64,000 nt of DNA from Oceanibacterium hippocampi. GTDB taxonomy: Bacteria; Pseudomonadota; Alphaproteobacteria; Sneathiellales; Sneathiellaceae. This document shows positions 1 to 64,000 of the stretch, piece after piece. The position numbers and the translations under genes were made by a program. Below the pieces are notes generated by a model, which saw only the letters and a list, made by a program, of their open reading frames with translations, was not told the origin of the DNA and searched no databases. The stretch lies in contig NZ_FWFR01000001.1 of NCBI RefSeq assembly GCF_900172325.1, positions 1,178,001 through 1,242,000 on the forward strand, read 5' to 3'. Each line of letters opens with the position of its first letter. The stretch's first letter is position 1.

Positions 1-273
1 AGTTTCCTCGACAAATCTTAGAAAATTGGACGGCCGCTATTTCGGTGAGGGAAGATTATCATCTGATCAAGGCGGGGCGTGCCCCGTATTTCCGCTAAGG
101 CCTTGACACACCGCTTCTTGCAATTGCCTCGCATGAGGCAGTCGATCACTGAGAGTCGATGCTTTTCTTAGAAACGCGACAGATTCATGCCAAAGTTTTA
201 AGAGTGCGATCATTTTTGCCGAGCGGCATTGCGCTATATCGCGACCGGTCGGCAGGGTATGAATGGGAAAAAA
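1..273. other. Intergenic region with two small hairpins
   Basis: No coding region is supported here. Two perfect short inverted repeats are visible: GGGGC/GCCCC around 74-85, and TGCCTC-GCAT-GAGGCA at 125-140, a six-base stem with a four-base loop. The second has no adjacent T-run on either strand, so it is not a clear terminator. The stretch lies downstream of the leftward tRNA-Phe gene and could hold its 3' processing or termination signals. Confidence 0.4.
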
Positions 274-349
274 TGGTGCCCAGGGGCGGATTCGAACCAC
301 CGACACGCGGATTTTCAATCCGCTGCTCTACCAACTGAGCTACCTGGGC
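274..349 (-). tRNA. tRNA-Phe (anticodon GAA)
   Basis: The minus strand folds as a complete cloverleaf of 76 nt with encoded CCA. The acceptor pairs GCCCAGG with CCTGGGC. The D arm contains AGCTCAGTTGGTAGAGC, the anticodon loop is TTGAAAA flanked by GCGGA/TCCGC, and the T arm is GGTGG-TTCGAAT-CCGCC. The anticodon GAA reads Phe codons. It stands alone and belongs to no tRNA cluster in this window. Confidence 0.97.
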
Positions 350-537
350 ATCCGGGCGGCAACCGGCCCGAAATCGCGGGCCTCGGCGTTGGCGACGCCG
401 CGTTATAGGCGAAAGCGCCGGCCCTGTCCATAGCCCGGCGCGGGCGAATTTCGCCGCCGCCGAGAGCGCGTCTCTCCGCAGGTCGCGCGCCCCCGGCTGG
501 CCGTTATCACTGTCGCCGGCCGGTCGCCGGCCCGCCC

Positions 538-1389
538 TCACTGCGGCGGCGCGAAGGGCTCCAGCGCGTCCCGCTTCATGCGCCGCTTGTCGGTGTCGGG
601 CAGCTTGTAGTCGAAGCCGAAGGGCGCCGCCTCCCAGCTCCCGTAGGAGGGGTTGGCGAGCATGATCCATTTCGTGCCCCACTTGTCGGCGTTCGCCTCG
701 AACACCTTCTGGCGCTCGGCGATGGTGCCCTTGTATGCGTCGACGAAGTCGCCGAAATTGTCGCCGACCACGACCAGCACCCGATGGGTCGCGGCGACCA
801 CCGCGCGGCGCGAGCCCTTGGCCGAGCCCCAGCCCTCCTTCTCGCCCTTCATCAGCACCGTGTCGGTCTCGGTCGCGACCGGGTAGCCGAGCGCGGCGAG
901 GTTCTTCCGCGTCGCCTCCTCCTGGTCGGCCGAGCGGTTGGTGACATAGAAGGCCGTCACCCCCTTCGAGGCCGCGTAGGCGATGAAATCGAGCGAGCCC
1001 GGCACCGGCTTCGAGGTCGCCGACTGCACGAAGGCGTCCCAGTTCTTCGGGAAGCCCTCGCCGCTGGTCACGGTGAGCGCCTGGTAGGCGAGGTTGTCGA
1101 GCACGGTCTCGTCGACGTCGAGGATGACCGCTGGCGGCAGCGCCTGGTAGCCGGCCTGCTGCTCGTCCACGGCGGTCCAGTCCCTGTCGGCGAGCGCCAT
1201 GTCGAGGGCCGCCCGCGCCGCCATGTAGGCGGCGATCGCGTTGGCCTTGTATTCCACCGCGCTCTGCGCCCAGAGCGTGGCGTTCAGGTTGTCGTCGGCT
1301 TCCGGCTGGCTGAGCGCCGTGGCCGGAGCGGGCCCGAGCAGCGTCGCCGCGAGGGCGCCCGCCGCGAGGATGCTGGCGAAGTTCCGCAT
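538..1389 (-). CDS. HAD-superfamily acid phosphatase, 5'-nucleotidase e(P4)/class B-like
   Basis: The 283-residue product begins with an N-terminal signal peptide ending near the ALA motif at about residue 25, so it is probably periplasmic. The HAD signature ILDVDETVLDN sits about one third of the way in; its two aspartates are the expected nucleophile and acid/base of this family. The later motifs FYVTNRS and VVVGDNFGD match motifs II and III/IV. Family members remove phosphate from nucleotides and other phosphomonoesters. Haemophilus e(P4) is a lipoprotein, but no lipobox cysteine is seen here, so this copy is likely soluble. It is monocistronic between tRNA-Phe and a divergent oxidoreductase gene. 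Confidence 0.85.
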   Translation of the reverse strand: MRNFASILAAGALAATLLGPAPATALSQPEADDNLNATLWAQSAVEYKANAIAAYMAARAALDMALADRDWTAVDEQQAGYQALPPAVILDVDETVLDNLAYQALTVTSGEGFPKNWDAFVQSATSKPVPGSLDFIAYAASKGVTAFYVTNRSADQEEATRKNLAALGYPVATETDTVLMKGEKEGWGSAKGSRRAVVAATHRVLVVVGDNFGDFVDAYKGTIAERQKVFEANADKWGTKWIMLANPSYGSWEAAPFGFDYKLPDTDKRRMKRDALEPFAPPQ

Positions 1390-1571
1390 GGTGCCTTCCT
1401 GTCCTGGTTTCTGTTTTATGACCGCTTCATGACGGCGCGCGGCGCGGGTGCTGTCAAGCGGCTTTGCGCGTGGCGGGCAGCATCCTGCGGCCGGGCGGGC
1501 CGCCGGCCGGCGTGACGGGGCCGGGCGCTTGCACTAGTCTCGACGGATCGAAACGAGACGAAGCGGGAGGG

Positions 1572-2972
1572 ATGGGCTTGTCGGGCAGCGATGCGGATTT
1601 CGCGGCCGCGCTTACGGCGGCGCTGGGCGCGGGACAGGTGCTGGAAGGCAGCGCCGTGGCCGAGCGCAATCCGGGCTTCGGCGCCAGCAACCTGCGGGCC
1701 GGCATCCTGGTCCGGCCGCGCGACACGGCCGGCGTCGCCGCCACGCTCCGCCTCTGTCACGAGGCCGGCCGCGCGGTCGTCGCCCAGGGCGGGCTGACCG
1801 GGCTCGCCGGCGGCGCCACGACCGGGCCCGGCGACGTGATCCTCTCGCTCGAACGGCTCGACCGGATCGAGGCGATCGACCCGGTCAACCGGACCATGAC
1901 GGTCGGCGCCGGCTGTCACCTGCAGGTCGTGCAGGAGGCGGCCGAGGCGGCCGGCCTGATGTTCCCGCTCGACCTGCCGTCGCGCGGCTCCTGCACGGTC
2001 GGCGGCAATATCGCGACCAATGCCGGCGGCTGCCGGGTCTTCCGCTACGGCATGACGCGCGGGCTGGTGCTCGGGCTCGAGGCGGTGCTGGCCGACGGCA
2101 CCGTGCTCTCCTCGCTCAACCGGGTGATCAAGAACAACGCGGGTTACGACCTGAAGCAGCTCTTCATCGGCACGGAAGGCACCCTCGGCATCGTCACCCG
2201 CGCCGTGCTGCGGCTGTTCGAGCTGCCGCGCGGCCAGGCGACGGCGCTCGCCGCGGTCGAGAGCTTCGAGCAGGTGGCGAGCCTGCTGAAGGCGGTCGAT
2301 GGCGGGCTCGGCGGCGCGCTCTCGACCTTCGAGGTGATGTGGCGGAACTATTACGCGGTGACCGCCGAGGCGACCTGCGGCGCGAGCATGCCGTTACCGG
2401 CGAAGGCGCCCTTCGTGGTCCTGATCGAGGCCCTCGACCGCAGCGACGAGGCCGCGCGCGGCGCGCTCGAGGGCGCCCTCGGCCAGGCTTTCGAGGCCGG
2501 CCTGCTCGCGGATGCGGTGGTCGCCAAGTCGGCCGCCGAAAGCGAGGTCTTCTGGCGCATCCGGGACGACAGCCTGGTGCTGTTCGACCGCCACGAAACC
2601 GTGCTGCCCTTCGACATCAGCCTGCCGATCCCGGAGATGGCGGATTACGTGACGACGGTCGAGGCGACGCTTGCCCGCACGCTGCCCGACTACGCGACCT
2701 ATACCTTCGGCCATATCGCCGACGGCAACCTGCATTTCGCGGTCTGCGGCAGGGCGATGGACCCGGCGACCCGGGAGACGGCCGAGCGGGCGGTCTACGC
2801 GCCGCTCGACGGGCGCGGCTCGGTCTCGGCCGAGCATGGCATCGGGCTCGACAAGAAGGGCTGGCTGCCGCTCTCGCGCAACCCGGAGGAGCTTGCGCTG
2901 ATGCGCCGGCTGAAGGTGGCGCTCGACCCGAAGAACATTCTCAATCCGGGCAAGGTCGTCGACGCCGCCTGA
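1572..2972 (+). CDS. FAD-binding oxidoreductase, D-lactate/2-hydroxyglutarate dehydrogenase (GlcD/DLD) family
   Basis: The ATG at 1572 follows GGGAGG at a suitable distance and gives 466 residues, the usual family length. The reading frame is open further upstream but without a comparable ribosome binding site. The N-terminal half carries the PCMH-type FAD domain, seen in QGGLTGLAGGATTG and in GGNIATNAGG. The C-terminal half has the family motifs GHIADGNLHF and SAEHGIGLDKK near the end, which contain the metal and substrate histidines. Such enzymes oxidise D-2-hydroxyacids to 2-oxoacids with electrons going to FAD. A haloacid dehalogenase-like gene and an SDR follow on the same strand with short gaps, suggesting one small-acid catabolic transcript. 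Confidence 0.88.
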   Translation: MGLSGSDADFAAALTAALGAGQVLEGSAVAERNPGFGASNLRAGILVRPRDTAGVAATLRLCHEAGRAVVAQGGLTGLAGGATTGPGDVILSLERLDRIEAIDPVNRTMTVGAGCHLQVVQEAAEAAGLMFPLDLPSRGSCTVGGNIATNAGGCRVFRYGMTRGLVLGLEAVLADGTVLSSLNRVIKNNAGYDLKQLFIGTEGTLGIVTRAVLRLFELPRGQATALAAVESFEQVASLLKAVDGGLGGALSTFEVMWRNYYAVTAEATCGASMPLPAKAPFVVLIEALDRSDEAARGALEGALGQAFEAGLLADAVVAKSAAESEVFWRIRDDSLVLFDRHETVLPFDISLPIPEMADYVTTVEATLARTLPDYATYTFGHIADGNLHFAVCGRAMDPATRETAERAVYAPLDGRGSVSAEHGIGLDKKGWLPLSRNPEELALMRRLKVALDPKNILNPGKVVDAA

Positions 2973-3019
2973 GGCGCGGCCCGGCCCGGTTCACGACCGC
3001 ACAGAAACGAGAGGACAGC

Positions 3020-3742
3020 ATGACGACCGATGGCATCAGGGCGCTCACCTTCGATACAGGGGGCACCATCCTCGACTGGCACAGCGGCTATGTCGCGGCG
3101 CTGCGGAAGGCCGGCCAGGCGCACGGCCAGGACGCCGACTGGCACGCGGTCGCCAACGAGATCCGCGGCAATGTCCTCCGCCGCATGGTCAACCTGGGCG
3201 AGGCCGCGCCGCCGCCCTACAACTTCGACGGCGGCCACGAACTTGCCGTAGACGACGCGCTGGCGAAGCACGGCCTCGACGACTGGACGGCGGACGAGCG
3301 CGCCAGCCTCGGCGCGCCGACGACCCATCACCTGCGCTGCTGGCCGGACTTCCCGCCGGTCCTGCCGAAGCTCCGCCAGTCCTTCATCTGCGCCTCCTTC
3401 ACGATCCTGAGTTACCGGCTGATCATCGATACCGCGCGCGCCAACGGACTGTCATGGGACGCGGTGCTCTCCTGCGAGGGGATCGGCAAGTACAAGCTGC
3501 TCCGCGAATCCTACCTGACGGCGGCCCGCTGGCTGCAGCTCGAACCGTCCGAATGCCTGATGGTCGCCTGCCACAATTTCGATCTGGACGCGGCGCGCGC
3601 CGCCGGTTTCCGCACCGCCTTCGTCCGCCGCCCGGACGAATGGGGGCCGTCCGGCCCGCCGGACCCGGAACCCAACCCGGCCTGCGACGTCATCGCCGAC
3701 GATTTTCCGGGCCTGGCCCGGGCGCTGGGCGTGGCGCTCTGA
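3020..3742 (+). CDS. Haloacid dehalogenase type II-like HAD hydrolase
   Basis: The ATG at 3020 is preceded by GAGAGGA and gives 240 residues, typical of L-2-haloacid dehalogenases. The N-terminal motif LTFDTGGTILDW has the nucleophilic Asp in the expected position, although the usual phenylalanine of FDVFGT is replaced by glycine. The cap region follows. Motif II is in the SFTILSYR stretch, a Lys is present in GIGKYKL, and the Asp-rich motif reads HNFDLDAARAAG. The family hydrolyses carbon-halogen or phosphate bonds in the cytosol. The substrate is unknown; the neighbouring hydroxyacid oxidoreductase would fit a 2-hydroxyacid product. Confidence 0.82.
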   Translation: MTTDGIRALTFDTGGTILDWHSGYVAALRKAGQAHGQDADWHAVANEIRGNVLRRMVNLGEAAPPPYNFDGGHELAVDDALAKHGLDDWTADERASLGAPTTHHLRCWPDFPPVLPKLRQSFICASFTILSYRLIIDTARANGLSWDAVLSCEGIGKYKLLRESYLTAARWLQLEPSECLMVACHNFDLDAARAAGFRTAFVRRPDEWGPSGPPDPEPNPACDVIADDFPGLARALGVAL

Positions 3743-3795
3743 GGCCGCATCGGCTACATCTTCGCCAGATAAGAAAAACCTGAGGCAGGACAGTA

Positions 3796-4560
3796 ATGAA
3801 GATCGCCAACAAGAATGTCGTCATCACCGGGGCCGCGTCAGGCATCGGCCTGGAACTCGCCCACCGCTTCAAGCGCGAGGGCGCGCGCAGCATCACCGTC
3901 GCCGACCTCCAGGAAGGCCCGTTGCAGAAGGTCGCCCAGGATATCGGCGGCACCGCCGTGCCCTGCGACGTCTCGAAGGAAAGCGACATCCAGGCGGTCG
4001 TGAAGGCGGCCGAGGCGGCTTACGGGCCGATCGACATCTTCTGCTCGAACGCCGGCATCGCCCGCTACGGCTGGGAGGAATCGCCCGACGCCATCTGGGA
4101 CATGAACTGGAAGATCCATGTCATGGCCCATGTCTATGCCGCCCGCGCCGTGGTCGGCGGCATGGTCGAGCGCGGCGAGGGTTACCTGGTCAATACCGCG
4201 TCGGCGGCCGGGCTGCTCTCCCAGGTCGACAGCGCCACCTACGCGGTGACCAAGCATGCGGCCGTCGCCTTCGCCGAGACGCTGGCGATCCGCTACGGCG
4301 ACAAGGGCGTCCGGGTCTCGGTGCTCTGCCCGCAATCGGTCCGCACGGCGATGACCGCGGGGCACGAGAATCACGTCGCCGCCGTCGACGGCATGATCGA
4401 ACCGGAGGTGCTGGCCGATTGCGTCGTCGAGACCATGGACCGTGAGGAATTCCTGATCCTGCCCCATCCGCAGGTGATCGAATACATGCGCCGCAAGACC
4501 GCCGACTACGACCGCTGGCTCAGCGGCATGCGCCGGCTGCGCGACCGCTTCCTCGGCTGA
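3796..4560 (+). CDS. Short-chain dehydrogenase/reductase (SDR)
   Basis: The product has 254 residues. The N-terminal cofactor motif TGAASGIG is followed by an acidic residue after beta-2 (TVADLQ), which favours NAD over NADP. NAG appears in CSNAGIARYG, and the catalytic pair is in TYAVTKHA (Tyr-x3-Lys) with Ser upstream in NTASAAG. These are classical SDR hallmarks. The substrate cannot be read from sequence. The gene follows the dehalogenase-like gene by about 50 bases and is probably co-transcribed. Confidence 0.88.
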   Translation: MKIANKNVVITGAASGIGLELAHRFKREGARSITVADLQEGPLQKVAQDIGGTAVPCDVSKESDIQAVVKAAEAAYGPIDIFCSNAGIARYGWEESPDAIWDMNWKIHVMAHVYAARAVVGGMVERGEGYLVNTASAAGLLSQVDSATYAVTKHAAVAFAETLAIRYGDKGVRVSVLCPQSVRTAMTAGHENHVAAVDGMIEPEVLADCVVETMDREEFLILPHPQVIEYMRRKTADYDRWLSGMRRLRDRFLG

Positions 4561-4881
4561 CGGCGGCGGGGCGGGCCCGGTACCGGGTCCGCCACCCCTT
4601 CCCGAGGGCCGATCCGAGGCCGGCTTCGGCGGCCGGCGCGGTTGACTTGACCGGCCGCTCCTGTAGCCTTGGAGCCGACCTTCGCACAACCTCTCCTTGC
4701 AAGTGACGCACGGCCCGTCCGTATCGTGTCTCACCTTCCATTGATGTTTTGCCGGAGCTCTCGCCACGGCCCGGAGGATCTCCGGGCATCCAGATGGAGT
4801 CCGGGGACGGCCGGGGCTGAGCGCCCGTGATGGCCGTCCGGTCCGGACAACCGCGAACGACGAGAAGACGGAGCAGACGAG
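4561..4881. other. Intergenic region without a recognised gene
   Basis: This 321-base gap separates the SDR gene from the prolyl isomerase gene. Open frames here are short, basic and lack family features. The stretch from about 4650 to 4745 is less GC-rich than its surroundings and is the most likely place for the promoter of the downstream gene, but no clear -35/-10 pair stands out. Confidence 0.4.
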
Positions 4882-5313
4882 ATGAAACAGGTTGAGACCG
4901 GCGACAAGGTTCGCGTCCACTATACTGGCACCCTCGACGACGGCACCCAGTTCGACAGCTCGGCGGGCCGCGACCCGCTGGAAGTCGAGATCGGTGTCGG
5001 CATGGTCATTCCCGGCTTCGAGCAGGCGATCCTCGGCATGAAGCCCGGCGAGACCAAGAGCGTCACGCTGGCGCCCGAGGAAGCCTATGGCCCGCACGTC
5101 CCGCAGCTCGTCCAGAAGGTCGAGCGCGAGCGCATCCCGCCGGAGATCGATCTCGAGATCGGCACCGCGCTCAGCACCGCCGACCAGCAGGGCAACCCGA
5201 TCAACCTGGTCGTCGTCGAACTCGACGAGGCGACGGTGACGCTCGACGCCAATCACCCGCTCGCCGGCCGGGCGCTGACCTTCGAGCTGGAACTGGTCGA
5301 ACTGGTCGCCTGA
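4882..5313 (+). CDS. FKBP-type peptidyl-prolyl cis-trans isomerase, SlyD-like
   Basis: At 143 residues this is the short SlyD/FKBP form. The first 60 residues contain KVRVHYTGTLDDG and DPLEVEIGVGMVIPGFEQAI, the FKBP fold with an IF (insert-in-flap) insertion starting near YGPHVPQLV. It lacks the His-rich metal-binding tail of E. coli SlyD. It catalyses proline isomerisation and acts as a folding chaperone in the cytosol, as no signal peptide is present. It appears to be transcribed alone. Confidence 0.92.
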   Translation: MKQVETGDKVRVHYTGTLDDGTQFDSSAGRDPLEVEIGVGMVIPGFEQAILGMKPGETKSVTLAPEEAYGPHVPQLVQKVERERIPPEIDLEIGTALSTADQQGNPINLVVVELDEATVTLDANHPLAGRALTFELELVELVA

Positions 5314-5487
5314 TACCGTCGCGGGTCCGGTCGCACATGGCCGGGCCCGCGTCCGGGCCTTCCCGTTCGTCGCCGGCTATGGCAAAATGAAGCGTCGCGT
5401 ACCGCGGCGTCCAGGGTTCCGGGTGTGCGACTTGCGGCCGCCAGGATGTCACCGACTCCGGTGGCGGCGGCCTCCTGGAGGCGGGCC

Positions 5488-6270
5488 ATGGTTGAACCGG
5501 GTCCCGGCGATCGGGTCATCAACGTCGAATGGCAACAGGTCGTGATCAAGGGGCATCCGCCGCTCAAATGGATGCACCGCATCTTCTCGCGGCTGCCCGG
5601 CCCGCCACGCTGCAAGCTTTGCCATAATCCCTTCGGCGGCATCGGCGGCAAGCTCTGCGCCCTCATCAACATGCGCCCGTCGCGCAAGAATCCCGCGCTC
5701 TGCGTGCTTTGTTGCGAAGGACTTCCGCCGGGCGGCGCCGAGGTCGAGATCGCCGTGCTGTTCGCCGACATCCGCGATTCCACCGGGCTCGCCCACCGGC
5801 TCGGGCCGACCGCCTACGCGGAGACGCTCAACCGCTTCTACACCATCGCGACCGAGGTTCTGATCCCTCATGACGCGACGATCGACAAGCTGATCGGCGA
5901 CGAGGTGATGGCGTTCTTCGTGCCCGGATTCGCCGGTCCCGACTTCAAGCGGGTGGCGGTCACCGCGGCGCGGGAGCTCCGGGAGGCGCTTGCCGGCGCG
6001 GGGCCGGAGGACGGCCGCCTGGCGGTCGGGATCGGGCTTGAGGCGGGGCCGGCCTATGTCGGCAATGTCGGCGCCGGCGGCTATGTCGATTTCACCGCGG
6101 TCGGCGATCCGGTCAACGCGGCGGCGCATATCCAGGCACTGGCGAGGTCGGGCGAGATCCTGCTCGGCGACGGAATCTACGCCGCCGTCGCCGATCGCTA
6201 TCCGGACAGCCCGGCATTGACCGTGACCCTGAAGGGCCACGGACCGCTCACCGTCCACGCGCTCGGCTAG
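5488..6270 (+). CDS. Class III adenylate/guanylate cyclase with N-terminal cysteine cluster
   Basis: The ATG at 5488 has GGAG about eight bases upstream and gives 260 residues; a GTG at 5425 is an alternative start. Residues 42-76 hold five cysteines (CKLC and CVLCC separated by about 26 residues), a likely metal or Fe-S site. A class III cyclase catalytic domain starts near residue 87. Metal-binding aspartates are visible in LFADIRDST (D94) and KLIGDEVMAFF, and later FTAVGDPVNAAAHIQ matches the transition-state region. It would make cAMP or cGMP. The cysteine cluster suggests redox or metal control. No membrane segment is seen. Confidence 0.82.
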   Translation: MVEPGPGDRVINVEWQQVVIKGHPPLKWMHRIFSRLPGPPRCKLCHNPFGGIGGKLCALINMRPSRKNPALCVLCCEGLPPGGAEVEIAVLFADIRDSTGLAHRLGPTAYAETLNRFYTIATEVLIPHDATIDKLIGDEVMAFFVPGFAGPDFKRVAVTAARELREALAGAGPEDGRLAVGIGLEAGPAYVGNVGAGGYVDFTAVGDPVNAAAHIQALARSGEILLGDGIYAAVADRYPDSPALTVTLKGHGPLTVHALG

Positions 6271-6279
6271 GACCCGTTC

Positions 6280-7353
6280 TCAGCCCTTGCGCAGGGTCCG
6301 GAAGGAGATCAGCCGCTGCCTGTTCTCGTCCCACAGCGCCAGCCGCATGCAATGCAGGCTGTCGCGGAGCGTGAGGCGGTTCAGCGATTTCAGCGCCGGG
6401 ATGTCCTCCAGGCAGTCGCGCAAGCGGTAGTTCGGAATCCGGCAGGACAGGTGATGGATATGGTGCAGGCCGATATTGCCGGTGAACCAGCGAAGCAGGC
6501 GCGGCAGGTCGTAGTGACTGCTCGCCATCACGGCCGCCTCGTGGAAATCCCAGTTCTCGCGGTCCTGCCAGTAGGTCTGCTCGAACTGGTGCTGGACATA
6601 GAACAGCCAGACGCCGATCGCCGACGACAGCAGGATGATCGGTGCCTGCACCATCAGCACCTCGGTGAAACCGAAGGCGAGGCCCAGCGCCAGCAGCAGG
6701 CCGACGATCCCCAGGTTGGCGATCATCACGCCGCGAATGAGCTTCGGCTCGCGCCGGATCAGGTCGAGCGGCAGCCGGTACTTCACCACGAAGACATAGA
6801 TCGGCCCGATGCCGAGAATGACCAGCGGATGCCGGTAGATCCGGTAGGCAAGGCGCCGCCAGGGCGACAACGCGCGATATTCCGCGACGGTCAGCAGTTC
6901 AAGGTCGCCGATGCCGCGGCCTTCCAGGTTGCCGCAGGTCGCATGATGGATGTTGTGCGCCCGGCGCCAGTATTCGTGCGGGGTGAGGGTGACGAAGCCG
7001 ATCAGCGTGCCGGTCAGGTCGTTGAGCCATTTCGACTGGAAGAACGAGCGATGGCCGCAGTCGTGCTGGATGATGAACAGGCGGACGACCAGGCCGGCGG
7101 CAACCACGGACATCAGCAGGGTCAGCCAGTAATGGTCATGCACCGTCAGGATCATCGCCGTCCAGATCGCGGCCAGCGGAATGATCGTGCTGAGCAGTTG
7201 CAGGATACCCTGCGCCCGATCCGACTGGGCATGCCGCCGGGCAATTCGTGCCCAATCGCGGGTCCGCGCAACCGACCCTGACGTGCCGCGGTCCGCCGGA
7301 CCCTCGCCGGCCGCCGCGGGGCTGAAAATCGTTTCGCTGGTTATGCTCGTCAT
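6280..7353 (-). CDS. Membrane fatty acid desaturase
   Basis: The product has 357 residues and several hydrophobic segments (about 55-75, 78-95, and a pair near 205-245). All three di-iron histidine boxes are present: HDCGH at 97-101, HNIHH at 133-137, and HHIHH in the C-terminal third. This is the FA_desaturase (acyl-lipid/acyl-CoA) family, which introduces a cis double bond into acyl chains at the inner membrane. A cold-shock gene lies just upstream on the same strand, a suggestive neighbour because desaturation is a common response to cold. The start ATG at 7353 is the only good candidate. Confidence 0.88.
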   Translation of the reverse strand: MTSITSETIFSPAAAGEGPADRGTSGSVARTRDWARIARRHAQSDRAQGILQLLSTIIPLAAIWTAMILTVHDHYWLTLLMSVVAAGLVVRLFIIQHDCGHRSFFQSKWLNDLTGTLIGFVTLTPHEYWRRAHNIHHATCGNLEGRGIGDLELLTVAEYRALSPWRRLAYRIYRHPLVILGIGPIYVFVVKYRLPLDLIRREPKLIRGVMIANLGIVGLLLALGLAFGFTEVLMVQAPIILLSSAIGVWLFYVQHQFEQTYWQDRENWDFHEAAVMASSHYDLPRLLRWFTGNIGLHHIHHLSCRIPNYRLRDCLEDIPALKSLNRLTLRDSLHCMRLALWDENRQRLISFRTLRKG

Positions 7354-7461
7354 CCTGTCTTGCCGATCATGCCGGCCTGCCGAATCTCCGGCGGCACGTT
7401 CATGGTGTTGCGGATCGCGCCGCCGGAACCGGAGTCCGGCGACGCGCCCGGTGGAGAAGTC

Positions 7462-7674
7462 TCAGGCGAGCTGCAGATTGGTCGCCTGCTTGCCGCGGCC
7501 GCGACGATCATCCTCGATCTCGAAGCTGACCTTGCTGCCCTCGTCGACCGAGGCAACGCCGGAGCGTTCGAGCGCGGAGATGTGGACGAAAACGTCGCCA
7601 TCGCCGGTATCCGGGGTGATGAAGCCGAAGCCACGGGCCTGGTTGAAGAATTTAACGGTTCCATTGACTCGCAT
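7462..7674 (-). CDS. Cold-shock protein, CspA family
   Basis: The ATG at 7674 follows GGAAAGGA and gives 70 residues, the size of a single cold-shock domain; a longer frame upstream lacks support. RNP1 (GFGFITP) and RNP2 (VFVHISAL) are intact. These proteins bind single-stranded nucleic acid and melt RNA secondary structure. The 5' region contains CCATCG-GATG-CGATGG (7782-7797), a perfect small hairpin that would lie in a long leader of the kind typical for csp mRNAs. The desaturase gene is about 110 bases downstream on the same strand. Confidence 0.93.
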   Translation of the reverse strand: MRVNGTVKFFNQARGFGFITPDTGDGDVFVHISALERSGVASVDEGSKVSFEIEDDRRGRGKQATNLQLA

Positions 7675-7894
7675 GTCTGGGTCCTTTCCCGATGTCATGT
7701 GCAAGCGCGTAGACCGCCGCGCCGGATGGCGTGACCGATCTGTGTCTCAGATTGTCGGGAAAAGGTCCTTTGGCCCGGGAACCATCGGATGCGATGGGTA
7801 GTTTCAATTCCACGGGCGTCTATGCTTTAGCCTGTTTTCTGAGGCTGAATCCGGCCCGAAGGCGGGATCCAGTAGCGCCGCTAACATAGGTGAC

Positions 7895-7927
7895 ACGGGG
7901 GCAAATGCAAGGATATTGCGCCCCCGT
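7895..7927. repeat. Inverted repeat, 8-base arms
   Basis: ACGGGGGC at 7895-7902 pairs with GCCCCCGT at 7920-7927 around a 17-base loop. There is no T-run after either arm, so intrinsic termination is not supported. It lies about 70 bases from a second, stronger palindrome. Confidence 0.55.
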
Positions 7928-7998
7928 CAGGTTGCGCCGGGGCGGTCGAATCGGGAAAAATACAACGCCGTCAATCGCTTGCGAAAAAGCGCCGGGAT

Positions 7999-8038
7999 CC
8001 GGGGCGACGGTGCCCGGCATCGGACACCGTCGCCCCGG
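7999..8038. repeat. Perfect 14-base inverted repeat
   Basis: CCGGGGCGACGGTG at 7999-8012 is the exact reverse complement of CACCGTCGCCCCGG at 8025-8038, with a 12-base loop. The stem is far longer than expected by chance. Neither side carries a T-run. It sits 20 bases before the fragment of an HxlR-like regulator and could be a REP-type element or a mobile-element footprint at the point where that gene was truncated. Confidence 0.75.
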
Positions 8039-8057
8039 CGATCGCCGCCGGCGTGCT

Positions 8058-8216
8058 ATGCGCAGGCTGCGCCAGTTCGAAACCGAAGGGGTGATCGAGC
8101 GCCGCCGGACAAGCGGCCGCGGATTTGCCCATTACCTGACGGAAGCTGGGCAGGAATTCGTGCCGCTGGTGGAGGCGCTGGAAGTCTGGCGCCAGCGCTG
8201 GACCCGGCCCGCGCGG
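8058..8216 (+). pseudogene. Fragment of an HxlR-like winged-helix regulator
   Basis: One plus-strand frame from 8058 encodes about 51 residues resembling the second half of HxlR-type regulators: LRQFETEGVIERR (wing and helix), then YLTEAGQEFVPLVEAL and WRQRW. In intact members this is preceded by about 50 residues carrying the first helices and the recognition helix, and those are missing. To the right the frame runs into the antisense of the next gene. I read it as a decayed remnant. The assignment rests on motif resemblance only. Confidence 0.5.
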
Positions 8217-8627
8217 TCAGCCGCCCGGCGCGATGAACTCGAGGCGGATGCCGCCCGGAATGGCGCACATCATGTGCCGGGTGGCGCCGCCGCCGAGCGG
8301 CTCGGGCGCGAACTCGATGACCACGCCGGCGCTGTCCGCCAGCCTGCCGTGCAGGGTGTCGAGCGCCGCCGCGTCCTCGACTTTCAGCGCCAGGTGGTGG
8401 AGGCCGACATTGTTCCGGCGATCGAAGGGCACGGCGCTGGCCGGATCGGCGGCCTGCCAGAGCGTGATCATGGTTGAGCCGTCGGTGACGAAGACGGCCG
8501 GGTAGTCCGGCTTCTCGCCGACCTGGCGAAAGCCGAGCAAGTCGATGAAGAAGGCGCGCGCACCGGCGAGGTCCGGGACCGTCAGGCCGATATGGTGGGC
8601 GCCACGGGTCAGGGCGGCGTTGGTCAT
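8217..8627 (-). CDS. VOC/glyoxalase-fold protein
   Basis: The product has 136 residues with two beta-alpha-beta-beta-beta modules. The start HHIGLTVPDLAGARAFFIDLLGF and the second module HHLALKVEDAAAL are typical of the vicinal oxygen chelate superfamily (glyoxalase I, bleomycin resistance, dioxygenases). The candidate metal ligands are His in each module and the Glu near the C-terminus in IRLEFIAPG. The substrate is unknown. It precedes yacG convergently with nothing obviously linked to it. Confidence 0.85.
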   Translation of the reverse strand: MTNAALTRGAHHIGLTVPDLAGARAFFIDLLGFRQVGEKPDYPAVFVTDGSTMITLWQAADPASAVPFDRRNNVGLHHLALKVEDAAALDTLHGRLADSAGVVIEFAPEPLGGGATRHMMCAIPGGIRLEFIAPGG

Positions 8628-8652
8628 TCTGCGTTGGCTCCTCGTGCCGGGG

Positions 8653-8862
8653 TCATTCCTGTTCGTCCCGGTCGGTCACGGGCGGCGGCTCGCCGGGCGC
8701 TTCCTCGGTCGGGATCGCGTAGCGTCCGTCAAGCCAGCGGCCGAGGTCGAGATCCTTGCACCGGGGTGAACAGAAGGGCCGGTTGCCGGCCTCCGCCGGC
8801 TTTCCGCAGATCGGGCAGCGCGCCGGCTTTCTCGGTCCGCCGCCTTCAGGCATCGCGTTCAT
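8653..8862 (-). CDS. yacG: DNA gyrase inhibitor YacG
   Basis: This 69-residue zinc-ribbon protein has CPICGKP and [15 protein letters not shown], the four-cysteine zinc site and the conserved helix of YacG. E. coli YacG binds GyrB and blocks DNA binding by gyrase. It lies seven bases downstream of the RNase E/G gene, an arrangement common in Alphaproteobacteria, and is almost certainly the last gene of the infA-maf-RNase run. Confidence 0.92.
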
Positions 8863-8868
8863 CGATCC

Positions 8869-10287
8869 TCATGTTTCCCAGTCGAGCCGTTCCTCGCCGC
8901 GGGCTAGCGTCGCGTCGGCGACGATTGCCAGCGGGCGGGCGATGGCGCGGGCGAGCGCCTCCGCATGTTTCTCCATATAGTGGGCCAGGGCCGGCGCGGC
9001 GACAAGACGGAGCTTTCCGCCAACCCGGTGACGGGCGTCGCGCAGAGCCTCCCGGGCCAGCTTCGAGGCGGCCGCCTCGAGCGACAGGCGCAGCCCGTCG
9101 GCCGCCGGTTCGAGCAACCGCTCGGCGAGGCTCGGCCCCTTACGGGCGCGGCTGAGCGCGACCAGCCCGAAGCGGTCCGGCTGTTCCAGCACGACTTCCG
9201 CCGGGTCGGCGCGGAAACCGGCCTCGAGCTTCGCCATGACCTGTTGCCAGTGGCGGCGGTCGCGCATGCCGACGAAATCGACGACAACGAGGCCGGCGAT
9301 ATTGCGAAGCCTTAGCGCACCGGGGATCGCCGCCGCGGCGCGCAGGTTGATCTCCAGCGCGGTGAGCTCGGCGTCGCTATTGCGGCCGCCCGGTCCGTTG
9401 ACGTCGATCGCCGTCAGCGCCGTGGTCGTCTCGATCACCAGGTCGCCGCCGCCGGGCAGTGCCAGGCGGGGTTCCAGCGCCTCCTCGATCGCCGCGTCGA
9501 CACCGTGTGCGAGGAACAGCGGCTCGCCGTCGCGATGCACCTGGAGGAGCGACAGGAGCGCCGGCCATTCGCGGGCGGCGAGCGCCCGGGCCTCGGCGAA
9601 GGCGGCATCGCCCTCGATGCGGATCGCTGCCAGCGTCGCCGGATCGGCGGCCCGCAGCGTCTGCAGGATCGGGTGCGGCGCGGCCGCCAGCAGGGTCGGG
9701 CCGCGGGCCGCGCGGACCTTCGCGGTGATCGCCTGCCAGCGCGCCAGGAGGCGGTCGAGGGCGGCGTCCAGTTCCGCCTCGTCGGCCTGGGCCGCGGCCG
9801 TCCGGATCGTCAGGCCGAGCCCGTCGCGGCGCGATGTCGTCGTTGCCGCCCAGGTCCGAAGGCGCGCCTTGGCGGCATCGTCGAGCCGCGCCGAGAGCGC
9901 CAGTTCGCGGGCCGCCGGGCGCAATACCAGGAGACGTTCGGTCAGTTCCGGGCGGGCGCTGACACGCGGCCCCTTGCCGCCATAGGCGGCGCGCTCGATC
10001 TCGACGACGAGCATCTCGCCTTCATGCAGCGGCGGCCCGGCATCGCCGTTCGCGCCCTTGCGGCGCGGCGCGTCGCGGAGCCGCATCAGCCCTTCGGCAT
10101 CGTCGCCGAGGGCAAGAAAGGCGGCCTGCAGGGAGGGCTCGATCCGGGTCACGCGGGCGAGATGCAGCGCCCCCACGGCAAGTTCGCCGCCGCCGGGCAT
10201 GATCTCGAACGAGACCGCGCGGCCCTTGACTAGGCTTGCGACCCGGGTCTCGAACGGACCCGCCTCGATCAGCAGTTCAGCGAGCAT
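8869..10287 (-). CDS. Ribonuclease E/G family endoribonuclease
   Basis: Starting at ATG 10287, which overlaps the end of maf by 11 bases, the protein has 472 residues, RNase G-like in length and without the long C-terminal scaffold of RNase E. The catalytic-domain signature is present as TAIDVNGPGGRNS and LVVVDFVGM, containing the two metal-binding aspartates. The N-terminal region should form the S1/5'-sensor part. It processes rRNA and mRNA 5' ends in the cytosol. Overlap with maf and closeness to yacG indicate one transcript. Confidence 0.9.
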   Translation of the reverse strand: MLAELLIEAGPFETRVASLVKGRAVSFEIMPGGGELAVGALHLARVTRIEPSLQAAFLALGDDAEGLMRLRDAPRRKGANGDAGPPLHEGEMLVVEIERAAYGGKGPRVSARPELTERLLVLRPAARELALSARLDDAAKARLRTWAATTTSRRDGLGLTIRTAAAQADEAELDAALDRLLARWQAITAKVRAARGPTLLAAAPHPILQTLRAADPATLAAIRIEGDAAFAEARALAAREWPALLSLLQVHRDGEPLFLAHGVDAAIEEALEPRLALPGGGDLVIETTTALTAIDVNGPGGRNSDAELTALEINLRAAAAIPGALRLRNIAGLVVVDFVGMRDRRHWQQVMAKLEAGFRADPAEVVLEQPDRFGLVALSRARKGPSLAERLLEPAADGLRLSLEAAASKLAREALRDARHRVGGKLRLVAAPALAHYMEKHAEALARAIARPLAIVADATLARGEERLDWET

Positions 10288-10921
10288 CGGCGGGAGCTGC
10301 CGCCTGCGCCTGCCAGAGCGGGTAGCCGAGCCCCGTGAGCAGACAGGCGGTTTCGTGAAGCGGCAATCCGACGACCGCGGAATAGGAGCCCTGGAGCGCC
10401 GAGACGAAGGCCGCCGCGAGACCCTGGATGGCATAGCCGCCGGCCTTGCCGTGCCATTCGCCGGAGGCGAGATAGCCGTCGATCTCGGCCCGGTCGAGGC
10501 GCTTGAAGGTGACCCGGCTGGCGACCACGCGGGTTGCCTCGCGGCCGTCCGGGGCGATCAGCGCGAGACCGGTGTAGACCCGGTGGGCGCGGCCCGACAG
10601 CAGGTTCAGGCAGTGCCGCGCCGAGGCCTCGTCCTCGGCCTTCGGCAGGATCCGCCGGCCGAGCGCCACAACGGTATCGGCGGCGAGCACGAAATGCCCC
10701 GCATGACGGGGGGCGACGGCCGCTGCCTTGCCGGATGCCAGCCGACCGGCGAGCAGGCGCGCGCTTTCGCCGGCGCGCGGCGTCTCGTCGATCTCGGCCG
10801 GATCGACGGCGGCGGGTTCCAGTCTGAGCTGTCTGAGAAGCTGGACGCGGCGCGGCGAGGCCGATGCAAGCGTCAGCGGCGGCGGCTCGAAGGGTTGGGA
10901 GATCCCCATGCCCGTGGCCAC
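10277..10921 (-). CDS. Maf-family nucleoside triphosphate pyrophosphatase
   Basis: The 214-residue product begins its fold with LTLASASPRR, the Maf signature, followed by DPAEIDETPRAGE and LAADTVVALGRRIL, the conserved acidic region. Maf/YhdE/YceF enzymes hydrolyse non-canonical or canonical NTPs to NMP and pyrophosphate and influence division. GTG at 10921 or ATG at 10909 are both possible starts. It follows infA by three bases. Confidence 0.92.
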   Translation of the reverse strand: MATGMGISQPFEPPPLTLASASPRRVQLLRQLRLEPAAVDPAEIDETPRAGESARLLAGRLASGKAAAVAPRHAGHFVLAADTVVALGRRILPKAEDEASARHCLNLLSGRAHRVYTGLALIAPDGREATRVVASRVTFKRLDRAEIDGYLASGEWHGKAGGYAIQGLAAAFVSALQGSYSAVVGLPLHETACLLTGLGYPLWQAQAAAPADAR

Positions 10922-10924
10922 GGC

Positions 10925-11143
10925 CTACTTGTGGCGGAAGGTGATCCGCCCCTTGGTCAGGTCATAGGGAGTCATTTCCACGGTGACCTTGTCGCCGGCC
11001 AGCACGCGGATCCGGTTCTTGCGCATCTTGCCGGACGTATGTGCCAGCACCTCATGCTCGTTTTCGAGTATCACGCGAAACATCGCGTTCGGCAGGACCT
11101 CAGTCACTGTGCCGGGAAATTCGAGAAGTTCTTCCTTCGCCAT
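10925..11143 (-). CDS. infA: Translation initiation factor IF-1
   Basis: The ATG at 11143 gives 72 residues starting [13 protein letters not shown], the normal IF-1 length; a 20-codon upstream extension in frame is not supported. The whole protein is an S1/OB fold ([34 protein letters not shown]). IF-1 blocks the ribosomal A site during initiation. It heads the maf/RNase E-G/yacG run. Confidence 0.97.
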
Positions 11144-11225
11144 AAACTCTTCCGTTCGGTTCGTTCGCGGAGGGAAAGATGCGCGAATAGCGGCAAAAAT
11201 CAAGCTATTTGCGGGATTGAGCCGT

Positions 11226-11666
11226 TCAGACGACCGGATTCGGGCCGCTGTCGAAGCGTTCGGTGATCCGTTTCATGAGCTGGTCGCGGACCTCGCGATA
11301 GGCCTGGAGACGGGTTTCCCGGCTGCCCTCGATGATCGACGGATCGAGGGTCGGCCAGTATTCGACGTCGCAGGCCATGGTGCGCGTCAGTTCGACCGCG
11401 GAATGTTGCGCCTCCGGCGACAGCGAGATGATCAGGTCGTAGGAAGTGTCCTCCAGGTCGTCGAAGGATTTCGACCTGTGGCGGCTGACATCGATGCCGA
11501 TCTCGTCCATCACCTGGATCACGAAGCCGTCGGTCGGGACCGGCCGAACGCCGGCCGAATCGACATAGACCTGCCGGCCGAACAGCATCTTCATGATTCC
11601 CTCGGCCATCGGCGAACGAACCGCATTCTGAGTGCAGGCGAACAGGACGCTGGCCGGCAGGGGCAT
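11226..11666 (-). CDS. Low-molecular-weight protein tyrosine phosphatase/arsenate reductase-like
   Basis: The product has 146 residues. The P-loop CTQNAVRS (C-x5-R) is at residues 11-18, followed by the strand and helix order of the LMW phosphatase fold. A general-acid Asp candidate is in YWPTLDPS. Family members dephosphorylate phosphotyrosine or reduce arsenate. Lack of arsenic-resistance neighbours and linkage to UPF0262 and hisD, as in other Alphaproteobacteria, favour a phosphatase role. The start is three bases from the end of UPF0262. Confidence 0.85.
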
Positions 11667-11668
11667 AT

Positions 11669-12154
11669 TCAGGCCCGGATATGCAATACGCAGACGAGGG
11701 TGAAGAGGCGGCGCGCGGTGTCGAAGTCGAGCTCGACCTTTTCCGCCAGCAGCTCGCGAAGCATCTCCGAACCCTCGTTGTGCAGTCCGCGCCGGCCCAT
11801 GTCGATGGCCTCGATCTTCGACGGCGTCGCCGACTTGATGGCCTGGAAATAGCTTTCGCAGATCTTGAAGTAATCCTTCACGAGGCGCCGCATTGGCGTG
11901 ATCGGCAGGCCGACCCGGGCCAGTTCCGCATCGGCCTCGTCGCGGATGTCAAAGACCAGCCGGTTGTCCTCGATCGCGAGGCGGAGCCGGAACGGCCCGC
12001 CGTCGACGCCGATCGGGGCGAAATGGTTCTCCTCCAGCAGGTCGAACATCGCGACCTTGCGCTCATGCTCGACATCGGGGCTGCGGCGAATGACCCCGGC
12101 CTCGTCGAGCTTGACGTCGACGATGCGCGAGCGGGATTCGCCCGGCCCGCTCAC
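11669..12154 (-). CDS. UPF0262 family protein
   Basis: The GTG start at 12154 overlaps the hisD stop in a GTGA arrangement, giving 161 residues. The sequence is a recognisable UPF0262 member, with features such as [15 protein letters not shown] and [13 protein letters not shown]. The family is confined largely to Alphaproteobacteria and its biochemical role is unknown. Tight coupling to hisD and to the phosphatase gene is conserved in the class. Confidence 0.88.
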
Positions 12155-13461
12155 GCCGTCTTCTCCGCCGGCCGGTCGTTGAGCCGGATCGCGACCGAGC
12201 GGGCATGGGCGCCGAGGCCCTCGGCCTCGGCCAGCGCCACCGCCGCCGGGCCAATCGCCGCCAGGCTGGCCGGATCGCAACGCACGATCGAGGTCCGCTT
12301 CATGAAGTCGAGCACGGACAGGCCCGACGAGAAGCGGGCGCTGCGCGCGGTCGGCAGGACATGGTTCGAGCCGGCGACGTAATCGCCGATCGCCTCCGGC
12401 GTATGGCGGCCGAGGAAGATCGCGCCGGCGTGACGGATCCGCTCCGCCAGCGCCTCGCAATCGTCGACGGCGAGTTCCAGATGCTCGGGCGCGATACGGT
12501 CGACCAGGGCCGGTGCGTCCGCCAGGTCGTCGACCAGGATGATGGCGCCGTGCCGGGCGATGCTGTCGGCCGCGATCTCCCGCCGGGGCAGCATGGCCAG
12601 TTCGCGGGCGAGCGCCGCTTCGACCCGGTCGGCGAAGCCCGCGTCGTCGGTGATCAGGATCGATTGCGCGGCGCTGTCATGCTCGGCCTGCGACAGCAGG
12701 TCGACGGCGATCCAGGCCGGGTCGTTCTGCCCGTCGGCGACCACCAGGATCTCGCTCGGCCCGGCGATCATGTCGATGCCGACGGTGCCGAAGACCTGGC
12801 GCTTGGCGGCTGCCACCCAGGCATTGCCCGGGCCGACGATCTTGTCGACCGGGGCGATCGTCGCCGTGCCGTAGGCCAGCGCGGCCACCGCCTGGGCGCC
12901 GCCGATCCGGTAGATCTCGGTCGCACCGGCAAGCTGGGCTGCGGCGAGCACGAGCGGGTTGAGCCGGCCGTCCGGCGTCGGCACCACCATGACGACGCGC
13001 TCGACGCCGGCAATCCGCGCCGGGATCGCGTTCATCAGCACCGAGGAGGGATAGGCCGCCGTGCCGCCCGGCACGTAGATGCCGGCCGCCGCGACCGCCG
13101 ACCAGCGCTGGCCGAGGGAGACCCCGTCCGCGTCGACGAAGCGGAAATCCTGCGGCAGCTGGCGGCTGTGATAGGCCTCGATCCGTTCCGCCGCGCGGGC
13201 CAGCGCGTCGCGCTGCGCGGCCGGCACGCGGGCCGCCGCCTCGGCGATCTCGTCGGCGCCGATGGCCAGCGTCCCGGCCGTCACGTCAAGCCGGTCGAAG
13301 CGTTTTGTGTAGTCGATCAGCGCCGCGTCGCCGCGCTCCCTGACGGCGGCGAGAATGCCCCGCACCGTCTGGTCGACATCCTCCGCGCTTTCCCGCTTCT
13401 CGCCGAGAAGCGCGGCGAAATCGGCCTCGAAACCGGGACGGCCGGCATGCAGCCTACGCAT
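12151..13461 (-). CDS. hisD: Histidinol dehydrogenase
   Basis: The product has 436 residues, the usual length. It carries the HisD signature region [21 protein letters not shown] and the metal/catalytic histidines in [10 protein letters not shown] and APEHLEL. The enzyme oxidises L-histidinol to histidine in two NAD-dependent steps, the last of histidine synthesis. It overlaps hisG by eight bases upstream and UPF0262 by four downstream, so the genes are translationally coupled. Confidence 0.97.
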
Positions 13462-14167
13462 CGCCGATGACCTCCCGGAAACGTTCCAGCCAGCCGCCGA
13501 GCTGCTCCGGCCGGGTCTTCAGGGCCGCCCGGTTGACGATCAGCCGCGAGGTCACGTCGGCGATCTCCTCGACCTCGACCAGGCCGTTCGCCTTCAGCGT
13601 CGCGCCGCTCGACACCAGGTCGACGATGCGCCGGCAGAGCCCGAGGCTCGGCGCCAGCTCCATCGCGCCGTTCAGCTTGATGCATTCGGCCTGCACGCCG
13701 CGCGCCTCGAAATGGCGGCGCGTGATCGCCGGATACTTGGTGGCAACGCGGATATGGCTCCAGCGCCGGGGATCGTCGGAGCGGCTGAGCGAGGCCGGCT
13801 CCGCCACCACCAGCCGGCAATGGCCGATCCCGAGATCGAGCGGCGCGTAGAGTTCCGGATAGTCGAATTCCATCAGCACGTCGTTCCCGGCGACGCCGAG
13901 CTGGGCGGCGCCGAAAGCGACGAAGGTCGCGACATCGAACGAGCGGACGCGGATGATCGAAATGCCCGGATGGTTGGTGTCGAACTTGAGCTTGCGGGAT
14001 TCCGGGTCGTCGAAGGCCGGCTCGGGCTCGATCCCGACGGCCCGGACGATCGGCATCACCTCCTTCAGGATGCGGCCCTTGGGGAGCGCGATGACGATCC
14101 GGTCGTCGCGATCCATGCCGGCCTCGGCGCCGCTGGCCGGCGCCCCGGCGTCGCGTGGTCGATCCAT
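13454..14167 (-). CDS. hisG: ATP phosphoribosyltransferase, short form
   Basis: From ATG 14167 the protein has 237 residues; an alternative ATG at 14116 would remove a poorly conserved 17-residue leader. Hallmarks are [12 protein letters not shown] near the N-terminus and the phosphate-binding stretch near [20 protein letters not shown]. The length shows the short HisG form, which needs the regulatory subunit HisZ for activity; hisZ is not in this window. It catalyses the first committed step of histidine synthesis. Confidence 0.95.
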
Positions 14168-14172
14168 CTTCG

Positions 14173-14643
14173 TTACTCCGCCTTCAGGCCGTGATCGGGT
14201 TTGCGCGGCGTCGTCCAGGGCTTGCCCCGGTCGCTCAGTACCGCCTCGATACATTCCACGTCGAGCCGGACCAGCGCCCCGCCGGCGAAGACCAGCGTCA
14301 CCTGCGCCGCCGGCGCGGTGGTCTGCTCGACGGCGATGGTCAGTAATTCCAGCACCGGTTCGGCCCCGCCGGGGGCGAAACCCTGGCGGCTGACCGAAAG
14401 CACGCCGTCGATGACAAGGCCGGACTGGATTCGTTCGAACATCGTCTTTGGCCGCCGGGCGCCGCGAACGGTCTCCCAGCGGAAACGGTTGAACAGGACC
14501 GCGAAGCGCCGTTCGCCCCGTCGCCAGGTCATGGCGTCGGGACGCGTCACCGCGCTTTCAAGCGCGGAGGCGACGATCGTGAGGTCGTCGGCGTCCTGCG
14601 CCATCAGCCGGAGCGGCGTGCCCTGGTCTTTCTCGTTCGCCAT
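14173..14643 (-). CDS. DUF2948 family protein
   Basis: The ATG at 14643 gives 156 residues. The pattern [21 protein letters not shown] and [11 protein letters not shown] identifies DUF2948, a family of unknown function found next to murA and hisG in Alphaproteobacteria. No signal peptide or membrane segment is present. It sits six bases upstream of hisG and 38 downstream of murA on the same strand. Confidence 0.85.
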
Positions 14644-14680
14644 GCCTCGTCCCCGATCGGCCGGACCCGCGGTCCGGCGC

Positions 14681-15958
14681 CTATTCCCGCAGCCGCTCGA
14701 TCTGCGCGCCGCATCTGGCCAGCTTCTCTTCCAGCCGTTCGTATCCGCGGTCAAGATGATAGACGCGATTGACGATCGTTTCGCCCTTCGCGGCGAGTGC
14801 CGCCAGAACAAGGCAGACGGAGGCGCGCAGATCGGTCGCCATGACCGGCGCGCCGGTCAGGCACGGCACGCCGCGCACCAGCGCCGAGGCGCCGTGCACG
14901 GTGATATTGGCGCCCATCCGCGTCAGTTCCGGTACATGCATGAAACGATTCTCGAAAATCGTCTCGGTGATCATCGCCGCCCCTTCCGCAGTGCACATCA
15001 GCGCCATCGTCTGCGCCTGCATATCGGTCGGGAAGCCCGGAAAGGGAAGGGTCATCACGTCGACGCCCCGGACCGGACCGTTCTGGCGCGCCACCGTCAG
15101 GTCGCCGCCGTCGCCGGTCATCTCGACGCGAGCCTCGTGCAGGATATCGGCGAGCGCGCCGACCAGTTCCAGGTCGGTCCCCTCGAGAACCAGCCGGCCG
15201 CCGGTGATCGCCGCCGCGATCGCGTAGGTGCCGGTCTCGATGCGGTCGGGCAGGACGCGGTGATTTGCGCCGTGCAGGCTGTCCCGGCCCTCGATCACCA
15301 GCCGTTCGGTGCCGGCCCCGTCGATCGACGCGCCCATGGCATTCAGGCAGCGCGCCAGGTCGGCGATCTCCGGCTCGCGGGCGGCGTTGTCGATCACCGT
15401 CGTGCCCCGCGCCAGGGCGGCGGCCATCATGAGGTTCTCGGTGGCGCCGACCGAGACCATCGGCATCAGGATCTTCGCGCCCCGTAGACCGTCGGGGGCG
15501 GTGCCGTTGACATAGCCGCCGGCGATCTCGAAGGCCGCGCCCATCTGCTCCAGCCCCTCCAGATGGAGGTTGATCGGCCGCGTGCCGATCGCACAGCCGC
15601 CGGGCAGCGAGACCCGGGCCCGGCCCTCGCGGGCAAGCAGCGGGCCGAGGACGAGCGCCGAAGCACGCATCTTGCGGACCAGGTCGTAGGGCGCCTCGGT
15701 CGAGGTGATGGTCGCCGCGCGCAGCGTGAGAACGCGCCCGCCCGCCCCGTCGCCCTCGTCCATCGCGGTCTCGACGCCGAGCCCGTTCAGCAGGCTCGCC
15801 AGTGTCCGGATGTCGGCGACGCCCGGCATGTTGCCGAGTGTCAGGGTGTCTTCCGTGAGCAGGGCCGCGCACATCAGCGGCAGCGCCGCGTTCTTAGCGC
15901 CGCCGATCCTGATCCGGCCTTCCAGCGGCGTGCCGCCGACGATTCTGATTCGGTCCAT
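14681..15958 (-). CDS. murA: UDP-N-acetylglucosamine 1-carboxyvinyltransferase
   Basis: The product has 425 residues. The catalytic cysteine lies in [12 protein letters not shown] (Cys122), the position that reacts with fosfomycin. The first residues [20 protein letters not shown] are the standard MurA start. It transfers enolpyruvate from PEP to UDP-GlcNAc, the first committed step of peptidoglycan synthesis. It heads the run murA, DUF2948, hisG, hisD, UPF0262, phosphatase. Confidence 0.97.
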
Positions 15959-16090
15959 GAGTTCCGTTCCGTGACTGGCGCGGGCGTGAACCTGACGGGA
16001 TTCCCGCCCGGCCGCGCCCGCTTTTATCGCAATCCGGTGGCCTTGAAAACCGCTGCCCGGTCCGGATCGCCGGACGGGACGGCGGTTGCC

Positions 16091-16279
16091 TCAGCCCCGG
16101 TCCTCGGGCTCGGGTGGACGATTCTTGATGACGGGGGCCGGCGCCGTGCCGCGTGCGCGGGCCTGTGCCTTGCGGCGATGCAGGTTGTCGCGCAGCTTCT
16201 CAGCCAGCCGGGACTCCCGGTCTGGGTCGCGACCATGGCCCTGGCCCCGGCCCGGATTGTTGCGGTCTTTAGCCGTCAT
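16091..16279 (-). CDS. Small basic conserved hypothetical protein
   Basis: The 62-residue product is highly charged, with a helix-like core ESRLAEKLRDNLHRRKAQARARG. Similar short Lys/Arg-rich proteins sit near murA in other Alphaproteobacteria, which is why I treat it as real. No function can be assigned. It lies upstream of murA on the same strand, 132 bases away. Confidence 0.6.
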   Translation of the reverse strand: MTAKDRNNPGRGQGHGRDPDRESRLAEKLRDNLHRRKAQARARGTAPAPVIKNRPPEPEDRG

Positions 16280-16355
16280 CGTGGAGGCGGAGCCCCTTTC
16301 GGTTTCGTCACCCGCCGCCAGTCAAGCGCGGGTCCTGGGCGTCCAGGCGGCGGGA

Positions 16356-18224
16356 TTATGGCCGATCGGGGGCAATCGCGGAAGCCCGGGCGCCGATCCG
16401 GGCCGGGCGCGACGCGGCCGGCATCTCGAGGTCCGAGGCGAGCCCTTCCAGAATGTCGACCAGCGCCTCGATCACCGCCGGGTCGGCGATTTCCGGGGCC
16501 GGCATCCGGGTGCCGGGTATCGTGCCCGCCGGGTCGGCGATATAGCGGGTGAGCGCCTCGCGCGTCCAGCGCCGGCCGTCGCCGGCGAGTGCCGGCGAAT
16601 AGTCCGCGTAGCCGCCGCTTCCGGCCCGGGCCCCGGCGATCCGCGCCAGCGACGGCGCGTCCCGGTCGTCGCCGGGGGTCAGCGAATGGCATTCGACACA
16701 GCCTTCGATGGCCTGTCGGAGGGCCGCCGCCGGGCCGCCCTCGGCGGCGAGCCGTTCGAGCCGGGCCTCGACATAGGCCATGCCGGTGCCGCCGGCGGTC
16801 GGCGTGATCACGATGACCTGCTGATGGTCGGTCCAGAGCAGCAGGCGGCCGTCCGGATGCTGCAGCACGTGCCGGATGTGCTCGCCGATGCGAATTTCCT
16901 CGGCGAAGATCACCCGGTCTTCGGCGACGCGGATCCGGAACAGGCTCTCGGCGCGCAGGCTGGCGACCAGCAGATCGCCGTCCCATGCCGGATGAAAGCC
17001 TTCGATCCGGGCCAGCCCCGAGGGTGCGATCGCCGGCAGCCAGGCCAGCATCGGCCGTCGATGGCGGTCGTGGCGTCCCGGGCTGAGGGCCGTCGGCAGC
17101 GGCTGGGCGCTGTAAAGCGTGCTGTAGCTTTCCGTCGGCCAGCCGTAGTTGCCGCCCTCGACTTCGAGATTGAGCTCGTCGCCGGCCCGCATGCCATGTT
17201 CGACCGTCCAGACCCGCCCGGCCCGGTCGAGCGCGATCCCCTGCATGTTGCGATGGCCGCGGCTGATCTGCCGTCCGCGCCCGGTCGCGAGGTCGATGGC
17301 GATGACCTTGCCGTAATCGGCGTCCGGGTCCTGGGCGACCGGCGGCCGGCCCGCCGGGTCGGCGCCCGGGATCGTCAGCGGTCCGTAGCTGCCGTCCCAG
17401 CCATAATCGCCGCTCGCCAGATAGAGCGTGCCGGCGCCCGGGCCCGGCTCGGCATGGACCATCCGGCCGCCGGCAAGATGGCCCTCGATCGGCCGCCATG
17501 TCGATTTGAGCGGCAGGCAGGGCCGGGTGCTGAAGACCTCGGTCCAGTCGCCGGGCCCGGCCCGGACCGCGCGGATGTCGTCATCGGGCACGGCGAGCCG
17601 GGCGATCGTCGTCGTGTAGCAGGCGGCGGAGGCGTCGTAGCGCGTGAAGGAAACGAACAGGGCGCGCGCGCCGGGCGGCCCAACGGCGAGCAGGTCGTTG
17701 TAGCGGAAATAGCCGAGCGTCCGGGGCGGCAGGCGCACCGCCGGCCCGGTAACCGCGGCGGCGAAGGCCGCGTAGCCGTTCGGCGGCGCGGCGATATCGA
17801 GCGCGGCAACATCAAGCGTCGGGTCGACGGCGTAGAACCGGCCCTCGTGCGTCATCGCCAGGATATCGGCGCCCCAGGCGGCGAGCGCGCCGCCGGCGCC
17901 CGGCCGGTCGGGGCGCGGGATCGTCACCACCCGCCCGGCAAGCGGCGTGAAGATCGTCTCGTAGCTGCGCTCGCCCGCGATTCGCTCGTCGCGACCGAAG
18001 CCCGCGGCCGCGCCGGAAACATGGCTCGTGGTCGGATCGGTCGGCAGGGTGGCGACGAACATGCGGTGCCAGCCCTGGGCAACGGTCTTGCCGGCATTGT
18101 CGGCGAGGGTGAGCAGCGGCGCGTCGTAGAGCGCGATGACATAGGCGCCGACGAAGCCGGCGAGGGCGGCAAAGCCGATTGCAACCGCGATCGCTGCGAT
18201 CCTGCCAATCCTCACGCGCGCCAC
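16356..18224 (-). CDS. Membrane-anchored PQQ-type sugar dehydrogenase (YliI/GDH-B-like) with cytochrome c tail
   Basis: The product has 622 residues. An N-terminal hydrophobic helix (about residues 8-32) anchors it or acts as an uncleaved signal. The middle is a six-bladed propeller of the glucose/sorbosone dehydrogenase family, with LYLASGDYGWDGSYG and WTVEHGMRAGDELNLEVEGG. The C-terminal about 120 residues contain CVECH at 509-513 and a downstream Met (TRMPAPE), the pattern of a class I cytochrome c. The protein would oxidise an aldose in the periplasm and pass electrons through its own heme. The substrate is unknown. Confidence 0.82.
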   Translation of the reverse strand: MARVRIGRIAAIAVAIGFAALAGFVGAYVIALYDAPLLTLADNAGKTVAQGWHRMFVATLPTDPTTSHVSGAAAGFGRDERIAGERSYETIFTPLAGRVVTIPRPDRPGAGGALAAWGADILAMTHEGRFYAVDPTLDVAALDIAAPPNGYAAFAAAVTGPAVRLPPRTLGYFRYNDLLAVGPPGARALFVSFTRYDASAACYTTTIARLAVPDDDIRAVRAGPGDWTEVFSTRPCLPLKSTWRPIEGHLAGGRMVHAEPGPGAGTLYLASGDYGWDGSYGPLTIPGADPAGRPPVAQDPDADYGKVIAIDLATGRGRQISRGHRNMQGIALDRAGRVWTVEHGMRAGDELNLEVEGGNYGWPTESYSTLYSAQPLPTALSPGRHDRHRRPMLAWLPAIAPSGLARIEGFHPAWDGDLLVASLRAESLFRIRVAEDRVIFAEEIRIGEHIRHVLQHPDGRLLLWTDHQQVIVITPTAGGTGMAYVEARLERLAAEGGPAAALRQAIEGCVECHSLTPGDDRDAPSLARIAGARAGSGGYADYSPALAGDGRRWTREALTRYIADPAGTIPGTRMPAPEIADPAVIEALVDILEGLASDLEMPAASRPARIGARASAIAPDRP

Positions 18225-18394
18225 GACATCCCCCGCCTGCGGTGGCCGTCAGTCGATCATCCTACGCCGCGACCCGGTTCCGGAACAGGGTCTTGCGCCG
18301 GCGGCGGCAGCGGTCGTTCGCGGGGGCGCCGCCATGGCGCTTGACAGGCGGTGCGGTTCAAGGGTATTCGCCGGGCACCCATGGAAGCCGGCAA

Positions 18395-18469
18395 GCCGCA
18401 GTAGCTCAGGGGTAGAGCACACCCTTGGTAAGGGTGGGGCCGGGAGTTCGAATCTCCCCTGCGGCACCA
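18395..18469 (+). tRNA. tRNA-Thr (anticodon GGT)
   Basis: The 75-nt gene with encoded CCA has acceptor GCCGCAG pairing with CTGCGGC. The D arm is AGCTCAGGGGTAGAGC, the anticodon loop is TTGGTAA between ACCCT/GGGT arms, and the T arm is GGGAG-TTCGAAT-CTCCC. Anticodon GGT reads ACC/ACU. No integrase or prophage is attached to it in this window. Confidence 0.96.
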
Positions 18470-18767
18470 GCCTGGCCTTCGCCGGCTATCGCCCCCCGGC
18501 CGGCGACCAGCTCCAGCGACTCTCCGTTTCCAGAGACTTCCGATCTTTCGCGAGCGTGACATCCGGCTCGAACGCGCCTTTGCGTGAAGCGTGGCGCCCG
18601 CGTGGGTTGTTTTCTTCGGTCGCGCCTTTCCACGGCGAAGGGTTGCGGGGGACTGATACACGCTGTGCCCGCGAAGAATCCGCATCATAAACTGCGTATT
18701 GTTCAACGGAGAATTGTGTGTACTATTTTCTTACAACCAAGAGAAAAAAAGGATGATGGAGGGGGTT

Positions 18768-19562
18768 GTGAGCAAATACACGAATGCGCGAAGCGTACTG
18801 GGCCCTCTCTCGCTGCGGGAGAGGCTTCTGCTGGTCTTCTCGGTCGAACCGGCAGGCGCGAGCGGGAGCTATGTCGAGCCGGGCACCGACTGGGACGTCG
18901 AGGGGGCGCTGGACGAGCTCCGCCGGACCTTCCCCGACCTGGACGGCCTGGTGGCGGGAAAGCGGGTCCTCGATTACGGCTGCGGCGACGGCTACCAGTC
19001 GGTCGCCCTGCGGCTCGCGGGGGCCGAGGTCATGGGCGTCGATATCGAGCGGAAGCGGATCCGCCACGCCCGCGAGCTTGCCGGGAAGCACGGTCTCGAC
19101 ATCGAATTCGCCACGGTGACCAGGGGCGATTTCGATGTCGCGGTCTCGCAGAACGCCTTCGAGCACATGCCCGATCCGGAAGCCTCACTGGCCGAGATCT
19201 TCGAGATCCTGAAGCCCGGCGGCAAGCTGCTGCTCTGCTTCGGACCGCCCTGGTACGCGCCCTACGGTTCGCACATGTATTTCTTCACCCGCCTGCCCTG
19301 GGTGAACCTGCTGTTCCCCGAACGGGTCGTGATGCGCATCCGCTCGCTCTACCGGGCGGACGGGTTGCAGAGCTATGCACCGGAACTCAACCGCATGAGC
19401 ATCCGTCGCTTCGAGCAGGTCGTGCGGCGCTCCCCGTTCGAGCTGAGCTGGCGCCGCTATCGCTGTTCCTGGGGGCTGCACTGGCTGGCCCGGGTCCCGA
19501 TACTGCGTGAACTGCTGATCAACCGGGTCGAGGCGGTTCTGCAGAAACCGTGGCTGCTCTGA
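18768..19562 (+). CDS. Class I SAM-dependent methyltransferase
   Basis: GTG at 18768 has GGAGG five bases upstream and gives 264 residues; ATG codons at 18753/18756 lack such spacing and are alternatives. Motif I reads VLDYGCGDGYQS, the acidic residue after beta-2 is in VMGVDIERK, and motif IV is in VAVSQNAFEHMPDPEASLAE, all Methyltransf_11-like. The C-terminal part is hydrophobic and aromatic, as in enzymes acting on lipids or glycans. The 100 bases upstream are unusually AT-rich, which marks its promoter and may indicate acquired DNA beside tRNA-Thr. Confidence 0.82.
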   Translation: MSKYTNARSVLGPLSLRERLLLVFSVEPAGASGSYVEPGTDWDVEGALDELRRTFPDLDGLVAGKRVLDYGCGDGYQSVALRLAGAEVMGVDIERKRIRHARELAGKHGLDIEFATVTRGDFDVAVSQNAFEHMPDPEASLAEIFEILKPGGKLLLCFGPPWYAPYGSHMYFFTRLPWVNLLFPERVVMRIRSLYRADGLQSYAPELNRMSIRRFEQVVRRSPFELSWRRYRCSWGLHWLARVPILRELLINRVEAVLQKPWLL

Positions 19563-19667
19563 CGAGCCGCCAAGGACCGCCGACGGCCGGTCGGGGCAGG
19601 GGTGGGGGCACTCCGTTGCCCGGATGCAACTATCGCGTAACTGCGCGCATCGGAAATACGTCCCCCC

Positions 19668-19696
19668 TTGCACTCGACCGTATTTTAACGCATTTT
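19668..19696 (+). promoter_or_regulatory. Possible sigma-70 promoter of the cold-shock gene
   Basis: TTGCAC at 19668-19673 is followed after 17 bases by CATTTT at 19691-19696. The -35 is good and the -10 is weak. It would yield a leader of about 125 nt before the csp start, a length typical for cold-shock mRNAs. The region is the only AT-rich stretch in the gap. Confidence 0.35.
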
Positions 19697-19825
19697 ATGC
19701 AACGATATTCTGCTTCGGACTGCCGGCCTGCTAACACCTTCACTAGGTCAAACTGCTGCCGTTCCCAACGAAGTCAGAAGCGTCGCGCATGGTGTGCGGC
19801 GTGAATAAGCGATTGGAGGACTGGC

Positions 19826-20035
19826 ATGGCGACCGGTACTGTCAAATGGTTCAATAGCACCAAGGGTTATGGCTTCATTCAGCCGGATGGCGGCGGCGCC
19901 GATGTGTTCGTGCACATCTCGGCCGTGGAGCGTGCGGGCCTTGGCACCCTCAATGAGGGCCAGAAGGTTTCCTACGACGTGAAGCTCGACCCGAAGCGGG
20001 GCAAGTCCTCCGCCGAGGAGCTGAAGGCGCTCTGA
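19826..20035 (+). CDS. Cold-shock protein, CspA family
   Basis: This 69-residue cold-shock domain has KGYGFIQPD (RNP1) and VFVHISAVE (RNP2) intact. It is preceded by TTGGAGGA. It differs from the copy at 7462-7674 in its C-terminal half. The gene is followed by a strong intrinsic terminator and is monocistronic. Confidence 0.95.
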
Positions 20036-20059
20036 GCGACCTTCGACCGAGTTGAAGAA

Positions 20060-20092
20060 GGGGCGCGGGCCTGAGGCCGGCGCCCCTTTTTT
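20060..20092 (+). terminator. Rho-independent terminator after the cold-shock gene
   Basis: A hairpin begins GGGGCGC and ends GCGCCCC with an inner GGCC pairing, and runs straight into TTTTTT (20087-20092). It starts about 25 bases after the csp stop codon. Confidence 0.88.
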
Positions 20093-20137
20093 CATGCCTG
20101 TTGCCCGATCGGTCGCGGCCTTCGGGAGGCCGCTCGA

Positions 20138-20632
20138 TCAGCCGGCGCGATCGCGGATATGGCCGGCCAGTTCGGCGCTCGGCCGGCCGTCGACCAGCAG
20201 GCCGTTGTCGCGCTGATAGGCGCGGATCGATTCCGCCGTTGCCGGCCCCATCACCCCGTCGGCGCTGCCGACCGGATAGCCGAGGCGGAGCAGGCCGCCC
20301 TGGATCTCGCGCACCGTCGAGTCACCGCTCGCGCTCTGCGTTCCCCCGCCGCCCCGCTTCCAGGCCGGCTCGCCGAGATTGACGTCCTCCTTCGACGTGA
20401 AGGCCCCGGTCAGGCCGCCGGCGGCGGCGCCGATCGCGGCGCCCTGTAGCAGGCTGAGCCCGGTGACCGCCCCGACCACCGTGCCGGCCGCGGCGCCGAT
20501 GCCGGCGCCGGAGATCGCCCGGTCATGTTGCGTGCTGCCGCAACCGGCAAGCACCAGCGCGAGGCCGGCGGCAAGCCCGGCAAGGCCGAGCCGTCGCGGA
20601 CTTGCGACCGTCGCGATCGATTGATGGATCAT
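20138..20632 (-). CDS. Lipoprotein with glycine-zipper segment and peptidoglycan-binding domain
   Basis: ATG 20632 follows GAGGGAG and gives 164 residues. The lipobox LVLAGC ends a signal peptide of about 30 residues. Then comes a Gly/Ala-rich stretch (GAGIGAAAGTVVGAVTG and following), typical of glycine-zipper outer-membrane proteins. The C-terminal about 65 residues form a PG_binding_1-like domain (VREIQGGLLRLGYPVG, DGVMGPATAESIRAYQ). It probably tethers the outer membrane to peptidoglycan or modulates cell-wall enzymes. It is convergent with the csp gene. Confidence 0.82.
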   Translation of the reverse strand: MIHQSIATVASPRRLGLAGLAAGLALVLAGCGSTQHDRAISGAGIGAAAGTVVGAVTGLSLLQGAAIGAAAGGLTGAFTSKEDVNLGEPAWKRGGGGTQSASGDSTVREIQGGLLRLGYPVGSADGVMGPATAESIRAYQRDNGLLVDGRPSAELAGHIRDRAG

Positions 20633-20839
20633 GGCAACACTCCCTCGAACTGGCGGAACACGGTCATTCGACCATCCGTCGATATGGTGATTCTTTTGCC
20701 GGATGTCCCGTGTCAAAGGTGAGTCAAATTGTCGGCCCCCGGAACCGGGCGAAAGGCGGGCGCCTGGCTTGCGGGCGCGCGCCGCGCCCCCTAACGTGCG
20801 CTTTCTGGTTTGGCGTGGACAGATTGAAGAGAGGGCAAT

Positions 20840-22054
20840 ATGCCGGTCACGGCGGAAGCGGAAGAACTGGGGCTCGACGGCCGGCGGCTGGAGCGGATCG
20901 GCGACTGGATGGCGCGCTACGTGGAGGCGGGCAAGCTCGCTGGCGCGCTCACGCTTGTCGCCCGGCACGGCGAGATCGCCTACCTGGACGGGCGCGGCTT
21001 GCGCGACCGGGAGGCCGGCGCGGCGGTGACCGAGGATACCGTCTTCCGGATCTACTCGATGACCAAGCCGATCACCTCGGTCGCGGCGATGATGCTGTTC
21101 GAGGAGGGCTGCTTCCAGCTCGGCGATCCGCTGGCGCGCTACCTGCCGGAATTCGCCGACATGCGGGTCTGGACCGGCGGCAAGGGGGCGGCGATGAAGA
21201 CCGAGCCCGCGCACCGACCGATCTGCATCCACGACCTGTTCGTCCACATGTCGGGGCTGACCTACGACTTCTTCGACGACACGCCGATCGATGCGCTCTA
21301 TCGCGAGCAGGGAATCTCGCTGCCCGGTTCGACCGAGCCGCTGGCGACCGTGATCGAGCGCCTTGCCGGGCTGCCGCTGCTCTCGCAGCCGGGCGCGGAA
21401 TGGAACTACAGCGTCGCCACCGACGTGCTCGGCCGCCTGGTCGAGGTCTGGTCCGGCCAGACGCTCGACCGCTTCTTCGCCGAACGGATCTTCGCGCCGC
21501 TCGGGATGACGGAAACCGGGTTCGTGGTGCCGGCCGGGCGGCTCGACCGCTTCGCCGCGCTCTATGGCCTGAAGGACGGCGCGCTCGACCTGCTGGAGGC
21601 GCCGGCGCGGAGCCGGTTCGCCCTCGAGGGGCGGGCGCTCTCGGGCGGCGGCGGGCTCTGCGGCACCATCGGCGACTATTTCCGCTTCGCCGAGATGCTG
21701 CGCGGCAAGGGCGCCTTTGACGGCGGGCGGCTGCTCTCGCCCAAGACCGTCGAATACATGACGCGCAACCATCTGGACGGCGATCTGGCGGCGAACGGCC
21801 AGTCGGTGTTCAGCGAGACCTCCTACGACGGGATCGGCTTCGGGCTCGGCTTCTCGGTCGTGCTCGATCCGGCGAAGGCGAAGGTCATGGCCTCGGTCGG
21901 CGAATATGCCTGGGGCGGGGCGGCGAGCACGGTCTTCTGGAACGACCCGGAGGAGGACGTGACGGTGATCTTCATGACCCAGCTGCTGCCGTCGTCGACC
22001 TGGCCGCTCCGGCCCGAACTGCGCGCGCTGGTCTACCAGGCACTCGACGACTAG
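20840..22054 (+). CDS. Serine hydrolase of the beta-lactamase class C/EstB family
   Basis: The product has 404 residues. The catalytic motif SMTK is at residues 73-76 (S-x-x-K), the second motif Tyr is in WNYSVATDV, and a C-terminal GGAAST replaces the usual HTG/KTG. No signal peptide is seen, which argues for a cytosolic esterase or transesterase (EstB, LovD-like) and against a penicillin-degrading enzyme. It stands alone, divergent from the lipoprotein gene on its left. Confidence 0.85.
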   Translation: MPVTAEAEELGLDGRRLERIGDWMARYVEAGKLAGALTLVARHGEIAYLDGRGLRDREAGAAVTEDTVFRIYSMTKPITSVAAMMLFEEGCFQLGDPLARYLPEFADMRVWTGGKGAAMKTEPAHRPICIHDLFVHMSGLTYDFFDDTPIDALYREQGISLPGSTEPLATVIERLAGLPLLSQPGAEWNYSVATDVLGRLVEVWSGQTLDRFFAERIFAPLGMTETGFVVPAGRLDRFAALYGLKDGALDLLEAPARSRFALEGRALSGGGGLCGTIGDYFRFAEMLRGKGAFDGGRLLSPKTVEYMTRNHLDGDLAANGQSVFSETSYDGIGFGLGFSVVLDPAKAKVMASVGEYAWGGAASTVFWNDPEEDVTVIFMTQLLPSSTWPLRPELRALVYQALDD

Positions 22055-22068
22055 GGCCGCACCGCGCG

Positions 22069-22890
22069 CTAGTCCTTCGCGGCGGTTTCCTCGACCACCT
22101 CGACCCGCTCGGCGACGCCCATGGTGCAGACATGGACGGTCACCGGGTTGACGATCTTCACGCCGCGTTCCTCGGTCTTGCAGTCGATCTCGGCCAGCTC
22201 GGGGATCGCGGCGGCGAAGGTTTCTTCGCCCGTCCCCATCCCCCGGGCGGTGAGCGCGGCCCGGGCCGCGGCCGCGTCGAAGGCGATCGGACTGAAGGCC
22301 TCGCCGTCCTTCTGCTCGAAATGGCCGACATAGGTGGTCTTGCCGGGGGCGAGGGTGAAGACCGGCTGGGCGCCTTCGAGCACGTGTTCCCGGCGGTGGG
22401 TGAATGCGCGGGCGGCGAAATAGCGCCCCGGCGCGAGCGCCACCGAGTGATAGACGAAATCGGTATCCTCGCCGCCGTCGATCAGCGTTTCGCGGGCCTC
22501 GTTCAGCGGCAGGCCGATGGCGCGGCCGAATTCGCCCTTGCTGGTGAAGACGACGCCGTTGCCGTCGGCACAGGCCGCCTGACTGACCACGTAGGCCTGC
22601 AACTCGTAAGCCGCCTCGGCGGCCGGTACGGTGCAGAGCACGACACCGCCGTTCCAGTTGCGGTCGAGGGCGATGAGCATCCGGGTGTCGCCAGCGTCGT
22701 CGGCCATTGCGGGTGGCGCCGACGCAGGTCCGGCCGCTGGCGGGGCATCGGCCGGGGCCGTCGCCTCGGCCTGGGCCTCGGGCTCCGACGGCGTGACGAC
22801 GCCTTCCAGCCAGGCGCCGACGCCGTCGAGTTCTCCGGCGCAGCCGCCGAGCATGAGACATACCGCGAGGGCGGGCACGGGCAGACGCAT
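22069..22890 (-). CDS. Paralogous lipoprotein A, function unknown
   Basis: ATG 22890 starts a signal peptide with lipobox LMLGGC at residue 16, giving 273 residues. An Ala/Pro-rich linker (about 35-75) leads to a globular region starting MLIALDRNWNGG. Shared blocks with the next gene are MLIA...W.G near the start, ALAPGRYFAARAF, PVFTLAPGKTTYVGHF and a C-terminal pair of cysteines (CKTEE and HVCTMGV). No family is recognised. The repeated TYVGHF strand suggests a beta-rich fold. It ends 15 bases from the convergent serine hydrolase. Confidence 0.72.
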   Translation of the reverse strand: MRLPVPALAVCLMLGGCAGELDGVGAWLEGVVTPSEPEAQAEATAPADAPPAAGPASAPPAMADDAGDTRMLIALDRNWNGGVVLCTVPAAEAAYELQAYVVSQAACADGNGVVFTSKGEFGRAIGLPLNEARETLIDGGEDTDFVYHSVALAPGRYFAARAFTHRREHVLEGAQPVFTLAPGKTTYVGHFEQKDGEAFSPIAFDAAAARAALTARGMGTGEETFAAAIPELAEIDCKTEERGVKIVNPVTVHVCTMGVAERVEVVEETAAKD

Positions 22891-22994
22891 CGGCGGAGCC
22901 TCCTCTATCCGGTCGGTTGAGCGACGGGCGGCGCTGCCCGATGCCTGCGTGCAGTCTGGCACCGATGCCGGATCGCGACAAGCGCCGCCGGCGC

Positions 22995-23726
22995 TCAGAA
23001 GCGGCCGGCGATCCTCTCCTGCATGTCCGGGATCGGCCGGGGCACGCCGATATCGCAGACGATGATGTTCTCGTTGAAGAACGGCGCCAGTCCCTGCGTT
23101 TCCTCCTTGCAGGTGACGTCCGAGATGTCCGGGCGGGATGCATGCATCGGCAGCGAACCGTCTTTCGGTGTCCGGGTCGCGAGCCCGGCCCTCGCCGCTT
23201 CAGGCATGAAGGCGAGCGGCCGCAGGCTGCCTTTCGGGCTTTGCGCGAAGTGACCGACATAGTTGATCCGGCCGGGCTTCAGGGTGAAGACCGGCGCGCT
23301 GCCGCTCATGATGACGACAGACCGGCGGCGGAATGTCCGCGCCGGGTAAAACCGGCCCGGATCGGTCTCGATGACGTAGTAGGTGAAGCCATATCTGCCT
23401 TCATGGACCTCGAACGATTCGCCCGGACGTATGGAGAAGCTCGAATGGTCCAATGCCACCGAACGGGGACTGAGGGTGAAGATCGCGCCGCCGCCGCACA
23501 GTTCGTCACCGGTCGCATTGACGCCGACCTCGAAATGCCGCCCTCCCTGTCCCGCTTCGCAGAAGGTGAGCGCCCCATGCCAGCGGTGGAGAACGGCGAT
23601 CAGCATGTAGGTCTTGTCGGCCGCGAGGCTGAGCGGCTGGTCGGGCGGCAGTTCCGTGTTCGGCGTCGTGCAACCGGCGAGCGCCAGCAGCAGGGCCATG
23701 ACGGCGAGGGCGGGAGGGAAACGCAT
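22995..23726 (-). CDS. Paralogous lipoprotein B, function unknown
   Basis: The product has 243 residues with lipobox LALAGC at residue 19. It shares with the gene at 22069-22890 the blocks YMLIAVLHRWHG, DPGRFYPARTF, PVFTLKPGRINYVGHF and VTCKEE...IIVCDIGVP, at low overall identity but in the same order. It lacks the long Ala/Pro linker. The pair looks like an old tandem duplication of an envelope lipoprotein. I do not recognise the family. Confidence 0.72.
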   Translation of the reverse strand: MRFPPALAVMALLLALAGCTTPNTELPPDQPLSLAADKTYMLIAVLHRWHGALTFCEAGQGGRHFEVGVNATGDELCGGGAIFTLSPRSVALDHSSFSIRPGESFEVHEGRYGFTYYVIETDPGRFYPARTFRRRSVVIMSGSAPVFTLKPGRINYVGHFAQSPKGSLRPLAFMPEAARAGLATRTPKDGSLPMHASRPDISDVTCKEETQGLAPFFNENIIVCDIGVPRPIPDMQERIAGRF

Positions 23727-23837
23727 CGCGGGGGCCTCCGGAACGGAACGCGGATCTGACGTCGGCGACCGCGGCCGGAGGCCCCATCGCCTGCATTCAG
23801 TCTGCCATCCGCAACCGCAGGCGGCAAGTCGCCCCGG

Positions 23838-24914
23838 TCAGCGTGTCGGGCGGCGGCGCAGCACGACGAGCGCGACGAGCGCCAGGATGAACAGGACGCC
23901 GAGCACGATCCGGTGCATCTCGAGCGTCGAGCGGTCGGCTTCGGCGGCGGCCAGCGAGGCTTCCATGACGCTGAGCCGGCCGAGCGCGTTCTTCAGCTCG
24001 GTATCGGCCTTGGCGGCGGCGGTCTGCGCCGTCTTAAGCTCCTTCGCCGCGGCGGTGCGGGCCTTCTCGAGCTCGGCCTGCCTGACCTCCAGCGCGGCGA
24101 TCCGGCTCTCGGCCTCGGCAAGCTTGGCCTGCGTCTGCTCGGCCGACGTCGTGCGCTGGTCGAGCGAGGCGCGCAGCGAGCCGATCAGTTCGTCCTTGTT
24201 GGCGATCGCGCTTTTCAGCGTGTCGAGGCTCGCCGTGGCGGCCGTGAGCCGCTCCTGCAGGCCGTCGAGCAGGCCACCCTTCTCCTTCATCTGCGCCTGG
24301 AGCGAGCCGAGCAGGCTGTCCTTCTTCTCCAGTTCGCCGCGCATCCGGCCGAGCAGGCCGTCCTTCTCGGAAAGCTGCGATTGCAGGGTGCCGAGCAGGC
24401 CATCCTTCTGGCCAAGCTGTTCCTGCAGGTTGCCGATCAGCCCGTCCTTCTGGCCGAGCTGATCCTGCAGCCCGCCGATCAGGCTGTCCTTCTGGCCGAG
24501 CTGCTCCTGCAGTCCGCCGATCATGCTGTCCTTCTGGCCGAGCTGATCCTTCAGGCCGCCGATCAGGTCGTCCTTCTGGCCGAGCTGGTCCTGCAGCGCC
24601 GAGGCGTCGAGCGGCGATTTCCCGTCCGTGCCCGGCAGGGCGCCGGCGGGCAGGGCGGGTTTGTCCGGAAGGGCGGACGCGGCGGGCGTATCGGATGCCG
24701 TGGGCAGCGCGGGTTTTTCCGGCAGCGCGGGCGTGGCCGGGGCGGCGGGTGCGGCCGGTGCGGCAGGTGCCTTTTCCGGCGCGGCCGTATCGGATTTCTT
24801 CGTCGCCTCGTCGGTCAGCGACTTCAGCAGGTTGCCTTGCGCCTCCGCGCCCGCCGGCAAGGCGAGCCAGAACCCAGCGGCGACGGTTAGGGTCAGGATC
24901 CGGGCGACCGCCAT
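23838..24914 (-). CDS. Membrane protein with 14-residue coiled-coil repeats
   Basis: ATG 24914 is preceded by GGAG at nine bases and gives 358 residues; ATG 24923 is too close to it. There is a signal peptide (residues 1-25), a Pro/Ala/Lys-rich low-complexity stretch (about 40-95), then eight to nine copies of a 14-residue unit with consensus LQDQLGQKDxLIGG. More coiled coil rich in Ala/Glu/Lys follows, and a C-terminal transmembrane helix (VLGVLFILALVALVVL) with a basic tail. The repeat is exactly two heptads, so a long rod in the periplasm anchored at the C-terminus is likely. No function is known. Confidence 0.75.
   Translation of the reverse strand: MAVARILTLTVAAGFWLALPAGAEAQGNLLKSLTDEATKKSDTAAPEKAPAAPAAPAAPATPALPEKPALPTASDTPAASALPDKPALPAGALPGTDGKSPLDASALQDQLGQKDDLIGGLKDQLGQKDSMIGGLQEQLGQKDSLIGGLQDQLGQKDGLIGNLQEQLGQKDGLLGTLQSQLSEKDGLLGRMRGELEKKDSLLGSLQAQMKEKGGLLDGLQERLTAATASLDTLKSAIANKDELIGSLRASLDQRTTSAEQTQAKLAEAESRIAALEVRQAELEKARTAAAKELKTAQTAAAKADTELKNALGRLSVMEASLAAAEADRSTLEMHRIVLGVLFILALVALVVLRRRPTR
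24249..24600 (-). repeat. Tandem 42-base coding repeat
   Basis: Within the coiled-coil gene, a 42-base unit repeats about eight times, encoding the 14-residue unit. The copies near 24400-24600 are nearly identical at the DNA level and those nearer 24250 have diverged, which suggests recent expansion from the N-terminal side of the array. Confidence 0.85.
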
Positions 24915-25258
24915 TCGTATCATCTCCAGTTCAGGTTCCGCCGCGCGCATCGCCGGCCATGGCTCCGGCATCGATTATCCGGAAAAGCCCATGCTTGCAC
25001 AATGACATGCTTGCCGACGACATCCGTGGCCCGTCCGAGCCGTCGCACGGCACGCGGAATCGTCGCCAACCCCTCGTCTCGCGAACGTCCGGTCTGCCGG
25101 TCCGGTTCCCGGCGCAGGAAGCGGAACGGTCGCGCCGACGGCCGGCGGTGCGTCGCGATCCCGGCCATGCGCAAAATTCACTTGCGTTCGCTTCACAAAA
25201 CGACGATATGCGGCCCTCGTTTTATTTGGCGTGAGCCGTCTACTGGAAGGAGGAGACG
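24915..25258. other. Intergenic region upstream of speD
   Basis: No gene is supported in this 344-base divergent gap. The right end carries an exceptionally good ribosome binding site, AAGGAGGAGAC, eight bases before speD. A possible promoter is TTGCGT near 25183 with GATATG 17 bases further on. Short frames on both strands lack family features. Confidence 0.45.
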
Positions 25259-25753
25259 ATGGCGAAAGACATCTCTCTCTTCCGACTGGGGACAGACTCG
25301 GATTGCGTACCGAGCGAGACCCGAGCGGGAGAGTCCGTAGCAGCGGAAAATGTGATCCGCTTTCCGTTATCCGCGGACCGGCTGGATCATTTCATCCAGC
25401 GCGACGGGCAGACATATGCGGGTTCGCATCTGATCGTCGACCTGTGGGGCGCCTCGCGCCTCGACGAACTCGACCATATCGAGGAAACGCTGCGGGCCGC
25501 CGCCGATGCGGCGGGCGCGACGGTGCTGCATGTCCATCTGCATCACTTCACGCCGAACGGCGGCGTGTCCGGCGTCGTGGTGCTGGCGGAAAGCCACATC
25601 AGCATCCACACCTGGCCCGAATGCGACTATGCCGCGCTCGACGTCTTCATGTGCGGCGATGCCGAGCCGAAGCGGACGCTGCCGGTGCTGGAAGAGGCCT
25701 TCCGGCCGGAACGGGTCGAACTCGGCGATCACAAGCGCGGCGTCATCAAGTGA
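25259..25753 (+). CDS. speD: S-adenosylmethionine decarboxylase proenzyme
   Basis: The product has 164 residues. The self-cleavage site is AESHISIHTWPE: Glu111-Ser112 is cut and Ser112 becomes the pyruvoyl cofactor. The catalytic His and Cys positions (HVHLHHF, FMCGDA) are present. The core matches the short bacterial/archaeal class; the first about 35 residues are an N-terminal extension. It produces decarboxylated SAM, the aminopropyl donor for spermidine. It is translationally coupled to speE by a GTGA overlap. Confidence 0.95.
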   Translation: MAKDISLFRLGTDSDCVPSETRAGESVAAENVIRFPLSADRLDHFIQRDGQTYAGSHLIVDLWGASRLDELDHIEETLRAAADAAGATVLHVHLHHFTPNGGVSGVVVLAESHISIHTWPECDYAALDVFMCGDAEPKRTLPVLEEAFRPERVELGDHKRGVIK

Positions 25754-26595
25754 CTGCCTGGTTCGAGGAGCGGCTCTATCCGGGGACCGTGCATCGGCTC
25801 CGGATGGATCGCATCCTGCACAGCGAGCAGACCGACGAGCAGGACCTGGTGATCTTCGAGAACGACCGCTACGGCCGCGTTCTCGCGCTCGACGGGATCG
25901 TCCAGACGACCGAGGCGGACGAGCCCTTCTATCACGAGATGCTGGTCCATGTGCCGCTGGTCGCCCATCCCCGCGCCCGCCGGGTGCTGGTGATCGGCGG
26001 CGGCGACGGCGGGGCGATTCGCCGCGCCCTGATGCACGACATCGAGGCGGTCACCCTGGTCGAGATCGACCCGGCCGTGATCGAGATGTCGAAGCGCTAC
26101 CTGCCGAAGCTCTCGGGCGACGCCTTCGACGATCCGCGCCTCGAACTGGTGATCGCCGACGGCTGCCGCTATGTCGCCGAGACCGAGGCCCGCTTCGACG
26201 TGGTGATCATCGATTCGACCGATCCCGTCGGGCCGGGCCGGGTGCTCTTCACGGCCGAATTCTACCGGGACTGCAAGCGGGTGCTGAACCCGGGCGGCAT
26301 CCTGGTGACCCAGAACGGCGTGCCCTTCATGCAGGCCGACGAGGTCCGCGACGGCTATCCGAAGCTGAAGGCGAGTTTCGCCGACGTCGCCTTCTACCTG
26401 ACCGAGGTGCCGAGCTACCAGGGCGGTCACATGGCGCTCGGCTTCGCCACCGACGATCCGTCGCTGCGGCGCCAGACGGCCGAACAGCTCGCCGACCGGG
26501 CCGCGCCGCTCGCCGGGAAATGCGAATACTACGGACCCGCGGTGCACGCCGCCGCCTTCGCGCTCCCGCCCTTCATCGAACGATTGTTCGCCTGA
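25750..26595 (+). CDS. speE: Spermidine synthase
   Basis: The GTG at 25750 overlaps the speD stop and gives 281 residues. The N-terminal beta domain reads FHRL-like TVHRLRMDRIL, followed by the Rossmann motif VLVIGGGDGGAIR, the acidic EIDPAVIE and the active-site region IIDSTDPVGPG. It transfers an aminopropyl group from decarboxylated SAM to putrescine. With speD it forms a complete two-gene spermidine module. Confidence 0.96.
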   Translation: MTAWFEERLYPGTVHRLRMDRILHSEQTDEQDLVIFENDRYGRVLALDGIVQTTEADEPFYHEMLVHVPLVAHPRARRVLVIGGGDGGAIRRALMHDIEAVTLVEIDPAVIEMSKRYLPKLSGDAFDDPRLELVIADGCRYVAETEARFDVVIIDSTDPVGPGRVLFTAEFYRDCKRVLNPGGILVTQNGVPFMQADEVRDGYPKLKASFADVAFYLTEVPSYQGGHMALGFATDDPSLRRQTAEQLADRAAPLAGKCEYYGPAVHAAAFALPPFIERLFA

Positions 26596-26659
26596 CGCGT
26601 TGTCGTTTACCCACCGGCGCGGGGCCGGCGCGGATTTGACCCCAGGGAAGGTCCAGGCA

Positions 26660-27625
26660 TTGGAGCGACGGCTCGCCGCGATCCTGTTCGCCGACATTGT
26701 CGGCTACACCCGGCAGATGCAGGCCGACGAGGCGGCGACGCTCGCCCGCGTCCAGGCCTGCTGGGACAGGCTGGCCATCCCCCTGGTTCAGGCCCACAAG
26801 GGGCGCATCGTGAAGCGCCTCGGCGACGGCCTGCTGGTCGAGTTCGCCAGCGCCGTCAATGCGGTCGAATGCGCCGCCGCCTGGCAGGCGGCGATGGCCG
26901 CGCCGGAATGGACGGACGGCGGCGCGGGCGGTGAACCGCTCCGCTTCCGCATCGGCGTCAATGTCGGCGATATCGTGGTCGACGGCGACGACATCCTGGG
27001 CGACGGCGTCAATGTCGCCTCCCGGCTGGAGGGGCTGGCGGAGCCCGGCGGCATCGTCGTTTCGGGCAGCGCGCACGACCAGGTCGACGGCAAGATCGCC
27101 GCCCGCTTCGTGGCCCTCGGGCCGACGGAACTGAGGAATGTCGAGCACCCGGTCCGGGTCTTCCGGATGCTGCTGCCGGGCGAGGGCACGGCCGATCTGC
27201 CCCTCCGGGCTCCGGCCGACGCCGCATCGGCCGCCGCGGTCACGGCGAGCCGCGCCGCGCCGCGCTGGCGGATCGCCCTGCCGCTCGCGCTCGCCGGGAT
27301 CATCGTGGTGCTGGCGCTGATGCTCTGGAAACCCTGGTCGGATGGCGATGCGGCCGCGCCTGCGGTCGTACGGAGCGGTCCCGCGACCGCCGAAGGCGCC
27401 GACCGCGCCGACCGTGCCCCTGTGGCGACGGAACCGGGCAGGACGGCGGAAGGCACCGGGGACAGCGCGAAGGACGGCGGGGCCGGGAAGGGCCTCGTCG
27501 GCTCGACCCTCGATAGCCTGAAAAAGATCGCGCCCGTGGGCGACGGTTCCTCGGCGCCGACCACCGACTGCGCCCCGAACGACGCGGGCCAGGGCGCCGC
27601 CGTCCAGCTCGACTGCAACCGCTAG
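26660..27625 (+). CDS. Class III adenylate cyclase with C-terminal membrane helix
   Basis: A TTG at 26660, with GGAAGG upstream, gives the typical family start MERRLAAILFADIVGY and 321 residues; a longer TTG start at 26600 is less likely. Metal aspartates are in FADIVGY and RLGDGLLVEF, and NVASRLEGLAEPGG carries the transition-state Asn/Arg. After the cyclase domain (about 1-180) there is a basic linker, one transmembrane helix (about 205-225) and a Pro/Ala/Asp-rich tail of about 90 residues outside. Signal input is unknown. Confidence 0.85.
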   Translation: MERRLAAILFADIVGYTRQMQADEAATLARVQACWDRLAIPLVQAHKGRIVKRLGDGLLVEFASAVNAVECAAAWQAAMAAPEWTDGGAGGEPLRFRIGVNVGDIVVDGDDILGDGVNVASRLEGLAEPGGIVVSGSAHDQVDGKIAARFVALGPTELRNVEHPVRVFRMLLPGEGTADLPLRAPADAASAAAVTASRAAPRWRIALPLALAGIIVVLALMLWKPWSDGDAAAPAVVRSGPATAEGADRADRAPVATEPGRTAEGTGDSAKDGGAGKGLVGSTLDSLKKIAPVGDGSSAPTTDCAPNDAGQGAAVQLDCNR

Positions 27626-27731
27626 GGCGGCCCCTCCGCCATATCGCCCGGTGACAGGTATGGCCACGGGGCGGTAAAAGAGCGAAGCCGTGCCCGAATT
27701 CACGGGCCGGTCGACCGGGCGGGAGGACGTA

Positions 27732-28139
27732 ATGGATCACGTGGCCGAAGGCTCATGCCTCTGCGGCAGGGTTGCCTTCCGGATATCCGGGGCGTTCGAG
27801 CGTTTCTTCCTCTGCCATTGCAAGCGCTGCCGCAAGGGCACCGGGTCGGCCCATGCGGCGAACCTGTTCGCCCCGGCGGGGCGACTCGACTGGCTGTCGG
27901 GGGCGGATCTCGTGTCGACCTACCGGGTCGCGGACACGCGGCACCAGCGGAGCTTCTGTTCCGCCTGCGGCTCGGCCGTTCCCAACAAGCGGGCGAACGG
28001 CGCCGGGCTGGTCGTGCCCGCCGGCTGCCTCGACAGCGCGGTCGCGCTCCGACCGGATGCGCATATCTTCGACGCCGATCGTGCCGAGTGGGACGCGCAT
28101 CTCGAGGACGTGCCGAGACTGCCCGGCCGGCCGGGCTGA
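27732..28139 (+). CDS. GFA-family (glutathione-dependent formaldehyde-activating enzyme-like) zinc protein
   Basis: The ATG at 27732 after GGGAGGA gives 135 residues. The zinc-binding cysteines are arranged as in the Gfa/CENP-V fold: CLCG near the start, CHCKRCRK, and CSACGSAVP. Family members bind glutathione or act on thiol adducts, but most are uncharacterised. It is probably monocistronic. Confidence 0.88.
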   Translation: MDHVAEGSCLCGRVAFRISGAFERFFLCHCKRCRKGTGSAHAANLFAPAGRLDWLSGADLVSTYRVADTRHQRSFCSACGSAVPNKRANGAGLVVPAGCLDSAVALRPDAHIFDADRAEWDAHLEDVPRLPGRPG

Positions 28140-28245
28140 CGCGAACGCGCCGTCACGCCGATCATCCCTTGCCGCCGGCGCGGCGGTTTCCCTTCCCCAT
28201 CAAGGGATCGGCGCATAAGCTGGTCCTGATGAACGGGAGGGTAGC

Positions 28246-29079
28246 ATGTCCGAAAGAAACGCCGTGCGCGCTTGCAGGGTCGCGCTCGGCAACGGCCTAA
28301 GGGAATCTTCGCCGGATGCGGCGCTCGACGCCAGGGGCTATGTCGCCGACGCGGCGGAGAACCTGGTCGCCGGCTTCCGGCTCGACGACGTCCGGAAGGA
28401 CCTGGAGAGCGGCAGCGGCAACGAACTCGAGAACAAGTTCCGCGCCGCCCATTCCTCCTCGGCGCTCGGGGTCAATGTCTTCGCGCCCTTCAAGGCGAGG
28501 CGGGTCGCTCCCCTTCTGCCGGGCGGCGACGGCGGCTTCTCCGGCTTGCGGTTCGAACGGAAATGCAGCGCCGGCGTGCGCGGCACCGCGCCCAATCTCG
28601 ATGTCGTCGTGGAGGGCGCGCGTGCGGTCGTCGCCATTGAATCCAAGTGTCTCGAACCGCTCTCGCGGCACGATGCGAAGTTCGCCGATGCCTATCGCGA
28701 CCGTATTCTGGACGCCCGCCGGGACGGCGCCTGGTTCCGCGAAATGATGGCGCTCCGCGCCGCGCCGCAGGCCTATCGCTGGCTCGATGCCGCGCAACTC
28801 GTCAAGCATGCCTTCGGCCTCGCGCACAGTTTTCCGGACCGGCCGGTGACGCTGCTCTACCTGTTCTGGGAGCCGGCGAACCCGGAAGCCTTCCGTGTCT
28901 TCGCCGAGCATCGCGCCGAGATCGGGCGTTTCGCCAGGGCGGTCGAAGGCGACGGGCAGGTGGCCTTCGCCGCGATGTCCTACCCGGAGCTCTGGCGCTC
29001 CTGGGTGGCCGCGGCCGCGCCCGACTGGCTGCCGGCGCATATCGGGCGCCTTCGGGCGCGTTACCTGCGCGCGGCCTGA
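28246..29079 (+). CDS. PD-(D/E)XK-like nuclease, PGN_0703-type putative restriction endonuclease
   Basis: The product has 277 residues. The core reads NLDVVVEG followed by AVVAIESKC, the D...ExK arrangement of PD-(D/E)XK nucleases, preceded by ENKFRAAHSSSALGVN, a stretch seen in the PGN_0703 family. No methyltransferase or specificity gene is adjacent, so this is not a classical restriction-modification pair. It could be a solitary type IV-like or repair nuclease. The family call is from memory of motifs and needs a profile search. Confidence 0.6.
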   Translation: MSERNAVRACRVALGNGLRESSPDAALDARGYVADAAENLVAGFRLDDVRKDLESGSGNELENKFRAAHSSSALGVNVFAPFKARRVAPLLPGGDGGFSGLRFERKCSAGVRGTAPNLDVVVEGARAVVAIESKCLEPLSRHDAKFADAYRDRILDARRDGAWFREMMALRAAPQAYRWLDAAQLVKHAFGLAHSFPDRPVTLLYLFWEPANPEAFRVFAEHRAEIGRFARAVEGDGQVAFAAMSYPELWRSWVAAAAPDWLPAHIGRLRARYLRAA

Positions 29080-29107
29080 GCGTCGCGCGGACAAGGAGTG
29101 GTAGCTC

Positions 29108-29356
29108 ATGGATATCCGCCAGTGGCTCGCGTTCCTGAAATGGTGCACGATCCTCAACGGGGGGCTGCTCGCGGTCTCGGCAGTCGTGGCGATCGTCATC
29201 CCCGACTGGGCCGTGGCCATGCATTCCCGGCTGTTCGGGATCCCGCCGGAGGTGGTCGGCGGCGCCTTCTATGGCTTCGTCGCGTTGCTGAAGATCCTCT
29301 GGCTGTTCTTCAATCTGCTGCCCTGGCTGGCGCTCAGGATCGTCGTCCGCGGCTAG
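29108..29356 (+). CDS. Small two-helix membrane protein, DUF6868-like
   Basis: The product has 82 residues with two hydrophobic segments (about 12-33 and 53-76) separated by a short amphipathic loop around MHSRLFGIPPE. The pattern of small bacterial proteins beginning with a Leu/Trp-rich helix and a central FGIP motif fits DUF6868, of unknown role. It lies 28 bases after the nuclease gene and 44 before the hydrolase gene. Confidence 0.65.
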   Translation: MDIRQWLAFLKWCTILNGGLLAVSAVVAIVIPDWAVAMHSRLFGIPPEVVGGAFYGFVALLKILWLFFNLLPWLALRIVVRG

Positions 29357-29400
29357 GGCGCGGCCAGCCCGTGGCGAAGTCGGAGGGGGGGTGCGTCGCG

Positions 29401-30291
29401 ATGGACGTGAGGAGTGTGGGCGCCGGCGTGCTGTCGGTCGCCTACCGGGAATACGGCCCGGCCGGCGGCTGGCCCTGCATTCTCGGGCATGGCTTTCCCT
29501 ATGACGTGGAGGCCTACGCCGAGGCGGCGCCGCTGCTGGCGGAGGCCGGGGCGCGGGTCATCGTGCCCTGGTTGCGCGGCTACGGCCCGACCCGGTTTCT
29601 CAAGCCAGACACGCCGCGTTCGGGCGAGCAGGCGGCCCTCGGCGCCGACCTCAGGGCGTTGATGGACGCGCTCGGGATCGAACGCGCGGTGCTCGGCGGC
29701 TATGACTGGGGCGGGCGGGCCGCCTGCGTCGTCGCGGCGCTCTGGCCGGAACGGGTGACGGCGCTGGTCTCCGGCAATTCCTACAACATCCAGGACATCG
29801 CCCGCGCCATGGAGCCGGCGGCGCCGGCGGCCGAGGCCGCCTACTGGTACCAGTATTACTTCCATTCGGAGCGCGGCCGCCGCGGGCTGGCGCAGGACCG
29901 GCGGGGCATTGCCCGGCTGCTCTGGCGGATGTGGTCGCCGACCTGGGCCTTCGACGAGGCGACTTTCGTGCGCAGCGCGGCGGCCTTCGACAACCCGGAT
30001 TTCGTCGACGTCGTGATCCATTCCTACCGGCACCGCTACGGCCTCGTGCCGGGCGACCCGGCGGTCGCGGATATCGAGGCCGCGCTTAGCAGGCAGCCGC
30101 CGATCGCGGTGCCCGCGATCACCATCGACGGCGACGCGGACGGGGTGGGCGGCCTGACCACGCATCACGCGGCGATGTTCACCGGGCCGCACGAGCATCG
30201 CGTCTTCGCCGGCGCCGGCCACAACCTGCCCCAGGAACGCCCCGCCGATTGGGCGCGGGCGGTGCTGAACGCGCGAAAGCTGGCCGGCTAG
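29401..30291 (+). CDS. Alpha/beta hydrolase, epoxide hydrolase/haloalkane dehalogenase-like
   Basis: The ATG at 29401 gives 296 residues. The oxyanion-hole motif HGFPYD and nucleophile elbow GGYDWGG are present. The nucleophile is Asp instead of Ser, which points to the epoxide hydrolase/dehalogenase branch. The catalytic His is in GAGHNLPQERP. A lid domain with many aromatic residues lies in the middle. The substrate is unknown. It is the last chromosomal gene before the prophage. Confidence 0.85.
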   Translation: MDVRSVGAGVLSVAYREYGPAGGWPCILGHGFPYDVEAYAEAAPLLAEAGARVIVPWLRGYGPTRFLKPDTPRSGEQAALGADLRALMDALGIERAVLGGYDWGGRAACVVAALWPERVTALVSGNSYNIQDIARAMEPAAPAAEAAYWYQYYFHSERGRRGLAQDRRGIARLLWRMWSPTWAFDEATFVRSAAAFDNPDFVDVVIHSYRHRYGLVPGDPAVADIEAALSRQPPIAVPAITIDGDADGVGGLTTHHAAMFTGPHEHRVFAGAGHNLPQERPADWARAVLNARKLAG

Positions 30292-30326
30292 TCGCCCGCT
30301 CCGTCGGCACGCTCCGGACATGCGAA

Positions 30327-30357
30327 AGCCCGCCCCGCCTTGCGGCGGGACGGGGCT
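30327..30357 (-). terminator. Hairpin at the left end of the prophage operon
   Basis: On the minus strand a long GC-rich stem (AGCCCCGTCCCGCC against GGCGGGGCGGGCT, loop GCAA, one bulge) is followed by only TTTC. It lies 43 bases beyond the last prophage gene, so it probably ends the leftward late transcript. The short T-run makes efficiency uncertain. Confidence 0.5.
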
Positions 30358-30399
30358 GTCGGTCGGCATGCGGGGGACGTGCGGGGTGCGCGGGCGGGG

Positions 30400-30699
30400 C
30401 TATTCCCGCTGGATGACGATCCGCCGGCTGTTCAGCTCGCCGCATTTCTCGGCGAGGAATGCGCCGTCGAGCGGCGCGCGGGCGGCGTGCCGGACCAGCG
30501 CCGAATGGGGATAGAAGCAGAGCGCGTCGATATGGCGCGGGATGACCGCGTCGTTGACCTGGCGGATCTCCGCCACCCCCTCGTCCATGAGGGCGCCGGC
30601 GCCGGCGCAGCCGGAAAGCGCGAGCATCAGGGCCAGCGTGGGGAGGCCGGCGAGGCGGGCGAGACGCGCCGCCGCCCGTCCCGGATCATGGCGCGGCAT
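30400..30699 (-). CDS. Small phage lipoprotein, possible outer-membrane spanin
   Basis: From ATG 30699 (TGATG overlap with the gene before it) the product has 99 residues. After a basic N-terminus it has a hydrophobic stretch ending in the lipobox ALSGC, then a short charged domain. Its place as last gene of the lysis-like module fits an Rz1-type or unimolecular spanin, but the resemblance is positional only. Confidence 0.5.
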   Translation of the reverse strand: MPRHDPGRAAARLARLAGLPTLALMLALSGCAGAGALMDEGVAEIRQVNDAVIPRHIDALCFYPHSALVRHAARAPLDGAFLAEKCGELNSRRIVIQRE

Positions 30700-30896
30700 C
30701 AATAATCGTCCGCGTTCCGGTTGTGGCCGACGTTGCCGGCCAGCAGGTTCAGGAAGCGGAGCGTGATGTCGAGCACCGCGTCGTCGCTCCGGCTCGGCGT
30801 CAGCGCGGTGATCGCCGTCGCCGCGGTCACGGTCGCGGTCAGCGCCGCGATCCAGGCGGGAAAGGCATCGATCAGCGAGACCAGCATGGCATGCAT
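30699..30896 (-). CDS. Small holin-like membrane protein
   Basis: The 65-residue product has one hydrophobic helix (AWIAALTATVTAATAITALTP) followed by a polar tail SRSDDAVLDITLRFLNLLAGN. Short phage proteins of this design, with the ALTPTPxDDA-like junction, occur in lysis regions of alphaproteobacterial phages. Holin function is inferred from size and position. Confidence 0.55.
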   Translation of the reverse strand: MHAMLVSLIDAFPAWIAALTATVTAATAITALTPSRSDDAVLDITLRFLNLLAGNVGHNRNADDY

Positions 30897-30926
30897 GGCG
30901 GGACTCCTCGTTTGATTGAATGGAAT

Positions 30927-31226
30927 TCAGGAAAGCCTGCCGCTGCCGGCCCGCGCGTAGGCGTTGAGGCATTGCAGCGCGAGGATCAGCAGCCGCTCGC
31001 GGCCGAGCGGGATCTCGCCGTGGGCGTTCAGGACCAGGATGCCGGGCTGCTCGGCGATGCCGCTCTGGCGGACATAGGGATAGAGAACGTCGACGTCCTG
31101 CCGCGCCCGCATGCGGATTGCCGACTTGCGCGGTAGGCCGCGGCGCCGGGGCGCGTCGGCCGGAAGGGCATCGTCGTCGCCCTCGTCGAAGGCGGCGATG
31201 TCGCCGGGCTCACGTATCGCGGTCAT
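30927..31226 (-). CDS. Hypothetical phage protein
   Basis: The product has 99 residues, acidic at the N-terminus, with a later hydrophobic strand ILVLNAHGEIPLGRERLLILALQ. It has no membrane helix of clear length and no recognised family. It overlaps the gene before it by 17 bases, which supports it as part of the operon. Confidence 0.5.
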   Translation of the reverse strand: MTAIREPGDIAAFDEGDDDALPADAPRRRGLPRKSAIRMRARQDVDVLYPYVRQSGIAEQPGILVLNAHGEIPLGRERLLILALQCLNAYARAGSGRLS

Positions 31227-31491
31227 GGCGTTCCTCCTCTGTCGGTTGCGGGATGGGGGTCGGGAAGTCGAGCCGGCCGAGCCGTTCCATCCGGGTCGCG
31301 GCGCGGATCTCCTGCTTCAGGTCGCGGACCGTCTCGGCGAGATAGCTGACCCGTTCCTCGACCCGGGCGACCGCCTCGCGGCCATCGGCGACCGAGACGC
31401 CGACCCAGCCGATCAGGCCGCAGAGCACGAAGCCGACGAGGGTCTGCAGGTGGCGCTCGAACGGGCCGTGGGCGCGCGCCGGTTCGCTCAT
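31210..31491 (-). CDS. Small phage membrane protein with coiled coil
   Basis: The product has 93 residues: an N-terminal transmembrane helix (about 17-36, LVGFVLCGLIGWVGVSVA) followed by a charged coiled coil (VARVEERVSYLAETVRDLKQEI). This is the layout of an inner-membrane spanin or of the small membrane proteins next to holins. It overlaps the preceding gene by four bases (ATGA). Confidence 0.6.
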   Translation of the reverse strand: MSEPARAHGPFERHLQTLVGFVLCGLIGWVGVSVADGREAVARVEERVSYLAETVRDLKQEIRAATRMERLGRLDFPTPIPQPTEEERHDRDT

Positions 31492-31796
31492 GACGGTCCG
31501 TCCTGCGGCGCCCCGCCGGGCGCGGCGGGCGCGAGGCGGAGCCGGTTGCCGGCGGCAAGCCCGCAGAACGTGCCGTCCGGGCCTTCCATCACCAGGGTCC
31601 AGCTCCCGGTCCGGACATTGCCATAGAGCGCGACCACCCGGCCCTGCCCGCCGATGCCGGCGAACAGCGGCGTCTCACGCCAGCGGCTCTCGCGGATCGC
31701 CCGGTCCATGTCGCCCGGCGGCAGGCAGAAGCCCTCGGCGAGCGCCGGCAGCGGGGTCAGCGCCAGGCAGGCGAGCAGCAAAAGGAGACGGGTCAT
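31488..31796 (-). CDS. Secreted small phage protein
   Basis: ATG 31796 gives 102 residues with a signal peptide cleaved near LPALA. The mature part has two cysteines and beta-rich stretches (WTLVMEGPDGTFCGLAAG). It is exported, so it may act in the periplasm during lysis or as a lysogenic-conversion factor. No family is recognised. Confidence 0.55.
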   Translation of the reverse strand: MTRLLLLLACLALTPLPALAEGFCLPPGDMDRAIRESRWRETPLFAGIGGQGRVVALYGNVRTGSWTLVMEGPDGTFCGLAAGNRLRLAPAAPGGAPQDGPS

Positions 31797-31854
31797 CGCG
31801 CCCTCCCGGTATGTCGAGTGAAATAATTTCAGCATTGTCCGGAGCGGTTGCGCC

Positions 31855-32628
31855 CTAGCGGCGTTCGGTGATCCGGTAGCGTTTCATCACGAGGTCGTGG
31901 CCGGCATGGACGAGCGGCGTCGCCTGCTCGATCTGCCCCCAGACGGCGCGGCGGGCGAGCAGGCTCGCATCCTCGTCGGCGATGGCGAGCACGTCGCCGG
32001 AGAGCCCGGCCACACGGTCGATCTCGAAGGCTGGGCCGAAGGCTTCCGCCTCGGAGAGCACGCCAAGCTCGAACTCGACGACGCGATAGCGGGCGCCGAT
32101 GTCGGTATAGCTCTGGCCGCCCCGGCTCCGGGTCCGCCGGCTTTCGTCGGCCCATGTCCATTGCGCGCCGTAGGACGGGTTCCGCGCCGGCTTCCACGCC
32201 GGGCCAAGGACGATCCGCCCGATGTCGAAATAGCCGGCCAGCGGGGCGGCATCGGCGACCGCGATCTTCCAGTAGCGGTAGGTCTGGTCGGCCGCGAAGA
32301 CCTGGTAGAGCGCGCCGTAGCCCGCCTCCATGCCGGTCAGTTCGTCGGCCGTGAAGTCCGGCGCGGCGACCGCCGGATCGGAAGCGTCCGCCGTCACCTG
32401 CACGGTCGCCGACGGCGAGAGGTTGGCGCCGAGGATGGCGAAGGCGCGGATCGCCGTCGCCGCGCCGAAATCCACGAGAACGTGGAAGGCATCCGTCCCG
32501 CTCGCCCGCCAGACCCGCGACAGGTGCGGATCGGCGCTGTTCGACCCGGGCAGGGTCGCGACCTCCCGGCTGTAGGTCTTCGCCGCGCTGTCGAAGGCGT
32601 TGTCGTGGAGCAGGATCATGCCAGGCAC
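31855..32628 (-). CDS. Phage tail-tip protein, hypothetical
   Basis: The product has 257 residues. The early part (AFHVLVDFGAATAIRAFAILGANLSPSATV) reads like a discoidin/galactose-binding jelly roll; the rest is beta-rich. It overlaps the 525-residue tail protein by 13 bases and follows it, so a role at the tail tip or host-recognition apparatus is likely. I do not recognise a named family. Confidence 0.55.
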   Translation of the reverse strand: MPGMILLHDNAFDSAAKTYSREVATLPGSNSADPHLSRVWRASGTDAFHVLVDFGAATAIRAFAILGANLSPSATVQVTADASDPAVAAPDFTADELTGMEAGYGALYQVFAADQTYRYWKIAVADAAPLAGYFDIGRIVLGPAWKPARNPSYGAQWTWADESRRTRSRGGQSYTDIGARYRVVEFELGVLSEAEAFGPAFEIDRVAGLSGDVLAIADEDASLLARRAVWGQIEQATPLVHAGHDLVMKRYRITERR

Positions 32629-34193
32629 TCCAGGATGGTCTCGTTCCGCGCGCCGTCGAGCGTCAGCCCGATCACCCGCATGGTCCTGCCGCCGTCGAGC
32701 CCGTAGCGGCCATAGGTGACGCGCACGGTGTCGTTCAGCCGGAGCCGGTAGCCGAGCGCCTTGACGCGGACCTCGTAGATGAAGCGCGGCACGCCGAACA
32801 GGGCCAGCAGGCGGGCCGCCTCGGCCGCCGCGTCGGCCGCCCCGTCGTAGAGCGCCGGCACCAGCGGCGGTTCCGCCGCCAGCGGGCTTGCGGTGCGCAC
32901 GCTCGCATCCTCCGCCGTCTGCACGCGGGTCTCTTCCGCCAGGAAGGCGCGGCGCTCGTCGGTCACCGCGCCGGCAAGGCCGGAGGTCTGCACTGTCCAG
33001 TTCCGCCGGTAGCCGACCCGCCAGCGCCAGACGATGGGGGCGAGTTCGTCCGGCAGGTCGCGGCGCGAGAGGGTGACGATCTCGGTCTCGCCGAAGGCCG
33101 CCACGTAGGAGCCGATGTTCGGCGCCTTGAGCACGCCGAGCGAGAAGCGCCGCTGCCGGTCGAAGGTGTAGAAGCCGCCGATCGTGCGGATGATGTCGTC
33201 AAGGATCGCCGGGATGGTCCGCGAATCCGGGATGTAGAGGCCGATGGCTGCGTCGTTGTCCGCCTCGACCGCGGTGAAGTCGTCGGGCACGAAATCGTCC
33301 GGATCGGTGAGCCCGCCATATTCGACCAGCAGGGCCCGGATGATCGCGCCGGCCGTCACCGGGGCCGATGCCGCGCCGAAGGTCTGGCCGGTGACGTCGC
33401 AGGTGATCTCCTGCGCCGGCGAGGCGGCGAGCGTGAATTCCCCGTTCGCGAGATCGAGCGTCGGGACCGATCCGCCGGTGAGCGCGACACCGCCGTCATA
33501 GACCGCCGGGATCGCCTCGACCGCGCCGTCGGCGACCTTGTAGACCAGCCCGGCGGCGTCGACCAGGCGGGGCGTCACGTTCCGGCAGATGCCGAGCGCC
33601 ACCGGCAGCGGCTGGCCCTCGAGGTCGCCGGCCGTGTCGTCGAACAGCGTCTCCTGCAGTGGCCTGTCGAGCGCGATCACCTGGTCCTGGATGGCGAGCT
33701 CGACCTCGGTCTCGGTGAAGCGCCAGCCCTCGGCCCGGGCCGACAGGATGGTGCGGAAATCGTCGTAGGCGAAGCCGACGCCGCCGGCCCTGACCGTCAC
33801 CTCGCGGCCGTCGACCGCCATGTCGGCAAGCCCGTCGAGGCCGCCGTCGAGGTTGATCAGCCGGATCGTGCCGAAGGAGGGCTCCGAGCGGCCGCCGAGC
33901 GCGCCGGCCTGGAACATCGATTGCGAGAAGCGGAACGGCGAGGCGAGCCGGCCCTCGTAATGGGTGTTCGCGACCGAGTCCGAAGGCCCGGAGGTGAAGC
34001 CCCGCATGGAGTAACGCAACGTCGTCGTCGCGCCGGCCGCGCGGTCCCAGGCGACGATCTCGACCAGGAATTCCAGCGCCGGGGCCGGGTCGGCGATCAG
34101 CTGCTCGAACAGCCCCGGCACGTAGAGATAGGCGAACTCCGCGTAGCCGCCCGAGGCGAGCGGCTGGGAGCCGGTCGGATGAAGGCCCAGCAT
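32616..34193 (-). CDS. Phage tail protein, probable baseplate/tip component
   Basis: The product has 525 residues, beta-rich, with blocks such as YDDFRTILSARAEGW and LPVALGICRNVTP. The C-terminal region describes coordinates of a hub-like domain (FGVPRFIYEVRVKALGYRLRL). Size and position after tape measure and fibre suggest a tail-tip protein. It is not the DUF2460/DUF2163 pair of gene transfer agents. Confidence 0.6.
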   Translation of the reverse strand: MLGLHPTGSQPLASGGYAEFAYLYVPGLFEQLIADPAPALEFLVEIVAWDRAAGATTTLRYSMRGFTSGPSDSVANTHYEGRLASPFRFSQSMFQAGALGGRSEPSFGTIRLINLDGGLDGLADMAVDGREVTVRAGGVGFAYDDFRTILSARAEGWRFTETEVELAIQDQVIALDRPLQETLFDDTAGDLEGQPLPVALGICRNVTPRLVDAAGLVYKVADGAVEAIPAVYDGGVALTGGSVPTLDLANGEFTLAASPAQEITCDVTGQTFGAASAPVTAGAIIRALLVEYGGLTDPDDFVPDDFTAVEADNDAAIGLYIPDSRTIPAILDDIIRTIGGFYTFDRQRRFSLGVLKAPNIGSYVAAFGETEIVTLSRRDLPDELAPIVWRWRVGYRRNWTVQTSGLAGAVTDERRAFLAEETRVQTAEDASVRTASPLAAEPPLVPALYDGAADAAAEAARLLALFGVPRFIYEVRVKALGYRLRLNDTVRVTYGRYGLDGGRTMRVIGLTLDGARNETILECLA

Positions 34194-34197
34194 CGGC

Positions 34198-34863
34198 TCA
34201 GGCCCCGAGCGCCCGGCCGGCCGCCGCGAGCTTCGCCTCGAGCGCCGCGAGACGGCGTTCGAGCGCGTCCTGCCGGGCGCCGTCCGTTCGTGCGGAGGCC
34301 ACCGGTGGCGCGGGCGGCGCGGCGGGCTCGACCCGGCGCGAGCGCGTCACCCTGATGTCGCTGCTGTCCGGGTCGATCTTCAGCGTCTCGCCGGTCTGCG
34401 CGACGCTGGAGACGGCGCGGAGTGCCAGCACGATCCGCTTGTACGTCCCGCCTGCCGGGTAGACGAAGGAGCCGATCTCGGTCAGCACCTCGTGGTGGCG
34501 GTTGCCGAGGAACAGCGGGTCGGTCGCGGCGTTGGCCGAGCCGCTGACATTCGGCCCGCCGCCCTCGGAGATGTCGATGTATGCCCCGTCGCTGATGTCG
34601 CGGTTTTGCGCCAACACGAACTTCGCCGACACATTACAGGGGTGCCCGAGATCGTTGGTCACGCCGATTTGGCCCTCGATGTCGTAATGGTCGCCGGGCT
34701 GCGCCCCGGTGATCTTGACCGAGACGACGCCGACCCATTGCCCGGGCCCGACCGTCACCGGGATCGCCCCGACCAGCTCCGGCCGCTTCGTCGTCCGGAA
34801 CTTGAAGGTCTCGTTGAACGGGCCGAAGCTCGCCTGCAGGTCCTCGTCCTTCGGGAAATCCAT
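34198..34863 (-). CDS. Hypothetical phage structural protein with C-terminal coiled coil
   Basis: The product has 221 residues: a beta-rich N-terminal domain (VTVGPGQWVGVVSVKITGA), a Pro/Ala linker and a C-terminal coiled coil (DALERRLAALEAKLAAAG) suited to trimerisation. It begins one base after the fibre gene ends. An accessory fibre or chaperone is possible. Confidence 0.5.
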   Translation of the reverse strand: MDFPKDEDLQASFGPFNETFKFRTTKRPELVGAIPVTVGPGQWVGVVSVKITGAQPGDHYDIEGQIGVTNDLGHPCNVSAKFVLAQNRDISDGAYIDISEGGGPNVSGSANAATDPLFLGNRHHEVLTEIGSFVYPAGGTYKRIVLALRAVSSVAQTGETLKIDPDSSDIRVTRSRRVEPAAPPAPPVASARTDGARQDALERRLAALEAKLAAAGRALGA

Positions 34864-34864
34864 C

Positions 34865-35902
34865 TCAGGCCTCCCAGGTGATGCTGACGCGGCCGCCGGT
34901 GAAGGTGATGCCGGAGCCGCGCAAGGTGATGCGTTCGAGGATCCCCGAGGCGATCGCCTTCCGCCCGCCGGCCGAGAAGGCATGCGCCGTGCCCGCCATG
35001 CCGTGCGCCGCGCAGATCCAGCGCGCCTCGCCGGCGACCGGGGCGAGCAGGGTGACGACGCCGTTCAGGGTCTCCGCCGTGCCGCCGATCAGGAAGCCGT
35101 CGGTCGCGGTGTTGGAGAAGATCTCCGGGCCCGAGCCGTCGTGGCGCATCTTCGCCGCCGCCGAGACATAGCCGGTCGTGTCGACGCCGGCGGACGGGCC
35201 GATCTGCACGATCAGCCCGCCCCCGGTATAGGAGACGTCATAGAGGCCGATGGTGATCCGCCGGGCCCAGGACGGGATACTGGTGAACTGGATCGTCGAG
35301 GGGCTGCCCGAGATGACATTGGTCGTGCCGCCCGCCATCGGGGTGCGGGGCACGTGGTAGTCGAGCGCCTGCTTCGTGCCGAGCGGCGTCACCCAGCGCG
35401 CCGAACTGGCGCCCGCCTCCATCGTCGCCTGGTCGGCGATCGCCGCGCTGGTCTGGACGATCTTCGAGAAGCCGATGGTGCCGTCGGCGATCTTGGCGTT
35501 GGTGACCGCGCCCGCGGCGAGGTTGCCGGTGCCGATCTCGCCGGTCAGCGTGCCGCCCGTGATGTCGAGGCTGCCGGTCAGCGCGTTGGCGCCGCCGAGG
35601 TCGAACAGGAGCTGCCCGGGCGCGGTCGCGATCACGTCGCGGGTGCCGGCCGGCCAGTCGACCTTCGAGCCGCCGTTCGAGCTTTCAAGCACGGTGTCGC
35701 GGCCCAGCTGGTCCGGCGCGGTGAAAGTGCCGACGCCGATCTCGTAGTCCGGCCAGGCGATGATCATGTAGGCGACCGCCGCGCCGTCGGGCACCGCGGC
35801 CGCGAAGGTCAGGTAGTCGGTCGGCGCGCCGCCGAGCGTCAGCGTCCCGGTCCCGGTCGTCGTCGAGGTCTCCCGGACCCGGTTGTAAAAGCGGGTAGCC
35901 AT
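34865..35902 (-). CDS. Phage tail fibre-like protein
   Basis: The product has 345 residues. The N-terminus MATRFYNRVRETSTTTGTGT is the adaptor sequence shared by many tail-fibre-type proteins. Then come Gly/Thr-rich repeats (GGTLTGEIGTGNLAAGAVTN) and a beta-rich C-terminus that would be the receptor-binding or collar part. It overlaps the tape measure gene by one base. Confidence 0.7.
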   Translation of the reverse strand: MATRFYNRVRETSTTTGTGTLTLGGAPTDYLTFAAAVPDGAAVAYMIIAWPDYEIGVGTFTAPDQLGRDTVLESSNGGSKVDWPAGTRDVIATAPGQLLFDLGGANALTGSLDITGGTLTGEIGTGNLAAGAVTNAKIADGTIGFSKIVQTSAAIADQATMEAGASSARWVTPLGTKQALDYHVPRTPMAGGTTNVISGSPSTIQFTSIPSWARRITIGLYDVSYTGGGLIVQIGPSAGVDTTGYVSAAAKMRHDGSGPEIFSNTATDGFLIGGTAETLNGVVTLLAPVAGEARWICAAHGMAGTAHAFSAGGRKAIASGILERITLRGSGITFTGGRVSITWEA

Positions 35903-38775
35903 CAGCCGGCACTCCTCTGCCTCGGGGCCTTGCGTTCGGCGGAATCGGCGATCCGGCCGAGGCCGTCATCGACCACCGCCGTGCCGCGCCGCATCTCGTC
36001 GATCTGGCTCGCGCCGACCCGGGCGACGGTCTCAGCGAGGCGGGCATTGTCGGCGCGGAGCGCCGCGATCTCTTCCCGCAAGGCCCGGATTTCCGAAGCC
36101 ATCTCGTTGAAGGCACCGCCGCGATTGATTGCCGTGAGCGTGCCGACGCCGATATCGTTCACAGCCTCCGGCGTCATCACGAACTCGCCCGGTGTCACCC
36201 GCGCGATCACGCTGTCGGTCCCGCCGAAGCCCGGCACGAGCCCGCCGGTGGCAAAGCCGCGAAGGCTGTTCGGGTCGGTCCCGGCACTGGAGAACGCACC
36301 GCCCTGCGCGTTGAACAGGGTCGTGCCGCCGCTGGAGCCGTCGCGGATGATCGCCTGAAGGTCGCGGTGGCTCTGCACCAGTTCGTCGGTCGTCGGGATG
36401 TCGTCGGGGATGATGTCCTCGCGGGCTTTGGCGTCCCGCTTGGCCGCTGCCTCCGCCGCCTTCTCGTTCGCCGTCTGGTTCCGCGCGTTGATCTGGTCGA
36501 GGATGGCCGCGACCTGCTCCTGCACCTTCAGCGTCGCCTCGATCCCGGCGGAAAGGCTTTCGATGCCGACACCCATGCCGGAGAGTTCGGCCAGCTGGTC
36601 GCGGAGCAGCCCGGCGTTCGGGCCTTCCGGTTCACTGAGCGCCGCCGCCATGTCGACCAGCAACTGGTTCTGCGCGGCGATCTCATCAAGGAACGCCTGC
36701 TGGCTGTCCTTCGACGTGACCGACGAGGTCTGCAGTTCCTCCAGCACCGATTGAACGAGGTCGAAGTCGGACTGGAACGGGGCCGAGGAAGCATTGAAGG
36801 CCCGGCTGGCTTCAAGGAAGCTCTGGGCGATATCGGTGAAGCCCGCGAGCGCGTCCACGTCGCCGCCGCGTGCGAGCGCAAGCTGCGTGTCGAACTGGCT
36901 GCGCGCCTCCGCCAGCTTCTCGGCAGGGGTGAGCGGCGAGAGGTCGGAGAGCTTGAGCGAATCGGCGAATTCCGCCAGCCCCTCCCGGATGCCGTCAAGC
37001 GAGTTCCGGGCGCGCTCCACCTCCTGCGCCAGTGCCTGGTTGGCGAGGATCTCCTCGTTGATCAGGTCGATGGCCTCGCGGCGGGCCAGCTCGACCTCGG
37101 CCTCCAGCGGGGCCAGCCGGTCGCGGGCCGGGGCATCGGCGACGAAGCGGATCGGCGAAGCGGCCAGTTCCTCCAGCTGCTCCTTCGTGGCCTGCCGGAG
37201 AATGTTCAGGCGGTCGCGGGTCAGCGCCGCCTCGACCTTGACGAGGTCGATCCCGGCCTTCTTCGCGTCCGCGACCAGCTGCTCGAAGGCGGGCTCCAGC
37301 GCGTCGATCATGTCCATCAGGGTCGATTCCACCGGGTCGGCCACCTCGTCCTTGAACAGCGACTTGATCTGGAGGAGGCGAAGCCCCTCCTCGATCCCCT
37401 CGCGCAACAGCACCGCGATATCCGCGTCATCGACGCCGGAGATCAGCCCGTTCTCGACCGAGTCCACGATGATCCGCTTGAGCGCGTCGTCCAGTTCCCG
37501 GAACATCGGGGTTTTCTGGATCGCGTCGCCATTCTCGGAAACGAGGAAGCCGTCAGCCGGGTCAACGCCCTTGATCTGCGTGTCGAATGCCTTCTTGACC
37601 GCGTTGAAGCCGATCCGCGCGTCGAAGTCCGGGGCGAACGTCCCGCCGGTCGCATCGGCGAAGCCCTGCAGCACCGCGATCAGCTGCTGGCCGAACTGGT
37701 CGGCGACCTCCTGCGGGGCCTTGTCGCGGGTCTGCGCGTCGGTGACCAGAAGCCGCCCGTCCGGGCCGACACCGACCGAGGCGGCGGCGCGGGGGATGGG
37801 CTTGTTGCCGGCGACCGAGGAATAACCGAGGAAGGCGAGCGAGGCGATACCGGCCAAGGCTCCGGCACCGGCAAGGAGCGGTGCCGCACCGGCAAGGGGA
37901 CCGGCCGCGCCGGTCACATAGCCGACATTCGACACGCCGCCGGGAACGGCCGCAACGCCGAGACCGCCAGCCGTAGACGACGCGAAGCCGCCGGCAAGAG
38001 AAGTCGCGGTCGCGGGCGCGAACAACCCGCCTGCACCGATTGCGCCGCTGATGTCGAAGGGCTTCGGCAGTATCCCGCCGATGGTTTTGGCGATGTCGAG
38101 CGCCCCCGCGTTGCCCGTGGTCCCGCCGCCGAACAGGCTGCCGAGCAAGCCGCCACCGCCGGCGATCTGGCCACCGATCCCGAGTGCGCTCCCGATCCCG
38201 CCGAGTACCGGCTGAATGACCATCGCCGCCGCGATCTGGGCAGCGGCCTTCTTCGCGAGATCGACCAGATTGTCGAAGAATTCGTCGAAGCCCTCATCGG
38301 CGTCGTCGAGCACGTTGTAAAAGGCGTCGGCCAGCGAGTCCTGGATGTTCCGGGCCAACTGGTCGTAGGCACGGGCAAGGGCTTCGGCGTCGCGCTGCTG
38401 GGCTCGGACCTCGGCGGTCAGGCGCTGCTGTTCGGCGGTGAGCGCGCGGATCGCGCGCGCCTCCTCCGGCAGAAGCTCGCGGCCGAGACGCCGGCGCAGG
38501 GCCGCCTCATGTTCCAGCATCGGCAGCAGGTCGCCCTGGCCCGCAAGCGTCAGGCGGAGCGCTGCGTTCTGCCGCTCCATCGCCGCCAGGTGACCGTCGA
38601 GCGCCTGCCTGGCGGCGGCGGTCTGTCGCGCCAGCGCCGCCTGCGCCGCCTCGGCCCGCGACATCACCGCCGCGGCGTGTTCGCCTTCCCGGCTCGCCGC
38701 GGCCATGGCGCGCGCGGTCTCGTCGATGCCGATCGCGCGGTACTCGATGCCGAGGGTCGCGATGTCCGTGATCAT
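35902..38775 (-). CDS. Tail tape measure protein
   Basis: The product has 957 residues. The N-terminus (ITDIATLGIEYRAIGIDETARAM) opens into long coiled coils. A Gly/Ala-rich hydrophobic segment lies around 195-310, and more helices rich in Ala/Glu follow. The C-terminal part carries GGLVPGFGGTDSVIARVTPGEFVMTPEAV, a signature of tape measure proteins. Length would set a tail of about 140 nm if the usual 0.15 nm per residue holds. Confidence 0.85.
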   Translation of the reverse strand: MITDIATLGIEYRAIGIDETARAMAAASREGEHAAAVMSRAEAAQAALARQTAAARQALDGHLAAMERQNAALRLTLAGQGDLLPMLEHEAALRRRLGRELLPEEARAIRALTAEQQRLTAEVRAQQRDAEALARAYDQLARNIQDSLADAFYNVLDDADEGFDEFFDNLVDLAKKAAAQIAAAMVIQPVLGGIGSALGIGGQIAGGGGLLGSLFGGGTTGNAGALDIAKTIGGILPKPFDISGAIGAGGLFAPATATSLAGGFASSTAGGLGVAAVPGGVSNVGYVTGAAGPLAGAAPLLAGAGALAGIASLAFLGYSSVAGNKPIPRAAASVGVGPDGRLLVTDAQTRDKAPQEVADQFGQQLIAVLQGFADATGGTFAPDFDARIGFNAVKKAFDTQIKGVDPADGFLVSENGDAIQKTPMFRELDDALKRIIVDSVENGLISGVDDADIAVLLREGIEEGLRLLQIKSLFKDEVADPVESTLMDMIDALEPAFEQLVADAKKAGIDLVKVEAALTRDRLNILRQATKEQLEELAASPIRFVADAPARDRLAPLEAEVELARREAIDLINEEILANQALAQEVERARNSLDGIREGLAEFADSLKLSDLSPLTPAEKLAEARSQFDTQLALARGGDVDALAGFTDIAQSFLEASRAFNASSAPFQSDFDLVQSVLEELQTSSVTSKDSQQAFLDEIAAQNQLLVDMAAALSEPEGPNAGLLRDQLAELSGMGVGIESLSAGIEATLKVQEQVAAILDQINARNQTANEKAAEAAAKRDAKAREDIIPDDIPTTDELVQSHRDLQAIIRDGSSGGTTLFNAQGGAFSSAGTDPNSLRGFATGGLVPGFGGTDSVIARVTPGEFVMTPEAVNDIGVGTLTAINRGGAFNEMASEIRALREEIAALRADNARLAETVARVGASQIDEMRRGTAVVDDGLGRIADSAERKAPRQRSAG

Positions 38776-38904
38776 GCGGGCCTCGCAGAAAGTTGAATTG
38801 GGGGTTGCGGATGGTGGCCGCCTTACGATTTAAGAAGGCGGGCGGAGCGATTGCGGATGCCGGGCGGGGGCGCCGGCCGACCGCGGAACGAACCTGGTGG
38901 TGAC

Positions 38905-39447
38905 ATGACTTTCTGGACGCTTTCCCTGCGCCTCCTTGCGAGCCTGCTGGTGGTGCCTCTTTTCGTGCTGGCGGGCGCCTTCGCGTTTTCCGCCGTTCCG
39001 AACGTCGAACTGGCACCTGGCCTGACCGCCGTGCATGTGCTCTGGCTCTCGGCGCTGCCGGTTCTGGTGACCGGCGTCGCGCTGTTCGCGCTGGCCCGCG
39101 GCGTCGAGGCGATGGTCCGCATCGAACGGATCGCGCGCCGCTTCGAGGCCGGCGGACTGGCCCTTCCGGCAACCGCGCCCCGTGCCCCGGCGCCGGCGGA
39201 ACCTGCGGTCGCACGGAAACCGGTGACGGCGGACAACGACGCCGAGCCCGGACGCGCCGGCCCGACACTCCGGCCGGCCCGCCTGCAGCGCGACGCGCCG
39301 GACGACCGGGATGCACGCGACCTTTCCGACGACCGGGATGACCGCGACGACCGGGTCGGACGGCCCCTGCGCACCGAGCGGCCGGAACGCAGCGCGCGGG
39401 TCGAGCGCGCCGAACCCCGGCTGATCATCGGCCGCGACGGCGGCTGA
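38905..39447 (+). CDS. Opposite-strand membrane protein in the tail operon (moron-like)
   Basis: The ATG at 38905 gives 180 residues. There are two transmembrane helices (about 5-30 and 43-63), then a basic/acidic low-complexity tail with DDRDDRDDR and many Arg-Glu pairs. It is the only rightward gene inside the leftward late operon, between tail chaperone and tape measure, which is the pattern of a moron with its own promoter. No family is recognised, so its effect on the host is unknown. Confidence 0.6.
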   Translation: MTFWTLSLRLLASLLVVPLFVLAGAFAFSAVPNVELAPGLTAVHVLWLSALPVLVTGVALFALARGVEAMVRIERIARRFEAGGLALPATAPRAPAPAEPAVARKPVTADNDAEPGRAGPTLRPARLQRDAPDDRDARDLSDDRDDRDDRVGRPLRTERPERSARVERAEPRLIIGRDGG

Positions 39448-39464
39448 GACGCGCCTGGCGCGGC

Positions 39465-39812
39465 CTATTCCCGCGCCGCCAGCGAAAGCCAGAGCCGGTC
39501 GAGGGCGCGGATCGCCCTGACCTCGTGATCGCGGAGCGTGATGCCGGAAAGCGCCGCCCAGGCGGCGATTTCGCCGGCCGAAAGCGGTGCCGGTCCGAAG
39601 CCGGTTCCGCCGCGCCCGGCCGACAGATCGAGAAACCAGTCATAGACATGCGCGAGCGCGGCCGGCGGCGGCGCCTGGCCGAGTTCGTCCGGAAGCTGTC
39701 CGGTCTGCCGGGCGACCTGCTCCAGGTGGGCGCGCCGGCTCGCCCCGTTCTCCGCCCGTTGCAGCGCGAACTCGCCCTCGGCGAAGGCGAGCAGCGCCGC
39801 TAGTGCTCCCCC
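39465..39812 (-). CDS. Tail assembly chaperone, second part (expressed by -1 frameshift)
   Basis: About 115 codons are open in the -1 frame relative to the upstream chaperone gene, beginning around the GGGGGA run. No ATG, GTG or TTG occurs near the start of the conserved part, so independent initiation is unlikely. The sequence (LAALLAFAEGEFALQ, PPPAALAHVYDWFLDL) is helical and resembles the T-part of lambda G/GT-type proteins. The fusion product would be about 257 residues. Confidence 0.55.
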   Translation of the reverse strand, partial: GGALAALLAFAEGEFALQRAENGASRRAHLEQVARQTGQLPDELGQAPPPAALAHVYDWFLDLSAGRGGTGFGPAPLSAGEIAAWAALSGITLRDHEVRAIRALDRLWLSLAARE

Positions 39813-40237
39813 AGGAAATTGGCCCGCTCGCCGGCGAATTGGAGCGCCTGTTCGCGGATCCAGCTCTGCTCCCGGTAGAGCCGGCGGGCGTTCGCTTCCG
39901 TGCAGGCGAGCGCCTCGCCGCCATAGACGATACCCTGCCAGTCGCGTGTGCAATGGGCCAGCAGCTCGATATTCTCCTCCTCGATCTGGGCCGACTTGAG
40001 AACCGCGCGGCCGCGCCGCAGCCGGCGGTCCAGGTTGGCCCGCTGCATCGCCTTCCAGCGGCGGGAATCGGCGCCGCAGAGGGTGATCGTGATCGCCCGG
40101 CCGTCCTGCACGAGCGGTTCGTCGGTGACCGGATGGCGGAGCGTGAAGGAGGCGCCTTCCCCGGCCGCCGCCTCGATGTCGAGGCTCTGCAGGTCGAGCG
40201 GCGCCGGCAAGTCCGGACGGTCTGTTTCGCCGGTCAT
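39800..40237 (-). CDS. Tail assembly chaperone (G-like)
   Basis: The product has 145 residues between the tail tube and tape measure genes, the expected place of the chaperone. It ends ...ERANFLGEH directly at a C-run in the plus strand (GGGGG in the mRNA), where the overlapping -1 frame continues. Such proteins coat the tape measure during tail assembly. Confidence 0.68.
   Translation of the reverse strand: MTGETDRPDLPAPLDLQSLDIEAAAGEGASFTLRHPVTDEPLVQDGRAITITLCGADSRRWKAMQRANLDRRLRRGRAVLKSAQIEEENIELLAHCTRDWQGIVYGGEALACTEANARRLYREQSWIREQALQFAGERANFLGEH
39806..39815 (-). promoter_or_regulatory. Candidate -1 programmed frameshift site
   Basis: The mRNA reads CTG GGG GAG CAC TAG in the zero frame. 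A slip of one base back on the five-G run leaves GGG paired with GGG and enters the open downstream frame. It is not a canonical X-XXY-YYZ heptamer because the A-site codon GAG would re-pair poorly with GGA, so confidence is moderate. Confidence 0.45.
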
Positions 40238-41148
40238 CAGGCGGCCGTCCGGGTGATCGTGACCTGCGACTGCTCGGCGGCGTCGTAGAGCGCGATGAAG
40301 GGCAGCGAGAGCGCCAGCGGACCGGCATTGTCGGCCGGGACCGAGCCGCCGGTATATTTCACGTTCTCGAAGGCGATCGCGTAGGAGCCGCCGGCGCCGG
40401 AGAGCGTCAGCGCGATCGCGCTCGGAGTCTCGTCGACGAATTTCGCGAGCAGGGTCTCGTCCTCGAAATAGGCGCTGAGCGTGCCGGTCAGGCGCGAGCG
40501 CCCGGGCGTGATCCGGGGCGTCGACGCGGAGCCGATGACGAAGGCCGGGTCGAGGCCGTTCTCCAGCGTGAAGTCGAGCCCGGTGACGATGGCGATGGCG
40601 CCGCCGCCCTCGGTCAGCGTGCCCTGGAAGCTGTCGAACGGCTCGTTCGCCGGCGCCGCCGTCACCGAGGCGTCGAGCGGGCTCGCGGCGAGGCTCATCT
40701 CCTTGCCGAGGATGCCGAAGGAGCCGGTGACGATCTGGTTCGGCCGGACCGAGAGCGAGAAGCTGCTGACCATCGAGCCGCTGTGCACCGCATATTGCCC
40801 GATGTCGGAGAAGCCGCGCTCGATGGTCAGGCTGCGCTCGGTCATGCCGGCCTTCAGCACGTCCGACGACCAGCTGCCGAAGAGTGCCGCCTCGAGCAGC
40901 GTGTCGAAGGCGCCGTAGGCGAATTCCACGCCGATCTCGCCGGTCACCCGGCGATTGCCGTGGCGCTGGAAGGCGATCTGGCGGTCGGCGCGGATCTCGT
41001 TCGATTCAAGACTGTCCTTGGCCAGCCCGAGCGAGCAGGCGGTGTGGCGCAGCTCCTGCATCGCCGGCGTCTCCGGCGTGACGCCGAAAGTCGCTTCGGC
41101 GACATAGGCAAGGGCGTGGCGTGAACCGGCAGCGAAAGCCATCGGCAT
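40237..41148 (-). CDS. Major tail tube protein
   Basis: The product has 303 residues, beginning with a basic segment and the conserved YVAEATFGVTPETPAMQELRHT-like opening of tail tube proteins. The rest is beta-rich with Thr/Gly/Ser turns. It is immediately upstream of the chaperone gene (one-base overlap) and downstream of the connector genes. Confidence 0.75.
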   Translation of the reverse strand: MPMAFAAGSRHALAYVAEATFGVTPETPAMQELRHTACSLGLAKDSLESNEIRADRQIAFQRHGNRRVTGEIGVEFAYGAFDTLLEAALFGSWSSDVLKAGMTERSLTIERGFSDIGQYAVHSGSMVSSFSLSVRPNQIVTGSFGILGKEMSLAASPLDASVTAAPANEPFDSFQGTLTEGGGAIAIVTGLDFTLENGLDPAFVIGSASTPRITPGRSRLTGTLSAYFEDETLLAKFVDETPSAIALTLSGAGGSYAIAFENVKYTGGSVPADNAGPLALSLPFIALYDAAEQSQVTITRTAA

Positions 41149-41183
41149 TCTCCTTCACGGATGTTGCAACGGGAGCGGGCTGT

Positions 41184-41594
41184 TCAGGGCAGCGGGATGT
41201 CGGCCCGCCAGGCGATGTCCACGGGGATCTCGACCCAGTCCGGTTCGGCGATCGCCGGGCCGACCGAGACCTGTTCGACGGTGACGGACAGGCTCTCGAA
41301 GGCAAGTCGGTCGCCGCGCCGGAAATGGCCCTTCACGGCGTCGGCAAGGGCCAGCGCCGCGGGCCGCCCGGCATGGGCCGGGGCGAAGACGGAAACCCGG
41401 TAGAGACCGCGTTCGCGGTCGGCCGCCGCCGATCCGAGTCCGGCCTGCCGGGCGCCGGCGGGCAGATAATGCGGGCGCACCCAGTCGGTGCCGGGAAGCG
41501 GCGCGAAGGCCGCGCCGGGAAAGGCGATCCGCGAGGCCGGGTAGAGCGCGAGCAGCCGGGTCTCCAGCGCTGCCTCGATCCTGCGATGACTCAT
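41184..41594 (-). CDS. Tail terminator-like protein, DUF4128
   Basis: The product has 136 residues starting MSHRRIEAALETRLLAL, with a beta-alpha layout and a C-terminal VEIPVDIAWRADI, as in DUF4128/tail terminator proteins that cap the tail tube. It overlaps the preceding gene by four bases (ATGA). Confidence 0.68.
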   Translation of the reverse strand: MSHRRIEAALETRLLALYPASRIAFPGAAFAPLPGTDWVRPHYLPAGARQAGLGSAAADRERGLYRVSVFAPAHAGRPAALALADAVKGHFRRGDRLAFESLSVTVEQVSVGPAIAEPDWVEIPVDIAWRADIPLP

Positions 41595-41986
41595 GTCCGA
41601 TCCTCCGTCCCGGCGACGATGTCGGCGAATTCGATCACCGTCAGCCGGACCATCGCGGCCGGCGCGCGCGTGCCGCTGCCATGTTCCAGCGCGGCGATAT
41701 AGGGCGTGCGATTGACGAGATGCAGGGTCTCCCCGGGTCCGGCGCGGTCGATGACATTCTGCCCGGCGGCCAGCGTCGCGGCGCCGTCCCGGTCCGGGCG
41801 GCCGCTCTCGCCGACCGGAACGCGGCCCCGGCCCACCAGCCAGTTGCCTCGGGCGCGGCCGCTCGCGACCGGCGTCCGGTCGACCAGGCGGGCAAGCAGG
41901 CCGCCCGCGACTTCTCCGTGGCGTCGGGCGATCCCGCCCAGGACCGTATTCTGAAATTGTTTCAGAGTCTGCGCGAAACCGGGCAT
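41591..41986 (-). CDS. HK97 gp10-like tail completion/neck protein
   Basis: The product has 131 residues. An N-terminal helix (FAQTLKQFQNTVLGGIARRH), VDRTPVASGRARGNW and the near C-terminal NRTPYIAALEHGSG are the recognisable gp10-family features. It works at the head-tail joint. Confidence 0.72.
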   Translation of the reverse strand: MPGFAQTLKQFQNTVLGGIARRHGEVAGGLLARLVDRTPVASGRARGNWLVGRGRVPVGESGRPDRDGAATLAAGQNVIDRAGPGETLHLVNRTPYIAALEHGSGTRAPAAMVRLTVIEFADIVAGTEDRT

Positions 41987-42363
41987 CAGCCGCGCACCAC
42001 AAGGCGGTAGAGCGCGCCGGCGCCCGCATCGGCCGGATCGACGAGGCGGATCGCGTAGGTGACGCCGCCGACGATCAGGCGGTCGCCGTTCCGCGGCGCC
42101 GTCACGGTCGATTCCAGCCAGGCGATGCGGTCGCCCGGCTCCAGCGTGAGATCGTGGTAGTAGCGGGCGCTCGCGGCGGCGGCGGAATCGAGGAGCACGC
42201 GCACCGGGCTGTCGCTCTCGCTCGCCGGCGCGCCCTCGCCCGGGACATGGCCGCCTTGTATGACGCGTCGCAGAATGGCAGCCGGCGCCAGGTCGTCGGC
42301 GCTGTCGAAGGCGCGCGCGATCGCCCGCCGCAGGCTCGCGGCGAGGCGTCCCGATCCGGTCAT
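41986..42363 (-). CDS. Head-tail connector protein, hypothetical
   Basis: The product has 125 residues: a helical N-terminus and a small beta domain (DRIAWLESTVTAPRNGDRL). It sits between the DnaT-like adaptor and the gp10-like gene, where head completion proteins are found. It overlaps the next gene by one base. Confidence 0.5.
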   Translation of the reverse strand: MTGSGRLAASLRRAIARAFDSADDLAPAAILRRVIQGGHVPGEGAPASESDSPVRVLLDSAAAASARYYHDLTLEPGDRIAWLESTVTAPRNGDRLIVGGVTYAIRLVDPADAGAGALYRLVVRG

Positions 42364-42367
42364 CGCG

Positions 42368-42850
42368 TCAGGCCCGGTCGAGGCCGCGCGGCACGGTCAG
42401 TCCGGCCAGCAGGCGCGAGACGAAGGGGAATTCGCGGCCGCGCTCGATCTCCGCATACTCGGTCTCGATCGGCCCGACCCGCTGGCGGCGGATCGCGCCT
42501 TCCGCCGCGGTTGCCGCCTCGACGCTGCCGCCTTCGGCCAGATGCAGCGCCAGTTCGAGGCAGGCCTCGCGAACCTGCACCGGCACGCCGGATAGCAGCC
42601 GTCCCTCGGTGTCGAAGGCGCCGGTGCGCGGCCATTTGAGCGCCTGGGTCGGCACCGCGACACAGCCGACGAAGGCGTAGCGGCCGTCGATATAGCGGGT
42701 CGCGCGGCGAAGCGCCAGCTCGCGCAGCTCCTCGGCGGCGGCCGCCCAGGCGCTGTTGCCGAGCTCGTCGTGATACTGGCTCGCCTCGGCGGTGGCGACA
42801 TAGCTGTTGGCGGTCGCGAGGCCGGTGCCGTCTTCGGCGACGAAACTCAT
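42368..42850 (-). CDS. DnaT-like phage adaptor protein
   Basis: The product has 160 residues. It starts MSFVAEDGTGLATANSYVA and contains RATRYIDGRY and LKWPRTGAFD, features of the putative DnaT-like family found next to coat genes, which in practice are head-tail adaptors. Confidence 0.72.
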   Translation of the reverse strand: MSFVAEDGTGLATANSYVATAEASQYHDELGNSAWAAAAEELRELALRRATRYIDGRYAFVGCVAVPTQALKWPRTGAFDTEGRLLSGVPVQVREACLELALHLAEGGSVEAATAAEGAIRRQRVGPIETEYAEIERGREFPFVSRLLAGLTVPRGLDRA

Positions 42851-42853
42851 GTC

Positions 42854-43126
42854 TCAGGTCCTCCGGACGATCAGGCGACTGAAATGGCGGCCTTCCGGCG
42901 ACGGTCGCACGGCGACGACACGCCAGTCGCGGCCCTGGAAGTTGCAGATCATGCCCGCCTCGAAATCGGCGGCGACACGCCGCACGGCAAGGAAATGGCT
43001 CGCCCCGTGCGCCCGTTTCTCGGCCTCGGGCAGTTCCCGCATGCTGGCCCAGTCGTCGCCCACGACCGCGCCGTCCTTGATGAAGGCGGTGCGGCTCCGG
43101 CGAGGATTGGCGATCGTGACGCTCAT
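42854..43126 (-). CDS. Small head-tail joining protein, hypothetical
   Basis: The ATG 43126 product has 90 residues, with an SH3-like stretch NFQGRDWRVVAVRPSPEGRH that matches the general plan of head closure proteins. It overlaps the preceding gene by four bases. Confidence 0.5.
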   Translation of the reverse strand: MSVTIANPRRSRTAFIKDGAVVGDDWASMRELPEAEKRAHGASHFLAVRRVAADFEAGMICNFQGRDWRVVAVRPSPEGRHFSRLIVRRT

Positions 43127-43479
43127 CGTTGTCTCACCGTCAGTTGCCAGGTGCGCTGCAGGGTGCGGCCGTCGGAATCGTCGATCGTGATCTCGACCCC
43201 GAAGGTCGCCCCTTCGCCGTCGAAGGCGGCGTCGAGCCGGTTCTCGGGCTCGACGCGGAGCCAGATCGTCACGTCGTCGTCGTTGCTGGCGGGCGGATGG
43301 GCCGCATCGTCGATCACCACGCCGGCGGTGACCGCCTCGGCCGACAGCGCGACCGTCGCCGAGGCGATGGTGGCGCCGCCGTTGGCGGCGTTCACCGTGC
43401 CCCACTGGGCGACATACTCCTTGAACTCGTGCGGATCGAGCGCGTCCGCCCAGGCGACGGCGTCGAGGGGAAGCGCCAT
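43123..43479 (-). CDS. Hypothetical phage structural protein
   Basis: The product has 118 residues, acidic and beta-rich (GVVIDDAAHPPASNDDDVTIWL, FGVEITIDDSDGRTLQRTW). The family is unknown. It is coupled by a one-base overlap to the gene before and a four-base overlap to the gene after. Confidence 0.55.
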   Translation of the reverse strand: MALPLDAVAWADALDPHEFKEYVAQWGTVNAANGGATIASATVALSAEAVTAGVVIDDAAHPPASNDDDVTIWLRVEPENRLDAAFDGEGATFGVEITIDDSDGRTLQRTWQLTVRQR

Positions 43480-43889
43480 CAGGTCGGATCCTTGTCACGG
43501 ATCGCGAAGGCGGCGATGTCGACCGTGCCCGAGGTGGTGATCGCCTGGCTCGTCTTGGTCGTCACCGGGCCGAGCCTGGAATTGACGCTGTCGACCAGCG
43601 CGACATGGTCCCAGTCGCCGTTGACGTCGACGGTCAGGCCGGTCTGCGCGCCGACGGTCAGCATCCGGCCACCGCCGCCGCCGTCGTTGTCGGCGATCGT
43701 GTAGTCGCCGCCACCGGCGCCGGTGGCGAGATCGACGGTGCCGAGTCGCTTGCCGTCCGACACGCCCTTGTTGTTCGAGACGTGGCTGTAGGTCGAGGGC
43801 TCGCCCTCGCAAAGGACGAGCTTGTCGCAATTGTCGGCGATCGCCTCGAGCTTCGCGTCCTTGACCCAGTCGGGGGAAGATTTCGCCAT
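43479..43889 (-). CDS. Hypothetical phage virion protein, possible capsid decoration
   Basis: The product has 136 residues. The N-terminus PDWVKDAKLEAIADNCDKLVLCEG is helical and the rest Gly/Thr/Asp-rich beta structure (GGGDYTIADNDGGGGG). Proteins of this type occur next to coat genes, but no named family is recognised. Confidence 0.55.
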   Translation of the reverse strand: MAKSSPDWVKDAKLEAIADNCDKLVLCEGEPSTYSHVSNNKGVSDGKRLGTVDLATGAGGGDYTIADNDGGGGGRMLTVGAQTGLTVDVNGDWDHVALVDSVNSRLGPVTTKTSQAITTSGTVDIAAFAIRDKDPT

Positions 43890-43901
43890 GATGGTCTCCT
43901 C

Positions 43902-45572
43902 TCAGGCGGCCTGAGCGCCGCGTGATTGCTGGCCGGCGGCGGCCGTGCGGGCTTGCTGCGGGGCCTCCGCCTTGCGGCCGGGCGGTGTCGTGGCGGGCGC
44001 GGCGGGCCCGGCCCCGTCGATGGCGACGGCAATCGCCAGACCCGCCGGAAGTCCCTCGACCCGGACGCCGCCCGACGGGTCGTCGAACATGCAGGCGACT
44101 TGCGGGTCGTGCGGCGCGCCGCCGACGGTAACGGTGCCCGCGACGATGTCGGCATCCGTGCCGGGGCTGAGGTCGGTGGGCAGGCCGTCGAAGCCGACCG
44201 CGCCCTCGGCGGCCCCGATGGCGGCATCGGCGGCCAGATCGCCCGGAAGGCCGGCCGGGACGCGGAAAGCGCCGGACGGCTCGCCTATCGTCGGATCGAC
44301 CGCGATGGCCTCGGGCGCTCCCGTTCCGCCCAGCGTGCCGCTGGTTGCGTCGATCGTCGGCGCCTCGGACACATCCTCGGGAATCCCGGGAAACGGCAGA
44401 AGCGCGCCTGCCGCCATGTCGAAGGCGACGACGCAGGGGGAATCGTCCGCGCTGCCGGAAACGGAGAATCCGGTCATGGCGACATCAACGTCGCCGGCGA
44501 CCGCGAGTTCCCCGGGCGTGCCGGCGACCCGAAGGCTGGCGGAGACCGGATCGACGGCACAGTCGATGGCATGTCCGTCGGCGGCGCCGGATACGGCGAT
44601 GCTCGCGCCGGGTTGATCCGCCTCGACAGGGACGGCGAGGTCCGCCGGTTCGCCTTCGACGCCGTCGCCGCCGGGCACATGGGCGCCGATCCAGGCGGGG
44701 GTCGTCTGCGCCGTCCCGAAGATGTCGGTCGCGGGCATGCCGATCGTCGTGCCGGCCTGCAGGTCGCCGGTGGCGGTTGCCCGGACGTCGTTTGCCGCGT
44801 TCTCGAACTGGTCCGCGAAGACGAGCGAGGTGAGCGAACTGGCGCCGGGCGCCGTCGCGTCGCCGGAGGCGTTGTAGTCGGTGCCCGCCGCCCAGGTGCC
44901 GGCGAAGTCCTGCTCGAAACCGAAGGCGACGCAGTTCTTCGCGACCGGCGTCCCGAACTGGCGGCGGATGCCGAGCCCGGCCGGGGCCAGGCCCGAGGGC
45001 CGCACGGCGGTGACGTTCGAGATCGAGCCGCCGGAGAAATAGACCGCCGAGCCGTTGCCGTCGTTGTCCAGGATGACGACCGAGCGCTGCATCACCCCGG
45101 CGCTGCCGCCGATATCGATCAGGGTCAGGTTGCCCTGGGTGCCGTAGACGATGCACTGGTCGATGCTGGTATGATTCAGCAGGTCCTTGATCACCCGGCC
45201 GTTGAAGCCGCCGGAATGGCCGATCATCAGCCGCGAGAGCGTGACGTAGTAGACGTCGATGTCGATGGTGTTCTGGTAGTTGGAAGACTTGTCGACATGG
45301 GCGAAGGCGGTATCCCAGTAAAGCGGCGTCGCGGGCCCGGCATCGACGAAGCTCTCGCCGGTTGCCGCCGTGATCCGGATCCGGTTGACCGCGCTTTCGT
45401 TGGTCCAGCCGTCGCCGTGGTAGATCCCGACTTCCTCGTCCAGCCCGCCGGGAAACGTCCAGATCTCGAAGTCGATCGGCCCGATGGAGGACAGGTCGCC
45501 CGCCTCGGTCGCGAGCGCGGTGTCGAGCGAGGTGTAATCCCCGCCGGACGGCTTAACGCTGACGGAGGGCAC
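43902..45572 (-). CDS. Beta-helix phage protein with 22-residue degenerate repeats
   Basis: The product has 556 residues. The first about 290 residues look like a right-handed beta helix (repeated Val/Ile-Asn-Gly turns; NRIRITAATGESFVDA, NVTAVRPSGLAPAG). From about residue 300 to 525 there are roughly ten copies of a 22-23 residue unit with consensus GxPxDLxxxxxIxxxxGxhxV. A Pro/Ala/Gln-rich tail follows. It is encoded three genes from the coat gene and is a candidate capsid fibre or decoration. Confidence 0.65.
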   Translation of the reverse strand: MPSVSVKPSGGDYTSLDTALATEAGDLSSIGPIDFEIWTFPGGLDEEVGIYHGDGWTNESAVNRIRITAATGESFVDAGPATPLYWDTAFAHVDKSSNYQNTIDIDVYYVTLSRLMIGHSGGFNGRVIKDLLNHTSIDQCIVYGTQGNLTLIDIGGSAGVMQRSVVILDNDGNGSAVYFSGGSISNVTAVRPSGLAPAGLGIRRQFGTPVAKNCVAFGFEQDFAGTWAAGTDYNASGDATAPGASSLTSLVFADQFENAANDVRATATGDLQAGTTIGMPATDIFGTAQTTPAWIGAHVPGGDGVEGEPADLAVPVEADQPGASIAVSGAADGHAIDCAVDPVSASLRVAGTPGELAVAGDVDVAMTGFSVSGSADDSPCVVAFDMAAGALLPFPGIPEDVSEAPTIDATSGTLGGTGAPEAIAVDPTIGEPSGAFRVPAGLPGDLAADAAIGAAEGAVGFDGLPTDLSPGTDADIVAGTVTVGGAPHDPQVACMFDDPSGGVRVEGLPAGLAIAVAIDGAGPAAPATTPPGRKAEAPQQARTAAAGQQSRGAQAA

Positions 45573-46023
45573 GGCCCGTCTCCATCCTGCGGCCCTGCCG
45601 GTCGAGTCCGTCCGAGACGGTGACCGCCCGGTCGAGCACCGCCCCGGTCATCAACCGGACGCCGTCGCCGGCATCCTCGGTTCGGGCGAGGTCGAGCCTC
45701 GCCTTTCTCCGGCTGTGCGTTTTCAGCTCGTCACCCGGGCCGGGCTCGACGTTCGGGATTTCCCGGCCGTTCCGCACCACGACATAGGCGGGTTCGGCGA
45801 GGCTACGGGCGTCCTCGAGGCTGAGATCGATGTCGGGCACGATGACGATCACGGTCTTGCCGTGCCAGTCCCCCGGCCGCCCGCCGCCGGCCCGCCAGGC
45901 GGCGAAGCTCTCCCGCCGGCCCCACTGGAAGCCCGTGGGCTCCGCCCGGAGGATCGATCCCCGGCGCAGCAGGGTCGGGTCCCGGTCGTCCGGGCCGGCG
46001 GCATAGACCAGCAGTTCAGGCAT
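45553..46023 (-). CDS. Hypothetical phage protein next to coat gene
   Basis: ATG 46023 gives 156 residues with no recognised domain. It is rich in Arg/Asp and has a beta-strand VIVIVPDIDLSLEDAR. It overlaps the beta-helix gene by 20 bases, which supports expression. Confidence 0.5.
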   Translation of the reverse strand: MPELLVYAAGPDDRDPTLLRRGSILRAEPTGFQWGRRESFAAWRAGGGRPGDWHGKTVIVIVPDIDLSLEDARSLAEPAYVVVRNGREIPNVEPGPGDELKTHSRRKARLDLARTEDAGDGVRLMTGAVLDRAVTVSDGLDRQGRRMETGRALRQR

Positions 46024-46031
46024 CGCCCGTG

Positions 46032-47150
46032 TTACCCGAGCACGCGGACGGCGAGGCGCGGATCCTGGCAACGGGCGCCGGCCAGCAGGTCGAGCGAGAC
46101 GACGTCCGACTTGGCGTCCTTGTCGTAGTCGTAGACGACGCGGATACCGAGGCCGCGGAAGTTGACGTATTCCGCCATGCCGGCGCCCTTCGGCAGCGAC
46201 AGGGGGACCACCGCCAGCATGAAGGCGTTCCGGTGGAAGGCGAGATTGGCGACATGGCTGGCGACCAGGCTGACCGAGGTGCCATGGTCGAGCGCCGGCA
46301 GCGCCGGGCTCATCGCGACACTGCTCCAGGCGCCGCTGCTGGCGGTCTTGTCGGCGGTGACCACGAAGCTGCCCTCGATGCCGTCGAAGCTCAGCAGGTC
46401 GCCCGCCTTGAGCGTCTGGCTGCCCGAACCGCCGTCGATATCGAGACTGGTCGCGCCGGCGGTGACCGCGCCGTTCACGGCGAGCGAGCCGGCGGCGGTG
46501 CCGCTCGCGTGGCTCTTCACGTTCTGGCTCATGAAATGGTCGAAGCCCATGAAGCGGCCCATCGAGGCGTCGCGGAGCGCCGAACCCTGGTCGCCACGCT
46601 TGTCCGCCTCGGCGAAGCTCGGGATCTGGAACATCGCTTCCTTGCCAGCCGGGTCGAGGACCAGCGCCCGGTTGGACAGCGGCACCCGGGCCTCGTTCAG
46701 GCGGCGGTCGATGGCGGCGAGGTCGGCGAGCGAGGCCGGCGGGCTGCCGGCGCTGCCGATGACCGCATGGGTCTCGACATACTTGGAGGCGACATAGGCG
46801 TCGACCGCCTCGGCGATGGCGAGGATCGCCGGCTGCAGGAGCTGGCCGGAGAAATCGGCGATGGAAAGCGACATTTCCCGGTCGGAGACCTTGAAGGAGA
46901 CGTCGAAATGCTTCTCCAGGGTCACCGGGACGGAACTTTCGGTGGCGTCCTGGATGGTCAGCGTGGCGCCGTCATACTCATCGGCGACGAAGGTCGCGGG
47001 GCCGCGCACGGTGATCGTGTCGCCGACCCGGGCGCCGGTGAAATCGTCCTGGTGGCCGCGGAACACGAGGTTGCCGAAGACCATGTTGGATTCCAGCAGC
47101 ATCAGCGCCTCGCGGGCGATGATCGAGGGGGAAAGGATCGAATTGGGCAT
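46032..47150 (-). CDS. Major capsid protein, P22 coat-like
   Basis: The product has 372 residues. The N-terminus PNSILSPSIIAREALMLLESNMV is the start of P22 gp5-type coats, followed by EKHFDVSFKVSDREMSLSIADFSGQLLQPAI. The I-domain and HK97 core would follow. It is preceded by the scaffold gene, the standard order. Confidence 0.8.
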   Translation of the reverse strand: MPNSILSPSIIAREALMLLESNMVFGNLVFRGHQDDFTGARVGDTITVRGPATFVADEYDGATLTIQDATESSVPVTLEKHFDVSFKVSDREMSLSIADFSGQLLQPAILAIAEAVDAYVASKYVETHAVIGSAGSPPASLADLAAIDRRLNEARVPLSNRALVLDPAGKEAMFQIPSFAEADKRGDQGSALRDASMGRFMGFDHFMSQNVKSHASGTAAGSLAVNGAVTAGATSLDIDGGSGSQTLKAGDLLSFDGIEGSFVVTADKTASSGAWSSVAMSPALPALDHGTSVSLVASHVANLAFHRNAFMLAVVPLSLPKGAGMAEYVNFRGLGIRVVYDYDKDAKSDVVSLDLLAGARCQDPRLAVRVLG

Positions 47151-47225
47151 CAGGCTGGCTCCTGCTCGGATGCGGGTGGGGTTCGTCGGTTCTGGCGGCG
47201 TGGAGAAGGGGGCGGCGGGCCCGGG

Positions 47226-47807
47226 CTATTGCAGACTGCCGTCGCGGCGGCGGCGGACATATTCCTCGGGCGCCAGGTCGCCGGCGGCGGCATAGCTGGT
47301 TGCCCGGCCGCCGGTACCGGCGGTGGCATCGGCACCGGCGGCGCCGGATCCGGCGCTCGCCGGCCACCAGTGCGGCGCCGTCTCCTTCTGCTGCTCGATC
47401 CACTGCGGAAGCGTCTGGCCGCGGCGCTGGGCCTCGGCATCGCGCGGGCGGACACCGCCGTCGCCGTCGGCCTCGAAGGCCTCGCGGGCGGCGCGCAGCA
47501 CATCGGCGCGGGCCTCCGGGCGGATCCGGGCAACGCCGACCGCATCGCCGACGGCGCGCTCCAGCGCGTGGCCCGCGAGGGCCGCCTCGCGTTCGCGGAG
47601 CGCCTGGTCCATCGTCTCGGCGCGGGCCTGCAACTCGGCCAGGCGCTCGGTCAGAACGGGTTTCTCGGCCGCATCGGCGAGGCGGGCGCGAAGGGTCGCG
47701 AGCAGCGACGCGCCGCCTTCTTCCGTTGGCTCGTAAAGCGCGCGAAAGGGTTCGGGCACCGACGCGAGGTCGTCGACCTCGGCCGGAAAATCGAATTCCG
47801 GGGCCAA
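47226..47807 (-). CDS. Scaffold protein
   Basis: The only good start is TTG 47807 after AAGGAGAG, giving 193 residues. The protein is highly helical and charged (LADAAEKPVLTERLAELQARAET, ALREREAALAGHALERAVG) and ends Tyr-Val-Arg-Arg-Arg-Arg. It lies between portal and coat genes. Such proteins template capsid assembly and leave the head. Confidence 0.7.
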   Translation of the reverse strand: MAPEFDFPAEVDDLASVPEPFRALYEPTEEGGASLLATLRARLADAAEKPVLTERLAELQARAETMDQALREREAALAGHALERAVGDAVGVARIRPEARADVLRAAREAFEADGDGGVRPRDAEAQRRGQTLPQWIEQQKETAPHWWPASAGSGAAGADATAGTGGRATSYAAAGDLAPEEYVRRRRDGSLQ

Positions 47808-47841
47808 ATTCTCTCTCCTTGATGGGACGGGCGGAGGGGCG

Positions 47842-48891
47842 TCAGCGGCGCGCGGCAGGGGCCGCGTCCGGGTCGGGCCGCCCGATGAGGGCGCTTTCCT
47901 CGTCGTGGCCGCGTTCGACCGGGACCAGTTCGTAGCGCTGGAAAAGTTCATGCCGGGTGCGGGAGGATATCGCTCCGGCGCTCCAGGCGTCGACGATCGC
48001 CCGGATCACGTCGGCCGAGGCGGCGCTGTCGACGAAGTCGAGGTTGGGGCGATAGCTGACCGCTTCCGGATCGGCGCCGATCCAGCGCGCGGCGTGGCGC
48101 AGCGCCTGTTCGATCCCGGCGGCAACGGTGCGGGCAATCGAGATCAGGGTCGCCGACTGGGCGGCATGGCGGAGCCGGAGCGCCTCGCCGGATTCCGCCG
48201 CCGCGTGATCGAGCAGCTGGGCGCCTGCCTGCATGGCGCGGGCGAAATCGTCCTCCTGTGCCTGGCGCTGGGCGGCGAGGCCGCTGCCCGAGACCTCGAG
48301 GAACTTGGCGTCGGCGCCCTGCGGCAGGTGCCAGATGGTCGAGGCGCCGATCGCCCGCGGCGCGTTCGGGTCGTCGCCGGCGACACCGACGACCACCGGG
48401 GTTGCCTGGCTGGTCATGAACAGCGACTGCTCGTAGTCGGCCGAACGGCGATAGAGCGAGAGCGCGGTCTGGGCGAGGCCGAGCAGCGGCACCTCGTCCG
48501 GGTCGGCGGTCAGGTCGCGGGCGCCGACAAAGACGAACGGCGCCTCGGTGAGCGCCCTGCCGCCACCGCTCAGCGGCAGTGGCGGCCCGGCCGGGACCGG
48601 CGGCGCATCCGGGCTCGGCCGGGTCCAGGTCTCGACGGCGACGCCGTCCGCCTGCCAGATCACCCGCCAGCGTTCGCTGCGCCGGGTCTCGAAGGGGTCG
48701 GCCGGATCGCGCCGGGTCTCGCCCTCGTCGAGGACCAGCATGTCGAGCGCGGTCGTGCCGTTCTCGCGTCGCTCGTGCCAGTTGATGATCGCCTCCGCCT
48801 TGACGACGTCCTCGCCGGCCATGCAGTCGCGCATCAGCCGCCATTTCGGGGCCGTGGCGAGATAGCGGTCGGCCTTGCTGTCTACGGGCAT
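47842..48891 (-). CDS. Portal protein (DUF4055 family), internally shortened
   Basis: The product has 349 residues. It starts APKWRLMRDCMAGEDVV, as the DUF4055 portals do, but then joins at residues 31-34 directly to EAIINWHERRENG, which in full-length members of about 450-480 residues lies some 100 or more residues later. The missing part normally carries the clip and wing region (YLPRP..., RTVxGLVGxIFR). The reading frame is kept. The rest (LPQGADAKFLEVSG, AAGIEQALRHAARWIG) is normal. A dodecamer with a wrong wing would not package DNA well. Confidence 0.75.
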   Translation of the reverse strand: MPVDSKADRYLATAPKWRLMRDCMAGEDVVKAEAIINWHERRENGTTALDMLVLDEGETRRDPADPFETRRSERWRVIWQADGVAVETWTRPSPDAPPVPAGPPLPLSGGGRALTEAPFVFVGARDLTADPDEVPLLGLAQTALSLYRRSADYEQSLFMTSQATPVVVGVAGDDPNAPRAIGASTIWHLPQGADAKFLEVSGSGLAAQRQAQEDDFARAMQAGAQLLDHAAAESGEALRLRHAAQSATLISIARTVAAGIEQALRHAARWIGADPEAVSYRPNLDFVDSAASADVIRAIVDAWSAGAISSRTRHELFQRYELVPVERGHDEESALIGRPDPDAAPAARR

Positions 48892-48912
48892 CGTTCCATC
48901 CCCATCGATCCG

Positions 48913-50262
48913 TTAATAGAGGCCCACGATCGGACCCTGGGCGGCCTGGGTCGCATCCACGAGCGTGGCGAAGGCGCCGGCCGCGGCGTCGACCTGGTCG
49001 TCATGGCCGAGCGGAAAGCTTTCCAGCTCGGTCAGCAGCGCCTCGTTCCAGGTGCCGCGGACGAGGGCGACGTTGCCGGCCTCGCACTGGGCCGAGAAGG
49101 GCGCGGCGCGGGCGAGCTTGGTGCCCTGTTCCGGCGCGATCCGAAGGACGTGGCCGGCGAGCAGCCGGGCGAAGGCGCGGGCCTGGGCCTTGCCCGCCTG
49201 GCCCGGGTCCTGGGGCAGCGACACGGTGACGGCGGGGCCGTCGGCCTGCGCGGTATTGCGGATCGCCTGCTCGACCTGGCCGGGGGTGCCGCGGAAGCGC
49301 TCGATATGCTCGACGAAGAAGCGGCCGTCGGCGCTCCGCGCCATGCGGCAGCCGACCGTCCAGTCCGGGTCCCGGCCTTCGCTGGCCAGCGTCGCGGCAA
49401 GATCCCAGTGGCGACAGCGCCGGGCCTCCGCCGGGGCGGCGTCGACGATCGGGAAATAGCCGCGCCGGAAATAATGTCCGCCGGCCGGCCGGACCTTCCA
49501 GTTGCCGCCGAGCAGGCGCTCGCGCTCCACAAGGTCGAGCGCGTTCAGGTTGGCGAGATAGCCCGGATCGGCGGCGAGCAGCACCGGATTGTCATGCACT
49601 GAGGCGGGGATGAAGGTGAGCGACTTCGGCTGACTGTCCGCATGCGCTGCCTTCAACCGTTCCCGGTCGTCGTCGAAGATCAGGTCGCGGCCAGAGCGGA
49701 TCAGCCAGCGCAACCGGCCGGCCCGCTCGGCGATCGGCCGCCCGCTCCGCTGGTCGATCCACCAGTCGATCAGGCGCGCCACCCAGCTGTCGGCGTCCGG
49801 ATTGCAGGTCGCCCGCACATAGGGGCGGACGCCGCAGGTCGAGCGGTTGCGCGAAAGCATGTAGAAGAACTGACTCTCGCTGAAATGGGTCAGCTCGTCG
49901 AAGCCGATCAGCGGCACCTGGGCGCCCTGCCAGTCGTACTTGCTGCGCTCGTGCTCGAGATGGGCGAAGCCGATCCTCGTGCCGGCCGGGAAGATCCATT
50001 CGAGCTGGCTTTCGCGCGGCCGTCCGCCGAGCGCGGCATAGAGCGTCGCCGCCTCGTCCCAGAGCCCGCCCTCGTTCCGGACCTGCTTGGCGTTGCGCCG
50101 GAAGATCACCGCGCCGAAACCCTTGCGCGCGATATGGCGGAGCGGCTCGAGGAGCAGGGCGAAGCTCTTGCCGCCGCCCGCGGCGCCGCCGTAGATCGCG
50201 ATATCCGCCGGCGAGGAGAGGAAGGCTTCCTGCGGTCCGGGCAGGGCCCTAATCGCGCTCAT
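48913..50262 (-). CDS. terL: Terminase large subunit
   Basis: The product has 449 residues. The Walker A variant IYGGAAGGGKS is at 23-33 and the Walker B region is IGFDELTH. Motif III and the RNase H-like nuclease aspartates (HWDLAATLAS, GHDDQVDA) are in the C-terminal part. It translocates DNA into the procapsid and cuts it. It overlaps terS by 14 bases. Confidence 0.92.
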   Translation of the reverse strand: MSAIRALPGPQEAFLSSPADIAIYGGAAGGGKSFALLLEPLRHIARKGFGAVIFRRNAKQVRNEGGLWDEAATLYAALGGRPRESQLEWIFPAGTRIGFAHLEHERSKYDWQGAQVPLIGFDELTHFSESQFFYMLSRNRSTCGVRPYVRATCNPDADSWVARLIDWWIDQRSGRPIAERAGRLRWLIRSGRDLIFDDDRERLKAAHADSQPKSLTFIPASVHDNPVLLAADPGYLANLNALDLVERERLLGGNWKVRPAGGHYFRRGYFPIVDAAPAEARRCRHWDLAATLASEGRDPDWTVGCRMARSADGRFFVEHIERFRGTPGQVEQAIRNTAQADGPAVTVSLPQDPGQAGKAQARAFARLLAGHVLRIAPEQGTKLARAAPFSAQCEAGNVALVRGTWNEALLTELESFPLGHDDQVDAAAGAFATLVDATQAAQGPIVGLY

Positions 50263-50707
50263 TGTCGGGCAGGTAGAGGGTCACGCCGGCATCGCCGGCG
50301 CCGCCCCTGTCGTCGTCATTGGCATCCCCCTGCGCCTGGGTCGCATCGGCGCTGCGCCGGGCGATCAGCCATTTCCGCGTGTCGATGCGCAGTTTGGAGC
50401 GTTGCAGGTGCTCGGTGTTCGGCAGCGCGCCGCCCTTGGCGCCCAGGACATAGTCGTCGCCGCCGTCGTCGGCGATTTCGAGGATCTCGTCGGCGAGCCG
50501 TTCGGCGTCTGCCGCCCGTGCGCGGCGATAGGCGGCGGCGAACTCCGGCTTCTCGGCCAGCCAGCGCCAGATCGTCGAGCGCGCCGGCATCGCCGGATCG
50601 GCGGCAATCCGGCGGAGCGAGATCCCGTCGGCCAGGCGGGCGCAGATCTCGAGCGCGAGCCGACCGTTATAGCGGCCGGACGGGCGGCGCGTCGGTCTGT
50701 CGGTCAT
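50249..50707 (-). CDS. terS: Terminase small subunit, Sf6-like
   Basis: The product has 152 residues. An N-terminal HTH (GRLALEICARLADGISLRRIAAD) and the helical core AAAYRRARAADAERLADEILEIADD are the marks of Sf6-type small terminases. It recognises the pac site. The ATG overlaps the stop of a short leader ORF. Confidence 0.82.
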   Translation of the reverse strand: MTDRPTRRPSGRYNGRLALEICARLADGISLRRIAADPAMPARSTIWRWLAEKPEFAAAYRRARAADAERLADEILEIADDGGDDYVLGAKGGALPNTEHLQRSKLRIDTRKWLIARRSADATQAQGDANDDDRGGAGDAGVTLYLPDNERD

Positions 50708-50778
50708 GGGTGCGGATCACGATTGCCGGTTGCGGGCCGGGTGGTGGGGGCAGGGCTGGAAGCCGTGCGCCGGGCATG

Positions 50779-50811
50779 AAAAAGCCCCGTCTCGACAGCC
50801 TGTCGCGGGGC
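50779..50811 (-). terminator. Intrinsic terminator just after the late promoter
   Basis: On the minus strand GCCCCG pairs with CGGGGC around an inner CGACA/TGTCG stem, followed by TTTTT. It begins about 20 bases downstream of the predicted start of the late promoter and 72 bases before terS. Unaided, it would stop nearly all late transcription. Confidence 0.85.
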
Positions 50812-50837
50812 GGAAGTTTGCATCATAAATTTCAACC

Positions 50838-50866
50838 ATAATGATATACTCTGGCGAAAAAGTCAA
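50838..50866 (-). promoter_or_regulatory. Predicted phage late promoter
   Basis: On the minus strand TTGACT, 17 bases, then CATTAT, a near-consensus sigma-70 promoter. Its -35 box covers the stop codon of the preceding gene. Transcription would start near 50831 and run through the hairpin into terS and the whole virion operon. Confidence 0.7.
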
Positions 50867-51432
50867 GCATTGAATGTGACTTTCGTGCGAAAATGGCGCC
50901 CCAGCGTGTCCAGCCCGAGCAACAGGGCACGGGCCTCGGTCACGTCCGTATTGGTGGGGATCTTGGGAAAGAGCCAGCGGGGGCAATGCTGATAGATCAC
51001 GGTCTCGTCGATGAGGGCCTTGACTTGTCTGCCGGTCGAGACGAGCTCCGCAGCGGCTTCGCGGAATTCGCGCTCGCGCGCTGCCCGCCAGTCGTCCGAG
51101 CTTGTCGGTTCCATGGCCTCGAGCGCGCCTGTCGGGATGCGCCGCGTGCCGCGCTCCAGGCGGTCGAAGGATTGCGCGGCGGTGCTGGCGCGGCCGATGG
51201 CGATGGAGAACAGCCAGGCATAGCGGCACCCGGCCTGATGCTGGGCATCGCTGATCGCGTCGTTGGCCAGCAGGATCCCCAGCGGATAACTGGTCAGGGC
51301 CGGATCGGCGCCCTGCGCAAGCCAGGCGCGCCGGCGCTGGTTCTCTACGGTTCCGCGATCTTCGGCCACAAGTGCGAGCCGGCCGTTGGGTTCGCGCAGA
51401 CCGCTCTTTCGCGGTCGACCTCGTCGTGCCAT
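50863..51432 (-). CDS. Phage protein in Q-like position, candidate late regulator
   Basis: ATG 51432 after GGAGGGG gives 189 residues. The N-terminus MARRGRPRKSGLREPNGR is very basic (AT-hook-like RGRPRK), followed by helices (YAWLFSIAIGRAS, DWRAAREREFREAAAELV). Similar proteins lie near terS in alphaproteobacterial phages. It is the only gene between the switch region and the late promoter, and its stop codon lies inside the -35 box. That is where lambdoid phages place the antiterminator Q. The function is inferred from position only. Confidence 0.65.
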   Translation of the reverse strand: MARRGRPRKSGLREPNGRLALVAEDRGTVENQRRRAWLAQGADPALTSYPLGILLANDAISDAQHQAGCRYAWLFSIAIGRASTAAQSFDRLERGTRRIPTGALEAMEPTSSDDWRAAREREFREAAAELVSTGRQVKALIDETVIYQHCPRWLFPKIPTNTDVTEARALLLGLDTLGRHFRTKVTFNA

Positions 51433-51879
51433 CTCTTCCCCTCCGTTGTAGCGTTCCCCTTCGCCTCTCCCGCTTCCCGATTTTCTTGTTCCCGCCCCAT
51501 TGCCTTCCCGGCCGCCCGGACCGTCCGTTCGACCCCGGCGCCGTTTCGACGAACGGCGCGCCGGGCAGCCGAAAAGACGGTGGGGCGGCGCGCCCGCTCC
51601 ATGGCGGACGTCCGCCCCACCAGTTCGACGGGGAGGCTCGCCCTTCAGCTGCCGGGAGTTCCGGCAGGCTGCGCCGGCGAGGGGCGCAATGCTGTCGTCG
51701 CGATTGACGCTGCCGTTCGGTTCATCCCCCGAGTCCTTGATTCCCGACCAGGCCCGCGGCAGGCGCCGCGGAGCCGTCAGCGACGCCATGCGCTGCCGCC
51801 TCCGGTACCTGGCAGCCGGACGCGCTCGTCCGCGATGGCGGCTCGTTCGGGAAGGGCGTTGATTGTTCGGGGGTGCAGT
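51433..51879. other. Long leader or intergenic region in the switch
   Basis: No gene is supported. The frame of the 189-residue gene stays open back to an ATG at 51789 with GGAGG upstream, but the added 119 residues are low-complexity and basic. A perfect 7-base hairpin (CTGCCGG/CCGGCAG) lies at 51649-51667. If the leftward promoter at 51904-51932 is used, this is a leader of about 465 nt. Confidence 0.45.
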
Positions 51880-51908
51880 TTGACAGCGTGAATATTAGAC
51901 AGCATTAT
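51880..51908 (+). promoter_or_regulatory. Rightward promoter for the repressor gene
   Basis: TTGACA at 51880-51885, 17 bases, CATTAT at 51903-51908. The start would be near 51915, inside the palindromic operator, 78 bases before the repressor ATG. Confidence 0.7.
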
Positions 51909-51932
51909 GCGGACAATACACCTAATTGTCAA
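51904..51932 (-). promoter_or_regulatory. Leftward promoter facing the repressor promoter
   Basis: On the minus strand TTGACA (51927-51932), 17 bases, CATAAT (51904-51909), near consensus. Its -10 overlaps the -10 of the rightward promoter by five bases on the other strand, so the two cannot be open at once. It would drive the 189-residue gene. Confidence 0.68.
51912..51930. promoter_or_regulatory. Palindromic operator in the phage switch
   Basis: GACAAT, seven bases, ATTGTC: perfect six-base arms. It covers the start of the rightward promoter and overlaps the -35 of the leftward one. A bound repressor would block both, giving repression of lytic genes and self-limitation. Confidence 0.65.
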
Positions 51933-51992
51933 CGGTGAATTGACCGCAAACTGAAAGCGGCATGCACAGCCGCGAGAACAGGCAAGATCGCG

Positions 51993-52691
51993 ATGGATTT
52001 CGACAAGCTGCAGCGATTGATCGAGCAGAAACTCCGTGCCAGCGGCAAGTCGCAGCGCCGGCTGTCCCAGGAGGCGGGGCTGCACCCGGACGCCGTCCGC
52101 AACGTCCTCCGCGGTCGCAAGCCGAGCTATGACCGGCTGGCCCGTATCCTGCGCGCGCTCGATATCGCGGTCGACACGATCGGCGAACCGATCGACCGGC
52201 CGCGCGCCGGGGAGTCAATCCAAAAAACCGAACGAAACCACGATAATACAACCTTAATAAATAATTCCTACCGTGCATTCTCGGCCAGAGGGGATGAATC
52301 CAGTGGTGTACCCGTCAGGGGCATCCAGGACGCGAAGGGCGGCGGACGTTTCATGTCGGAGAGGCAGTCATTCGAGATCGTCAATCGACCATCGCTGCTG
52401 CGCGGCGTCGAGCATTCCTACGCGGTCTATGTCTGTGACGACACCATGGTGCACCGCTTTCTCCCCGGGGAGATCGTTTTCGTCAATCCCTACAAGCCGT
52501 TGACCGATGGCTGCTTCGTGGTCATCCAGATGGCCGGGGAGGGGGCCGCCCGCTACCTGATCAAGCAGTATCTCGGCCGCAGCGGGGATGCCCTTCGCCT
52601 GCGCCAGCTGAGCCCGCTCGAAGACCTCGTCCTGTCGCGCGAGGCGATCGTCGCTGCGCATCGTATCGTGGCGTCCCAGGAGCACTCCTGA
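51993..52691 (+). CDS. Phage repressor, HTH plus S24/LexA-like C-terminal domain
   Basis: The product has 232 residues. A helix-turn-helix of XRE type is at about 18-56 (SQRRLSQEAGLHPDAVRNVL). A linker rich in Asn/Ser/Gly lies at 75-120, and an S24-like domain follows. In the catalytic motif the usual G-D-S-M-E-P is CDDTM, with Thr151 in place of Ser; the partner Lys191 is present (YLIKQYL). Thr may support no or slow self-cleavage, so induction by RecA might be weakened. The AT-rich linker (52216-52270) is unlike the surrounding DNA. Confidence 0.82.
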   Translation: MDFDKLQRLIEQKLRASGKSQRRLSQEAGLHPDAVRNVLRGRKPSYDRLARILRALDIAVDTIGEPIDRPRAGESIQKTERNHDNTTLINNSYRAFSARGDESSGVPVRGIQDAKGGGRFMSERQSFEIVNRPSLLRGVEHSYAVYVCDDTMVHRFLPGEIVFVNPYKPLTDGCFVVIQMAGEGAARYLIKQYLGRSGDALRLRQLSPLEDLVLSREAIVAAHRIVASQEHS

Positions 52692-52788
52692 CCTCACCCG
52701 TCAATTATGTGCGGTGGAAAAACCGCAAACCAGGCCCATATTGCCGGCAGCGCCGATGCTGGCCCGGGAGCAATGACAGGAGAGGTCC

Positions 52789-53004
52789 GTGCACAACCCC
52801 GATTCCGATGATCCGTCCGATCTGAACGCGCTGCAGGCACTGCGGGCGGAACTGCGGCAGGCGGCGATGGCCGTGCTGGAGCTGGGTCTGCGGCGTCCGG
52901 CCCTGCGGTCTGCCTGCCGCGAGATCGCGGCCGGACTTGCCGACCTGGACGGTGACTGCGTGGCGCCCGGGATCGCCGCGCGCGAGGCCAGTTGCCGCCG
53001 CTGA
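52789..53004 (+). CDS. Small hypothetical protein
   Basis: A GTG at 52789 after AGGAGAGG gives 71 residues: helical, Ala/Leu/Arg-rich (LNALQALRAELRQAAMAVLELGL), with two cysteines near the end. It follows the repressor by about 100 bases and may mark the right edge of the prophage or be the first chromosomal gene. No function is known. Confidence 0.5.
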   Translation: MHNPDSDDPSDLNALQALRAELRQAAMAVLELGLRRPALRSACREIAAGLADLDGDCVAPGIAAREASCRR

Positions 53005-53022
53005 GCGAGCGTCCGGGGGTTC

Positions 53023-54089
53023 TCAGTCGGCGACCAGGATGCCGATCTTGCCGACATGCGATTTCGACAGGAAGACTTCCTGCGCCGCGCGCAGCTCGCG
53101 CAGCGGATAGGTTCCGGCCAGAACCGGCCGGATCTCGCCCGCCTCGATATAGCCGATCAGGTCGGTGAACACGCCCGACGGCTGGTAGGTACAACCGAAC
53201 AGTGACAGGTCGCGCAGATAGAGCGTGCGCAGGTCGAGTTCGACGATGGGCCCGGCGATGGCGCCGGCGGTGACGTAGCGCCCGCCGTTGCGGAGCGCGC
53301 CGATCAGGTCATTCCAGCGGCGCCCGCCCACGAGGTCGAGCACCACGTCGAAGGTCCGTTCGGGAAAGTCGCCGTCGCGGACCAGGGTCTCGTCCGCGCC
53401 GAGCGCGCCGAGTGCGGCGGCCTTCGCGGGCGTGCTCAGGGCCGTGACCCGGGCGCCGCGCCGCTTCGCGAGCTGGATCGCCGCCGAGCCGACGCCGCCC
53501 GAGGCGCCGGTGACCAGTACCCGTTCGGCGCCGAGGCCGGCCCGCTGGGTCATGCCCTCGGCGGTGGAAAAGGCGCAGGGAAACGAGGCGAGTTCCACGT
53601 CGCTGAGCTCCGAGCGCACCGCGATCGCGTGTTCCGCCGCGACCGTGGTGTATTGCGCGAAGGCCCCGTCCCGTTCCGATCCGAAGGTGATCAGGCGCGG
53701 CCCGGAGCCGTCAGAGGCGACAGGCTGCATCGGCCGGACCAGCACGCGCTCGCCGATCCGCGCCGCGGCGACCCCTTCGCCGACCGCGACGACCTCGCCA
53801 CAGCAATCCGCCCCCTGGACACGCGGGAAGGACAGCGGGGTGCCGGACCAGCCGCCGTCCCCATCGGCGTTCGTTCCGAAGCCGTCGGTCGCGCCGGAGG
53901 CCGTGTCGCCGCGCACGCTCTTGGAATACCAGCCGGTGCGGGTGTTCACGTCGGTGTTGTTCAGGGCCGCGGCGCCGACCCGGATCAGCAGTTCGCGCGG
54001 CACACCGGCAGGTTGTCGCGCCACGCCAGCTTGTCGAGCCCGCCATGCCCGGTGAGGACAATCCCGTTCATCGTTTCGGGAAGCGTCAT
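53023..54089 (-). pseudogene. NADPH:quinone reductase/zinc-type alcohol dehydrogenase-like gene with frameshift
   Basis: The ATG 54089 frame gives NGIVLTGHGGLDKLAWRDNLPV and then hits a stop after CRANC. The expected continuation PRELLIRVGAAALNNTDVNTRT lies in another frame from about 54010 leftward to the normal stop at 53023. Several residues between (usually a Pro/Gly linker) are also missing, so a small out-of-frame deletion near 54000 is likely. The rest is intact, including the Rossmann motif VTGASGGVGSAAIQLA. It is either a real pseudogene or a sequencing error. Confidence 0.75.
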
Positions 54090-54402
54090 CGCGGTCTCCT
54101 CCTCGGCAAGACGTCGTTCTGCACATGAATCCCGTCGGGACGGCATGGTTAGCGCGGGAGCCTGCTGCCGCCACATCGCCGGCGCCGGTTCGCCCTTCGG
54201 CCGGTTCGCGCGGAGCCCGCAAAGAGGCAAACTGCAGAAAAATCGAGCGTCGCTGTAGCCATTCCGTGTCAAGTTAATATACTTAATGAAGTTTGACGGT
54301 GCGTTGCCGACGGCGGAAATGGCGGGAACCCGCCGAATTCGATCTGGCACGGCTGTTGCTTGGACAACAGGCAGACTGTTCTGCCGGCCGGATTCGGGAA
54401 TG
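54090..54402. other. Intergenic region, AT-rich near 54280
   Basis: No conserved gene is seen in this 313-base stretch. Around 54270-54300 a short AT-rich piece (GTTAATATACTTAATG) interrupts GC-rich DNA and is the best place for promoters or an operator. The remainder down to 54777 contains only the weak ORF listed next. Confidence 0.4.
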
Positions 54403-54666
54403 ATGCGTATTCGTCAGTCACAGGGATCTTTCAGCGCCGCGCGAGGCGAGATCGGCTCGCGTCCGGGACGCGGTCATCGCCTGCCGGCCGCCCGGCGGCG
54501 CCATCGGTCGGTCGGCCGCCGGCCGCGCCCCTGGCAATTCCCGGTCGGCCACAACTGGGCGGTGTGGGAGGATTTCCTCTCCCGTCATGCCGGCGACCTC
54601 TGGATGGAGCAGCTCTCGGGCGTCGTCATGCTGGGTCCGATGGACGGCGATCCGCAGCTCAACTGA
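54403..54666 (+). CDS. Doubtful small ORF
   Basis: An 87-codon frame. Its first half is Arg/Gly/Pro-rich and looks random; the second half (FPVGHNWAVWEDFLSRHAGDLWMEQL) looks more protein-like. No ribosome binding site is clear. It may be coding, a remnant, or chance. Confidence 0.3.
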   Translation: MRIRQSQGSFSAARGEIGSRPGRGHRLPAARRRHRSVGRRPRPWQFPVGHNWAVWEDFLSRHAGDLWMEQLSGVVMLGPMDGDPQLN

Positions 54667-54777
54667 GCGTCATCCCGCGGGTGGCCCATACCGCTCCGCC
54701 GTCCCCGCGGACCCGTTAACCGCGACTTAACGCCCGATCGTCGATGATAGGCCCCTGTCAGGGGCAAGGATCGAGCA

Positions 54778-55257
54778 GTGTACGGCGCGGAGAAACCGTT
54801 CAAGAAGACGATGGCGAAAGTCGAGTGCCAGGTGGTGCTCGCCGACGGTCGGAGCTTCGACGGCCATTTCTTCGCCGGCGCCCAGCAGCGCCTGAGCGAC
54901 GTGCTGAACGACCAGCGGCCGTTCCTGCCGTTTGCAACCAGCGCGGGCGAGACCCTGCTGATCGCCAAGGCAGCGATCGCCACCGTCACGCCGCAGGAAT
55001 CGGCGGCCGACGACAAGCCGGCCGCCTATCGCGGCGAGAATCCCTATCTGCTGCTGGCCGTCGACCCGAAGGCCGACCTGGCGACGATCAAGCGGGCCTA
55101 CCACGACCGTATCCGGGAGCATCACCCCGACCGCCTGAACGGCTTCGGATTGCCGCAGGAATATGTCGACCTCGCCAACCAGAAGCTCTCGGCGATCAAC
55201 AAGGCCTACAAGGCGATCGTCGCGGAGCGCCAGCACGAGCCCGAGACGGCGTACTGA
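54778..55257 (+). CDS. J-domain protein
   Basis: The product has 159 residues from GTG 54778 (ATG 54811 is an alternative). The C-terminal about 60 residues are a J domain: NPYLLLAVDPKADLATIKRAYHD, then HHPDRLNG with the HPD tripeptide, then INKAYKAI. The N-terminal about 85 residues form a beta-rich domain of unknown role (CQVVLADGRSFDGHFFAG). It would recruit a DnaK-type Hsp70 to a specific client. Confidence 0.82.
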   Translation: MYGAEKPFKKTMAKVECQVVLADGRSFDGHFFAGAQQRLSDVLNDQRPFLPFATSAGETLLIAKAAIATVTPQESAADDKPAAYRGENPYLLLAVDPKADLATIKRAYHDRIREHHPDRLNGFGLPQEYVDLANQKLSAINKAYKAIVAERQHEPETAY

Positions 55258-55424
55258 TCCGGTCCTGCCTTCATCACGCCTCTCCCGTCCTGGCCCTCAT
55301 CCCGTCTCGCGACGGGCTGGGTTGCGAAGCCGACGGGTCGCAAGGCCGCTGCCGCCTGCTATAATGTCCGCGGATGACGCTCGTCCGATGCGTCGCCGGC
55401 ACCCGTCTCCGCAGGACTGCTCCG

Positions 55425-56618
55425 ATGTCGACCCGACGCATCCCGCCGCTCTACGTGCTCGTCCTCGCGACGATGACCGGGCCGCTGGCACTCAACATCA
55501 TTGTCCCGTCGATGCCCGGCATGGCGCGCGAGTTCGATGTCGATTTCGAGACGATCCAGTTCACGCTGACCTTCTACCTGATCGGCGTCGCCTTCGGGCA
55601 GCTGATCTACGGCCCGCTGTCCGACCGCTTTGGCCGGCGGCCGCTGATCCTGATCGGCGCGGCGCTGTTCACGGCGGCGAGCCTGGTCACCGCCTTCGCC
55701 GACAGCGCCAACTGGGTGATCGTCGGGCGCATCGTGCAGGCGCTCGGCGCCTGTTCCGGCATGGTGCTGACGCGCGCCATCGTCCGCGACATCTACAGCC
55801 GCGAACGCTCGGCCAGCATGCTCGGCTACATCATGATGGCAATGGCGGTCGCGCCGGCGACGGCGCCCGCGATCGGCGGCTATATCGACGCCTGGGTCGG
55901 CTGGCGGGCAAGTTTCGTGCTGGTCGGCGGGCTCGGCCTGGTGGTCTTCGTCGCCTGCCTGACGCAGCTTTCCGAAACCAACCTGAAGCGTAACGAGACC
56001 CTCGACCTGCTCGGCCAGTTCCGGAGCTTCGGCAAGCTGCTGCGCTCGCCGGCCTATGTCGGCTATACCGGCTGCGCCGCCTTTACCGTGGGCGCCTTCT
56101 TCGCCTTCCTGTCGACCGGGCCCTATTACATCATCGAGGTGCTGGGCGCGGGGTCCGAGCAGTACGGCATCTGGTTCATCATCATCTCGGTCGGCTATAT
56201 CGCCGGCAACCTGGTGGTCGGGCGCTTCTCGGTCCGCTACGGCGGCGACCGGGTGGTCTTCCTCGGCAGCGCCGCCTCGGTCGTGGGCGGGCTGGCGCTG
56301 ATCTACGGCGCGGTCGTCGAGACGACGTCGCTGGCGGCGATCTTCCTGCCGATGTGCCTGGTGACCTTCGGCAACGGCTCCAGCCAGCCGATCGCCATCG
56401 CCGCGGCGATCAGCGAGGCGCCGCACATGGCGGGTGCCGCCTCGGGCCTCATCGGCTTCTCGCAGATGGTCGTCAGCCTGCTCGTCACCGTGACCATCGG
56501 GCAACTTCTCACCGACAGCGCCTGGCCGCTGGTGATCAGCGTTTCCGGCGCCGGCCTGCTTTCCTTCGGCTGCTATTTCTGGGCATATTCGGTGAACAGG
56601 AGAAACCGGGGGACGTGA
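55425..56618 (+). CDS. MFS drug resistance transporter, Bcr/CflA family
   Basis: The product has 397 residues from ATG 55425 after AGGA, with twelve predicted membrane helices. Motif A reads GPLSDRFGRRP between helices 2 and 3. The early part (LATMTGPLALNIIVPSMPGM) is typical of Bcr/CflA. It exports drugs or metabolites with protons. It overlaps the amidase gene by one base (TGATG). Confidence 0.88.
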   Translation: MSTRRIPPLYVLVLATMTGPLALNIIVPSMPGMAREFDVDFETIQFTLTFYLIGVAFGQLIYGPLSDRFGRRPLILIGAALFTAASLVTAFADSANWVIVGRIVQALGACSGMVLTRAIVRDIYSRERSASMLGYIMMAMAVAPATAPAIGGYIDAWVGWRASFVLVGGLGLVVFVACLTQLSETNLKRNETLDLLGQFRSFGKLLRSPAYVGYTGCAAFTVGAFFAFLSTGPYYIIEVLGAGSEQYGIWFIIISVGYIAGNLVVGRFSVRYGGDRVVFLGSAASVVGGLALIYGAVVETTSLAAIFLPMCLVTFGNGSSQPIAIAAAISEAPHMAGAASGLIGFSQMVVSLLVTVTIGQLLTDSAWPLVISVSGAGLLSFGCYFWAYSVNRRNRGT

Positions 56619-58045
56619 TGGGCGAGGGGTCGAATCCATTCCGTACGGCGGGCGCGCTGATCCGCGCCTACGCGGCCGGGGAGACGACGCCAGCGGCTGA
56701 ACTGGAGATGGCGCTCGATCGCCTCGACCGCTTCGAGCCGACGCTGAACGCCTTCATGGTTGTCGCCCGCGACAGTGCCCGGATGGCCGCCGATTCCGCC
56801 ACCGCGCGCTGGCGGGCGGGCACGCCGATGGGGCCGCTCGACGGCGTCCCGCTGACCATCAAGGACATCACCGACGTCGCCGGCTGGCCGACCCGCAAGG
56901 GCTCGGCGCTGACGCCCGAGACCCCGGCCGAGGCGGACAGCCCGGCAGTGGCCCGGCTGCGCGCCGCCGGCGCCGTCCTGTTCGGCAAGACCACGACGCC
57001 GGAATTCGGCTGGAAGGGCATGACCGACGGGCCGCTGTTCGGCACGACCTGCAATCCCTGGGACACGACGCGCACGCCGGGCGGCTCGTCGGGCGGCGCG
57101 GCGGCCGCGCTCGCCGCCGGGATTGGCGCCGCCGCCCATGGCACCGACGCGGGCGGCTCGCTCCGCATTCCGGGCAGCTATTGCGGCCTCGTCGGTTTCA
57201 AGCCGAGCTTCGGGCGGGTTCCCGACCTGCCCCATGACAGCCCCTTCGACAGCCTCGCGACGGCTGGCGCGATCACCCGCGACGTCGCCGACGCGGCGCT
57301 GCTGCTGGATATCCTCGCCGGCACCGACCGGCGCGACTGGCGCACGCTGCCGCGCGAGGCCGCGGATTTCAAAGCCTTCCCGGGGCCGGATGGTCTGAAG
57401 GGGATGAAGATCGCCTACGCGCCCGGTCTGGGCGGCGCCGAGCCGGTCGAGGCGGTCACCCAGCTCACCGACGCGGCGGTCGAACGGCTGGCCGACCTCG
57501 GCGCCGAGGTGAGCCATGTCGGGCCGGTCTTCGCGCCGCTGGAGCCGCGCTTCCGCGACCTCTGGCTGGCCGGCTTCGGCAGGATCATCGACGCGATCCC
57601 GTCCGAACGCCGCGACGAGCTCGACCCGCGCTTCCGCGCGGTCGCCGAGGCGGGCCTCGACATCGATCTCCGCGCCTTCTATCGCGGCTACGCGGAACAG
57701 GCCGCGCTCGCCGCCGAGCTTGCCGCCCTCCACGAGCGTTACGCGCTGCTGGTCACCCCGACCATGCCGACCCTGCCGCCGACCGCGGACACGCCCTATG
57801 CCAGCCCGGTCTTCGACCGCTGGCGCCATGCCACGCCCTACACGGTGCCGTTCAACCTGACCGGCCAGCCGGCGCTCTCGATGCCCTGCGGGGTCAGCCA
57901 CGAGGGCCTGCCGGTCGGCCTGCAGATCGCCGGTCCGCGCTTCGCCGAGACCACGATCCTCGCCGCCGCCTCGGCGCTGGAGGCGGCGCTGGCGCTGCCC
58001 AGCCCCCACCCGGTGCTGCGGGCCGCTCTCGACCGGATCGGCTGA
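56618..58045 (+). CDS. Amidase, amidase-signature family
   Basis: The product has 475 residues. The Ser-cisSer-Lys triad is visible: Lys in LTIKDITD, the cis-Ser in TPGGSSGGAAAALAAG and the nucleophile Ser in GTDAGGSLRIPGSYCG. It hydrolyses carboxamides; the substrate is unknown. It is coupled to the transporter before it and precedes DinB by seven bases. Confidence 0.92.
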   Translation: MGEGSNPFRTAGALIRAYAAGETTPAAELEMALDRLDRFEPTLNAFMVVARDSARMAADSATARWRAGTPMGPLDGVPLTIKDITDVAGWPTRKGSALTPETPAEADSPAVARLRAAGAVLFGKTTTPEFGWKGMTDGPLFGTTCNPWDTTRTPGGSSGGAAAALAAGIGAAAHGTDAGGSLRIPGSYCGLVGFKPSFGRVPDLPHDSPFDSLATAGAITRDVADAALLLDILAGTDRRDWRTLPREAADFKAFPGPDGLKGMKIAYAPGLGGAEPVEAVTQLTDAAVERLADLGAEVSHVGPVFAPLEPRFRDLWLAGFGRIIDAIPSERRDELDPRFRAVAEAGLDIDLRAFYRGYAEQAALAAELAALHERYALLVTPTMPTLPPTADTPYASPVFDRWRHATPYTVPFNLTGQPALSMPCGVSHEGLPVGLQIAGPRFAETTILAAASALEAALALPSPHPVLRAALDRIG

Positions 58046-58052
58046 GAAGGTC

Positions 58053-58613
58053 ATGCGGCCGGCCATGACGCTGGAAGGCATGTTCGCGGCGATGGCGCGG
58101 AACAACGCTTGGGCAAACCGGCGCCTGCACGAGGCCTGCCGTGGCCTTCCCGACGGCGCTTTCGGGGCCCCGCGCGGCGGTTTCTTCGGCTCGATCTCGC
58201 GGACCCTCAACCATATCCTGATCGTCGACTGGTATTATCTCGACCAGATGAGTGGCGAAGGCCTCGGCTACTGGCTGCGCCAGGACGAGGAGCCGTATCC
58301 CCTGCTCGACGACCTGATCGAGGCGCAGCGCGCAGCCGACCGCCGGCTGATCGCCTTCTGCGACGGCCTCGGCCTGGCCGACCTCGCCCGCACGGTGCCG
58401 ATGGAACGGCCCGGCCGCAAGGCGCCGGACGAACGCATCGGCGACCTGCTCGCCCATCTCTTCCAGCACCAGGTCCATCATCGCGGTCAGGCGCACGGCC
58501 TGCTCTCCGATGCCGGGATCACGCCGCCGCAGCTCGACGAATTCTTCCTCGTCGACGACGGCCGGTTCCGTGGCGACGACATGGCCGCACTACGCGATCT
58601 CGGCCTCGACTGA
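58053..58613 (+). CDS. DinB-family protein
   Basis: The product has 186 residues. A four-helix bundle with conserved His positions is seen: NHILIVDWYYLDQM and FQHQVHHRGQAHGLL give the metal triad of DinB/YfiT proteins. Most bind a metal and some act as thiol-transferases or hydrolases. It is the third gene of the transporter/amidase run. Confidence 0.88.
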   Translation: MRPAMTLEGMFAAMARNNAWANRRLHEACRGLPDGAFGAPRGGFFGSISRTLNHILIVDWYYLDQMSGEGLGYWLRQDEEPYPLLDDLIEAQRAADRRLIAFCDGLGLADLARTVPMERPGRKAPDERIGDLLAHLFQHQVHHRGQAHGLLSDAGITPPQLDEFFLVDDGRFRGDDMAALRDLGLD

Positions 58614-58687
58614 ATGGCGAACCTTGCCTCGACCGCCCGGCCGCGCGACAATCGGCGCGGGATCCGGCAGCGATGGAGGCCGGAGAG

Positions 58688-58918
58688 ATGATTGCCAATC
58701 CGACGGGAACCCGGGCCGTGACGGTGCTGCTCGCACTGCTCGCGCTCACCCTTGGCGGCTGCGCCGAGCGGGACCGTTTCGTCGTCGGCGGGCCGGACGA
58801 TCCGGTCGTCGGTTTCTGCTACCAGCGGCTCGCCCGCGTCGACTGCGCGACGACGCCGGAGCCCGGGCGCGTTCCCGTCGCGCTCATGTACCGCAGCATG
58901 CTGGCGCCGATCTACTGA
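58688..58918 (+). CDS. Small lipoprotein
   Basis: The ATG at 58688 after GGAG gives 76 residues. The lipobox LTLGGC is at residue 25. The mature part has two more cysteines (VGFCYQRLARVDCATTP) that could form a disulphide. No family is recognised. It converges on the ferredoxin-like gene with a three-base gap. Confidence 0.65.
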   Translation: MIANPTGTRAVTVLLALLALTLGGCAERDRFVVGGPDDPVVGFCYQRLARVDCATTPEPGRVPVALMYRSMLAPIY

Positions 58919-58921
58919 GCC

Positions 58922-59602
58922 TCAGGCCGGTGGGTCGGCGAACCAGCGCATGTGATGGGCGGCTTCGGCCGGATCGTAGGCATGGGCAGGCCCGACCGGG
59001 CAGGCGAGGCGGGCGAGACAGCCCTGTTCCCGGCAGGCCGCGCCGTCGGCGCTCCGCACATGGGCGAGGCAGAGCCGGGTGTCGTAGCCCGCGTCCGAGA
59101 TCGCGCCGGCCGGGCAGCTGGTCATGCAGGGCTTCTCCGCGCAACTCGCGCAGGGATGGGCCGCCGGGGGCGATTTCGGCAGCGCGACCGGCCCGGCGAA
59201 CAGCAAGGCCGCCCGCCAGGCGTGCCAGAGGCCGTATTCGGGATGGATCAGGATCATCAGCGGCGAGGGCTTCAGCCCCTCGGCCAGTGCCGCCCAGCGC
59301 TGGAACGGCGCATGCGGCGGGCCGCCGAACGGATAGCGCGCCTCGGCCCCGTGCGCCGCGGCGATCGCGCCGACCACCCTCCGGGTCCAGCGGTCGAGCG
59401 GATGGTCGGCCAGTGCAGCTTCCGGCGCGGCCTCGAAATGCCGCCACATCGCGCGGCCGGCATTACCGACCAGCAGCAGCGTCCCGACCAGCCGCCCGTC
59501 GCCGAGCGTGAGGCCGTCGAGAGCGTCGGCGTCGAGCGCGCCGCGCAGGATGAGGCCATGTCCCGCCAGCCTGCGGGCGATATCGGTCGCTGTCGTTTCC
59601 AT
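58922..59602 (-). CDS. Ferredoxin-like 4Fe-4S protein
   Basis: The product has 226 residues. The C-terminal part has two cysteine clusters, CASCAEKPCMTSCPAGAI and a second set ending CLARLACPVG, fitting two 4Fe-4S clusters as in the QueG-like ferredoxin domain. The N-terminal 130 residues have no clear family. It lacks the cobalamin-binding part of QueG, so it is not an epoxyqueuosine reductase itself. Confidence 0.75.
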   Translation of the reverse strand: METTATDIARRLAGHGLILRGALDADALDGLTLGDGRLVGTLLLVGNAGRAMWRHFEAAPEAALADHPLDRWTRRVVGAIAAAHGAEARYPFGGPPHAPFQRWAALAEGLKPSPLMILIHPEYGLWHAWRAALLFAGPVALPKSPPAAHPCASCAEKPCMTSCPAGAISDAGYDTRLCLAHVRSADGAACREQGCLARLACPVGPAHAYDPAEAAHHMRWFADPPA

Positions 59603-59698
59603 GGTGGGGAGGATAGTCCGGCCCGCAGCCCCTCGCCACATCCGCCGTCTCGCGCTATAGAGGGGGCCGGCAAGAACGGACCCTGACGGAGTGGCGTA

Positions 59699-61390
59699 AT
59701 GGCGGCGGACGGCATGAAGACCGGTGGTGAACTGCTGGTCGATAATCTTCAACTGCACGGCGTCCAGCGCGCCTTCGGCGTGCCCGGTGAGAGCTATCTT
59801 GCGGTCCTCGACGCGCTTCACGACGCGCCCGCGATCGATTTCGTGATCTGCCGCCAGGAAGGCGGCGCGGCGATGATGGCCGAGGCCGACGGCAAGCTGA
59901 CCGGCGAGCCCGGCATCTGCTTCGTCACGCGCGGCCCCGGCGCCACCAACGCCTCGTCCGGCGTCCATGTGGCGTTCCAGGACTCGACACCGATGATCCT
60001 GTTCATCGGCCAGGTGGCGCGCGAGACCCGCGACCGCGAAGCGTTCCAGGAAATCGACTATCGCCGCATGTTCGGCCAGATGGCGAAATGGGTGGCGGAG
60101 ATCGACGATGCCGCCCGCATTCCCGAGTATCTCGCCCGCGCCTTCCGGACAGCGACGTCTGGCCGCCCCGGCCCGGTCGTGCTGGCCCTGCCGGAGGACA
60201 TGCTGACCAACCGGGTTCCGGTGCCGTCCGGGCCGGCGATGCAGCCCTACCGGCGGGCGGAAACGGCGCCCGGCGGCGCGGCGATGGAGGCGCTGGCGGA
60301 GCGGCTGAAGACCGCGAAGCGGCCGTTCCTGATGCTCGGCGGCGGCACCTGGGACGCCGGGGCGGTGGCCGATATCCGGGCCTTCGCCGAGGCGCAGGCG
60401 CTGCCGGTCGGTACCAGCTTCCGCTGCCAGGACCTGTTCGACAACGAGCATCCGAACTATGCCGGCGATATCGGCATCGGCCCCAACCCGGCGCTCGCCG
60501 CGCGCGTTCGTGACGCCGACCTGCTGATCGTCGCCGGCGCAAGGCTCGGCGAGATGACGACCGGCGGCTACACCCTCCTAACCCCGCCGGTACCGAAGCA
60601 GACGCTGGTCCATATCCATCCGGGGGCGGAGGAACTCGGCCACGTCTACCAGCCGGCGCTCGCGATCCATGCCGACATGCGCGCCTTCGCCGCCGCCGCG
60701 CGCGCGCTGCCGGCCGCGAGTGGCGCCAATTCGCGGGCCGAGGCGGTGGCCGAGGCGCATCGCGACTATCTCGACTGGTCCAGCCCGGTGACCTCGGTCG
60801 GCCCGGTGCAGATGGCCGAGATCATCGCCGCGCTGGGCGCGGACCTGCCGAAGGACGCGATCTATACCAACGGCGCCGGCAATTACGCGAGCTGGCTGCA
60901 CCGGTTCCATCGCTATCGCGAGTTCCGCACCGAGCTCGCGCCGACCAGCGGCTCAATGGGTTACGGTCTGCCGGCGGCGGTCGCCGCCAAGCGGCGTTAT
61001 CCGGACCGCACCGTGGTCGCCTTCGCCGGTGACGGCTGCTTCATGATGACCGGGCAGGAATTCGCGACCGCCGCGCAATATGGCGTCGCCGTCATCGTCA
61101 TCGTCGTCAACAACGGCATGTACGGTACGATCCGCATGCATCAGGAGCGGGAATACCCGGCGCGGGTCTTCGGCACCGAACTCCGCAATCCGGACTTCGC
61201 GGCGCTGGCCCGGGCTTACGGCGGCCATGGCGAGCGGGTCGAGCGGACCGGGGCTTTCGCCGATGCCTTCGCCCGCGCCAGGGCTTCGGGCCGGCCGGCG
61301 CTGATCGAGATCGCGCTCGATCCGGAGGCACTGACGCCGAAGGCGACGCTCAGCGAGATCCGCGCCGCCGCCCTTTCCAGCGCGTCCTGA
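59699..61390 (+). CDS. Thiamine-diphosphate enzyme, acetolactate synthase large-subunit-like
   Basis: The product has 563 residues. The catalytic Glu is in CRQEGGAAMMAEADGKLTG (Glu54), the central domain follows, and the ThDP motif GDGCFMMTG...VNNGMYG lies in the C-terminal third. No regulatory subunit gene is nearby, so a catabolic acetolactate synthase, benzoylformate decarboxylase or oxoacid decarboxylase role is as likely as branched-chain synthesis. Its 3' end overlaps the convergent glycosyltransferase gene by 41 bases. Confidence 0.85.
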   Translation: MAADGMKTGGELLVDNLQLHGVQRAFGVPGESYLAVLDALHDAPAIDFVICRQEGGAAMMAEADGKLTGEPGICFVTRGPGATNASSGVHVAFQDSTPMILFIGQVARETRDREAFQEIDYRRMFGQMAKWVAEIDDAARIPEYLARAFRTATSGRPGPVVLALPEDMLTNRVPVPSGPAMQPYRRAETAPGGAAMEALAERLKTAKRPFLMLGGGTWDAGAVADIRAFAEAQALPVGTSFRCQDLFDNEHPNYAGDIGIGPNPALAARVRDADLLIVAGARLGEMTTGGYTLLTPPVPKQTLVHIHPGAEELGHVYQPALAIHADMRAFAAAARALPAASGANSRAEAVAEAHRDYLDWSSPVTSVGPVQMAEIIAALGADLPKDAIYTNGAGNYASWLHRFHRYREFRTELAPTSGSMGYGLPAAVAAKRRYPDRTVVAFAGDGCFMMTGQEFATAAQYGVAVIVIVVNNGMYGTIRMHQEREYPARVFGTELRNPDFAALARAYGGHGERVERTGAFADAFARARASGRPALIEIALDPEALTPKATLSEIRAAALSSAS

Positions 61391-62408
61391 AGGCGTCGCA
61401 GCGGATCTGTCCGCAGGCCGGCGCGAGGATGTCGAGGAAACTCTCTGCGACCGCGCGCCAGGAGAAGCCCAGCGCGAAGCGGCGACAGTCCTCCCGCGGG
61501 ATTTGCAGCGCGCGGCGCGTGGCTTGCGCCAGGTCATCGTCCAGGCAGCCGATCGCGGCCTTGCCGATGACGTCCTTCGGGCCGGAGACCGGATAGGCGG
61601 CAACCGGCGTTCCCGCGGCCAGCGCCTCGAGCAGCACGAGGCCGAAGGTGTCGGTCCGGCTCGGGAACACGAACACGTCGGCCGAGGCATAGTGACGGGC
61701 GAGTTCGGCGCCGAATTTCGCGCCGGTGAAGATGACGTCCGGATAGCGCCGGCGGAAATGCCCGAGCATCGGCCCGTCGCCGACGACCACCTTCGAGCCC
61801 GCGAACGGCATGTCGAGGAACGCCTGGATATTCTTCTCCACCGCGACCCGCCCGACATTGATCGCGATCGGCCGGGGCAGGTCGAAGGCATCCGCCGGCG
61901 CCAGCCGGTAGAGTTCCGTATCGACGCCGCGGGAGACGATCCGGAGGTTGTCGAAACCCTGCGCGACGAGCACCTGGCGGACCGATTCCGTCGGCACCAT
62001 GACATTGCTGGACGGCCCGTGGAACCAGCGCAGGAAGGCGTAGGACCAGGCCAGCGGGATCGGCGCGCGGGCGCGCAGATATTCCGGGAAGCGGGTATGG
62101 AAACCGGTCGTGAAATGCAGCCCCTCGCCAACGCAGTAGCGCCGCGCCGCGATGCCGAGCGGCCCCTCGGTGGCAATATGGATGAAGTCGGGATCGGCCG
62201 CGGCGATGCGGCGCCCGACGCCGCGCCTGCCGGTCAGGCTGAGCCTGATTTCCGGATAGGTCGGGCAGGGGAGGGTGCGGAAATCGGACGGGGTGATCCG
62301 GACGACGTCATGGCCCATCGCCACGAGTTCGTCGCCGATCGCCTGGAGGGTGCGAACGACGCCGTTGACCTGCGGATGCCAGGCATCCGTCACGAGGACG
62401 AGGCGCAT
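61350..62408 (-). CDS. Glycosyltransferase family 4 (GT-B)
   Basis: The product has 352 residues. The N-terminal nucleotide-fold domain is VTDAWHPQVNGVVRTLQAIGDEL. The C-terminal donor-binding domain has VGRVAVEKNIQAFLDM, FPSRTDTFGLVLLEALAAGTPVAA, with the E-x7-E motif. It transfers a sugar from an activated nucleotide, probably to a lipid. It overlaps the metallophosphatase gene by 19 bases, so the two are coupled. Confidence 0.88.
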   Translation of the reverse strand: MRLVLVTDAWHPQVNGVVRTLQAIGDELVAMGHDVVRITPSDFRTLPCPTYPEIRLSLTGRRGVGRRIAAADPDFIHIATEGPLGIAARRYCVGEGLHFTTGFHTRFPEYLRARAPIPLAWSYAFLRWFHGPSSNVMVPTESVRQVLVAQGFDNLRIVSRGVDTELYRLAPADAFDLPRPIAINVGRVAVEKNIQAFLDMPFAGSKVVVGDGPMLGHFRRRYPDVIFTGAKFGAELARHYASADVFVFPSRTDTFGLVLLEALAAGTPVAAYPVSGPKDVIGKAAIGCLDDDLAQATRRALQIPREDCRRFALGFSWRAVAESFLDILAPACGQIRCDAFRTRWKGRRRGSR

Positions 62409-63232
62409 ACGGTCTCGATTGCACGGGTGGCGGGGGCGGCGGCATGCCGCGGCGGGATCGCCCGGATCGACTTCGGATGGCCGTCGGGCATCCATTGCAG
62501 GATCTCCAGCCGGCCGTCCAGATGCTCGACCATGGCCGTGCAGCTCTCGACCCAGTCGCCGTCGTTGCAATAGAGGATGCCGTCGATGTCGCGGATTTCG
62601 GCATGGTGGATATGGCCGCAGACGACACCGTCGACCTCGCGTTCGCGGGCGACCGCCGCCAGTGCCTCCTCGAACTCGGCGATATACTTGACCGCGTTCT
62701 TGACCTTGAGCTTCAGGTAGGCTGACAGCGACCAGTAGGGATAGCCCATGGCCCGCCGGATGCGATTGACCCAGCGATTGAGCACGAGCGCGAGGTTGTA
62801 GGCCCAGTCGCCGACAAAGGCGAGCCAGCGCGCATAGAGCACGACGACGTCGAACTGGTCGCCATGCAGGACCAGGAGCTTCCGGCCGTCGGCGGTCTCG
62901 TGGACGATATCGCGGGCGATCTCGATGCCGCCGAAGCTGACGCCGCGATAGCCGCGCGCGAACTCGTCGTGGTTGCCGGGAATGAAGATCACCCGGGTAC
63001 CCTTGCGCGCCTTGCGCAGCAGCTTCTGCACGACGTCGTTGTGGGTTTGCGGCCAGTACCAGGAACGGCGCAGGCGCCAGCCGTCGATGATGTCGCCGAC
63101 CAGGTAAAGCCGGCTGCTCTCGGTGATGCGGAGGAAGTCGAGCAGCCGCTCGGCCTGGCAGCCGCGGGTGCCGAGATGGATATCCGATATCCAGATCGAA
63201 CGGTAACGGAACGGCGGAATCTGCGCGGTCAT
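62390..63232 (-). CDS. Metallophosphatase, UDP-2,3-diacylglucosamine diphosphatase-like
   Basis: The product has 280 residues. All metallophosphoesterase motifs are present: SDIHLGTRG (Asp17, His19), GDIIDGW, GNHDEFARG and GHIHHAE. Sequences of this sort are annotated LpxH-like, but without tests a pyrophosphatase acting on another nucleotide lipid is equally possible. It is divergent from the lipid kinase gene and upstream of the glycosyltransferase. Confidence 0.85.
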   Translation of the reverse strand: MTAQIPPFRYRSIWISDIHLGTRGCQAERLLDFLRITESSRLYLVGDIIDGWRLRRSWYWPQTHNDVVQKLLRKARKGTRVIFIPGNHDEFARGYRGVSFGGIEIARDIVHETADGRKLLVLHGDQFDVVVLYARWLAFVGDWAYNLALVLNRWVNRIRRAMGYPYWSLSAYLKLKVKNAVKYIAEFEEALAAVAREREVDGVVCGHIHHAEIRDIDGILYCNDGDWVESCTAMVEHLDGRLEILQWMPDGHPKSIRAIPPRHAAAPATRAIETVCASSS

Positions 63233-63417
63233 GAAATCGGGTTCTTGCCGTGGATCCGATGAAATTACTTGTTGTCTTGTACGTTCGACCACAAGATCAA
63301 GCAAATGAACTTATTGTTGCAATAAAGTATTTAACAGAACCGACATAATACTGTATCGCAAGTGTCATCGACGGATTGAATGTGAAGGAAACGCTTTTCT
63401 TTCATTGCGGGTTCCCG

Positions 63418-64000
63418 ATGCCGACCCTGATCATCCACAATCCGACCGCCGGCCGGTCCCGTCGCCGGCGTCTCGATGCCTTCATCGACCGGCTCGGCCG
63501 GCTGGGGATGGCGACCAGCCTGCGGCAGACCGGCAAGGCCGGTGACGCGACGATCTTCGCCGCCGGGTCAACGGCGGGGACGGTGGTTGCCGCCGGCGGC
63601 GACGGCACCATGAACGAGGTCGCGAACGGCCTGGCGGGATCGGACGCCCGGCTCGCCTTCATGCCGCTCGGCACCGCCAACGTGCTGGCCTGGGAAATCG
63701 GCCTCGGGAGCAGTCCCGAACGGGCCGCCGCAGTGGTTGCCGGGGATGTGGAGATCAGCGTCCATGCGGGCCTCGCGAACGGCCGGCGCTTCCTGCTGAT
63801 GGCCGGCATCGGCTTCGATGCCTGGACGGTGCGGGCGGTCGATCTCCGGCAAAAGCGGCTGCTCGGGCCGCTCGCCTACGTCATCGCCATGGTGCGGGTG
63901 CTCCGCCGCTTTCCCTTCCCGGATTACCGGGTCACGGTCGACGGCGTCGCGCATGCCGCCTGCTCGGTGATTGTCTGCCGGGGCCGCTGCTATGGCGGAC
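63418..64000 (+). CDS. Diacylglycerol kinase-family lipid kinase (truncated by window end)
   Basis: From ATG 63418 (GTG 63382 is in frame too) at least 194 codons are open to the edge. The ATP-binding motif is AAGGDGTMNEVANGL, and FMPLGTANVLAWEIG is the second conserved block. It phosphorylates diacylglycerol or a related lipid at the membrane. It shares a divergent AT-rich promoter region (63233-63417) with the metallophosphatase gene. Confidence 0.9.
   Translation, partial: MPTLIIHNPTAGRSRRRRLDAFIDRLGRLGMATSLRQTGKAGDATIFAAGSTAGTVVAAGGDGTMNEVANGLAGSDARLAFMPLGTANVLAWEIGLGSSPERAAAVVAGDVEISVHAGLANGRRFLLMAGIGFDAWTVRAVDLRQKRLLGPLAYVIAMVRVLRRFPFPDYRVTVDGVAHAACSVIVCRGRCYGG

Follow-up and report, generated by a model that had tools for sequence, protein, structure and literature searches.

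The window analysed here, a stretch of 64,000 nucleotides from Oceanibacterium hippocampi, contains an apparent prophage of approximately 22 kb (30400-52691), comprising a repressor, the gene for a 189-aa protein, and packaging, head and tail genes (Table 1). Neither an integrase nor a clear replication gene was noticed in this region, which was read by eye, with 18 of its proteins compared to Pfam; one frame amid the head-tail genes (42368-42850) matches DnaT_2. The gene for the 189-aa protein is also present on an IMG/VR contig of 21,993 bp. The repressor and the 189-aa gene are preceded by overlapping divergent promoters, with a GC-rich leader of approximately 465 nt (51433-51897, minus strand) separating the latter gene from its early promoter; an in-frame upstream extension of the 189-aa gene to 51789 exists. 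Relatives of the repressor are likewise divergent from a homologue of the 189-aa protein in 14 loci (L025 and L047 being the same sequence).

Table 1. Features of the prophage region, with positions in the window; fractions are matches to the promoter consensus.
Feature	Position	Strand	Details
P22-type coat protein	46032..47150	-	PF11651, E 2.7e-61
Portal	47842..48891	-	PF13264, phrog_145
terL	48913..50262	-	PF03237, PF17289, phrog_979
terS, first late gene	50249..50707	-	PF20901, E 2.5e-33; phrog_1482
Intrinsic terminator	50779..50811	-	hairpin 50811-50784, T5 50783-50779
-10-like TATGAT, candidate sigma-dependent pause site for loading	50822..50827	-	TATGATGCAAAC 50827-50816
Late promoter TTGACT-17-CATTAT	50838..50866	-	-35 TTGACT 50866-50861, spacer 17, -10 CATTAT 50843-50838
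189-aa putative antiterminator (P0001)	50863..51432	-	ORF; GGAGG shortly 5' of ATG
Divergent promoter TTGACA-17-CATTAT for the repressor, overlapping the early promoter	51880..51908	+	10/12
Early promoter TTGACA-17-CATAAT, into the 189-aa gene	51904..51932	-	11/12
HTH and S24-type repressor, likely master switch	51993..52691	+	PF01381, PF00717, phrog_4

The 189-aa gene, a late promoter, an immediate terminator and terS follow one another in the order that an earlier note on this DNA had claimed. The -35 box of the promoter contains the stop codon (TGA) of the 189-aa gene, and, if transcription starts approximately 7 nt past the -10 box, at ~50831, then the hairpin, with its five Ts, begins at approximately +21, and a -10-like TATGAT hexamer sits at approximately +5 of the initially transcribed region. 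The Q genes of phage 21, lambda and 82 are arranged in the order Q, late promoter, terminator and late genes, with the lambda late terminator at approximately +190; hence the window hairpin is far nearer the start than that of lambda. The promoter sequence is as the note gave it, but its description as near-consensus was generous, because it matches the consensus at 9/12 positions; there are 3 promoter-like sites of that score between 48000 and 54000, compared to 0.4 in shuffled sequences. The hairpin, which has an outer stem of 6 bp, a 3-nt bulge, an inner stem of 5 bp and a loop of 3 nt, was missing from the first motif scan because the rule of that scan allows no bulge. Folded alone it reaches -16.9 kcal/mol (z -3.0), whereas the 63-nt stretch around it has a z of only -1.1 when folded against shuffles. 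The motif scan identified no promoter of at least 9/12 between this hairpin and terS. Therefore, on present evidence, the terS transcript must cross the hairpin.

The 189-aa protein, P0001, matches nothing in Pfam, NCBIfam or PHROGs, but it belongs to a recognisable family. The family has a conserved core of DxGTxExQ...PLGxLLAxxxIxxxQHxAGxxYA, and most members share RGRP...D.GT.E.Q...PLG.LLA...I...QH.AG..YA followed by a C-terminal GL..L. The N-terminus had been called AT-hook-like: this label is weak, as the Pfam AT_hook profile matches 1/28 members (E 0.049), although the G-R of the basic RGRP tail is conserved in the family. Searches with the single sequence found matches in 21/385 sampled genomes of the same class (E<=0.01, the genome of origin included), and those with a profile found members in 20/385 (E<=1e-8), while overlapping scans of IMG/VR yielded 1, 15, 16 and 18 loci. 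With P0001, L040, L069 and L073 as queries, 50,697 phage records contained no closer member than those of the Rhizobium phages described below. Among the members, the only strong PHROG match is phrog_15385 (8/28), which carries no function, and no description of the family was seen among the papers listed by searches of the open-licence PMC literature. Neither P0001 nor the other members match a Q family in Pfam, PHROGs or NCBIfam. A sequence search of the PDB gave five weak matches with the first alignment, headed by de novo 4D2 proteins, and none with the second.

In phage contigs, the family gene occupies the same place as gene Q, after the early genes and before the late genes (L040, where terL is a BLAST hit; L063, L066 and L069, from reading the predicted proteins). 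Frames of 542 aa (L077 8927-10555) and 624 aa (L076 8681-10555) contain HTH-like stretches before a domain of the 189-aa type, as judged by eye. A 1.9 Mb genome has a member (L033 9883-10413) just ahead of what looks, also by eye, like a VirB3/VirB4-type secretion operon. The antiterminator of phiLM21, annotated as NusG-like, stands at a similar place.

Another reading of the protein is that it partners the small terminase or serves in packaging, its place being due to chance, and in one group of loci (L043-L049) the member does overlap a gene of ~77-92 aa just before terL. We regard this as extremely improbable. The window has a separate terS, as do L040 and L069 (reading of predicted proteins), and both the HTH-like fusions in L076/L077 and the divergent repressors fit a regulatory role. 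A profile match to a small-terminase partner, which the earlier note had named as counting against its reading, was looked for in Pfam and PHROGs, and none was found. Identification of the 189-aa protein as TerS itself was rejected, as the separate terS matches PF20901, and neither P0001 nor any of the 28 members, when compared to Pfam, matches a TerS family.

Gene, promoter and terminator recur together far more often than chance would give. A unit was defined as TTGAC[AGT] followed 40-75 nt on by the start of a hairpin of at least 6 bp, with 4 Ts in 6, within -40..+900 of the stop codon. Such a unit lies downstream of the family gene in 19/38 non-redundant loci, compared to 0.30 expected in the set, and in 19/30 of the loci counted as phage-borne or GTA-like (the 30 including L026, which has a terminase). 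The rest of the sequence, 1.06 Mb of strand, contained 9 matches, and triplet-block shuffles gave 0.28. The first rule (loop <=17, -40..+750) had found the unit in 13/38 loci, and 8 elsewhere, of which 2 were just out of range (L024 at +848 and L053 at +804); range and loop were then widened once. For this count, 53 loci were reduced to 38 at 88% identity; G171, G355 and G053, of the 21 genomes from the single-sequence search, were outside it, as were L034 and L039, where the family gene is missing from the gene calls, and L035, which has no matching ORF. The terminase genes of these genomes provide a comparison: of 18 terminase places, 12 do not adjoin a member (L090, one of these, has a distant member), and no unit was found within 1 kb upstream of the terminase genes in the 11 without the family (L096 being scanned over 264 nt only), one of which has a unit at -5658.

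The recurrent units consist of TTGAC boxes, a spacer of 16-18 nt, and then a hairpin and T-run shortly before the late genes, in groups that otherwise share little DNA. As in the window, the stop codon of the family gene falls inside TTGAC in L051, L052, L055, L056, L059 and L072, whereas the unit of the L043-L049 group is displaced to the far side of the coupled ~77-92 aa gene, still adjoining terL. Across 7 loci of the latter group, mean pairwise identity is 0.92 in the -35 box, 0.95 in the spacer, 0.79 in the -10 box, 0.89 in the initial transcript and 0.93 in the hairpin, compared to 0.30/0.45 in the upstream flanks, and 0.55 then 0.24 downstream. Hence selection acts on the unit, the spacer included. 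In L041, L042 and L070, the unit is followed at ~0.5-0.7 kb, a gap too short for terL, by a predicted gene that resembles a portal by eye. None of 17 loci checked has a promoter between the hairpin and the next predicted gene. A -10-like element (at least 4/6, with A at position 2) follows 14/17 late promoters, compared to 9.8 in shuffles (aggregate p 0.002, the rows being related).

Small RNA genes likewise consist of a promoter with a terminator directly behind it, such that the unit might encode a regulatory RNA of ~50 nt, with the late genes switched on otherwise. This explanation seems very unlikely, given that the window has no other 9/12 promoter from which terS could be reached, that nothing in Rfam exceeds threshold at the window unit (two matches being far below their gathering scores), and that the stem sequences of the hairpin differ between groups. 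Furthermore, a short RNA is equally the expected by-product of a Q-type switch.

Profile comparison places the family beside a reported antiterminator. The 28-member alignment matched DUF6456 in hhalign with a probability of 92.9 (pairwise E 3.6e-7; 131 columns in order), and the first alignment did so with a probability of 94.7 (E 6.4e-8; 130 columns). The DUF6456 score of 52.4 is far above the controls: none of 100 column shuffles passed 17.1, the reversed profile reached 16.9, and 19 other families from these loci gave no more than 15.7. These DUF6456 sequences came from 10/58 genomes, with Caulobacter vibrioides the only one of 14 named controls to match. GafA is annotated as DUF6456 (PMC9765227), DUF6456 proteins are among the BLAST hits described for it (PMC9638019), and GafZ is reported to resemble the C-terminal domain of GafA (PMC11150451). 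As DUF6456 lies in the C-terminal half of longer frames, it is probably the part that corresponds to GafZ. In Caulobacter crescentus, GafZ is reported to antiterminate for the gene transfer agent, likely with RNAP, NusA, NusG and NusE (PMC11150451). The remote similarity, collinear over ~130 positions of DUF6456 (PF20057), to which GafZ and the C-terminal part of Rhodobacter capsulatus GafA are assigned, suggests the family is distant kin of the GafZ family.

The two systems also resemble one another in their setting. GafZ acts, and the window protein is proposed to act, at a promoter before virion genes, and upstream in both is an HTH-S24 type repressor, which is RogA in the GafZ system (PMC9632790). 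The window repressor has DTM where 12/12 aligned relatives have SM, replacing the catalytic-site Ser with Thr, while the Lys region is kept; the repressor may hence have lost the ability to cleave itself, which is also reported of RogA. In family f102, L032 and L036 pair an S24 repressor with a family member in surroundings where no phage genes were seen, and so resemble rogA-gafYZ, which lies away from its cluster. The two systems also differ. Firstly, PF20057 has no match at E<=1 for P0001, and is not among the families matched by the 28 members. Secondly, GafZ is described as needing an element between -35 and -10 (PMC11150451), whereas the window promoter has no GafZ-type dyad there (p 0.99), nor was the dyad significant in 26 promoters (lowest p ~0.06, in L041 and L062). 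Thirdly, the window gene adjoins its own late promoter, and fourthly, the window terminator is at ~+21, rather than after the first gene. Lastly, no counterpart of GafY was noticed.

Predicted structures were compared as well. AF2 models were obtained for the window protein (pLDDT 81, pTM 0.72) and the L069 member (pLDDT 84, pTM 0.71). Foldseek found nothing in the PDB below E 1 (best E 1.6 and 1.1), and among viral models its best match was an uncharacterised phage protein (E 1.3e-4), with a DUF6456 protein at rank 8 (prob 1.00, E 0.13). Both models were realigned with VIA-align to the 255 and 996 PDB chains ranked highest by Foldseek. Among these, Q21 took the first three rows for both models (Z 5.7-7.0, rmsd 4.5-5.3), the best being 6p1a for the window protein (Z 5.8, 101 residues, 4.5 A) and 6p18 for the L069 member (Z 7.0, 107 residues, 5.2 A); lambda Q was absent from the matches listed. 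According to the notes of VIA-align, best Z values near 14 are common for mostly helical models to which nothing clearly corresponds, so values of 5.8-7.0 alone prove little. Rather, it is the ranking of Q21 first in two diverged members that makes this weak, model-based resemblance worth reporting. Comparison with the Q families gave no profile match, and Q21 as the best PDB match at scores low for helical folds.

Sigma factors came next after Q21 for both models, and AlpA reached Z 4.9 for the window model. A sigma-like HTH is predicted in GafZ too (PMC11150451). The protein might therefore be only an activator of the late promoter, sigma-like or class II, with the hairpin incidental or ending the early transcript, in keeping with the description of GafA as an activator working through the omega subunit (PMC9638019) and with the poor -10 boxes of some late promoters, such as GATTGT. 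We nevertheless consider this unlikely: an activator would not need a hairpin held 40-65 nt from the -35 box despite sequence change, the transcript cut short by the terminator is that of the late promoter itself, and GafZ itself is reported to antiterminate (PMC11150451).

A further comparison is with Q-type antiterminators. Q proteins require a -10-like pause element and a binding element, and the fold of AlpA, of Pseudomonas aeruginosa, is described as resembling Q21 without sequence homology (PMC9371919). With Q21, lambda Q and 82 Q the window locus has in common its gene order and the -10-like element in the initial transcript, but the window family has 2-6% identity to these proteins, and a basic RGRP tail. 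With AlpA it has in common a circuit of repressor, antiterminator, promoter and terminator (PMC9371919); AlpA differs in controlling a lysis operon, and no sequence relation to the window family was seen.

Hence the 189-aa protein is likely, from the computational evidence, to be a Q-like processive antiterminator acting at the late promoter. Starting from the gene order, the conservation of the unit and the homology, all of which can be read in the sequence, we infer the steps of repression, induction, loading, pausing and read-through as follows. In the lysogen, the S24 repressor would keep the divergent early promoter off, and lifting of this repression would allow the 189-aa gene to be expressed from it. 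Unaided by the protein, polymerase starting at the late promoter would run into the hairpin at approximately +21 to +48 and so make only a ~50-nt RNA. The protein would then load at the late promoter, probably while polymerase pauses at TATGAT, by analogy with Q and AlpA (PMC9371919), and would travel with the polymerase past the hairpin and the terminators beyond it, such that terS, terL and the virion genes are transcribed. The earlier proposal that the protein lets polymerase pass the terminator is thus supported, by computation only, through the recurrence of the unit in 19/38 loci and in 0/11 without the family, the kinship to DUF6456, and Q21 as the best PDB match. Its suggestion of a new antitermination family unrelated to known Q held in part, in that there is no Q sequence match, but the family does have known relatives in GafZ/DUF6456 by profile. 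These computations support a new family of the processive-antiterminator kind, distantly related to GafZ and working like Q, and not an unprecedented one.

Not every member has the unit, which was not found in 19/38 loci. Among these are L026, whose terminase lies ~2.7 kb downstream, and 8 chromosomal loci in which no phage genes were seen. Distant members (36.5-39.5% identity to L066, annotated as hypothetical) are carried by seven named Rhizobium phages (RHph_N3_2, Y25, I3_18, N2, I1_23, Y1_10 and RHEph18), where they stand downstream of RusA- and HTH-type early genes, with a terminase annotated downstream in 6/7 within the stretches examined. Against prior prediction, the unit was found in 0/7 of these phages (RHph_I3_18 being scanned over 743 nt after the gene). 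Between the member and the genes that follow it, five of the Rhizobium phage loci (L103-L107) have a non-coding block in common, GAGGCGA...TCGCCTC, with no Rfam match in L103-L106 and no tRNA in L103-L107. A profile was used to choose 14 more genomic loci, and the unit was present in 2 of them (L112 and L114); L113 has a promoter and a hairpin lacking a T-run, L115 a promoter only, and the other 10 nothing. Three of these loci without the unit, in G405, G414 and G415, have terL 0.5-0.7 kb downstream of the member and no intergenic unit. Hence the unit is characteristic of only part of the family.

Some members lie in elements smaller than the window prophage. IMG/VR proviruses of 16-17 kb (L043-L047 and L075) resemble clusters in the genus g39, in which flanking host genes are common to L023, L024 and L027, and partly to L025. 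Both are candidate gene transfer agents or degraded prophages. It is a tentative possibility, and one we hold to be somewhat more doubtful than probable, that this family, GafZ/GafA and Q21/AlpA form one ancient fold family. In that case, the gene transfer agents of alphaproteobacteria would have retained a Q gene from the phage they descend from, and GafZ would sit in the RNA exit channel as a nozzle of the Q21 type.

With profile kinship to the GafZ family and a predicted fold closest to that of Q21, this phage family would account for both the origin and the mechanism of GafZ, joining the control of phage late genes to that of gene transfer agents. It also provides a likely function for proteins now annotated as hypothetical, including phrog_15385 and the genes of the seven named Rhizobium phages, and the promoter-terminator units beside many of its members are compact and suited to direct assay.
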